A stretch of DNA of 34,190 nt from an uncultured Bacilli bacterium (GTDB lineage: Bacteria; Bacillota_I; Bacilli_A; RF39; UBA660), in assembly GCA_944372485.1 (NCBI GenBank), contig CALVZI010000048.1:1-34190 (forward strand), in the 5' to 3' direction. Under the pieces are notes generated by a model that made no database searches, had not been told where the DNA came from, and saw nothing but the letters and a program-made list of their open reading frames with translations. The position numbers were made by a program, and so were the translations under genes. This document shows, one piece after another, positions 1-34,190 of this stretch; within the stretch, counting starts at the first letter, position 1; the number at the start of each line of letters is the position of its first letter.

Positions 1-155
1 GAATCATCAAATATTTCTTTAATTATTAGATAATCATAATAATCAGGATCTTCCTTATTTCTATATTTATAATAAGTTTTAGGACTTATTTCTAATACGG
101 CACACATATTGTATAACTTATAATTATTTCTATATAGATTAATAAAAGTTACTTT
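1..155 (-). CDS. IS3-family transposase OrfB, N-terminal part (partial)
   Basis: The minus strand stays open in the -1 frame relative to orfA from about 155 to the window edge. The reading contains EKVTFINLYRNN followed by MCAVLEISPKTYYKYRNK, the typical start of IS3 OrfB: a helical region with the ISPKTYYKYR motif ahead of the DDE integrase core. The DDE core itself lies outside the window. It is probably made as an OrfAB fusion by -1 frameshifting near the end of orfA, where the sequence is GAGAGAAAGTAA. No good independent start codon with a ribosome-binding site is visible. Confident as to family; the exact entry point is uncertain. Confidence 0.75.
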
Positions 156-439
156 CTCTCTCGTTGTGCCTTGAGGAAGGCCTGGTATTTTTTTAATATT
201 TCATATCTTTCTTTGTAATCTTCTTTTGTTAAATCTTTTTTAGGTCTACCACGTTTTTGTCCTTGACCCAGATATTTTTCAGGATGTAAAACTTTTTGTT
301 TCCAAGTTTCAATTGTTTTTCTAGATATTCCATATATTTCTTCCAGATATTTTGCTGAATATCCTTCAATATATTTAGCTAATACTTCTTCTTTTTGAGC
401 TAAAGTATATTTTTTAAATTTTTGCCCTTTCGAAGCCAT
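149..439 (-). CDS. IS3-family transposase OrfA (helix-turn-helix)
   Basis: A 96-aa basic protein and the DNA-binding partner of the OrfAB transposase. Residues about 12-50 form a helix-turn-helix of the IS3 OrfA type (EEVLAKYIEGYS, then IYGISRKTIETWKQK). A basic linker (GQKRGRPKK) and a C-terminal helix that would enter the OrfA/OrfB overlap follow. I chose the ATG at 437-439 because AGGAGG lies 11 nt upstream. An in-frame GTG at 449-451 would fall inside the ribosome-binding site itself. The ribosome-binding site is buried in a strong hairpin (441-474), which fits the low translation usual for IS elements. It overlaps orfB in the -1 frame. Confidence 0.85.
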   Translation of the reverse strand: MASKGQKFKKYTLAQKEEVLAKYIEGYSAKYLEEIYGISRKTIETWKQKVLHPEKYLGQGQKRGRPKKDLTKEDYKERYEILKKYQAFLKAQRERK

Positions 440-440
440 A

Positions 441-474
441 ATAAAATACACCTCCTTTCGGAAGTGTATTTTAT
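441..474 (-). promoter_or_regulatory. Hairpin sequestering the orfA ribosome-binding site
   Basis: Arms 441-455 and 460-474 pair over 15 bp with a single G.U wobble in the minus-strand RNA, closed by a GAAA (GNRA) tetraloop. The AGGAGG of orfA (451-456) is inside the stem. The RNA would hide the ribosome-binding site in transcripts that enter from outside the element. Such protection against read-through is known for several other IS families; its operation here is inferred. Confidence 0.75.
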
Positions 475-502
475 CATATTATTTGTAAATTCCTTTTTTA
501 TT

Positions 503-528
503 GTGTCTACTCTATGGGGTGCATTTCA
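503..528 (-). repeat. Probable terminal inverted repeat of the IS3-family element
   Basis: Read from 528 inward on the minus strand, the sequence begins TGAAATGCACCCC and runs on to a TAGACA block, resembling IS150-group ends. The partner repeat is outside the window, so this rests on resemblance and on its position just upstream of orfA. Confidence 0.6.
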
Positions 529-542
529 AAATTGATTCCTTT

Positions 543-1706
543 TTATAATCCAATAAATCCCATATAAATAATAAATAATGTATAAATTAATGTTAAAATA
601 ACACCATTAATCTTTTCACTAGTTGTAGATTTATAATTTACACCAACAGCCATAGTAACTAAAACACCACCTATTAATCCACCAATATGAGCAGCATTAT
701 TAATACCTGGTAACATAAATCCAATCATTAAGTTTAGTATTATTAACGGAATTATTTGTGATTTAACAACATTTCCTAAATATACACGATAGTGATATCC
801 AAAATATAATAATGATCCTAAAAGTCCAAATATAGCTCCACTAGCTCCAGCACTTAATCCCCCATTTCCTGGAAATACCATTGATAGTAAATTACCGGAA
901 ATAGCACTAAATAAGTAAATAATTAAAAATTTAGTTTTACCAAAGAAACCTTCAAGTTGTGGACCAATTACATATAAAGAATACATATTGCATAATAAAT
1001 GTGTAATACCAATGTGTAAAAAGGCACTTGTTATTAATCTAAAATATTCTCCATTTAATATAGCAAGCTTACTAAAAGCTCCAAATTTAAACAATGTATA
1101 AGAATTAGTACTACCGTTTCCAAAAACATACATAGCAATAAAAACAATTACATTTAAAATAATTAACGCTGATGTAACAATTGGTTTTTTAGGTGTAAAA
1201 ATATCTTCTGCTTCACGTGCAGCTTGTTCATTTTTCTTACCAATATCATTTGTAATTTTCATAAATAATTCCATACCCTCTTCTTTAAAATTAGTTTCTT
1301 TACTAATATCAGGAAAAACTTCTAATAACATATGATGATTTTTTATATCGTTTATATCTTTTAGTCTAACACAACTAATATTACCAACTTGTTCTTCTGA
1401 ATCGATTGTAACATTATCACCAATATTTAAGAAAATACTCATAACATTCATAGAAAATGAAAATGTTTTTCTTTTGATTCTTTTAGTAATTTGTTTAGTT
1501 TTTAATATATCATATTGTAATTGTTCATCATTATGAATATAATTTGTAACAATTCGAACAATTTTATAATCACTATTTAAGTTTTCTAACCAAATTTCAT
1601 TTTGGGCCCCATGTAAAATAATTGGTGAATATTCTTGTTCAGTTATAAAATAATGTAACAATTTCATAACAATTTCATTCATTTGATCTGTTAATTCTAT
1701 CTTCAT
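543..1706 (-). CDS. Rhomboid-family intramembrane serine protease
   Basis: A 387-aa membrane protease that cleaves transmembrane substrates inside the bilayer. Residues 1-170 form a soluble N-terminal domain of the kind seen in GluP/YqgP-type rhomboids. From about 176 come six or seven membrane segments with the family motifs: HIGITHLLCN (231-240, the H-x3-H-x3-N loop), GASGAIFG with catalytic Ser289, and AAHIGG with catalytic His340. The Ser-His dyad is intact, so an active enzyme is expected. The start ATG is preceded by GGGAGG. The gene is divergent from the TspO-like gene across 55 bp. In YqgP-type proteins the role is membrane-protein quality control; the substrate here is unknown. Confidence 0.93.
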   Translation of the reverse strand: MKIELTDQMNEIVMKLLHYFITEQEYSPIILHGAQNEIWLENLNSDYKIVRIVTNYIHNDEQLQYDILKTKQITKRIKRKTFSFSMNVMSIFLNIGDNVTIDSEEQVGNISCVRLKDINDIKNHHMLLEVFPDISKETNFKEEGMELFMKITNDIGKKNEQAAREAEDIFTPKKPIVTSALIILNVIVFIAMYVFGNGSTNSYTLFKFGAFSKLAILNGEYFRLITSAFLHIGITHLLCNMYSLYVIGPQLEGFFGKTKFLIIYLFSAISGNLLSMVFPGNGGLSAGASGAIFGLLGSLLYFGYHYRVYLGNVVKSQIIPLIILNLMIGFMLPGINNAAHIGGLIGGVLVTMAVGVNYKSTTSEKINGVILTLIYTLFIIYMGFIGL

Positions 1707-1761
1707 AACAAAACCTCCCGTATATTTTTAATTTTTTTTCATATATATTAATAGGTGACAT

Positions 1762-2214
1762 ATGAAAAAATTACTACTATTTATTTTATTTTTAATACCA
1801 TGGTATTTAGGTTTAAGTATACTTCCTATTAATACAGCTTATTATTATAGTCTAAAAACACCTTTTTTTATTTCAACCCCAATTGTTCTTACTAGTTGGG
1901 GAATAATATACATATTAAATTCTTATATATCTTCATCTATTATTAAAGAATATAATTTTAAATATAGTAAAGAATATCTTCGTAGTTTACTATTTAATTA
2001 TATTGTAAACTTAAGTTTTCTTTATTTCTTCTTTTCTTTAAAAAGTTTATTTTTAAGTTTTACTTGTAGTGTTATTATTTTTATTAGTACATTAATTATG
2101 TATTATGAAATACAAGAATTAAAACCTAATTTAAAATATTATCTTTGTTTTTATTTAGGTATAAATTTAATAACTATAACTTATTTATTAATTTTATTAT
2201 TTTCTAATCTTTAA
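1762..2214 (+). CDS. TspO/MBR-like small integral membrane protein
   Basis: A 150-aa, five-span hydrophobic protein with the length and pattern of TspO/MBR (tryptophan-rich sensory protein) members. The stretch YYYSLKTPFFISTP followed by SWGIIYILN resembles the family's W-Y-x-x-L-x-x-P-x-W-x-P and W-x-x-x-Y-x-L motifs. Most of the family's tryptophans are replaced by F, Y or L, so only W14 and the W of SWGIIY remain. TspO proteins bind porphyrins and related ligands; that function is uncertain with the binding-site aromatics so altered. The ribosome-binding site AGGTGA precedes the ATG. The 3' end overlaps the convergent rluD by 11 bp. Assignment rests on pattern and length only. Confidence 0.6.
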   Translation: MKKLLLFILFLIPWYLGLSILPINTAYYYSLKTPFFISTPIVLTSWGIIYILNSYISSSIIKEYNFKYSKEYLRSLLFNYIVNLSFLYFFFSLKSLFLSFTCSVIIFISTLIMYYEIQELKPNLKYYLCFYLGINLITITYLLILLFSNL

Positions 2215-3103
2215 AATGTTCTAATATATTAAGAAATGATTCTGGAAGTTCACTTTCAAATATCATTTCTTTTTTTGTTCTTGGATGAATAAATCCTAGA
2301 ACACTTGCATGTAGACATTGTCCACTATCATCTATTAACTTACGCTTTCCATATACTGGATCATTAACAATAGGATGACCAATATAATTCATATGAACTC
2401 TTATTTGATGTGTTCTTCCTGTTTCTAGAACACATTCAATTAAAGTAGCGTTATTATATCTTTCTAAAACTTTAAAATGTGTAACTGCTTCTTTACTATT
2501 TTCACTTGTTACAGTTTGTTTCTTACGATCTTTTGGATCTCTTCCAATTGGTGCATCAATTGTTCCTGTATCGTGGTTAATTACGCCCCAAACTAAAGCT
2601 GTATATTTTCTTTTAGTTGTTTTATTAGCTAACTGTTCTGCTAAATCCGCATGAGCTTCATTATTCTTAGCAACCATTAATAATCCAGTTGTATAAGCAT
2701 CAATTCGATGAACAATTCCTGGACGAAATTCACCATTAATATCACTTAAACTTTTTGAGTGATATAAAAGTCCATTTACTAAAGTGTTTGTAGGATTCCC
2801 TGGGGCTGGATGAACAACAACACCATTTTCTTTATCAACAACAATAACATCATCATCTTCATAAACTATTTTCAAATTCATATTAACTGGTTCTAAATTC
2901 ATTTCTTCAGGAACATATTCCCCTACTTCAATATTATCTCCAACTTTAACACGATAACTATTTTTTTCAAGTTTATCATTTACTTTAATCAATTCTTGTT
3001 CAATCATCTTTTGAACTTTACTACGACTTATATCACAGGCTTTCATAACAAATTGATCTAAACGAACTTTACTATTTTCTTGCGTTACTATTAGTTTTTC
3101 CAT
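2204..3103 (-). CDS. rluD: RluD-family 23S rRNA pseudouridine synthase
   Basis: A 299-aa enzyme that isomerises uridines in large-subunit rRNA. An N-terminal S4 RNA-binding domain (about residues 13-70, with SRSKVQKMIEQ) is followed by the synthase domain. The catalytic aspartate is in VHRIDAYTTGLL (Asp135); most relatives read HRLDKDTSGL, so the flanking residues are unusual but the Asp is kept. RTHQIRVH near residue 230 is the other family signature. The gene overlaps the 3' end of lspA, and its ribosome-binding site (AGAGGTGA) lies inside lspA. The lspA-rluD order (rluD as ylyB) is common in Bacillota and suggests one transcript. Confidence 0.93.
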   Translation of the reverse strand: MEKLIVTQENSKVRLDQFVMKACDISRSKVQKMIEQELIKVNDKLEKNSYRVKVGDNIEVGEYVPEEMNLEPVNMNLKIVYEDDDVIVVDKENGVVVHPAPGNPTNTLVNGLLYHSKSLSDINGEFRPGIVHRIDAYTTGLLMVAKNNEAHADLAEQLANKTTKRKYTALVWGVINHDTGTIDAPIGRDPKDRKKQTVTSENSKEAVTHFKVLERYNNATLIECVLETGRTHQIRVHMNYIGHPIVNDPVYGKRKLIDDSGQCLHASVLGFIHPRTKKEMIFESELPESFLNILEHFKD

Positions 3104-3551
3104 TTATCTCACCTCTTATCTCATTTATAATGATAATTAATACTCCAAGTACAATACAAATATCAGCTAAATTAAAAACTGGAAAATTATAACCAAATAT
3201 TTTAAAATCAAAATAATCTATAACTCTTCCAATAAAAATTCGATCCCATAAATTCCCTAGTAATCCACCTATAAATAAACTATAAGCTATAACTTCTATT
3301 TTATTTAACTTTTTATTAAAAACAAAGTAATAAAATATAAAAAATAATACTAATAGAGCAATTAAAATTAAAATAATTTTATTACCACTTAATATATTCC
3401 AAGCAGCCCCATCATTTTCTACATAAGTTATATTAAAAAAATTAGCAATTACATTTATTGTTTCATTTAAAACTAACTTACTTCTAATAATAAATTTTAA
3501 TATTTGATCAAATCCTAAAACAATAAGACTTAAAAGAGCCACTTTTTTCAT
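3072..3551 (-). CDS. lspA: Lipoprotein signal peptidase II
   Basis: A 159-aa inner-membrane aspartyl protease that removes the signal peptide from diacylated prolipoproteins. Four membrane segments carry the family blocks: GNLWDR with VIDYFDF (catalytic Asp about 112 from this start) and FNLADICIV (catalytic Asp about 130). I chose the ATG at 3549-3551 because GGTGA sits at 3557-3561 and a TATAAT at 3569-3574 places the transcript start near 3562. An in-frame ATG four codons upstream (3563) would have no ribosome-binding site. The stop lies inside the rluD start region, indicating coupling. Confidence 0.93.
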   Translation of the reverse strand: MKKVALLSLIVLGFDQILKFIIRSKLVLNETINVIANFFNITYVENDGAAWNILSGNKIILILIALLVLFFIFYYFVFNKKLNKIEVIAYSLFIGGLLGNLWDRIFIGRVIDYFDFKIFGYNFPVFNLADICIVLGVLIIIINEIRGEINGKTNSNARK

Positions 3552-3568
3552 ATATTTCACCATGCATA

Positions 3569-3597
3569 ATTATACCACAAAGACAAAAAAAGACCAA
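3569..3597 (-). promoter_or_regulatory. Probable promoter for lspA-rluD
   Basis: The minus strand has a perfect TATAAT at 3569-3574 and a weak TTGGTC 17 bp upstream (3592-3597). The -35 lies inside the terminator hairpin of the preceding gene. It would give a leader of only about 11 nt, just enough for the ribosome-binding site. Confidence 0.55.
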
Positions 3598-3632
3598 ATA
3601 GTCTACGCGTTTAATGTGACAACTGTTTGGTC
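3584..3632 (-). terminator. Intrinsic terminator after the ApbE-like gene
   Basis: Arms 3592-3601 (GACCAAATAG) and 3623-3632 (CTGTTTGGTC) pair over 10 bp with one mismatched or wobble position. On the minus strand they are followed by seven T (3584-3590). The 3' arm overlaps the stop codon of the ApbE-like gene and the -35 of lspA. Confidence 0.75.
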
Positions 3633-4505
3633 ATTTTCTACCCATATTACATTAGTAACGTTTTGATTTTTCAAATATTCTTTTCCATCTTCTAAAGATA
3701 AAGTATAAAGTTTATAAGCAATAAGTGAAGATTTCACAAAATCATTACTTATAACACTAACACTTAAATGTTTTTGATAAGGATATTTAGTTGTAAAGTC
3801 AATTAATGGTGTATAACTAATACCATTAATAACACTATTATCACTCATTCCTATATTATAAACACTAATATTATTACCAGTTATTGTTTTAAAATATTGA
3901 TTAGTAACTGGCATATATAAAGCAATATCAAACTTATCTTCATAATGTTTACCAACACTAATATTACCATTATAATTAATCATATAAGATTCATCTTTTA
4001 AATATACTTCAATCTCTTTTATAATAAAAACTGGCATAATCATATCTAAATTTAAATCAAAATTACTAGATTCTAAATAACTATTATCTAATAATTTAAT
4101 TTTACTACTATTCTTAAAATCACTTAATTCATTATTTGTAGGTATTTTAGATTTTTCTAAATTATCTTTCCAAACTTCAATTAAACTATTATAATTCCAA
4201 AGTAATTCATAGTCATTTACTAATTTAATCATTTCATATATATCACTAGACACTTTAATTTTACCACTTTTGTTATTTATTTCTTCTAATTCATTACTAT
4301 ATTTTAATTCTAATTTTTGCATCTTATCAATTATTTCATTTAACTTTTTAGTTTTATTTTCTTTACTATAGATTGTAATTTCACAATTTTTATTAAAAAA
4401 AGTAAACTTTTCACGATATTGTTTTAAAGTATTTTTATTTAAAATAAAGAAAAACACTAACAACAATAATATTACAATACTAAAAAATATAATTCTTTTT
4501 TTCAT
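3603..4505 (-). CDS. Degenerate ApbE-like (FAD:protein FMN transferase fold) membrane-anchored protein
   Basis: A 300-aa protein with a single N-terminal membrane anchor (residues 5-22) and no lipobox cysteine. The remainder follows the ApbE layout: an N-terminal block with LELKYSNELEEIN, a central MINYNGNISVGKHYEDKFDI that matches the family's N-x-GGN...G...w-x-V-x-I block, then SYTPLIDFTTKYPYQK at the H-I-I-D-P-x-T-G-x-P site and SVSVIS further on. The catalytic features are lost: the DLGGIAKG-type flavin loop reads NLDMIMPVF, and the metal-binding D-A-x-x-T-A block reads KSSLIAYKL. Flavin transfer is therefore unlikely; a non-catalytic role is inferred. The start ATG overlaps the stop of the zinc-ribbon gene (TAATG), indicating translational coupling. 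Confidence 0.7.
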   Translation of the reverse strand: MKKRIIFFSIVILLLLVFFFILNKNTLKQYREKFTFFNKNCEITIYSKENKTKKLNEIIDKMQKLELKYSNELEEINNKSGKIKVSSDIYEMIKLVNDYELLWNYNSLIEVWKDNLEKSKIPTNNELSDFKNSSKIKLLDNSYLESSNFDLNLDMIMPVFIIKEIEVYLKDESYMINYNGNISVGKHYEDKFDIALYMPVTNQYFKTITGNNISVYNIGMSDNSVINGISYTPLIDFTTKYPYQKHLSVSVISNDFVKSSLIAYKLYTLSLEDGKEYLKNQNVTNVIWVENDQTVVTLNA

Positions 4506-5050
4506 TAAATAAAACCTCTAAACATATTAAAATTAACATATAAATAAAAAATTAAAACTAAAGCTAAAATTTCTATACCAATACAAATAAATGGTGGAAT
4601 TAAACTATTTTCTCTAAATTGTTTTTTGAATAAATATACAAAAATATAATTAGTTAAGAATCCATAAATAATACTTCTAAATAATAGTAATAACAACATC
4701 AAAAATAATGGTCCAGAAAGACCTCTAAAAATAACTACATAATATTCAAAAAATGATAAAGAAACATTAGAATATGCTAAATTTACAAACTTAATCATTA
4801 AAAACATATTAATAAAACTTAATATTGACAGAATACTTCCTAAAAGATAATAACCTTTATATAAATAATAATAATTAGTAAAAAAGAAAGCTCCTGCATT
4901 AAATTTTCTTTCAATAAATTTATCATAGTCATTACTTGGCTTTTCAACAACTGGTTGTTTTATTTGATATTCTTGGTTATCTTTGTTCATATAACCACAT
5001 TTCATACAATAATTATCTTGCATAATGGTTCCACATTTTGGGCACTTCAT
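4505..5050 (-). CDS. Zinc-ribbon membrane protein of unknown function
   Basis: A 181-aa protein. Residues 1-20 form a small zinc ribbon (MKCPKCG with YCMKCG, cysteines 3, 6, 15 and 18). A polar linker to about residue 45 and three or four membrane segments follow. The stretch FNAGAFFFTNYYYLYKGYY resembles the start of small membrane domains such as DUF2628, but I cannot assign it firmly. The ribosome-binding site GGTGATAG precedes the ATG. The stop overlaps the start of the ApbE-like gene, so the two probably work together at the membrane. No enzymatic motif is visible. Confidence 0.75.
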   Translation of the reverse strand: MKCPKCGTIMQDNYCMKCGYMNKDNQEYQIKQPVVEKPSNDYDKFIERKFNAGAFFFTNYYYLYKGYYLLGSILSILSFINMFLMIKFVNLAYSNVSLSFFEYYVVIFRGLSGPLFLMLLLLLFRSIIYGFLTNYIFVYLFKKQFRENSLIPPFICIGIEILALVLIFYLYVNFNMFRGFI

Positions 5051-5074
5051 ACTATCACCAAATATATTTTATCA

Positions 5075-5305
5075 TTATAAGATTATTTTTACAAGAATTA
5101 CATCTTCCCCTATTTTTTCTATTTGGGGCCATCTTACTTCTATTTCGTTAGCAGATGAGAACATAGATACAAAAAATTTAGATTTTTCTACAATTAAAGA
5201 TTCTAAATGTCCTTCTATATTAATATTTACATCAATTATATTACCTACTTTTTTACCATCTACTACATTTACTACATCTTTACTTTGTAAGTCTGAAAGT
5301 CGCAT
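5075..5305 (-). CDS. YlmC/YmxH-family PRC-barrel sporulation protein
   Basis: A 76-aa protein beginning MRLSDLQSKDVVNV, with DGKKVGNIIDV, IEVRWPQIEKIGEDVILV and the compact beta-barrel pattern of the YlmC/YmxH family. Members are short single PRC-barrel proteins, usually annotated as sporulation-associated; their molecular role is unknown. The length is normal for the family. It lies between the zinc-ribbon gene and the nucleotidyltransferase gene and is preceded by that gene's terminator, so it probably has its own promoter in the 5306-5336 gap. I cannot assign that promoter to a sigma factor with confidence. Confidence 0.85.
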   Translation of the reverse strand: MRLSDLQSKDVVNVVDGKKVGNIIDVNINIEGHLESLIVEKSKFFVSMFSSANEIEVRWPQIEKIGEDVILVKIIL

Positions 5306-5336
5306 ACAACCACCTATAATATTTTATGTTCTAACT

Positions 5337-5363
5337 AAAAAAAAAGAATTAAATTCTTTTTTT
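5337..5363 (-). terminator. Intrinsic terminator of the nucleotidyltransferase gene
   Basis: An A-rich arm with GAAT and a matching ATTC/T-rich arm pair over about 11 bp around a 3-nt loop, followed by T on the minus strand. The hairpin includes the stop codon. Its near symmetry would also allow it to act on the other strand. Confidence 0.65.
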
Positions 5364-6095
5364 ACTATATAAATCTCTAACTTCAGCAAGTGCTTCATGA
5401 GTACCTACATCATAACAGTTTCCTTTAAAACGATAAGCATAAACTGGCATCATTTTATATAAATACTCAACTAAATATCCTGGAGCATCAGGATTATTTC
5501 CTTCTTCTAAATAGGTTCTAATAACATCTAATACTTCTTTAGGATAAATATAAGTTGCATATACCCCAATATTACTTTCTGGGTGTAATGGTTTTTCCAC
5601 TAGATTAACAATTCTATCATTTTCATCCAACTTAGCAACTGCAAATCTTCTTAATGTATCGATATCATCTAATTCTTTAGAACAAACAATTGGCGCTTGT
5701 TTTGTGTGATAATAAGAGATAACATCTTTTAATGAATAATCAAACAAATTATCTCCAGCAATTATTATAACATCATCGTTTATATTTTTATTATTAATCA
5801 CATAACTGATATCACCAATTGCTCCAAGTCGATCATCATTAGATGTTGTATGATCATTTATTACCTCAACTTTTTTACTGAACTTATTATTTTTAGCCCA
5901 AGAATCAAAATGTTCATAATAACGATCATTACTTATTAAATAAATTTCATCAACCTCTTTAATTTCTTCTACTTTCTCAACAATATAATTTAACATTGGT
6001 TTTCCTTCTTCTATTTCTAGAAGTGCTTTAGGAAAGTTTTTTGTAAGTGGAAATAATCTAGTTGCATATCCTGCACATAATAAAATACATTTCAT
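5349..6095 (-). CDS. Sugar-1-phosphate or choline-phosphate nucleotidyltransferase family protein
   Basis: A 248-aa single-domain nucleotidyltransferase. It has the N-terminal LCAGYATRLFPLT signature with KNFPKALL (nucleotide binding), IIAGDNLFD (metal-binding Asp) and a late VEKP block, as in RfbA/GlmU/LicC-type enzymes that join NTP to a phosphorylated sugar or alcohol. I chose the ATG at 6093-6095 because GAGGG lies 5-8 nt upstream and the signature begins at residue 1; upstream in-frame codons lack a ribosome-binding site. The substrate cannot be read from sequence. It follows sigG with a 54-bp gap and has its own terminator. Confidence 0.85.
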   Translation of the reverse strand: MKCILLCAGYATRLFPLTKNFPKALLEIEEGKPMLNYIVEKVEEIKEVDEIYLISNDRYYEHFDSWAKNNKFSKKVEVINDHTTSNDDRLGAIGDISYVINNKNINDDVIIIAGDNLFDYSLKDVISYYHTKQAPIVCSKELDDIDTLRRFAVAKLDENDRIVNLVEKPLHPESNIGVYATYIYPKEVLDVIRTYLEEGNNPDAPGYLVEYLYKMMPVYAYRFKGNCYDVGTHEALAEVRDLYSKKRI

Positions 6096-6149
6096 AATAC
6101 CCTCCTTATTATGTACCAACATTATATCATGAATAAAAATATAAGTAAA

Positions 6150-6926
6150 TCAAAGAATCATTTTCTTAATATTATCAATACCATTTTTCTCAAGTCGTGA
6201 GATTTGCGCTTGACTAATACCAATTTCATCAGCCAGTTCCATTTGTGTTTTTCCAACTAAATACCTAGAAACAATTATATAACGTTCTTTTTCTTTTAAT
6301 TTTTTTAAAGCTTCTTTTAAAGAAAGTTTTATGTCATAATCATATAAATCATTTTTATGATCAGCGATTTGATCAGCAAGATAAATTGTATCACCACCAT
6401 CATTATATATTGGTTCATGCATACTTATAGTATCTTTTAAAGATTCTAAGGCATTAGTAACTTGATATTCAGTTACTCCAAGTGTTTTGGCAATCTCACT
6501 ATTAGTAGCTTCACGATTTTCTTCATTAATTATTCTTTCCTTCTCTTTTAAAGCTTTATAAGCAATATCTTTAATACCACGAGAAATTCGAATACTATTA
6601 TTATCTCGTAAATATCTTTTAATTTCACCACTAATCATAGGTACAGAATAAGTACTAAAACAAACATCATAACTTAAATCAAAATTTTCAATTGCTTTTA
6701 TTAAACCAATACAACCAATTTGAAATAAATCATCCATATTATCAGTACGATTACTAAATTTTTTTAAAATACTTAGAACAAGTTTTAAATTACCTCTTAC
6801 TAATAAATCTTTTACTTCTTTATTACCACTTTTATATTCTTTAAATAATCGTTCTTGTTCTTCTTTACTTAATACTTCTATATTCGCAGTATCCACGCCA
6901 CATATTTCAACTTTGTGTCGTGCCAT
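6150..6926 (-). CDS. sigG: Sporulation sigma factor SigG (late forespore)
   Basis: A 258-aa sigma-70 family protein. It carries the SigG hallmark N-terminus (MARHKVEICGVD), region 2 (DDLFQIGCIGLIKAIENFDL, then STYSVPMISGEIKRYLRDN), region 3 and a region 4 helix-turn-helix (TQMELADEIGISQAQISRLE). It is almost the length of the B. subtilis protein (260 aa). I chose the ATG at 6924-6926 because it gives the family N-terminus and has GGGAG seven bases upstream. The frame stays open for 30 codons upstream but without a ribosome-binding site. The spacer between ribosome-binding site and ATG is the T-run of a terminator-like hairpin. It lies next to the sortase operon rather than directly after sigE. 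Confidence 0.96.
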   Translation of the reverse strand: MARHKVEICGVDTANIEVLSKEEQERLFKEYKSGNKEVKDLLVRGNLKLVLSILKKFSNRTDNMDDLFQIGCIGLIKAIENFDLSYDVCFSTYSVPMISGEIKRYLRDNNSIRISRGIKDIAYKALKEKERIINEENREATNSEIAKTLGVTEYQVTNALESLKDTISMHEPIYNDGGDTIYLADQIADHKNDLYDYDIKLSLKEALKKLKEKERYIIVSRYLVGKTQMELADEIGISQAQISRLEKNGIDNIKKMIL

Positions 6927-6971
6927 AAAAAAACTCCCTTCAATCATATAATGATTAAAAAGGAAGTTTTT
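6927..6971 (-). terminator. Terminator-like hairpin containing the sigG ribosome-binding site
   Basis: On the minus strand, arms at about 6931-6940 and 6960-6969 pair with G.U allowed, and an inner stem 6942-6947/6951-6956 closes a 3-nt loop. The 3' arm is followed by seven T that run straight into the sigG ATG. The GGGAG of sigG is in the 3' arm. The structure can therefore end transcripts of the surface-protein gene and also mask the sigG ribosome-binding site. Confidence 0.65.
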
Positions 6972-6978
6972 ATTCATA

Positions 6979-8787
6979 TTAAATAAATTTTTTCTTAGAA
7001 ACAAGTAATAAAGCAAATACGACTGCTGTAAGAGGTAAATAATTAGTTTTACTGTTTACACCAGTTTTTGGTGGTAAAATTGTATCTTCTTCATAGAATG
7101 TTGAACCAATTGGTAGGTCAGTATCATCTGTAATTTCAATACTACCTACACCATAATGACTTACTTCAAAGCTTGGTTCTGTATAATCAATTGTTAAATT
7201 ATAATATTCTGGCAATAATGCCCCAGCAAATGCTACATACTCTGTATTAACATAGTGTTTTGTTATAGTATAACTTATTTCTAATTTATCAATTATCTCT
7301 ATTTTTTTAGTTACCTTTGTATAATCAAATGAATATTTTTTATTTACTATTTGACTTGAAACAATAACATTAACTACATACTTAGTTGTCCCATTTTCAA
7401 ATTGTCCATAATTTAAATGAGATATTTTATCTTTATCACAATTCATAACAATAGTATTACCATTATCAACAAAAGTATAAGTTCCCCAATTATTAGCAAT
7501 ATAACTTAAATCAAATGAATTATAACCACTAATAAATTCAAAATGTTCAATATTACCTTCTGAAGTTGCACCATCAACATTATTAGCTAAATAATAACTA
7601 TTAATAAATTCTTGTTGTTGTTCTGCTGTTAAAGCGTTTTCAGTCCATATAGCAACAGTTCCACTACCTTGTTTAATTAAAATATAATTATTATCTTTAG
7701 AAATTTCATATGTTGATCTACTTTCATCTATTTTTTCTACTGTTTTTACAGTTGTACTATCGCCACTACTTTGTTCATCAATATAATAACTTTCAATTGT
7801 GTAACCAGAATTTTTTAATTCTTCTAAATAATTTAAAGCTTCTTCTTTTGTATTAAATTCTTTAACAAAATTATCATATTTTTGTGTAATTTCTTCTTTT
7901 TCAATTATATCAGTTGTTGTTACAACATTTTCAAGAGTTGAACTTCCTTCAAGTTCTGCTTTTTTATTTTTTGCTTCTTCTAACGTATCAAAAACTAAAG
8001 TTCCATTTTCGCTAGAAATAATTGTTTCATTTATTTCTTCACCAACTTTTTTTGGTTCAGATATTTCTAAATTAAATATTTCATTTTCTGATGCATTATT
8101 TAAATATTCGTTATAAATATCATTAACTTTTTCTTTATATTCTTCTAAATCAGTTGCTAAAACAACATCAGTTTTATTTTCAACCAATTCTTCGTCAGTA
8201 TTAATAGAATTTTCATAAATTACATAACTTGTAATTTCGCCATATTGTTCTTCTATTTTTTCAATATATTTATTTAACTCACTTTGAGCTAACTCATAAG
8301 TTTTAAATGTTCCATAGAAATTATCTTTATATACTTCAAAACTTGGAATAACTTCAATATTATTTATAATAATATTATTATCAAAATCATTTGTTACTTC
8401 TTCAATATATAATTGTAATTCTTCAAATGAAGTAAATTTTTCTACAATTACATTATTTGTAGATTTATCAGTTAATTTTACCTCATAAACATATTCTCCA
8501 CCATCTAATTCAACTTTTTCCTTTAATTCTTGGTGTTCTTTTTCAACTTCAGATGCATAAATTAAAGCTTCTTCTTTTGAATTGAAAACTTTTGTTGCAG
8601 ATGGTCCCCAAACGTAATCTATTCTTTTATTATTTACTGCATTTACTTCTAAACCATTTCCTTTTGTAATAGAATTACTAGTAACTACTACATTACTGTT
8701 AGTTGTTAAACTAACAACAAATAAAAGTACTGTAACTAGAAATAAACTAAGTGCAAATATTGAAAATTTTACTTTTTCTTTCATCAT
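6979..8787 (-). CDS. Secreted cell-wall-anchored surface protein with PPKTG sorting signal
   Basis: A 602-aa protein. Residues about 6-28 are a hydrophobic signal sequence after MMKEKVK. The body contains several spaced modules of the type F-x-S/T-x-E-E-A (FNSKEEALIY, FTSFEELQLY, FDTLEEAKNK, FNTKEEALNYL) joined by acidic linkers. The C-terminus is a classic sorting signal: LPPKTG (residues 571-576), a hydrophobic span, then KKKFI. PPKTG matches the (S/N/P)PxTG motif used by class B sortases of clostridial type better than LPxTG. The ribosome-binding site AAGGAG lies just before two adjacent ATGs (8785-8787 and 8782-8784). It sits 10 bp after the sortase gene, so it is very probably that enzyme's substrate. 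Confidence 0.85.
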   Translation of the reverse strand: MMKEKVKFSIFALSLFLVTVLLFVVSLTTNSNVVVTSNSITKGNGLEVNAVNNKRIDYVWGPSATKVFNSKEEALIYASEVEKEHQELKEKVELDGGEYVYEVKLTDKSTNNVIVEKFTSFEELQLYIEEVTNDFDNNIIINNIEVIPSFEVYKDNFYGTFKTYELAQSELNKYIEKIEEQYGEITSYVIYENSINTDEELVENKTDVVLATDLEEYKEKVNDIYNEYLNNASENEIFNLEISEPKKVGEEINETIISSENGTLVFDTLEEAKNKKAELEGSSTLENVVTTTDIIEKEEITQKYDNFVKEFNTKEEALNYLEELKNSGYTIESYYIDEQSSGDSTTVKTVEKIDESRSTYEISKDNNYILIKQGSGTVAIWTENALTAEQQQEFINSYYLANNVDGATSEGNIEHFEFISGYNSFDLSYIANNWGTYTFVDNGNTIVMNCDKDKISHLNYGQFENGTTKYVVNVIVSSQIVNKKYSFDYTKVTKKIEIIDKLEISYTITKHYVNTEYVAFAGALLPEYYNLTIDYTEPSFEVSHYGVGSIEITDDTDLPIGSTFYEEDTILPPKTGVNSKTNYLPLTAVVFALLLVSKKKFI

Positions 8788-8797
8788 AACATCTCCT

Positions 8798-9547
8798 TTA
8801 TATTTCAATAGCACATAAAATATAATAAGAATTATCATTATCATTTGTACATGTCTGAAGTACAATAATATTTGAATTCTTATCAAAAGTAACATCAGTT
8901 GTATATATTGCATTATCTTTTAAAATATTCAAATGATTAACAAAATCGTCTCCGTCTGCAGTTACATTCATATGTTCATAATCAGTTGTAACTCTCTTAA
9001 ACGAAAAGATTTGATATATCCTTCTTCCAGAGTCATGTTGTAAAAGAATATATTTGTTATTGTTATAGAAAGATTCATCTAAATAATTTTCAAGTTTCTT
9101 AAACGGAAGATCATAAACTAAAGAATTATGTCCATAAATATTAATTTGTTTACTATTTGGTGTAACTCTAAAGTCCATAAATTCCGTTCCTTTGATGTCA
9201 CTTTCTTTGTTGATCGAATGATTAAGATAATACTCATTATCACTTGTTCTAGTAATTATAAGATTAAATACATTAGGTATTTCTAATCTTGCAATTACAT
9301 CTTTGTTGTTATAATATTCTCTATAATATTCTAAATCAACATCAGGTGAAAAAGATGGTAAATCTAATTTTTTATCAGTTGGTTCTTCTGTAGTGGATAT
9401 ATTTTCTACATTAGAATTAATCTTAGATAAATCATTAGAAACATTATTTCTCATGCTTGTGTTATAAGAAAAGAATGTCATAGTGAGAAAAATCACAACT
9501 AATGAAATGCAACATAGATACATTTTAATATTGTTACTTTTTTTCAC
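8798..9547 (-). CDS. Class B-like sortase lacking the usual active-site arginine
   Basis: A 249-aa membrane-anchored transpeptidase homologue. One N-terminal membrane span (about 9-27) precedes a Ser/Thr/Glu-rich linker and the sortase beta-barrel. Catalytic His140 is in INIYGHNS and catalytic Cys233 in VLQTCTND. In other sortases an Arg lies in the last strand, a few residues after the Cys, as R-Y/I-I/V-V; here that strand reads SYYILCAIEI with Tyr241 at the Arg position. The start codon is GTG (9545-9547) after AAAGGA. It begins two bases after an 8-codon upstream ORF. The partner substrate gene follows immediately. Activity without the Arg is uncertain. Confidence 0.88.
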   Translation of the reverse strand: MKKSNNIKMYLCCISLVVIFLTMTFFSYNTSMRNNVSNDLSKINSNVENISTTEEPTDKKLDLPSFSPDVDLEYYREYYNNKDVIARLEIPNVFNLIITRTSDNEYYLNHSINKESDIKGTEFMDFRVTPNSKQINIYGHNSLVYDLPFKKLENYLDESFYNNNKYILLQHDSGRRIYQIFSFKRVTTDYEHMNVTADGDDFVNHLNILKDNAIYTTDVTFDKNSNIIVLQTCTNDNDNSYYILCAIEI

Positions 9548-9549
9548 AT

Positions 9550-9576
9550 TTAAACATCCTTTCTAATTTTGGGCAT
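9550..9576 (-). CDS. 8-codon upstream ORF before the sortase gene
   Basis: ATG at 9574-9576, after a good AAGGTGA, opens the peptide MPKIRKDV and stops with TAA at 9550-9552, two bases before the sortase GTG. It is better placed for ribosome loading than the sortase start and would couple sortase translation to its own termination. Whether it is translated is inference. Confidence 0.45.
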   Translation of the reverse strand: MPKIRKDV

Positions 9577-9598
9577 TATCTTCACCTTATGGTTTGCT

Positions 9599-9641
9599 AT
9601 GGTAATATAAAAAAGCAAATTTGTCAAGATATTTCGACAAA
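9599..9641 (-). promoter_or_regulatory. Sortase-operon promoter with inverted Spo0A-box-like sites
   Basis: The minus strand has a consensus TTGACA (9622-9627) and TACCAT 17 bp downstream (9599-9604). Overlapping and just upstream is a 9-bp inverted repeat, AAATTTGTC...GACAAATTT. The upstream arm contains TTTGTCGAA (9633-9641), matching the Spo0A box TGTCGAA. The other arm, on the plus strand, reads TTTGTCAAG (9620-9628), one base from the box. Control of the operon by Spo0A is an inference. Confidence 0.65.
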
Positions 9642-9664
9642 TTTAAACATTTAAAGGTAATATT

Positions 9665-10354
9665 CTATAGTTTTACAATATTTTTAAGTCTTCTTATTAT
9701 TTTTTTCTCAATTCTTGAAATATAAGACTGGCTAATATTTAGTAAATTAGCTACATCTTTTTGGGTCATTTCTGGTTTATTATAAAGCCCATATCTTAAA
9801 ATCATAATTTGCTTATCACGACCACTTAATTTTTCTATTTCTTGGTATAAAAGTTTTTTCTCTGTTTCCTTTTCTAACCCCTTAGTTACAATATCATCCT
9901 CCGTACCTAATATATCTTCTAATCTAAGTTCATTACCTTCAGCATCAAAAGACAAACTATCTTCAAAACTAACTTCTCCTCTTCTTTTTTTATTTTTTCT
10001 TAAAAACATTAATATTTCATTATCAATACACCTAGATGCATAAGTTGCCAGTTTAATATTTTTATCTAATTTGTAAGTACCAACCCCTTTAATTAAACCA
10101 ATTGTTCCAATACTAACTAAATCTTCTAAATCAACCCCTGTATTCTCATATTTCTTAGCTAAAAAAACTACTAAACGTAAATTATGTTCAATTAACTTTG
10201 CTCGTGCTTGCTCATCACCTTCCATACTTTTTAATACATATTTAACTTCTTCTTCTTTAGAAAGTGGTTCAGGCAATTTATCACTACTACCAATATAATA
10301 AAGGCCTGAATTACTTAAAACTTTTTTTATTAACGCAATAATTTTTCTTAACAT
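9665..10354 (-). CDS. sigE: Sporulation sigma factor SigE precursor (early mother cell)
   Basis: A 229-aa sigma-70 protein closely following SigE: YYIGSSDKLPEPLS at the start of the mature part, ENTGVDLEDLVSIGTIGLIK in region 2, the YASRCIDNEILM core-binding helix, and a region 4 helix-turn-helix (TQKDVANLLNISQSYISRIE). The N-terminus before YYIG is an amphipathic basic pro-sequence of about 18 residues (MLRKIIALIKKVLSNSG), some 8 shorter than in B. subtilis. In the family, SpoIIGA removes it to activate SigE. Its ATG overlaps the spoIIGA stop (ATGTTAA), so the two are translationally coupled. The order spoIIGA-sigE is conserved, but sigG does not follow directly. Confidence 0.96.
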   Translation of the reverse strand: MLRKIIALIKKVLSNSGLYYIGSSDKLPEPLSKEEEVKYVLKSMEGDEQARAKLIEHNLRLVVFLAKKYENTGVDLEDLVSIGTIGLIKGVGTYKLDKNIKLATYASRCIDNEILMFLRKNKKRRGEVSFEDSLSFDAEGNELRLEDILGTEDDIVTKGLEKETEKKLLYQEIEKLSGRDKQIMILRYGLYNKPEMTQKDVANLLNISQSYISRIEKKIIRRLKNIVKL

Positions 10355-11139
10355 AACCCCTCCATTACTTTAAGTGAAATAATCGCATCAACACCATCTA
10401 TCTTAATTTCTTCATCTAATAATCCAATTAAAACATTTTTTGCTTCTTTATCATCTACTTCTACTTTACTCGGAACTAAACACTTAATCATACTAGACCT
10501 ATTGGCTGTTGTAATTGGAACTAAAATCATTTTAAAACGATTTAAATCATAAATAAATTTTCTTTTATCTAAAATAATAACCGAACGATTTAAATATGGA
10601 TCAACAACATTATTACCAGTATCTAAAAAACAAGTACCAGTTATAACTAAATCATCAAAATGAATTTTTAGAGTGTGATAATAATTACGATTTTCTTTCA
10701 ACCATTTAATTTGTTTAACATATAAATATAAAATAATTGGTGAAAAAACTATTAAAAATATAAAATTAATACTTAAGCCTTTATAATAAAATACTAATCC
10801 TACTTGTTTATATGAAAATTGTGTATTTAAAAAATATAAAAAGCCCCCTAAAACAATACTTGTTAAATATAAATAAAATATGTTTTTTAAAGTATATCTA
10901 AGATTCTTATAACTAAAAGTTATTAAAATCATAATAATACTTACTAAAAACTTATAAATAAATAATTCAAATGAATTTAAGTTAATAAACAAGAAAAATA
11001 TAGTTAAACCACCAAATAAAGAACCAAGTATTAATCTTATAAATTTAACATTACGATGTAATAAATAAGAAACTGTAATTAATAATAGAAAATCAAAAGC
11101 TGTATTTAAGAAGAAAATAAGATCAAGATATAGACGCAT
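10348..11139 (-). CDS. spoIIGA: Sporulation sigma-E processing peptidase SpoIIGA
   Basis: A 263-aa membrane aspartic protease that cleaves pro-SigE in response to a forespore signal. The N-terminal half has five membrane segments, beginning MRLYLDLIFFLNTAFD, the family start. The C-terminal half is the protease domain with LDTGNNVVDP (catalytic Asp173), matching the DSGN site of B. subtilis. I chose the ATG at 11137-11139 because GGTGAT lies 4-5 nt upstream and the residues match the family N-terminus. The stop overlaps sigE. Only about 30 bp separate it from the preceding gene's terminator, so its promoter must be very compact or lie upstream. No clear Spo0A box is visible there. Confidence 0.94.
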   Translation of the reverse strand: MRLYLDLIFFLNTAFDFLLLITVSYLLHRNVKFIRLILGSLFGGLTIFFLFINLNSFELFIYKFLVSIIMILITFSYKNLRYTLKNIFYLYLTSIVLGGFLYFLNTQFSYKQVGLVFYYKGLSINFIFLIVFSPIILYLYVKQIKWLKENRNYYHTLKIHFDDLVITGTCFLDTGNNVVDPYLNRSVIILDKRKFIYDLNRFKMILVPITTANRSSMIKCLVPSKVEVDDKEAKNVLIGLLDEEIKIDGVDAIISLKVMEGLC

Positions 11140-11159
11140 ATTATCACCATGATTATTAT

Positions 11160-11185
11160 AAAAAAAAGACACTAATTATTGTGTC
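11160..11185 (-). terminator. Terminator between the 116-aa gene and spoIIGA
   Basis: Arms GACAC (11168-11172) and GTGTC (11181-11185) close an 8-nt loop and are followed by eight T on the minus strand. The hairpin overlaps the last codons and the stop of the upstream gene. Confidence 0.75.
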
Positions 11186-11522
11186 GTTTTTTAAGTAAAT
11201 GTAAATTTTTTTCACTCAAACTATTATAAATATATAAATAAAGTTCATCATTTAAATTAAAACATGTATTCTCATATATTATTCTTCCGTTATTACAATT
11301 AAATATTACTCCTCGGTTATCATCTAAATAAGTTATATTAATTAAATCACTATTCATAATATATTTAAATTTATTAAAATATACTACTAAATTTTCAAAT
11401 TTTTTATAATTATCTTTAGGTATAGTTACAAGTCTTTTTAATTTATTTTTTTCATACAAATATAAATATATTTGTTCAAAATCCATACTGCTTAATCTAA
11501 AAATAATAGTATTTTTTGTCAT
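11172..11522 (-). CDS. Conserved-looking small protein of unknown function
   Basis: A 116-aa soluble protein, rich in Asn, Tyr and Leu, with no signal peptide, membrane span or known motif. It reads as a mixed alpha/beta protein (MTKNTIIFRLSSMDFEQIYL at the start; a basic LLKKRHNN end). The ATG at 11520-11522 is preceded by AGGAGG, but only three bases away, which is short. An in-frame TTG at 11543 inside fhs lacks a better site. It begins 8 bp after the fhs stop and ends in a terminator before spoIIGA, so it is probably cotranscribed with fhs. I do not recognise it. Confidence 0.65.
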   Translation of the reverse strand: MTKNTIIFRLSSMDFEQIYLYLYEKNKLKRLVTIPKDNYKKFENLVVYFNKFKYIMNSDLINITYLDDNRGVIFNCNNGRIIYENTCFNLNDELYLYIYNSLSEKNLHLLKKRHNN

Positions 11523-11529
11523 AATCCTC

Positions 11530-13188
11530 CTAAAATAGTCCAACTATTTCATTATTATCATCAATATCTATTTTAAGTAAATTAGGTTCTTTAGGAAGTC
11601 CAGGCATTGTCATAATATTACCCATATATACAACAATAAAGCCAGCTCCAGTTTGAACTTTTAATTCTCTTACTAAGACATTAGAGTCTTTTGGATATCC
11701 TAACTTTTTGGCATCATCGGTTATAGAATATGGTGTTTTAGCAATACAAATAGGATATTTATCTAAATTACTCTTTTCAATGTTTTTAATATCTTCTAAA
11801 GCTTTATCACTAAAAGTAACTTCACTATTCATTATTTTTTTAGCCATAATTCTAATTTTAGATTCTAAAGAATCACTAACTTCATATAAAACTCTTGGTT
11901 CACACTTTTCTACACTTTCAATTACACATCGAGCAAGTTCAATAGAACCAACTCCCCCTAATTCATAAGCTTTACTTACAACACATTTATAACCTTTATT
12001 TTCAACATAATTTTTAACAAACCTAATTTCTTCTTCACTATCTTTAATAAAATGATTAATACATACAATTATATTATTAGTATAATTAGATAATAAGTTA
12101 AGATGAGCATCTAAATTAACAATACCAGTTTTTAAAGCGTCTAAATTTTCTTCTAAAACTTCATCTTTTTTAACACCACCATTATATTTTAAACTACGTA
12201 TTGTTGTATTTAAAACAATTAATGATGGATAAATACCAGCTTTACGACATTTAATATCTAAAAACTTAGTAGCTCCTAAATCAGAGCCAAAACCAGCTTC
12301 TGTAACAACATAGTCACCTAATTTTAAAGCAAGTTTAGTTGCAATAATTGAATTACAACCATGAGCAATATTGGCAAAAGGTCCTCCATGAATTAAGACT
12401 GGATTGTGTTCTAAAGTCTGTACAAGATTAGGGTTAATCGCATCTTTAAGTAATACAGTCATAGAACCTTCAGCTTTTAAATCACGTACATAAATAGGAT
12501 TACCATCATAATTATAACCAATCATCATATTACCAATATTAGTTTTTAAATCACTTAAACTTTTACTTAAACATAATATTGCCATAAGTTCAGTAGCTAC
12601 GGTAATAACAAAATGATCATTTCTTTCAACACCGTTATTCTTTCCCATACCAATAACAATATTTCTTAAAGTTCGATCATTAATATCCAAACATCTAGGA
12701 ACGACAATTCTTTCTGAATCAATTCCCAAAACATTTCCTTGCATAATATGATTATCAATAGCGGCACAAAGTAAATTATTAGCACTAGTTAAAGCATGCA
12801 TATCACCAGTAAAGTGTAAATTAATTTTTTCCATTGGTAAAACTTGGGCATACCCTCCACCAGTAGCTCCTCCTTTAATACCAAATACAGGCCCTAAAGA
12901 AGGTTCACGTAATGCACATATACTTTTCTTACCTAACTTACATAAAGCATCATGTAATCCAATACTCATAGTAGTTTTACCTTCTCCGAAAGGAGTTGGA
13001 TTTGTACTAGTAACAAGTATTAAATGTCCATCACTAACATTATTAACTTCATCAAGAATATCTAAATTCACTTTAGCAACATCGTTTCCATAATATTCTA
13101 AGTATTTTTCACTAATACCAGTCTTATCAGCAATATCACGAATATTCTTGCTTTTAAAACTCTTAGCAATCTCAATATCACTTAACAT
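11530..13188 (-). CDS. fhs: Formate--tetrahydrofolate ligase
   Basis: A 552-aa cytosolic enzyme that makes 10-formyl-THF from formate, ATP and THF for one-carbon metabolism. It contains the Fhs P-loop TPFGEGKTT (residues 65-73) followed by the family LREPSLGPVFG and GGATGGG blocks, GGPFANIAHG near residue 270, and the C-terminal end PGLPKEPN. Length is normal (about 555 aa). The start has GAGGTGAT before the ATG. Its promoter and 5' leader are part of a 69-bp sequence duplicated at 14368-14436. FolD, which acts on the same cofactor pool, is encoded at 32347-33210. Confidence 0.97.
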   Translation of the reverse strand: MLSDIEIAKSFKSKNIRDIADKTGISEKYLEYYGNDVAKVNLDILDEVNNVSDGHLILVTSTNPTPFGEGKTTMSIGLHDALCKLGKKSICALREPSLGPVFGIKGGATGGGYAQVLPMEKINLHFTGDMHALTSANNLLCAAIDNHIMQGNVLGIDSERIVVPRCLDINDRTLRNIVIGMGKNNGVERNDHFVITVATELMAILCLSKSLSDLKTNIGNMMIGYNYDGNPIYVRDLKAEGSMTVLLKDAINPNLVQTLEHNPVLIHGGPFANIAHGCNSIIATKLALKLGDYVVTEAGFGSDLGATKFLDIKCRKAGIYPSLIVLNTTIRSLKYNGGVKKDEVLEENLDALKTGIVNLDAHLNLLSNYTNNIIVCINHFIKDSEEEIRFVKNYVENKGYKCVVSKAYELGGVGSIELARCVIESVEKCEPRVLYEVSDSLESKIRIMAKKIMNSEVTFSDKALEDIKNIEKSNLDKYPICIAKTPYSITDDAKKLGYPKDSNVLVRELKVQTGAGFIVVYMGNIMTMPGLPKEPNLLKIDIDDNNEIVGLF

Positions 13189-13205
13189 ACTATCACCTCA
13201 ACCTT

Positions 13206-13234
13206 ATTATACTATAATTATATTATATTGAAAA
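13206..13234 (-). promoter_or_regulatory. fhs promoter
   Basis: Minus-strand TTTTCA (13229-13234), a 17-bp spacer and a perfect TATAAT (13206-13211), about 18 bases before the fhs ATG. Confidence 0.7.
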
Positions 13235-13255
13235 GAAAAAGATACTTTCGTATCT
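13234..13255 (-). terminator. Terminator of the 69-aa gene
   Basis: A 6-bp stem, AGATAC/GTATCT (13240-13255), with a GAAA tetraloop, followed by a T-rich stretch on the minus strand. It overlaps the stop codon of the 69-aa gene. The same hairpin occurs in the second repeat copy. Confidence 0.75.
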
Positions 13256-13463
13256 ATTTTACTTTAACTAATCTCTTTTCTCTATCCTGTAATTCTTCTT
13301 CTACACTACCCCCACAACAATAAGAACTACGATATCTATTTTTTTCAAGCATAGTATTAACTTGTTCAGTCATTTTCTTATTCATTTCTTTCATTCTATT
13401 TATTTGTTTTTCAGTTAATACTACACTCTCACCCTTAACCATATAAGCATCTTTTAAAATCAT
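13254..13463 (-). CDS. Small cysteine-containing protein of unknown function
   Basis: A 69-aa charged protein. It has a helical, Lys/Glu/Met-rich middle (LTEKQINRMKEMNKKMTEQV), then a YCCGG motif at about residues 48-52, and a basic end (REKRLVKVK). It has no signal peptide or membrane span. The ribosome-binding site is weak. It lies between the GC-rich 3' flank of the headless gene and the first repeat copy, inside the segment bounded by the direct repeats. It has no partner I can recognise. Probably expressed, since a clean terminator overlaps its stop. Confidence 0.55.
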   Translation of the reverse strand: MILKDAYMVKGESVVLTEKQINRMKEMNKKMTEQVNTMLEKNRYRSSYCCGGSVEEELQDREKRLVKVK

Positions 13464-13492
13464 TATATACCAACTTTCTTATATATTAAACA

Positions 13493-13548
13493 TTGCTCAC
13501 GCCGTTGCGTCCGGAAGTCTAAACCCTTCCAGGCCGCACTTTTACTTC
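13493..13548 (-). other. GC-rich post-coding flank with inverted repeat (IMH-like candidate)
   Basis: Directly after the stop of the headless gene, about 55 non-coding bases remain GC-rich. They contain an imperfect inverted repeat at 13507-13537: GCG/CGC, CC/GG and a 5-bp GGAAG/CTTCC core around an 8-nt loop. AT-rich sequence resumes at about 13492. A diverged copy of this flank lies at 14452-14521. In DGRs the initiation-of-mutagenic-homing site and a hairpin follow the variable region, and this layout is similar. The functional link is inference. Confidence 0.45.
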
Positions 13549-14367
13549 TCACCCAATTACATATGGGTCTTCTTTTGTTCCTGTCCCTGAGACAAATACT
13601 GTGTCGGATTTCAGATTAAGAGACGGGCGAACCCCATACCCAATATTCGCGCTGTCGTAGTTCACATAACCGCCACTGCCCACGTAGGCCACGCGGTAGG
13701 AATAGCCAGCATCAGGGGTTAAAGTCCATAAATAATCTCCATTATATAACCAATTATTTGTATAACAATCTTCTGCACTATCCCAGTTATATAACTCTTT
13801 AGCTAAACATGCACTTATTCCGGTTGTAGTTCCACCACTGGTTGCAAATCCATAATCACTTGCATACATTAATCCAACTTGTCCAGTCCACTCGGTTGCA
13901 TGTCCTTCATATACATTTATTCCACGTTCATCATTATACACACTTTGAACTAGTAAATCATTTGATTCAGATATACCACCTAAATTCCATGTAACTGTAT
14001 CAATCATTTGTTTTGCCTCAGTAGTAAGTCCACTTGATGCATAAGATCCTGTAGCATTATAATAATCGCCACTATTTAATAATTGTTGTAAACTTGCAGT
14101 AGTCCAATCATTTACATTATTAGTATCCCAGTCTATATATCCTATACCAGTATTTTTTATTAATTTTAATTTACCATCAAAAATTCCTATTATTCGCCAT
14201 AGCTGTGATTGCCCTAATACACCTGTTTGCACACATTCATATGTTATTCCATTAGTTCCCCAATCTTCCATTGCCTGTTGTTTTAATACTTCACATTCTT
14301 CAGAAGTACTTGTTGTTCCATATGTGTAATCAGGATATCCTTCTTCTTTTACTATAACAGAATATTC
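13549..14367 (-). pseudogene. Headless surface-type gene with DGR-like GC-rich variable 3' end
   Basis: The frame is open from the repeat boundary (14367) to a TGA at 13549, but it has no start codon with a ribosome-binding site. The first in-frame ATG (14269-14271, 240 codons from the end) has none, and upstream codons (DEYSVIVKEEGYPDYTYG) look like mid-protein. So the 5' end is missing, replaced by the fhs-type repeat. The protein has WRIIGIFDGKLKLIKN and ends DYLWTLTPDAG...YGVRPSLNLKSD...GTKEDPYVIG, like C-type-lectin-like or DUF6273-type domains. From about 13725 to the stop composition jumps to GC-rich (58 of 100 bases at 13621-13720 by my count), with many NNC codons (TAC, GGC, AAC, GAC, AGC) that neighbouring genes avoid. 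Such an end suggests a retroelement-diversified or recently transferred segment. Confidence 0.6.
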
Positions 14368-14436
14368 ATCACCTCAAACTTATTATACTATAATTATATT
14401 ATATTGAAAAGAAAAAGATACTTTCGTATCTATTTT
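14368..14436 (-). repeat. 69-bp direct repeat, copy 2
   Basis: Nearly identical to 13192-13260 (one difference seen). It carries the same terminator hairpin (about 14410-14431), TTTTCA/TATAAT promoter and GAGGTGAT. The sequence then passes directly into the headless gene without a usable start codon. The promoter is therefore probably live, but the message has no proper reading frame to begin. Confidence 0.9.
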
Positions 14437-14451
14437 TCTATAACCCAACAG

Positions 14452-14521
14452 TTATCTGTTCCATCCAAAAGTCTATAAACCTCCAAGCAACATTTTTGCT
14501 TCCTACCCAATAACATATGCC
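14452..14521 (-). other. Remnant of a second variable-gene 3' end and flank
   Basis: On the minus strand this segment reads EAYVIG and stop (compare EDPYVIG and stop in the headless gene), followed by a flank alignable to 13493-13548. Shared blocks include ATATGT.ATTGGGT, GAAG.AAAA.TG and AGACTT, and many differences are G-to-A or C-to-T. Only the last codons of the second gene remain, just downstream of ftsW. It shows that the post-coding flank travels with this type of gene end. Confidence 0.6.
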
Positions 14522-14550
14522 TCTTATCTAAGATAACTACAATATCGAAT

Positions 14551-14592
14551 ATAAAATAAAAAGACAATTTAAGATAATTTAATCTTTTGTCT
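14551..14592 (-). terminator. Terminator of the ftsW-like gene
   Basis: Arms AGACAA (14562-14567) plus AAGAT (14571-14575), and ATCTT plus TTGTCT (14582-14592), pair over 11 bp with a TTT bulge, followed by a T-rich stretch on the minus strand. The hairpin includes the last codons of the gene. Confidence 0.65.
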
Positions 14593-15738
14593 CTTTGTTT
14601 CAATATGTATTCTTTGAACTATTGCAAGAGCAATAATAAGCGATATAGCAAACGATCCTCCATAACTTAAGAATGGAAGTGGTACACCAGTAAGTGGCAT
14701 TACACCAAATAGTCCACCTAAGTTTACTAATATATGCATAAATATGTATGTTGCAATACCCAAACAAATATATCTTCCTCTTAATGTATTGGCTCTACAA
14801 GCTAAATTAATTATTCTTTTTAGCAAATATAAATATAATATAAATATCAACGAACTTTTTAAGAATCCGTACTCTTCAGCTATAATAGCAAATACACTAT
14901 CGGTATGTGGCTCCGGTATATATGAATATTTTTGTTTACTTTTTCCAGGCCCTAGTCCCATTAGACCACCATCATTAATAGCAATATAACCATTACAAAT
15001 TTGATATCCACCTTCTTCATATTTAGTACATGGATTAAAAAAATCAAAACGATCTAATTGTTCAGCTGAAAGGATATAACCTTTACCCATATACATACCT
15101 AACATTCCTAAAACGGCAACTAACCCCATAAGTAAGAAAGCTCTTAATTTATCAATTCTTAGAATTGGACTAGCAATAAACATAACTAAAAATGTACAAA
15201 ATAATATAAACATTGTTCCTAAGTCTTTTTGTAAAAATATAATAATTGGTACTGTTAAACCAATAATAATTATTTTAGCAATCATTTCAGTATGTGGAGT
15301 TTTTTTGTTTCTAAGTCTTGATGCATACTTTTCAAAAAGCAAGGCTAAACAAACTATAACAATTGGTTTAGAAAGTTCTGATGGTTGGAAACTAATTGGT
15401 CCTATTTGTAACCAGTTACGACTACCACGATAATCGCTTCCATAAAAACTTAAATAAAGTAATACACCAACAATTCCCATATAACCGATTGTTGCCCAAA
15501 AAGGATATTTTTTAGAATCGTAATTTATAATAAAGAGACCAGCTAATACTCCTATTCCAATCATTTGTAATTGTTTATAAAAATAATAATATAATGAAGT
15601 TTGATTAGCTGTTGCCTCACTACTTGAAGCTGTAACTATGTTAAGTAATCCAAACGAAAAAAGTGCTATTGTGCATAATAACAATCCTTTATCCATATCT
15701 TGGAATAAATAAAAAGTTTTACGAACTACTTTTTTCAT
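14569..15738 (-). CDS. ftsW: FtsW/SpoVE/RodA-family SEDS peptidoglycan glycosyltransferase
   Basis: A 389-aa polytopic membrane protein with about ten spans that polymerises lipid II, normally with a partner class B PBP. Motifs include GSRNWLQIGPISFQPSELSK, LQKDLGT with the essential loop Asp (Asp172), IPEPHTDSVFAIIAEE and the final PLTGVPLPFLSYGG. I chose the ATG at 15736-15738 for its AGGTGA site; the upstream in-frame codons have none. This is the second SEDS gene of the window. The other (28269-29357) sits in the mraY/spoVD-like cluster. The IPEPHTD and LSYGG forms favour FtsW/SpoVE over RodA, but which of the two does vegetative division is not certain. Confidence 0.9.
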   Translation of the reverse strand: MKKVVRKTFYLFQDMDKGLLLCTIALFSFGLLNIVTASSSEATANQTSLYYYFYKQLQMIGIGVLAGLFIINYDSKKYPFWATIGYMGIVGVLLYLSFYGSDYRGSRNWLQIGPISFQPSELSKPIVIVCLALLFEKYASRLRNKKTPHTEMIAKIIIIGLTVPIIIFLQKDLGTMFILFCTFLVMFIASPILRIDKLRAFLLMGLVAVLGMLGMYMGKGYILSAEQLDRFDFFNPCTKYEEGGYQICNGYIAINDGGLMGLGPGKSKQKYSYIPEPHTDSVFAIIAEEYGFLKSSLIFILYLYLLKRIINLACRANTLRGRYICLGIATYIFMHILVNLGGLFGVMPLTGVPLPFLSYGGSFAISLIIALAIVQRIHIETKRQKIKLS

Positions 15739-15863
15739 ATCTTCACCTACTATATAATAACACATATTAATTTATTTTTAAAGTTAAATATCACTATTAG
15801 GTTATTAACATGAACAATTTTACACTTTAATAATACAATATACTAGAACAAGGAGGGATTAAT

Positions 15864-16010
15864 ATGTATTACTATGGTGGATACCAAGGTTATGGATGTG
15901 GAAATCCATGCGGTGGATGTGGTTGTGGTAATGGTTACAGTGCTGCAATTGTCTTAGTATTATTTATATTATTAGTTATAGTTATCGGTTCTCGCGGATT
16001 TGTTAGATAA
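15864..16010 (+). CDS. YjcZ-like small sporulation/membrane protein
   Basis: A 48-aa protein preceded by AAGGAGGGATTA. The first half is Gly/Tyr/Cys-rich (MYYYGGYQGYGCG, then GGCGCGNGYS). The second is one membrane span (AAIVLVLFILLVIVIG) with a short basic tail, SRGFVR. This two-part plan is that of the YjcZ/SscA-type small proteins of spore formers, many of which are spore-coat or spore-membrane associated. Here the glycine region also carries four cysteines. It is monocistronic with a strong terminator after it. I see no convincing promoter for a particular sigma factor upstream. Confidence 0.85.
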   Translation: MYYYGGYQGYGCGNPCGGCGCGNGYSAAIVLVLFILLVIVIGSRGFVR

Positions 16011-16016
16011 TAAAGG

Positions 16017-16046
16017 AACTAAGTATTTTTGAATACTTAGTTTTTT
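16017..16046 (+). terminator. Terminator of the YjcZ-like gene
   Basis: An 11-bp perfect stem (16017-16027 with 16032-16042), loop TTTG, followed by T residues to 16046. Confidence 0.9.
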
Positions 16047-16073
16047 GCTTTTTAATAAAATTTATGATATAAT
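16045..16073 (+). promoter_or_regulatory. def promoter
   Basis: TTGCTT (16045-16050), a 17-bp spacer and an extended -10, TGATATAAT (TATAAT at 16068-16073). It starts inside the T-run of the preceding terminator. Confidence 0.7.
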
Positions 16074-16097
16074 TACAACGTTTTAAAGGAGGAGTTT

Positions 16098-16646
16098 ATG
16101 TTTAAAAAATTAAATATTTTAGATGAACGTGAAAAATGTCTCCATGAAGTAAGTAAAGAAGTTACTTTTCCACTAAGTAAAGAAGATAAAACTTTAATAG
16201 GGCGTTGTATAGATCATTTAACTTATAGTCAAATACCAAAATATGAGAAAAAATATGATTTAAGACCAGGAATGGGTTTAGCATTCCCACAACTTGGTAT
16301 ATTAAAACGTATTATTGTTATTGTTTATGAAGTAGATGAAGGCGTTTTTGACAATTATGTTTTTATTAATCCAAAAATAATTAGTAATAGCGAAGAAGTA
16401 ATTGCAGCTGAAGCTGGTGAAGGATGTCTTAGTGTAAATCGTGAAGTCGAAGGACATGTTCCTAGATATGCACGTATTACTGTTGAAGGATATGACGAAG
16501 ACGGAAATAAAATAAGAGTTCGTGCTCGTGAAGATTTAGCAATTGCCTTTCAACATGAGATTGATCATTTAAATGGTATATTATTTTTCGAAAAGATTGA
16601 TAAAAATCATAGATTTTATACAGAAAATGAAATAAGATTAATTTAA
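16098..16646 (+). CDS. def: Peptide deformylase
   Basis: A 182-aa metalloenzyme that removes the N-formyl group from nascent proteins. All three motifs are present: motif 1 GMGLAFPQLG (residues 58-67; the usual GxGLAAPQ with F for the second A), motif 2 EGCLSV with metal ligand Cys110, and motif 3 QHEIDHLNG with HEIDH at 153-157. The ribosome-binding site AGGAGGAG precedes the ATG. Length matches the type 2 enzymes of Gram-positive bacteria. It is a single gene between its own promoter and a bidirectional terminator. Confidence 0.96.
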   Translation: MFKKLNILDEREKCLHEVSKEVTFPLSKEDKTLIGRCIDHLTYSQIPKYEKKYDLRPGMGLAFPQLGILKRIIVIVYEVDEGVFDNYVFINPKIISNSEEVIAAEAGEGCLSVNREVEGHVPRYARITVEGYDEDGNKIRVRAREDLAIAFQHEIDHLNGILFFEKIDKNHRFYTENEIRLI

Positions 16647-16676
16647 AAAAATCTAACAAATTTTGTTAGATTTTTT
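16647..16676. terminator. Bidirectional terminator between def and the GNAT gene
   Basis: ATCTAACAA (16651-16659) and TTGTTAGAT (16663-16671) form a perfect 9-bp stem flanked by A on the left and T on the right, so it works for both convergent genes. Confidence 0.85.
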
Positions 16677-17295
16677 ATTTTAATTTTGAACTCATTGAAA
16701 CCACATCTGGTTCATTATCATCTGGCCCAGCAAAGCCAGTAAAAATATCACTTTGTACTTCAAATCCATTTTTTTCATAAGCTGTAACGGCTGATCTATT
16801 ATTTACAATAACATCTAAATATATTTCATCAAATAGTTGTTTTTTATATTTATCTTTGACATGATTAATTAATTTTTTAGCAATTTTTTTACCACGATAA
16901 TTTTCATGTACACAAATGTTTGAAATATAAGCATAAGGTGCATTTTTAATATCATGTACTAAATGTTCAACATAATTAGTTATTGTAAAATTATATCTTT
17001 CATTTTTATTTTTTAAATTTGTATAATCATAATTTAAATTACTATTTTTAGTATACGAATTAATAATTCCTACTATTTCGTTTGTTTTAGAATCTACAGC
17101 TACATCAATATTATTAATATTAAAAATAAAACCATCTTCTAATAATTTCTGAGAAAGTTCTTCTTTTGCATTTTCTACGTTTTCAAACCAATATGGATAA
17201 ATATGTACATCAGTTTTATAAATAAGTTCGGCAATTCTTTTCAAATCATCATTTTTATTTGCCGAACGAATAATAATATCATCATTGTTGTTCAT
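16675..17295 (-). CDS. GNAT-family N-acetyltransferase
   Basis: A 206-aa protein with the GNAT fold, which transfers an acetyl group from acetyl-CoA to an amine. Motif A reads YISNICVHENYRGKKIAKKL (the pyrophosphate loop here is R-G-K-K-I-A rather than Q/R-x-x-G-x-G/A). Motif B follows with LDVIVNNRSAVTAYEKNGF. The N-terminal third (RSANKNDDLKRIAELIYKTD) matches the usual first strand and helix. The substrate is unknown. The start is preceded by AAAGGAGGAAAAG and overlaps the 3' end of a 52-aa gene by 14 nt, so the two are one operon. Confidence 0.85.
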   Translation of the reverse strand: MNNNDDIIIRSANKNDDLKRIAELIYKTDVHIYPYWFENVENAKEELSQKLLEDGFIFNINNIDVAVDSKTNEIVGIINSYTKNSNLNYDYTNLKNKNERYNFTITNYVEHLVHDIKNAPYAYISNICVHENYRGKKIAKKLINHVKDKYKKQLFDEIYLDVIVNNRSAVTAYEKNGFEVQSDIFTGFAGPDDNEPDVVSMSSKLK

Positions 17296-17440
17296 TTAAC
17301 TTTTCCTCCTTTTCCTCAATTTCTTCTTTTACTTCTTTTAATATCTGTCTATTTACTTCATTTGAAATTTTTTTATTTATTTCTAATTTCTTTTGCATTG
17401 CTTTTAATGCTTCTTCTTTTGTTATTTCTTTATTTTTCAT
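17282..17440 (-). CDS. 52-aa charged coiled-coil-like protein
   Basis: ATG at 17438-17440 after GGAGGGTAAC opens 52 codons that stop in TGA at 17282. The peptide is almost all Lys/Glu/Asn with heptad-like spacing (KKLEINKKISNEVNRQIL, then a Glu-rich run), so a helix or coiled coil is expected. The GNAT ribosome-binding site and start lie inside its 3' end, suggesting translational coupling. A good promoter sits just upstream. I do not recognise the family. Confidence 0.7.
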   Translation of the reverse strand: MKNKEITKEEALKAMQKKLEINKKISNEVNRQILKEVKEEIEEKEEKLNEQQ

Positions 17441-17457
17441 GTTACCCTCCTATTAAA

Positions 17458-17485
17458 ATTATATCAAAAACAATTTTAAAGTCAA
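17458..17485 (-). promoter_or_regulatory. Promoter for the 52-aa gene and GNAT gene
   Basis: Minus-strand TTGACT (17480-17485), a 16-bp spacer and TATAAT (17458-17463), 17 bp before the 52-aa start codon. Confidence 0.75.
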
Positions 17486-17511
17486 TAATTGTTTTTTTAT
17501 TATCTTTTACA

Positions 17512-17520
17512 TGGTATAAT
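17512..17520 (+). promoter_or_regulatory. Extended -10 promoter for the sulfotransferase-like gene
   Basis: TGGTATAAT (TG-n-TATAAT) at 17512-17520, 28 bp before the ATG. The -35 region is only a T-run. It is back to back with the GNAT-operon promoter. Confidence 0.55.
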
Positions 17521-17548
17521 ATATTTAACATGATTAAAAGGAGGATTT

Positions 17549-19483
17549 ATGAAAACAAAAACAAAATTTATATTAGTTATTTTATTATCATGTATTTGTT
17601 CTATTTTAATATTTAAAAGAATTGATCGAGTTAAGGAGGTTGCAATAGCTGATGATATTCTTACTACCCAAGAGAATATTGAAAATGAATTTTTAGCTGA
17701 TACTAGTTCATATACTATTGATAATCCAAAAGTAATTGTTAATCCATATGGTATTTCACCACTTACTGGTTTAATAATTTTTGAAACTAAGGATTTAACT
17801 ACACCTACTGTTACTATTCCAGGAAAAGATGAAAAAAGTACGATAACTCATACTTTTACACCAAACAAAAAACACATCTTACCTATTTATGGATTATATC
17901 CTGATAAAGATAATGAAGTTATATTAAGTGTAAATAATAAAGAATATACAATTCATATGAAAACTGAAGCTTTACCAGAAGATTTTGTCTTACCAACAAG
18001 TGTTGATGCAGATAAAGAACAACTTGGTAATGAATTATATTTTATGACTCCATCATCAACTGGCTATACCGCTGCTTATGATGTTAATGGGGATGTTCGT
18101 TGGTATTTAACTGAAAATTTTATTTGGGATGTTAAATGTTTAGATAATGGTAATTTACTTTTAAGTTCTAATCGTTTAATTAATCCACCATATTATACTA
18201 CTGGATTAATGGAAATGAATTTCCTTGGAAAAATATATTATGAATATACTTTACCAGGGGGATATCACCATGATGTATATGAAATGGAAAATGGAAATTT
18301 CTTAGTTGCCTCTGATTCATTTGAAGATGGAACTGTTGAAGATACTATAGTTGAAATTGATAGAACTACTGGTGAAATTGTTAAAACAATTGATTTAAAA
18401 GATATAATTGATACAGAAGAAGGACAAAGTTTAAATTGGACTGACTATGATTGGTTCCACAATAATGCAGTTTGGTATGATAAAAATACTAATTCAATAA
18501 CTTTATCTGGACGTCATCAAGATGCATTAGTTAATATTGACTACTCTACTAATGAACTAAATTGGATTATTGGTAGTCCTGATAATTGGAGTAAAAAATA
18601 TCAAAAATATTTCTTTAAACCAACTGGTGATGATTTTGAATGGCAATGGGCACAACATGCAGTAAGTATATTACCTAATGGAAATGTCATGGTATTTGAT
18701 AATGGAAACAATCGTTCTAAAGATGAAGACTCTAGTATAAGTGCAAATGATAATTATAGTCGTGCTGTAATATATGAAATTAATAATCAGGATAAAACTA
18801 TTAAACAAGTTTGGAGTTATGGAAAAGAACGTGGAAGTGATTTCTATTCACCATATATATCTGATGTAGACTATTTAGATGAAGATCAATATTTAATTTT
18901 ATCTGGTGGACATGCAAGTAAAGATGATGAAGCATTAAATGTTCCTGCTGGTATGGCTGAATATGATACATTAGATGCTACTATTGTAGAAATTGAAGAT
19001 GGCGAAGAAATATTTGAAATGCATTTACCAACTAATAATTATAGAGTTGCTAAATTAAGCTTATATAATAATGCAGTTTATACAACTGGTCGTGGTTCAA
19101 GACTTGGTAGTATGGGTAAAACAAAAGAAGATGGAAAAAAAGCATATATTTATACATTTGCTAAAAAATTTAATGAGATTGAAAAAGAAAAAAATATTAG
19201 TTTTATCGAAGAACCTGATCGTTTAGTTGTTTCTGGAAAATTTGTTAAAAGTGATGAAGTTGATATAATTTTAGATAATGTCTTTGATACAAAATCTTAT
19301 CATTTAAAAGTATCTAAAAAACCTTATACTGCAATGTGTGTTGATGTATTTAATAAAGAGGAAGAAAAAAACGGTATTAATGTAACTAAATATATTAATA
19401 AAGAAGGTTTAAGTGGTAAATATTACATATATATGCGTATTAATGGTAAATTATATGATACTAATAAATATATTATATTTTAA
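17549..19483 (+). CDS. Arylsulfotransferase (ASST)-like secreted or membrane-anchored protein
   Basis: A 644-aa protein with one N-terminal signal anchor (about residues 6-22). An Ig-like N-terminal domain (about 50-145) precedes a six-bladed beta-propeller, as in AssT, which moves sulfate from one phenol to another without PAPS. Residues at the family's active-site positions are present: His241 in YHHDVY, His304 in WFHNNA, Arg322 in SGRHQD, and His370 in WAQHAV, the counterpart of the sulfated His436 of E. coli. An NGNNR motif follows at 386-389. The site looks complete, so activity is plausible. The ribosome-binding site AAGGAGGATTT precedes the ATG. It is monocistronic on the plus strand. 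Substrates are unknown; phenols from the gut would be one guess. Confidence 0.88.
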   Translation: MKTKTKFILVILLSCICSILIFKRIDRVKEVAIADDILTTQENIENEFLADTSSYTIDNPKVIVNPYGISPLTGLIIFETKDLTTPTVTIPGKDEKSTITHTFTPNKKHILPIYGLYPDKDNEVILSVNNKEYTIHMKTEALPEDFVLPTSVDADKEQLGNELYFMTPSSTGYTAAYDVNGDVRWYLTENFIWDVKCLDNGNLLLSSNRLINPPYYTTGLMEMNFLGKIYYEYTLPGGYHHDVYEMENGNFLVASDSFEDGTVEDTIVEIDRTTGEIVKTIDLKDIIDTEEGQSLNWTDYDWFHNNAVWYDKNTNSITLSGRHQDALVNIDYSTNELNWIIGSPDNWSKKYQKYFFKPTGDDFEWQWAQHAVSILPNGNVMVFDNGNNRSKDEDSSISANDNYSRAVIYEINNQDKTIKQVWSYGKERGSDFYSPYISDVDYLDEDQYLILSGGHASKDDEALNVPAGMAEYDTLDATIVEIEDGEEIFEMHLPTNNYRVAKLSLYNNAVYTTGRGSRLGSMGKTKEDGKKAYIYTFAKKFNEIEKEKNISFIEEPDRLVVSGKFVKSDEVDIILDNVFDTKSYHLKVSKKPYTAMCVDVFNKEEEKNGINVTKYINKEGLSGKYYIYMRINGKLYDTNKYIIF

Positions 19484-19487
19484 AAAT

Positions 19488-19518
19488 AAAAACTTCAAGG
19501 TTTAAACTTTGAAGTTTT
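19488..19518. terminator. Bidirectional terminator between the sulfotransferase-like gene and nrtR
   Basis: AAAAACTTCAA (19488-19498) pairs with TTGAAGTTTT (19509-19518). A-rich and T-rich flanks serve both convergent genes. It overlaps the nrtR stop codon. Confidence 0.8.
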
Positions 19519-20350
19519 ATTTATGGTTTTTATATTTAAATAATACAGATGGACGATGTCCCTCCCCTGTTTTCATCTTATCAGTTTTTTCAACTTTATT
19601 AGCAATTATTCTTCTAAAAGCAGGATCTAATAATTTTTTATTTAATATAACTTCATAAACTTGTTGAAGTTCCCCTAATGTAAAATATTTAGGCATCATA
19701 TTAAATACTATATCAGTATAATTTAATTTGTTTTTTAAACGTTCTAGCCCCGCTAAAATAACTAATGCATGATCAAAAGCTAAAGATTCATTTTTTGCTA
19801 TAGAGAATTTATAACGGTCAGTAGTTTTTTCACGTAGAGTTTTCTTTATTTTAAAATTAATTGTTTCTACCCCATTATTTAAAATAATATCAACAATATT
19901 ATTATTTTCTTCATATAAAACAATATCAAACCAACAGGCATTTGGATTAATCATATCTGTTAATTTATTTTTATCAACTAATGCCATATAAGAAGTTGAA
20001 ACAACACGAGTTCTTGGATCTCTATCTAAAGAATCATATGTATATAATTGTTCTAAATAAATATTAGATAAATTAGTTTCTTTTTTTAATACTCTAACTG
20101 CACATTCTTCTAAAGTTTCTGTTTTAGGATTTAAAAAACCACCTGGTAAACACCATTTATCTTTAAATGGGTGATCATCTCTTTTAACTAATAAAATACT
20201 CATCATTTTTTTACTAGTTTTTCGATAATTACTTTGTTCAACATCAGAAACACTAATTAAAATAACATCAGCAGTCATAGATAATTGATCAAACTTTTTA
20301 GGATCATAATCTTTTAAAAATTCTTCTTCTGTATTATAAACTTTTTTCAT
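19517..20350 (-). CDS. nrtR: NrtR-like transcriptional regulator of NAD metabolism (Nudix + winged helix)
   Basis: A 277-aa protein with an N-terminal Nudix domain and a C-terminal winged helix (about 215-277, with YFTLGELQQVYEVIL and a GHRPSVLFKY end). That is the NrtR architecture, in which ADP-ribose binding releases DNA. The Nudix box (71-94) is degenerate: one residue is inserted before the first Glu, and the catalytic RELEEE-type core reads RVLKKE. Hydrolysis is therefore unlikely and a pure sensor likely, as in other NrtR proteins. I chose the ATG at 20348-20350 after GAGGTG. It is the last gene of the pncA-pncB-Nudix-nadE-nadD run, which it probably controls. Confidence 0.85.
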   Translation of the reverse strand: MKKVYNTEEEFLKDYDPKKFDQLSMTADVILISVSDVEQSNYRKTSKKMMSILLVKRDDHPFKDKWCLPGGFLNPKTETLEECAVRVLKKETNLSNIYLEQLYTYDSLDRDPRTRVVSTSYMALVDKNKLTDMINPNACWFDIVLYEENNNIVDIILNNGVETINFKIKKTLREKTTDRYKFSIAKNESLAFDHALVILAGLERLKNKLNYTDIVFNMMPKYFTLGELQQVYEVILNKKLLDPAFRRIIANKVEKTDKMKTGEGHRPSVLFKYKNHK

Positions 20351-20422
20351 GTTACACCTCTTTTTCATAATTTGATTATAACATATTTAATTTAAAAAGT
20401 CGCTATTCTTTAGCAACTTTTA

Positions 20423-21010
20423 TTATTTATACAAATTATTTTTCTTAATATATAAATATACATCTTTATCTAAATACTCTTTTACATCCTCAAGTTTATT
20501 ATCTTTTATTTTGTTTCTAATATAAGTTGAAGATATAGTATCTTTATTCGTTCTTATAACTTTAATATTAGATATATATTCTTTATATTTATTTAAAATT
20601 GGTTTAATATTATTTGTATCTCTTTCAGTAACTAAGAATTTATAGTTTTCAAGTAAATATTTACCTTGTTTCCATTCATCAATATAACTTAAATTATCAC
20701 TACCACATATAAAATATATTTCATCATCTTTATATTTATTTTTAAAATAATCTAAAGTTTGATAAGTATAAACAACTTTATCCTGTAATTCAAAACCACT
20801 TACTTCAAAATTATTTTCTTTATTGCAAATTAATTTTAACATATCTAATCTTATATTATTAGGAAGTAAATTATTTTTATATTCATACTTTGTTCCCGTT
20901 GGAACAAATATTACTTTATCTAAATGTTTATTTTCTATTAAAGTTTTTATGATTTCAATATGTTTTTTATGTGGTGGATTAAAACTACCACCGAAAATTC
21001 CAATTTTCAT
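20423..21010 (-). CDS. nadD: Nicotinate-nucleotide adenylyltransferase
   Basis: A 195-aa cytosolic enzyme joining ATP and nicotinate mononucleotide to give deamido-NAD. It has the N-terminal GSFNPPHKKH (residues 8-17, with the two nucleotide-binding histidines), the central FICGSDNLSYIDEW and the C-terminal ISSTYIR motif. Length is typical. Its ribosome-binding site (GATGGTGAT) lies in the short gap after nadE. It supplies the substrate for NadE, encoded just upstream. The HD-domain YqeK gene that often follows nadD is absent; nrtR follows instead. Confidence 0.95.
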   Translation of the reverse strand: MKIGIFGGSFNPPHKKHIEIIKTLIENKHLDKVIFVPTGTKYEYKNNLLPNNIRLDMLKLICNKENNFEVSGFELQDKVVYTYQTLDYFKNKYKDDEIYFICGSDNLSYIDEWKQGKYLLENYKFLVTERDTNNIKPILNKYKEYISNIKVIRTNKDTISSTYIRNKIKDNKLEDVKEYLDKDVYLYIKKNNLYK

Positions 21011-21024
21011 AATATCACCATCTT

Positions 21025-22953
21025 TTAATCATTTAATTCATCAATTTCTTTTAACCAGGCTTCATAATTAGCATCACTTGGCATTCTAAGATCTCCTCTT
21101 GGACTTAAGCTAATACTTCCTACTTTAATTCCATCAGGAACACAATTTCTTTTAAATTGCTGTGTGAAGAAACGTTTTATAAAAACTTTTAACCATTTTT
21201 TTATTTCATCATTAGTATAACTATCTTTAAAAGTTAATTTAGCAAGCATATAAATCTTTTTTGGTGAACTACCATAACGAAGCATGTGATATAAGAAGAA
21301 ATCATGAAGAACATATGGACCAATAGCTGATTCTGTTTTTTGTAAAATATTTCCGGCTTTATCAGGTGGAAGTAACTCTGGTGAGATTGGTGTATCTAAG
21401 ATATCTTCTAAAACTCTTTTCTTGTTACCTTCAGTATTATCAGCAATCCATTTTACTAAATGTCTAACAAGAGTTTTTGGAATAGATGCATTAACTGCGT
21501 ACATACTCATATGATCACCATTATAAGTACACCAACCTAATGCAAGCTCAGATAAATCACCTGTACCAATTACAATTCCATTTTCAATATTTGCAACATC
21601 CATAAGAATTTGTGTACGTTCACGAGCTTGGGCATTTTCATAAGTAACACTACGATCTTCACTACTTAATCCAATATCTTTTAAATGAACTAAACAAGCA
21701 TCTTTTATACTAATTTCTTTTAATGTAGCACCATATTCTTTTACTAGTTTAATAGCATTCTTATATGTTCTTCCAGTTGTTCCAAAACCAGGCATTGTAA
21801 TACCAATTATATCTTTCATATTACGATTTAACTTTTCATAGGCCTTTACAATTACAAGGAAAGCTAAAGTTGAATCAAGTCCCCCACTTATTCCAATAAC
21901 GCATTTAGGATACCCTATAGTAATTAAACGACGAGCTAAAGCACTTGCCTGAATATTAATAATTTCTGATAAGTTTTCATCTTTTTTAGACTCACTTGGA
22001 ATAAATGGATATTGTTTATAAGTTCTATCAATTTCTTTTAATTTATTATCAATATCAACAAAAATAGTTTGATAAGACTTATTAGTTACATTACCCATAT
22101 AACTTCTATTTTTTATACGATCATTTACTAAACCCTCAATATCTATATCGGCAGTTATTAAACTACTTTCTATTTCAAATCTTTTATTTTCTTTTGATAA
22201 CTTACCATTTTCATAAATCATACTACTTCCACCAAATAATACATCAGAACTTGATTCCATCATTCCACTTGAAGTATAAACATAAGCAGAAATTGTTTTA
22301 GCTGACTGCATAGAAACTAAATTTTTACGATAACTGTGTTTACCAACAATTTCATTACTACTTGATGGATTAAAGATAATTGTTGCACCATTTAAAGCAA
22401 GATTAGTACTTGGATTATTTACACCCCATAAATCCTCACAAATCTCAATTCCAAAAGCAATATCACTATTTTTATTATCTTTAAAAACAATATTTGAATC
22501 TATAATAACTTTATTGCCTAATAAATTAATCTCTTTATTTATTAAATCAATACTAGAAGCAAACCATCTTTTTTCATAAAACTCACTATAATTAGGAATT
22601 AATGTTTTAGGAACTATACCTAATATTTTTCCTTTTTGAATTACAGCTGCAACATTAAATAATTGATTATCATGTTTTAGCGGCATCCCAATAATTGAAA
22701 TAATATCTAATTTCTTAGTTTCATTAAGTAAATATTCTAATGCTTTTAAAGAATCATCTAAAAGTTTACTTTGTAAAAATAAATCTCCACAAGTATAACC
22801 AGTAAGTGATAACTCGGGTGTTACAACAATAGAAACATCTTTTTTACTTGCCTCTTTAATTAATTTAGATAATTCTTTAGCATTTTCCATTGGATTAGCA
22901 AGTGCTAATTTATTAACAATACTACCAACTCTAATAAAACCATATTCTTTCAT
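21025..22953 (-). CDS. nadE: Glutamine-dependent NAD(+) synthetase
   Basis: A 642-aa two-domain enzyme that amidates deamido-NAD to NAD. The N-terminal nitrilase-type glutaminase domain has the Glu47-Lys116-Cys172 triad (TPELSLTGY, VPKTLIPNY and GIEICEDLWG). The C-terminal synthetase has the ATP pyrophosphatase loop SGGLDS (356-361) and a YNGDHMSMYAVNASIPKT block. The end (RGDLRMPSDANYEAW) matches the long bacterial form. The presence of the glutaminase domain means glutamine, not free ammonia, is the nitrogen donor. The ribosome-binding site AGGTGA precedes the ATG. It is 8 bp after the Nudix gene and so cotranscribed. Confidence 0.96.
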   Translation of the reverse strand: MKEYGFIRVGSIVNKLALANPMENAKELSKLIKEASKKDVSIVVTPELSLTGYTCGDLFLQSKLLDDSLKALEYLLNETKKLDIISIIGMPLKHDNQLFNVAAVIQKGKILGIVPKTLIPNYSEFYEKRWFASSIDLINKEINLLGNKVIIDSNIVFKDNKNSDIAFGIEICEDLWGVNNPSTNLALNGATIIFNPSSSNEIVGKHSYRKNLVSMQSAKTISAYVYTSSGMMESSSDVLFGGSSMIYENGKLSKENKRFEIESSLITADIDIEGLVNDRIKNRSYMGNVTNKSYQTIFVDIDNKLKEIDRTYKQYPFIPSESKKDENLSEIINIQASALARRLITIGYPKCVIGISGGLDSTLAFLVIVKAYEKLNRNMKDIIGITMPGFGTTGRTYKNAIKLVKEYGATLKEISIKDACLVHLKDIGLSSEDRSVTYENAQARERTQILMDVANIENGIVIGTGDLSELALGWCTYNGDHMSMYAVNASIPKTLVRHLVKWIADNTEGNKKRVLEDILDTPISPELLPPDKAGNILQKTESAIGPYVLHDFFLYHMLRYGSSPKKIYMLAKLTFKDSYTNDEIKKWLKVFIKRFFTQQFKRNCVPDGIKVGSISLSPRGDLRMPSDANYEAWLKEIDELND

Positions 22954-22961
22954 ATAATCAC

Positions 22962-23552
22962 CTATTTCTTTAAATAATTTTTAGATAATTCTAATGTTAA
23001 CTTAGAATTAGCATCAACAATATAATTTTGTTTTATCAATTCTTTAAATTCATCATAAGTACATTCAAAATAACGAATATATTCATCATGATCTAATTTT
23101 TGTTTGCTTACTTTTTTACAACCTAAAGCCAAATATGCATAATTGTAAGCTGCACTACAACCTTGATCTTGATAGTAACTAGTAAGATAAACTAATTTTT
23201 CAGGAGTATATCCTGTTTCTTCGATTAATTCACGCATAGCCGCTTGTTCAGGTGTTTCACCTTCATCGATATAACCCGCAGGTATTTCAACCGTAACTCC
23301 TTTTTCAGTAAATACACGTGGTTGAACAATTAATACAAAATTTCCTTCTTCAGTAACTGGTAATACAACCACAGCATTTCCATCCCTTTTACCTTTTCTT
23401 ATTTTTTCTCTTATAATTTCTTCACCATTATTTAATTTGATTTTATATTGTTCAACATTAACAAAGTTACCTTTGTTAGTAATTAACTCACTTTTTATTG
23501 TTTTCATTTCTTCTATATATTCTTTTATTAATTCTAATTTATTTTGTTTCAT
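22962..23552 (-). CDS. Nudix hydrolase, probable ADP-ribose pyrophosphatase
   Basis: A 196-aa protein with an intact Nudix box (93-115, core RELIEETGY) preceded by a VEIPAGYIDEGE lead-in typical of ADP-sugar pyrophosphatases. It would cleave ADP-ribose, the NAD breakdown product that NrtR regulators sense, to AMP and ribose-5-phosphate. Its position between pncB and nadE fits that role. An N-terminal extension of about 55 residues forms the usual swapped dimer sheet. The start overlaps the pncB 3' end by 14 nt and has only a weak ribosome-binding site, so coupling is likely. The exact substrate is inferred. Confidence 0.88.
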   Translation of the reverse strand: MKQNKLELIKEYIEEMKTIKSELITNKGNFVNVEQYKIKLNNGEEIIREKIRKGKRDGNAVVVLPVTEEGNFVLIVQPRVFTEKGVTVEIPAGYIDEGETPEQAAMRELIEETGYTPEKLVYLTSYYQDQGCSAAYNYAYLALGCKKVSKQKLDHDEYIRYFECTYDEFKELIKQNYIVDANSKLTLELSKNYLKK

Positions 23553-25008
23553 TATTATTTCTTCTTTCTAAAACTAATTTCTTACTTTCTTCTTGGTGCA
23601 TTTCAATTAAATATCTTTTTAATTCTCTTAATTTATCTGATAAGTCAACATAATATTCATGTGGCATATCAATACGTTTAATTTCTGGATATAAAGTATT
23701 AAATTCTTTATTACAATACTCTTTCTTTTCATCTAAAGTTGGATTATTATAAACTAATTTGCCAGCTTTATAAATTGGTATAAGTAATGGTCTAACATTA
23801 TAATTTTTTAATTCTACTTTTTTCCAAGTTTCAACTGGGTGTACTAATGTATAATTTTCTTTTGATACTTTTTCATTAGCTAAAGTTATAACATCACCTA
23901 AGGCATAACCAGTTTTTTTATCATAAAAACGATATACTTTTTTATAACCAGGATTAATTGTTTTAATACTATCATTACTTACTTTAATACGTGGTTCTAC
24001 ATTTCCATTATTTTTTACTGCAACTAATTTATATACGCCACCAACTCTTTCTTTAGAAGCTGCAATATTGTCACCTGCTCCAATTGAATCAATAACAGCA
24101 CCTTGATTAATTAAATCTCGAATTGTATGTTCATTAAGACCATTTGATAAACAAATACCAGCTTCTTTATATCCCGCTTCATCTAACATTTTTCTTGCTT
24201 CTTTTGATAAATAAGCTAAATCTCCACTATCAATACGAATTCCTTTAAATGGATAACCATTAGGTTTTAGGTATTCGTTAGCAACTCTAATTGCATTAGG
24301 TATACCACTTTTTAAAGTATCATAAGTATCAACTAAGAATATACAATTATCAGGATTACTTTTAGCATACTTTAAGAACGCTTCATATTCATCTTCACTT
24401 TCTGTTACTAATGAGTGAGCCATTGTACCCATTACTGGGATTCCATATTTCATTCCTGCATAAGTATTTGAAGTTCCAACACATCCACCAATATAAGCAT
24501 GTTTACTAGCTTCAATAGCAGAATCAATACCACGAGCTCTTCTAGCACCAAATTCCATAACCGGAATATCTTTTGCCTCACTAGTAATACGTTTAGCCGC
24601 TGTTGTAACTAAAGATCCATGATTGAAACAAGTTAGAAGTGCAGTTTCTAATAATTGAGCTGTAATAACATCAGCTTTTACAGTAATTACTGGTTCATTT
24701 GGAAAAACCATTGTTCCATCTGGAACAGCATATAAATCACCATTAAATTTAAGATTACTTAAATAATTTAAAAATTCTTCACTAAATTTATTTAAACTTC
24801 TTAAATAATTAATTTCTTTTTCACTAAATTTAAAATTATTAATATAATCTATAATTTCATCTAATCCTCCACTAATAGTATATCCACCATCAAATGGATT
24901 CTTACGAAAGAAAACATCAAAATATACTTGTTCATTCATTTTTCCTTCGTTAAAATAAGTATTAGCCATAGTAAGCTCATAAAAATCAGTCATTAAAGTA
25001 TTATTCAT
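23539..25008 (-). CDS. pncB: Nicotinate phosphoribosyltransferase
   Basis: A 489-aa enzyme that makes nicotinate mononucleotide from nicotinate and PRPP, the entry step of the salvage pathway. It contains TDFYELTMANTYF at the N-terminus, FGARRARG, then GTSNTYAGMKYGIPVMGTMAHS around the phosphoribosylation histidine, and IRIDSGDLAYLS. It is of the longer PncB type found in Bacillota. The ribosome-binding site GGAGA precedes the ATG. It lies 51 bp after pncA, which makes its substrate, and overlaps the Nudix gene downstream. Confidence 0.95.
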   Translation of the reverse strand: MNNTLMTDFYELTMANTYFNEGKMNEQVYFDVFFRKNPFDGGYTISGGLDEIIDYINNFKFSEKEINYLRSLNKFSEEFLNYLSNLKFNGDLYAVPDGTMVFPNEPVITVKADVITAQLLETALLTCFNHGSLVTTAAKRITSEAKDIPVMEFGARRARGIDSAIEASKHAYIGGCVGTSNTYAGMKYGIPVMGTMAHSLVTESEDEYEAFLKYAKSNPDNCIFLVDTYDTLKSGIPNAIRVANEYLKPNGYPFKGIRIDSGDLAYLSKEARKMLDEAGYKEAGICLSNGLNEHTIRDLINQGAVIDSIGAGDNIAASKERVGGVYKLVAVKNNGNVEPRIKVSNDSIKTINPGYKKVYRFYDKKTGYALGDVITLANEKVSKENYTLVHPVETWKKVELKNYNVRPLLIPIYKAGKLVYNNPTLDEKKEYCNKEFNTLYPEIKRIDMPHEYYVDLSDKLRELKRYLIEMHQEESKKLVLERRNNNETK

Positions 25009-25059
25009 AATTATCTCTCCTTTGTTTTATACATTTTATTAATAACATATATTAAAAAA

Positions 25060-25647
25060 TTATCTTTTTTTCACTAATTTAATACCCTGTTGTTCCATTA
25101 ACAACATAGCAGCATCAACCCATTTTTGTCTATTACTTTCATCAAATGTTGCGATTGCATCAGTATGAACAAAAACATTAGCATCTATATTGTGTTCATC
25201 AAAGTAATTAGCCAGCCCCATACTACCATTAAAAACACATATATCAGTACAACATCCTATAATATCTACTTTTTTTACATTAATTAATTTTTTAATAATT
25301 TTTCTAAATTCTGGTGCTTCCATAAAACTAGTAGAATTTTTTTCAATAGAAATAACATTCTTGTTATTTTCAAATCCTTTAAATTCATCTATTAATTCAC
25401 ATTCCCTAGTTCCCTTAGCACAATGTTGAGTATTTCCAAAACGTTTAAATTCTCTAGCATCTTTATTATGTGTATCTTTTATAAAGATAACTAAATTATT
25501 ATTAGCTAGGTGTTCTTTAATTAATTCAATTTGTCTAGGAACAATTTTATTAATGTTTGAATCGTGTAAAACTCCTTCATTAACAAAACCATTAACCATA
25601 TCAACAACAATTAATACCCCCTTATAAACTTTTAAATTATTTATCAT
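25060..25647 (-). CDS. pncA: Nicotinamidase/isochorismatase-family hydrolase
   Basis: A 195-aa cysteine hydrolase that, as a nicotinamidase, turns nicotinamide into nicotinate for PncB. The catalytic triad is readable: Asp16 in VVDMVNGF, Lys103 in IEKNSTSF and Cys137 in GCCTDICV. Metal ligands appear as D-T-H at 58-60. I chose the ATG at 25645-25647 because AAAGGTGA lies 5-6 nt before it. A GTG three codons upstream falls in that site. Its leader carries a 59-nt element shared with the preceding gene. The context with pncB, nadD and nadE supports nicotinamidase over other isochorismatase-fold activities. Confidence 0.9.
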   Translation of the reverse strand: MINNLKVYKGVLIVVDMVNGFVNEGVLHDSNINKIVPRQIELIKEHLANNNLVIFIKDTHNKDAREFKRFGNTQHCAKGTRECELIDEFKGFENNKNVISIEKNSTSFMEAPEFRKIIKKLINVKKVDIIGCCTDICVFNGSMGLANYFDEHNIDANVFVHTDAIATFDESNRQKWVDAAMLLMEQQGIKLVKKR

Positions 25648-25656
25648 ATCAATCAC

Positions 25657-25715
25657 CTTTCTTTTTAATATTTTATTAATATCAATAAATATTTTTTTAC
25701 AGGTTATAAACCTGT
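25657..25715 (-). promoter_or_regulatory. Shared 59-nt leader element, copy 1 (before pncA)
   Basis: In minus-strand order it has a perfect 7-bp hairpin, ACAGGTT-TAT-AACCTGT (25699-25715), then seven A, TATT, a near-palindrome TTGATATTAA (25676-25685), and AAAAAGAAAG. It aligns without gaps to 26126-26184. The hairpin begins one base after the stop of the preceding gene. Confidence 0.7.
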
Positions 25716-25716
25716 A

Positions 25717-26115
25717 TTATTTTTTTAAAGTTTTCTTTTTTTCTTTAATATCAATGATTAATCCCCTACAATATGCATTTTTTACATTTCTTTCAGATAA
25801 GCCATATCCTTCACATTCATTATCAATTCCGTAATCCAAAGTAACACTAGTTACTTCATGACCTTGTTGTTTGAAAAAATCTTTGATTATTGATTTATAT
25901 TCTGCTGTAGGAATTGTTCTACTAATTGAATATTTTTTACCAGAAATATCAATAGTTCCTACAAATTGAAAGTTTATTACAGCCTCATCAGATTCATAAT
26001 ACCCTACTTTTTCAACAGAAGATTTTATTATAACTTTTCCATCAAAATTATCATTTAAGCAGTAATAATTAGTTAAAATATCCTCAGTATCTTTTTTAGG
26101 CAAATTCAATTTCAT
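25717..26115 (-). CDS. Unknown 132-aa protein, first gene of the NAD block
   Basis: A soluble protein with no signal peptide or membrane span. It has mixed beta-rich sequence (GKVIIKSSVEKVGYYESDE, VINFQFVGTIDISGKKYSIS) and two later cysteines in NECEGYG and NAYCRG. No family motif is recognised. It is driven by a consensus promoter (26192-26220) and has the same type of leader as pncA, which follows after only a hairpin. It is therefore very likely regulated with the NAD salvage genes. A role in NAD metabolism is suggested only by this context. Confidence 0.75.
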   Translation of the reverse strand: MKLNLPKKDTEDILTNYYCLNDNFDGKVIIKSSVEKVGYYESDEAVINFQFVGTIDISGKKYSISRTIPTAEYKSIIKDFFKQQGHEVTSVTLDYGIDNECEGYGLSERNVKNAYCRGLIIDIKEKKKTLKK

Positions 26116-26125
26116 AATATCATCT

Positions 26126-26184
26126 CTTTCTTTTTAATCGATTGTTGATATCAACTAATATTTTTTTACAGAAATTCTTTCTGT
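26126..26184 (-). promoter_or_regulatory. Shared 59-nt leader element, copy 2 (before the 132-aa gene)
   Basis: In minus-strand order it has a perfect 7-bp hairpin, ACAGAAA-GAA-TTTCTGT (26168-26184), seven A, TATT, a perfect 12-bp palindrome GTTGATATCAAC (26144-26155), and AAAAAGAAAG. The last three pairs of the stem differ from copy 1 but remain paired. It starts about at the predicted transcription start. The palindrome is a candidate operator, possibly for the NrtR-like protein; that is inference. Confidence 0.7.
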
Positions 26185-26191
26185 TACTAAC

Positions 26192-26220
26192 ATTATATTA
26201 ATAACAAGTGATTTTGTCAA
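26192..26220 (-). promoter_or_regulatory. Consensus promoter of the NAD block
   Basis: Perfect TTGACA (26215-26220), a 17-bp spacer and perfect TATAAT (26192-26197) on the minus strand. It is the strongest vegetative-type promoter in the window. Confidence 0.85.
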
Positions 26221-26231
26221 CATTTTTTTTA

Positions 26232-26279
26232 AAAAAATAAAAAAATTATTCAATATGAACAATTCTTTATAATTTTTTT
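26232..26279 (-). terminator. Terminator of the HAD phosphatase gene
   Basis: ATAATTTTT (26269-26277) pairs with AAAAATTAT (26241-26249) across a 19-nt loop, followed by a T-rich run on the minus strand. The stem is all A-T and overlaps the stop codon. Confidence 0.5.
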
Positions 26280-26893
26280 AATAATTTTAAAACATCATCA
26301 GGCTTATGTAATATATTTGGGGTATCAAACATTACTAAATCATTATCCCAAGCAGCAAAACCAAACTCTGCCCCTGCATCTCTTGCACATAAAAAATCAT
26401 TATAATGGTCACCAATATATATAATTTCATTAGCTTTTAAATTTAATTTGTCACATATTAATTTTAATCCACTAGGACTAGGTTTAGGTTTCTCAACTTG
26501 ATCTAATGTTACAACAATATCAAATAATTCATTTATATTTTCAAATAAGTCTTTTATACTTTTAAATTCATCTTTACCTCGTGACGTTAATATTCCTAAT
26601 AAATATTTTTCTTCTTTTAATTTATGTAATAATTCTGTAATACCATTAAAAAATTGTATTTTTTCTTCACTTAAATAATAATCCCAATATTTATTTAATA
26701 ATTTTGCTTCTTCTTCACTTAATTTTAATAATGCAAAAGTTTTTTCTGTTGTGTTATTAGATAAATTTTTTAAAACATCACTTGGAACATCTTCATTTCG
26801 TAATTTAAAATAAGCTTTATTAAAAGAATTATATTCTACAGGCTTACTGTTAATTAGTGTTCTATCAATATCAAAAATTACTGCTTTAATCAT
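26267..26893 (-). CDS. HAD-family hydrolase (phosphoglycolate phosphatase-like)
   Basis: A 208-aa cytosolic phosphatase of HAD subfamily IA. Motif I is FDIDRTLI (nucleophile Asp8, acid/base Asp10; the family more often has DGT). Motif II is LTSRG, motif III the Lys of VEKPKPSP, and motif IV GDHYNDFLCARDAG. A helical cap lies between motifs I and II. The protein resembles PpaX/Gph-like enzymes acting on small phosphoesters, but the substrate cannot be read. The ribosome-binding site GGAGAT precedes the ATG. It is 15 bp after the ArsC-like gene, so probably in one operon. Confidence 0.87.
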   Translation of the reverse strand: MIKAVIFDIDRTLINSKPVEYNSFNKAYFKLRNEDVPSDVLKNLSNNTTEKTFALLKLSEEEAKLLNKYWDYYLSEEKIQFFNGITELLHKLKEEKYLLGILTSRGKDEFKSIKDLFENINELFDIVVTLDQVEKPKPSPSGLKLICDKLNLKANEIIYIGDHYNDFLCARDAGAEFGFAAWDNDLVMFDTPNILHKPDDVLKLLKKL

Positions 26894-26908
26894 ATTTATA
26901 TCTCCTTT

Positions 26909-27298
26909 TTAATTTAATATTTTTTCTTTCCACTCTTCTTCTTTAAATCCAACTAATACAAAATCATCTGCTACTAAAATTGGTCTTTTAATTAACATCC
27001 CATGATTACTTAATAATGTAAGTTTTTCATTCATACTCATATTTTCTAATTTATCTTTTAGTTTAAATTCTTTATATAAATTTCCACTAGTATTAAAAAA
27101 TTTCTTAATTGGATAACCACTAATTTCTATATATTTTTTAAGTTCTTCTTTAGTTGGTGTATCAACATTAATATCGCAATCAATAAATTCTATATTATTA
27201 TCTAACAACCATTTTTTAGCTTTTTTACAAGTTGAACATTTAGGATAATTAATAAATTCCATACTATATTCTTTCCTCTTATTTAATAATTCATTCAT
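26909..27298 (-). CDS. ArsC/Spx-family protein
   Basis: A 129-aa thioredoxin-fold protein of the ArsC/Spx/YusI group. It has the CSTCKKAKKWL motif right after the first strand, INVDTPTKEELKKYIEISG, a conserved FNTSGNLYKEF and the late KRPILVADDFVLVGF with its cis-proline block. Both CxxC cysteines are present. I used the ATG at 27296-27298 because GGAGG stands six to seven bases upstream. A later in-frame ATG (27260-27262) would start the domain directly but has a poorly spaced site, so a 12-residue extension is possible. Arsenate reductase and Spx-like regulator roles cannot be separated from sequence. Confidence 0.82.
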   Translation of the reverse strand: MNELLNKRKEYSMEFINYPKCSTCKKAKKWLLDNNIEFIDCDINVDTPTKEELKKYIEISGYPIKKFFNTSGNLYKEFKLKDKLENMSMNEKLTLLSNHGMLIKRPILVADDFVLVGFKEEEWKEKILN

Positions 27299-27481
27299 AT
27301 GATACCTCCAAAATTATAATCAATTAATTAATCTAATTATATCATGGATTATATTAATTGGTATATATATTATTTTATTTTTAATAATTTTTGGATTAAG
27401 TAATATTATTATACACCTAATGATTTTTAATATTATTTAAATTATTTTTTTATTTACCATAATATTTTCACATTTTTGTAT

Positions 27482-27511
27482 AAAAAAACGTAGTCATAAA
27501 GAAAAGACTAC
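27482..27511 (-). terminator. Terminator of the 145-aa gene
   Basis: GTAGTC/GACTAC 6-bp stem (27490-27495 with 27506-27511), then G and seven T on the minus strand. Confidence 0.8.
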
Positions 27512-27544
27512 ATCATCTTATAATTTCAGAATAAATAATACTTT

Positions 27545-27982
27545 TTATTTTTTTACTTTTGCTAACTTTTTATTTTTAGATTCTTCATTTAATCGCAATA
27601 CTGATTCTTCCTCTGATAAACCTAGACTTAATAATTCAAAATATTTGTTTCTTATATTATTAATACTATCAAAAGAATAATCAATGTCATCAATTTTTAT
27701 AAGTAATCTTCTATCTTGTCTAGACATATTATAATCATCTAATTTACAACAACTTAAACAAAAAAACCTATAATATACTTTATTTTCTAAAGAACTAGAA
27801 TAATTTTTAGATACATCTTCAACAAAAAGAAATGGTCCTTTATGCCCTAATCTACAAGTATCATTTCTATTTTCTTCTAACATCTTATTAGTTTTCATAC
27901 CATAAGCACTTATGGAACTCGCTTCTTCATTTACTATTATTTTTTTATTTTCACCTATAATTGTAATTAAATCTTTGTGCAT
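27545..27982 (-). CDS. Small cysteine-containing (possible zinc-binding) protein of unknown function
   Basis: A 145-aa soluble protein. Cysteines and a histidine lie in two clusters: CRLGHKGP near residue 43 and FFCLSCC near residue 75. They could bind a metal as C-x3-H plus C-x2-C. The C-terminal third is helical and charged (LGLSEEESVLRLNEESKNKK). I chose the ATG at 27980-27982 for its AGGAGG at seven-base spacing. Its mRNA appears to begin with a tRNA-like sequence ending 18 bases upstream, under one promoter. I do not recognise the family. Confidence 0.72.
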   Translation of the reverse strand: MHKDLITIIGENKKIIVNEEASSISAYGMKTNKMLEENRNDTCRLGHKGPFLFVEDVSKNYSSSLENKVYYRFFCLSCCKLDDYNMSRQDRRLLIKIDDIDYSFDSINNIRNKYFELLSLGLSEEESVLRLNEESKNKKLAKVKK

Positions 27983-27999
27983 TAAAAATCCTCCTAAAA

Positions 28000-28076
28000 T
28001 GGTGTTCACAGCAAGAATTGAATCTATGGTCCCTTACTTCAGAGAACAGTACTCTATTCAACTAAACAACGTGAAC
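28000..28076 (-). tRNA. Degenerate tRNA-like gene with encoded CCA (probable pseudo-tRNA)
   Basis: 74 nt plus CCA. The acceptor stem is intact (GTTCACG with TGTGAAC, six pairs and a G.U) and followed by A-CCA. A D-arm-like AGTTGAATAGAG (normally AGTTGGATAGAG) and a TTCAATT T-loop are present at the right spacing. The anticodon loop would be CTCTGAA (anticodon CUG). But the anticodon stem has two mismatches, the T-stem two, and the D-stem is mostly G.U; G19 is lost. Several lost pairs look like C-to-T and G-to-A decay, and the T-arm suggests an arginine-type ancestor. It is more likely a decayed tRNA or tRNA-like leader than a working tRNA. Confidence 0.5.
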
Positions 28077-28084
28077 ATATTTAA

Positions 28085-28113
28085 ATTATAGCATTACTTA
28101 TTTTATTTTACAA
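28085..28113 (-). promoter_or_regulatory. Promoter for the tRNA-like sequence and the 145-aa gene
   Basis: TTGTAA (28108-28113), a 17-bp spacer and perfect TATAAT (28085-28090) on the minus strand. The predicted start falls within a few bases of the tRNA 5' end. The 28114-28268 stretch upstream shows two small inverted repeats (ATCCTA-GTAA-TAGGAT at about 28128, and CTAATT/AATTAG) and no gene. Confidence 0.7.
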
Positions 28114-28268
28114 CTATTAATCCTAGTAATAGGATGTGTTAATTATTACATTGCTAATTTTATTAATTAGTGCCATTTAAAAATTTTATTAGATACATTT
28201 GTTAAAAATATATTACTTAACGTTTATACTTGAAATTTTAAGATGTTTTTTAAATTAACATATTTTAC

Positions 28269-29357
28269 TTATTTTTGATACCTACTTATATTAAGAAGTA
28301 TTCCCATACCAATCATTGTAATTAATAAACTAGAGCCTCCATAGCTTACAAACGGTAAAGTTACTCCCGTTACTGGGATTAATCCCACCACCACTGATAG
28401 GTTAAGTATACATTGAAAAGCAAGACCAAATGTAATTCCAAATGCTAAATATTTACCAAATAAATCATGGGCATTAAAAGCTATTTTAAATCCTTGATAA
28501 ATAATCATTAAGAATAAAGTACTTATAATTATTACACCTAAAAAACCAAATTCTTCGCATATAATTGAAAAAATAAAATCGGTTTGTGGTTCTGGAAGAT
28601 AAAAATGTTTTTGTCTTGAATTACCAAAACCATATCCTAATAAACCACTTGGTCCTATCGCATATAATGATTGAATTATTTGAAAACCACTTCCTAATGG
28701 ATCACTCCATGGATTTAAAAATGATAAAATACGTTTTAAACGATATGGTGCAGCAATTATTAAACCACCTATTCCTACTACACCTAATACTCCTAGTTTT
28801 AAGAAAAATTTAAAACTTACTCCCCCAACAAACAACATTCCCATAATTGTCATTACTAAAATCATACCAGTTCCAAAATCAGGTTGTAACATTATTAAAC
28901 CAAAAATAAATAAAGTAAGTCCTAAAATTGGTAGAATTCCATTTTTTAAACTATTCATATTTCTTTCATTTTTAACTAAATATCTAGAAGTAAATATTAT
29001 TAGAGCTAATTTTGTAAATTCACTTGGTTGAATACCAAAAGATCCTATTCCAAACCAACTACGACTCCCATTTCTAACTGTACCAATTCCTGGTATTAAA
29101 ACTAATATTAATAAAATAATACAAACTAATAATAATTTTTTAGAATACTTATTATAAATTTGATAATTTATTTTGCTAATAAAGTTTAATAAAAATAAAC
29201 CTATTATAAAAAATAAACCTTGATTTTTAATAAATTTATAAGCATCATCAAACTTATATTCTGCCCAAACGTTAGAAGCAGAATAAATCATAAGTAATCC
29301 AAATAAAGAAAGTAATATTATACTTATTAATAATAAATAATTAATTTTTTTATTCAT
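28269..29357 (-). CDS. spoVE: SpoVE/FtsW-family SEDS peptidoglycan glycosyltransferase
   Basis: A 362-aa polytopic membrane protein with the SEDS motifs: MIYSASN at the first span, GSRSWFGIGSFGIQPSEFTK, LQPDFGT with the essential Asp160, LPEPQTDFIFSIICEEFG and the final PVTGVTLPFVSYGGSS. In this setting (after mraY and near a PASTA-containing PBP) it corresponds to SpoVE/FtsW of the dcw cluster; SpoVE works with SpoVD in spore cortex synthesis. The symbol is therefore tentative. The ribosome-binding site GAGGTGAG precedes the ATG. murD, which usually separates mraY and spoVE, is missing, and murG does not follow. Confidence 0.88.
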   Translation of the reverse strand: MNKKINYLLLISIILLSLFGLLMIYSASNVWAEYKFDDAYKFIKNQGLFFIIGLFLLNFISKINYQIYNKYSKKLLLVCIILLILVLIPGIGTVRNGSRSWFGIGSFGIQPSEFTKLALIIFTSRYLVKNERNMNSLKNGILPILGLTLFIFGLIMLQPDFGTGMILVMTIMGMLFVGGVSFKFFLKLGVLGVVGIGGLIIAAPYRLKRILSFLNPWSDPLGSGFQIIQSLYAIGPSGLLGYGFGNSRQKHFYLPEPQTDFIFSIICEEFGFLGVIIISTLFLMIIYQGFKIAFNAHDLFGKYLAFGITFGLAFQCILNLSVVVGLIPVTGVTLPFVSYGGSSLLITMIGMGILLNISRYQK

Positions 29358-29369
29358 AACTCACCTCTT

Positions 29370-30362
29370 TTATATATAAGTTACAAACATCAAAGATATT
29401 AAGGAAGCAATTAAACCAATAATCCAAAATAATTTTACAATATTTCGTTCATTCCAACCTTTCTTTTCAAATGAATGGTGAATTGGAGCCATTAAAAATA
29501 AACGTTTATGTGTAAGTTTATAATAAAATCTTTGTAAAATTACGGAAATAGTTTCCATAACAAATACAAAACCAATAATAATTAATAATATTTCATGACG
29601 AGTAAGAATTGCATAAGCTCCTAAAGTTGCTCCTAAGGAAAGTGAACCAGTATCTCCCATAAATACTTTAGCTGGGCTTACATTAAAAACTAGGAATCCT
29701 AATAAAGATCCTACTAAAAGAAAAGCAAAAATTGATAATTCTTCATAACCATCTAACCAACCTGTATTAATACTAATAATACCAAATGTTAAAAATGCAA
29801 TAACACTAAGTCCTCCAGCTAAACCATCAAGCCCATCAGTAAGATTTACAGCATTACTACTAGCTAGTAAAACAAATAGTATAAAGAGTCCATACCACCA
29901 ACCAATATTTATTTTAATACCTAAAGTATGTATCCATAAAAGTGGTTCATTACCTGATACACTAAATAAATAGAAAAATAAAACAGAAATAATTAATTGT
30001 CCTAATAACTTTTCACTTTCACTTAATCCTTTATTATTATTTCTTTTAATAATTAAGTAATCATCTAAAAAACCAATTATTCCATAACCAATAAAAGTTA
30101 TAAAAATAATTAAAATACTATTATTTATTTCTACTTTATCTAATAGTATTAAAAGTAAATAAGCAAATAAAGGAGGTATTATAAAAATTACACCACCCAT
30201 AGTAGGTGTTCCTTGTTTCTTTTTATGTGTTTCTTCTAAATAAATACTTAATCTTTGTGAAGCATGTATTCTTTTTAAAAATGGTATTACAATTACACCA
30301 AATAAAACTGATATTAAAAAACTAATCATTAAAGCTAAAACTGATTTTGTAAGTATTAACAT
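29370..30362 (-). CDS. mraY: Phospho-N-acetylmuramoyl-pentapeptide transferase
   Basis: A 330-aa ten-span membrane enzyme that makes lipid I from UDP-MurNAc-pentapeptide and undecaprenyl phosphate. Motifs in order are KKQGTPTMGG near residue 48, the metal-binding GFLDDYLI with KRNNNKGL, NAVNLTDGLDGLAGG, VFMGDTGSL, and APIHHSFEKKGWNE at the C-terminal loop. All catalytic aspartates are present. The ribosome-binding site GAGGAGGGATT precedes the ATG. It lies 12 bp upstream of the spoVE-like gene and after a terminator, so these two form a unit. Confidence 0.96.
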   Translation of the reverse strand: MLILTKSVLALMISFLISVLFGVIVIPFLKRIHASQRLSIYLEETHKKKQGTPTMGGVIFIIPPLFAYLLLILLDKVEINNSILIIFITFIGYGIIGFLDDYLIIKRNNNKGLSESEKLLGQLIISVLFFYLFSVSGNEPLLWIHTLGIKINIGWWYGLFILFVLLASSNAVNLTDGLDGLAGGLSVIAFLTFGIISINTGWLDGYEELSIFAFLLVGSLLGFLVFNVSPAKVFMGDTGSLSLGATLGAYAILTRHEILLIIIGFVFVMETISVILQRFYYKLTHKRLFLMAPIHHSFEKKGWNERNIVKLFWIIGLIASLISLMFVTYI

Positions 30363-30410
30363 AATCCCTCCTCTATAAACCCTATATTATAAAATATTAA
30401 ATTATAAACA

Positions 30411-30431
30411 AAAAAAGAACTAAACGTTCTT
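30411..30431 (-). terminator. Terminator of the Ig-like protein gene
   Basis: AAGAAC/GTTCTT stem (30415-30420 with 30426-30431) around a 5-nt loop, followed by seven T on the minus strand. Confidence 0.75.
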
Positions 30432-30458
30432 ATTTACTTTGTTATTATATTTTTATAA

Positions 30459-32093
30459 TTAAAATATTTTTGTAAAAAAATTAGTAATATTTAATAAACT
30501 ACTTTTTTCTTTTATAGCAACAACTCTAGTTGCTTTAGCTGTATTACCTAAATTATCACTAACTGTATAAGTTAATTTATAAACTCCTAATTTATTAGTA
30601 TCTAATTCATCAACATATTTCCATTCATTACTTCCAGATGCTTGAAATAGATAACTAATATTTACTTGGTCGGTAATATCATTACCTTCTAAATCATAAG
30701 CATAATATCCTTTATCAATATACTTACTACCTTGTTCTATATAATACTTATTAGGTTCAATTACTTTTAAAGTAATATTATTTTTATTAATATTCTTAAC
30801 TTCAAAAGTAACAACTTTTATATTACCACAAGTATCTTTTACTTCTACACTATAAGTTCCATTTTCACTATATGTTTTCTGGAATGTTTGTTCATCTATT
30901 TTAGAGAAACCATCAACATATATATTTTCACTAGAACTAATAGTTACAGTAACATCATCAATTGTAGCTTGATCATTATTTGATTTTGTTATAGTTACAT
31001 CTGATACCTCTGTATCAAGGGCAACATATATTTTAGTACTATTACCAGACTTATCATAAGCTGTAATTCTATATGTACCATCATGCTCTAATTTAGTATT
31101 ATTAGGAATTATTGTATTAGTTCGATCTTCATAGTAAAAAACATTAATTCTATCTAAATTATCATCATCTACACTTACAATAATTTCATTATACCTATGA
31201 CCGTTTAAAATGTTTAAAAACTTTGGAGCACTATTTTCAATTGTAAAAGTTAAATACTCTTCATTAAACGCCTCATCTCTTACAAATATTTCATAAACTC
31301 CAACATTACTATAACTGTTTTTATAATCAATTTCTTCACCATTATATAAAACTTTTATAGTAACATTACTATCATCAAACACATCTATTTCTACTTTTTC
31401 ATAATGTTTATTATTTTCTACACCACTTATAATTGGTTTATCATAATCGTTAATAATATTTACAATATCTTTTATTTTATTTTCTAATTCTTCTTTTTTA
31501 GAAGTATTAGTAATTTCATTAATTTGATTATATATTTTTTCTTTATAATAATCTCTTACTTCATTAATATCATAAATATTTTTAGAATTATTAAACATAT
31601 TAATAAATTTAGTAATATTATTTTCTAAATCAATTATATTTTTAACAATTTCTAATCTTTCTAATAAAGAAATTTGTAAAATATTATCGGTTACACCTTG
31701 TACTAAATCAAAAGCATAATTATAATCACTTTCTAAAAAAGTTTTTTCAGCTAACTCAACAGCTTTAATAACACTAGAGAAATCTTTTGTTTCAATAACA
31801 TTATCAGTATCTAATTCATTAACTTCATTGTCTGTATTTGTTACTGTTTCCTTATCTCTTTTATAAGTACTAATACTTTTTCTATTAACAATTGTATTTT
31901 CTTTATACTCTACTTCTTCATTATTATTTAAAACCTCTTCACCATTTAATGAGTTATATCTATCACTACTAGGAATATTATTAGTAACTTTATAACTTTC
32001 ACTACTTCCTTTAGCACTAACAAAATTATATGTAATAAAACATGAAGTTAAAAGTAAAAAACAAATTATTAAATATTTAATCTTCTTTTGCAC
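30459..32093 (-). CDS. Secreted Ig-like-domain protein, cell envelope
   Basis: A 544-aa protein starting at a GTG (32091-32093) after AGGAGG. A signal sequence (about 6-26, ending VSAKG) is followed by a Ser/Asn/Glu-rich linker. A helical region (about 110-215) comes next, then at least four beta-sandwich repeats with D-x-S-G-N-x-T/S endings (RDEAFNEEYLTFTI, YDKSGNSTKIYV, KDTCGNIKVVTFEV). A final DUF5011-like domain begins YIEQGSKYIDKGYYAYD and ends VSDNLGNTAKATRVV. There is no LPxTG signal; the end is FFTKIF. It is therefore secreted or loosely wall-bound. Its role beside mraY and folD is unknown. It has its own promoter and a long leader. Confidence 0.8.
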   Translation of the reverse strand: MQKKIKYLIICFLLLTSCFITYNFVSAKGSSESYKVTNNIPSSDRYNSLNGEEVLNNNEEVEYKENTIVNRKSISTYKRDKETVTNTDNEVNELDTDNVIETKDFSSVIKAVELAEKTFLESDYNYAFDLVQGVTDNILQISLLERLEIVKNIIDLENNITKFINMFNNSKNIYDINEVRDYYKEKIYNQINEITNTSKKEELENKIKDIVNIINDYDKPIISGVENNKHYEKVEIDVFDDSNVTIKVLYNGEEIDYKNSYSNVGVYEIFVRDEAFNEEYLTFTIENSAPKFLNILNGHRYNEIIVSVDDDNLDRINVFYYEDRTNTIIPNNTKLEHDGTYRITAYDKSGNSTKIYVALDTEVSDVTITKSNNDQATIDDVTVTISSSENIYVDGFSKIDEQTFQKTYSENGTYSVEVKDTCGNIKVVTFEVKNINKNNITLKVIEPNKYYIEQGSKYIDKGYYAYDLEGNDITDQVNISYLFQASGSNEWKYVDELDTNKLGVYKLTYTVSDNLGNTAKATRVVAIKEKSSLLNITNFFTKIF

Positions 32094-32128
32094 ACTTTCC
32101 TCCTATTAAAAAATGATTTTTAGGCGAC

Positions 32129-32156
32129 AAAAAAAGTAGTATTAAATAATATTACT
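32129..32156 (-). terminator. Terminator-like hairpin inside the leader of the Ig-like protein gene
   Basis: AGTAATATT and AATACTACT (32148-32156 with 32135-32143) pair with one mismatch around ATTT, then seven T follow on the minus strand. It lies about 35 bases upstream of the ribosome-binding site and downstream of the gene's promoter, so it could act as an attenuator. Confidence 0.55.
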
Positions 32157-32263
32157 TCTAAATTTTTTTACTGCTTCTAAATATAAAAATAAAATAACTC
32201 TTTCATGTTTTATTTTATATAACTAATTGTTTAAGATATAACTTACCCTTAAACTACTATAAA

Positions 32264-32301
32264 AATATATCACATAATTATTACTATTACAAGACTCTTG
32301 T
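32264..32301 (-). promoter_or_regulatory. Promoter with overlapping palindrome for the Ig-like protein gene
   Basis: TTGTAA (32287-32292), a 17-bp spacer and TATATT (32264-32269) on the minus strand. A perfect palindrome ACAAGA-C-TCTTGT (32289-32301) covers the -35, a natural place for a repressor. The predicted leader is about 165 nt. It begins with a 7-bp stem, GTTTAAG/CTTAAAC (32229-32254), and ends with the terminator-like hairpin. Confidence 0.55.
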
Positions 32302-32323
32302 TGTAAACTTTACAAAATGTTAC

Positions 32324-32344
32324 AAAAAAAAACTAAATGTTCTT
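32324..32344 (-). terminator. Terminator of folD
   Basis: AAGAAC pairs with GTTTTT (32339-32344 with 32328-32333, one G.U) around a 5-nt loop, followed by T on the minus strand. It is very similar to the terminator at 30411-30431. Confidence 0.6.
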
Positions 32345-32346
32345 AA

Positions 32347-33210
32347 TTATTTTTTTAAAGTTAATTTTTTATTGTTTTTATTTTCATAAGAGATTACTGT
32401 TTGTTCAAGTAATTTAGCAATTGTAACTGGACCAATTCCACCTGGAACAGGAGTATAAGCGTTTACTTTATTCATACAAGATTCAATATCTACATCTCCT
32501 ACATTTCCTTTATTATATCCTGCATCTAGAATAATAACACCATTTTTTAAATTATCTCCTTTAATAAACTTAGGTTTACCAACAGCAGCAACAACAATAT
32601 CAGCTATTTTTAAATATTCATTTAAATTATAAGTTTTAGAATGACATATTGTAACAGTTGCATTTTTATTTAATAAAAGCATGGCAACAGGTTTACCTAA
32701 AATAGGACTACGTCCTACAACTACAACATTTTTCCCAGCAATATCAATATTATAATAATCAATAATAGACATAATCGCAGCTGGGGTTGCTGAAACAAAA
32801 GCATTTTCCTTCATTGCCATTAATCCAAAATTAGCCGCATTAACGCCATCAACGTCTTTATTTAAATCAATTCTATTAAAACATAATCGTTCATCAATTT
32901 GCTTAGATAGTGGATGCTCTATTAATATACCATCTATTTTATCATCATTATTAAATTTATCTACTAACTTTAAAACATCTTCTGTAGTTGATTCTTCACT
33001 TAAATTTTCAATAATAGTATCAATATTTAATTTTTTACAAGCATTAACTTTCATTTTTACATACATCTTACTTGCATAATCATTATCCATTGTAATAATA
33101 GCAAGACACGGTTTAACACCTGTTTTACTATACAAACTATCTACTCTCTCTTTTAAATTTTCTTTTATTTTATCAGCAACTACTTTACCATTTAAAACTT
33201 TTACTCCCAT
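32347..33210 (-). CDS. folD: Bifunctional methylenetetrahydrofolate dehydrogenase/cyclohydrolase
   Basis: A 287-aa cytosolic enzyme that converts 5,10-methylene-THF to 10-formyl-THF. The catalytic YVKMK (Tyr50, Lys54) and KDVDG (117-122) motifs are present, as is the NADP-binding GRSPILGKP (166-174) and the final YTPVPGGIGPVT. Two usually conserved blocks are changed: the QLPLP-type loop reads IEHPLS and the PCTPxG-type loop reads SATPAAIM. The enzyme is probably active but divergent. The ribosome-binding site GGTGAT precedes the ATG. It works with Fhs (11530-13188) on the same folate pool. Its place between a spoVD-like gene and mraY is unusual. Confidence 0.95.
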   Translation of the reverse strand: MGVKVLNGKVVADKIKENLKERVDSLYSKTGVKPCLAIITMDNDYASKMYVKMKVNACKKLNIDTIIENLSEESTTEDVLKLVDKFNNDDKIDGILIEHPLSKQIDERLCFNRIDLNKDVDGVNAANFGLMAMKENAFVSATPAAIMSIIDYYNIDIAGKNVVVVGRSPILGKPVAMLLLNKNATVTICHSKTYNLNEYLKIADIVVAAVGKPKFIKGDNLKNGVIILDAGYNKGNVGDVDIESCMNKVNAYTPVPGGIGPVTIAKLLEQTVISYENKNNKKLTLKK

Positions 33211-33225
33211 ATTATCACCGAAATA

Positions 33226-33255
33226 ATTATATCATGAAAAAATATTTATATACAA
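33226..33255 (-). promoter_or_regulatory. folD promoter
   Basis: TTGTAT (33250-33255), an 18-bp spacer and TATAAT (33226-33231) on the minus strand, 15 bases before the start codon. This makes folD a separate unit from the PBP gene. Confidence 0.65.
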
Positions 33256-33338
33256 CTAAAATAAATTAATTAATTTTGTTGCTTTTCTACTCATTTTTTT
33301 ATTTTTTTGCGTTCTTTTACAACATGTAAATTTAAAAT

Positions 33339-33363
33339 AAAAGAAGATATTGTATCCTCTTTT
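33339..33363 (-). terminator. Terminator of the spoVD-like gene
   Basis: An 11-bp stem with one G.U (33339-33349 with 33353-33363) and loop CAA, followed by ATTTT on the minus strand. It overlaps the stop codon. The T-run is short. Confidence 0.55.
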
Positions 33364-34190
33364 AATTACTTAAATATAATCTAACTGTTTCCCCTTCATA
33401 TATTCTAGTTCCAGCTTCTGGACTTTGTTCAACTACTTTATCACCACTACCAGAATACTCTACTTTTAAATCTTTTAATTCCTTTACAGCATCACTTTTA
33501 TTCATATCAATAACATTTGGAACCGTTACATATTTTTTATCAGTATAATTATACTTTTTCTCACTTGCACCATCTCTTTTTTCAATATCTAAAATATCAA
33601 TAATATCTTCTAATACATTTTTAACAATAGGAGCAGCAACAGTACCACCATACTGAGTTATACCTTTAGCATTATCAACTGCAATATATACAACTACTTG
33701 TGGATCATCAGCTGGCATAAATCCCATAAATGAAGTTATATAATTTCCAACCATATATTTTCCATCTAATACTTTTTGAGCTGTTCCGGTTTTCCCACCA
33801 ACACGATAACCATCAATGAAAGCAGTTCTTCCACTTCCATTTGTTACAACACTTTCTAAAGCATATCTTACTTCATCACTAGTTTCTTTACTAATTACTT
33901 GTCTAACAACTGTTGTCTTGTTTTCTTTTATAACTTGATTCGTTTCTGGTTCATTTAAACTCTTAACAATATATGGTTTTAATAGTTTACCACCATTAAT
34001 AGCCGCACTAACAGCTGTTATTTGTTGGATAGGTGTTACACTCACACCTTGACCGAATGAAGCAGTTGCAAGTTCAACAGGTCCTACTTTATCAAGAGAG
34101 AATAATATACCTGAAGCTTCACCATTTAAATCAACACCAGTTTTTTCTCCAAATCCAAAATCTTTTATATATTTAAATAATGTATCTTTT
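33362..34190 (-). CDS. spoVD: SpoVD/PBP2-like penicillin-binding protein, C-terminal part (partial)
   Basis: The frame is open to the window edge, so the N-terminus is missing. What is visible is the end of a class B transpeptidase: FGFGEKTGVDLNGEASG, ATSFGQGVSVTPIQ, and the active-site KTG in VGGKTGTAQK, followed by YITSFMGFMPADDPQVVVYI. After the transpeptidase comes one PASTA domain (VPNVIDMNKSDAVKELKDL, ending GETVRLYLSN). A single PASTA domain is typical of SpoVD, whereas division PBP2B often has two. This enzyme cross-links peptidoglycan and would pair with the SEDS protein encoded downstream. The serine motifs SxxK and SxN lie outside the window. Confidence 0.88.
   Translation of the reverse strand, partial: KDTLFKYIKDFGFGEKTGVDLNGEASGILFSLDKVGPVELATASFGQGVSVTPIQQITAVSAAINGGKLLKPYIVKSLNEPETNQVIKENKTTVVRQVISKETSDEVRYALESVVTNGSGRTAFIDGYRVGGKTGTAQKVLDGKYMVGNYITSFMGFMPADDPQVVVYIAVDNAKGITQYGGTVAAPIVKNVLEDIIDILDIEKRDGASEKKYNYTDKKYVTVPNVIDMNKSDAVKELKDLKVEYSGSGDKVVEQSPEAGTRIYEGETVRLYLSN

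Follow-up and report, generated by a model that had tools for sequence, protein, structure and literature searches.

A GC-rich gene end in a Bacilli genome is, or was, the variable region of a DGR target and is now most likely an orphan relic

Introduction

Diversity-generating retroelements (DGRs) are known systems for the random rewriting of protein-binding surfaces. Genes of the DUF6273 type that carry a C-terminal variable region (VR) are a known type of DGR target (PMC11792537), and orphan and remote DGR targets have also been described. Closest to the locus reported here are those of Treponema denticola, in which VR-bearing targets occur in strains without core DGR parts or without a matching reverse transcriptase (RT) or template repeat (TR), and in which the remote SP32 target has a VR that fits another template type (PMC4891356). 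Thiohalocapsa PB-PSB1 is likewise similar in having several loci, some of them incomplete, and some VRs without a matching TR, for which action in trans has been proposed (PMC10907252). The same logic of TR, VR, RT and Avd is known from the BPP-1 phage DGR, which also has a GC-rich hairpin after the stop codon of its target (PMC3240598). A large contig-based survey worked with an approach that, by its own account, would not detect remote DGR targets (PMC8144416).

The DNA analysed here, hereafter the window, comprises 34,190 nucleotides and is contig C48 in the assembly of genome G000, which totals 1.18 Mb in 98 contigs and is 91% complete with 6.7% estimated contamination. A sequence-only reading of the window had proposed that the GC-rich end of a headless gene is the present or former variable end of a DGR target whose RT and template lie elsewhere, the main alternative being recent transfer from a GC-richer relative. 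We find that the window VR is a real and well explained further case of such a target.

Results

A headless target gene with a GC-rich end

The target frame lies on the minus strand, flanked by an FtsW/RodA-like gene and by fhs (formate-tetrahydrofolate ligase). It is a 274-aa stop-to-stop frame (13549..14373, minus strand) with its first ATG at 14271, and it can rightly be called headless: its 5′ end is without a start, and it is missing some 220 N-terminal residues found in a full-length 464-aa relative on contig C21 of G333, a congener recorded as an uncultured Bacilli bacterium. The fragment matches DUF6273 with E=1.5e-4, just below the curated cut-off, and full-length relatives carry an N-terminal hydrophobic stretch. 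A search of PDB sequences with the G333 relative gave no match, and an AlphaFold model (pLDDT 39) was too poor for confirming a lectin fold; the description of the gene as coding for a DUF6273-type, lectin-like surface protein is a putative one that draws on the sequence match to DUF6273. A 74-aa open frame between the VR gene and fhs (13254..13478, minus strand) has no convincing family match.

The composition of the gene end was as striking as the sequence-only reading had claimed. On recounting, positions 13621-13720 hold exactly 58 G or C in 100, against a mean of 25.3 (sd 6.3) for 100-bp segments across the window; the maximum is 59, at 13619, and outside 13300-13800 the highest value is 44. 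The switch close to the gene end is indeed sharp, with a 60-bp GC of 0.27 at 13710-13769 and of 0.50-0.60 at 13620-13739, and NNC codons do cluster there, making up 13 of 31 codons in the VR (42%) and 8 of 219 in the gene body (4%, p=1.3e-8), while GC3 is 0.65 in the VR and 0.13 in the body. The GC-rich stretch is made up of two separate parts, the VR (13622-13716) and a segment beyond the stop codon (13488-13552), between which GC is only about 40%.

The VR (13622..13716, minus strand) is GC-rich and NNC-rich and ends at GVRP codons; it was delimited by its A-restricted divergence from G333 C21 and its homology to TRs that belong to complete DGRs of other genera (both described below) together with the GC and NNC statistics. 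Its invariant 3′ anchor, GGGGTTCGCCCG (13622..13639, minus strand), spans the GVRP codons and is kept in G333 C21. TR/VR homology in G173, a genome of the same family, stops no more than a few bases from the corresponding point, and this IMH-like end may act as an IMH.

The post-stop segment (13488..13552, minus strand) is predicted to fold, as DNA, into a hairpin that has a loop of 8 nt on an interrupted 11-bp stem (−11.2 kcal/mol, z=−2.5). It is possibly a DGR target hairpin, although a GC-rich stem of 7-10 bp with a 4-nt GRNA loop after the VR, as in hairpins of the BPP-1 type, was not found in it. The segment has no Rfam match, and it is unlikely to be part of a TR because the TR/VR homology of G173 stops just past the GVRP-equivalent codons. 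A second copy of the target end and post-stop segment, AT-rich and decayed, is present at 14440..14530 (minus strand), with 73.5% identity to the post-stop segment over 68 bp.

Divergence from G333 is concentrated at template adenines

The VR region of the window and that of G333 C21 differ at 31 positions in 124 bp. To classify these sites we defined A sites as those with a majority of A in TRs from five other genera of the same family. Within an 82-bp core the two VRs differ at 22 of 29 template-A sites and at 5 of 53 others (p=1.3e-9); when C, G or T was used as the predictor in the same test, p exceeded 0.9. Differences by codon position (1/2/3) ran at 0.45/0.35/0.10 in the VR and at 0.25/0.23/0.34 in the gene body, so that the third position is the least variable in the VR and the most variable in gene bodies. 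These two patterns are hallmarks of adenine mutagenesis acting on AAY codons. As five VR differences fall at non-A template columns, none of the five proxy templates can be identical to the real one. The proxies came from a query with an inferred template in which A was placed at variable sites, and their selection was therefore not fully blind; the codon-position contrast is independent of how they were chosen.

The status of the proxies as real templates rests on their RT neighbours and on the TR/VR pair of G173. Template-like sequences in G148, G173 and G277 are non-coding and lie near RTs with the GxxxSQ motif, and G173 has a complete DGR whose TR and VR belong to the lineage of the window VR. 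Over 103 aligned bp the G173 TR and the VR of a nearby target mismatch at A, except for one mismatch at the extreme 3′ end, and the alignment runs from the counterpart of the window's GC step to slightly beyond the codons that correspond to GVRP. Weaker homologues, including many templates of this type, were found with the inferred-template search in 36 of 386 family genomes, a count that includes the window's own genome and G333.

Tandem arrays of 5-13 template-like non-coding units occur at four loci (L107:3740-7343 in G139 C11, L105:2267-3974 in G142 C50, L106:6844-8726 in G323 C4 and L108:6022-7229 in G243 C21), and those in L105 and L106 adjoin a DGR reverse transcriptase. Units deviate from their consensus mainly at A in L107 (p=1.5e-12) and L105 (p=1.1e-7), as if the templates had themselves been diversified or designed as a set; in L106 and L108 there is no clear A bias among units. 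We found no description of such tandem template arrays in a literature search.

The genome carries a DGR of another template lineage

As the sequence-only reading had supposed, a DGR reverse transcriptase lies elsewhere in the genome. Contig C77 carries an RT (4125-5126; RVT_1 5e-14) with the motifs LPIGNMSSQ (GxxxSQ) and YMDD, and along with it a bAvd-like ORF, a MutS-I-like ORF, a TR and a target that has two VR-like ends. The bAvd-like ORF (3791-4150) matches bAvd with E=1.9e-9 and 38.4 bits (curated cut-off 40), and NCBIfam DivGenRetAVD with 8e-10 and 39 bits (cut-off 80). The TR of this contig (TR1) and the VR of contig C18 mismatch at 15 of 22 A sites and at 3 of 60 non-A sites (p=1e-8), and from its sequence the C77 DGR looks to be in working order and to serve other targets.

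Both VR-like ends on C77 belong to a single protein (L010:1166-2998), one being internal and the other C-terminal; the C-terminal one differs from a second template, TR2, at 17 of 24 A sites and at 8 of 58 others. TR2 (L094:5652-5733) stands alone on C16, without an RT. It is syntenic with a complete DGR on G333 C7, and an RT has probably been lost at C16 because the G333 locus retains the complete DGR together with the same downstream 710-aa gene.

A protein search of the genome located 19 target-type places, counting that in the window, across about 14 contigs. Some target-type ends, for example that on C65, have no GC-rich VR; in the VR-bearing paralogues that were inspected, GC was 0.39-0.51 at the VR and 0.28-0.30 just upstream.

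The expectation of a near-identical template elsewhere was not confirmed, and the RT on C77 sits beside a different template. A cognate TR for 13622-13716 was not found in G000 (91% complete) or its genus, in 386 family genomes or 385 order genomes (the two samples overlap), in genome_contigs, where only the two G333 VRs matched, or in viral contigs. Phage and viral collections held no match to the VR or the protein, an alignment query giving one distant relative only. The C77 TR was considered as the template of the window VR and rejected, as it aligns poorly and belongs to a different VR lineage. We infer that the cognate template has been lost, rather than that it is missing from the assembly.

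Truncation of the gene and exchange with G333

Behind the fragment lies copy 1 of a 77-bp repeat (14368..14444, minus strand), with a terminator hairpin, a promoter-like AT tract and an RBS, fused to the headless gene via AGGTGAT; copy 2 is the upstream region of fhs (13192..13268, minus strand). The copies are 96% identical and are the only two strong ones in the genome. Copy 1 runs into the interior of the gene at AGGTGAT, and the same 7 bp occur in the RBS region of fhs and in the intact gene on G333 C103. Since AGGTGAT is thus present in both parents, the head of the gene was probably lost at a microhomology junction. With its head cut off at these 7 bp and a duplicate of the fhs promoter in front of what is left, the gene is probably a relic.

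The region from 12.85 to 16.44 kb is approximately 99.5% identical to G333, and beyond 16.44 kb identity is approximately 90%. The change is sharp, at 16439, within a peptide-deformylase-like gene (16098-16646), and would mark either an assembly chimera or a breakpoint of recombination. No difference separates the VR of the window from that in the exchanged block of G333 (261/261), and therefore no DGR has acted on it since the exchange; this fits an inactive site, the recency of the exchange keeping it short of proof. Inside the otherwise near-identical 3.6-kb block, seven differences from G333 fall within 43 bp (13792-13834). This cluster looks like a small conversion tract, and no donor for it was found among the three paralogues compared.

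In one sister genome, G028, the space between the ftsW-like gene and fhs is empty, and another, G164 (L054:1-1431), has a different DGR-type target gene directly upstream of fhs. We infer from these two arrangements that the site upstream of fhs may receive target genes repeatedly.

Discussion

We hold with high confidence that the VR was written by a DGR, that the gene was later decapitated and that what is left is most likely an orphan relic. Three mutually independent lines of evidence uphold the proposal of a present or former DGR variable end, namely the A-restricted divergence, the same-lineage TR/VR pair of G173 and the presence of an RT and a bAvd-like gene in the genome. Reverse transcription of a template RNA with AAY-rich codons would have introduced errors at adenines, and the resulting cDNA would have taken the place of the 3′ end in a DUF6273-type gene for a lectin-like surface protein while that gene was whole (mutagenic retrohoming), as happens in further targets of the DUF6273 type (PMC11792537). 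Writing from an AAY-rich template would thereby account for both the NNC codons and the jump in GC. Later recombination at AGGTGAT would have joined the interior of the gene to the duplicated fhs promoter and removed the head, leaving an orphan VR that is most likely unexpressed. This is the probable order of events, and expression has presumably been lost.

A second explanation is that the site is live, with the C77 RT diversifying it in trans from a template missing from the assembly. We consider this unlikely, although the genome has one RT and many dispersed targets, the orphan TR2 on C16 indicates that templates can be apart from an RT, the assembly is only 91% complete and trans action has been reported in Thiohalocapsa (PMC10907252). 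Against it, the gene is headless and has no start codon, the VR has stayed unchanged relative to G333 since the exchange, neither G000 nor G333 yielded a template and the TR on C77 is clearly of another lineage. A broader scheme, in which one RT serves dispersed templates and about 15 target sites across the chromosome of a small-genome Bacilli lineage, while headless copies are silent stores of VRs, passing from one species to another and recombining into full-length surface proteins, seems to us improbable. It is more doubtful still that the headless copy is a silent storage cassette giving its VR to full-length targets by recombination: the cluster at 13792-13834 does resemble a conversion tract and several paralogues are present, but no full-length gene with the window VR was found in G000 or G333 and the cluster fits none of the three paralogues compared. 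Least credible of all is that the gene end, or the entire gene, was recently acquired by horizontal transfer from a GC-richer bacterium, the GC step being the transfer boundary with no DGR involved. The block shared with G333 does show that DNA has been exchanged here. However, the partner's locus is equally AT-rich around the VR and the block far exceeds the GC-rich part, the GC step lies where TR/VR homology begins in G173, the VRs of the inspected paralogues in the same AT-rich genome are also raised in GC, and relatives diverge mostly at A-template positions. All of this makes the former main alternative unneeded.

For the reading as a DGR-written relic, the wider point is that an isolated, sharp step in GC and NNC codons where a gene ends can point to a DGR target that has no RT nearby, and such RT-distant targets are the class missed by the large contig-based survey (PMC8144416). 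Here a small-genome lineage has one recognised DGR RT alongside many dispersed VR targets, an orphan template and an orphan target, and the turnover of DGR parts, by RT loss, template loss and target decapitation, becomes testable between sister genomes.

The locus differs from each of the systems that it resembles. In the DGRs of Faecalibacterium prophages, too, the VR forms the C-terminal part of a DUF6273 domain; however, those targets are phage proteins, whereas the window gene lies among housekeeping genes and its full-length relatives have an N-terminal hydrophobic stretch (PMC11792537). The hairpin loop of BPP-1 is a 4-nt GRNA loop and that predicted in the window has 8 nt (PMC3240598). 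Thiohalocapsa PB-PSB1 has STAND/MoxR-associated targets, and diversification was shown there in natural samples (PMC10907252). In comparison with Treponema denticola (PMC4891356), the genome studied here has a DGR of another template lineage, and the target gene in the window is truncated.
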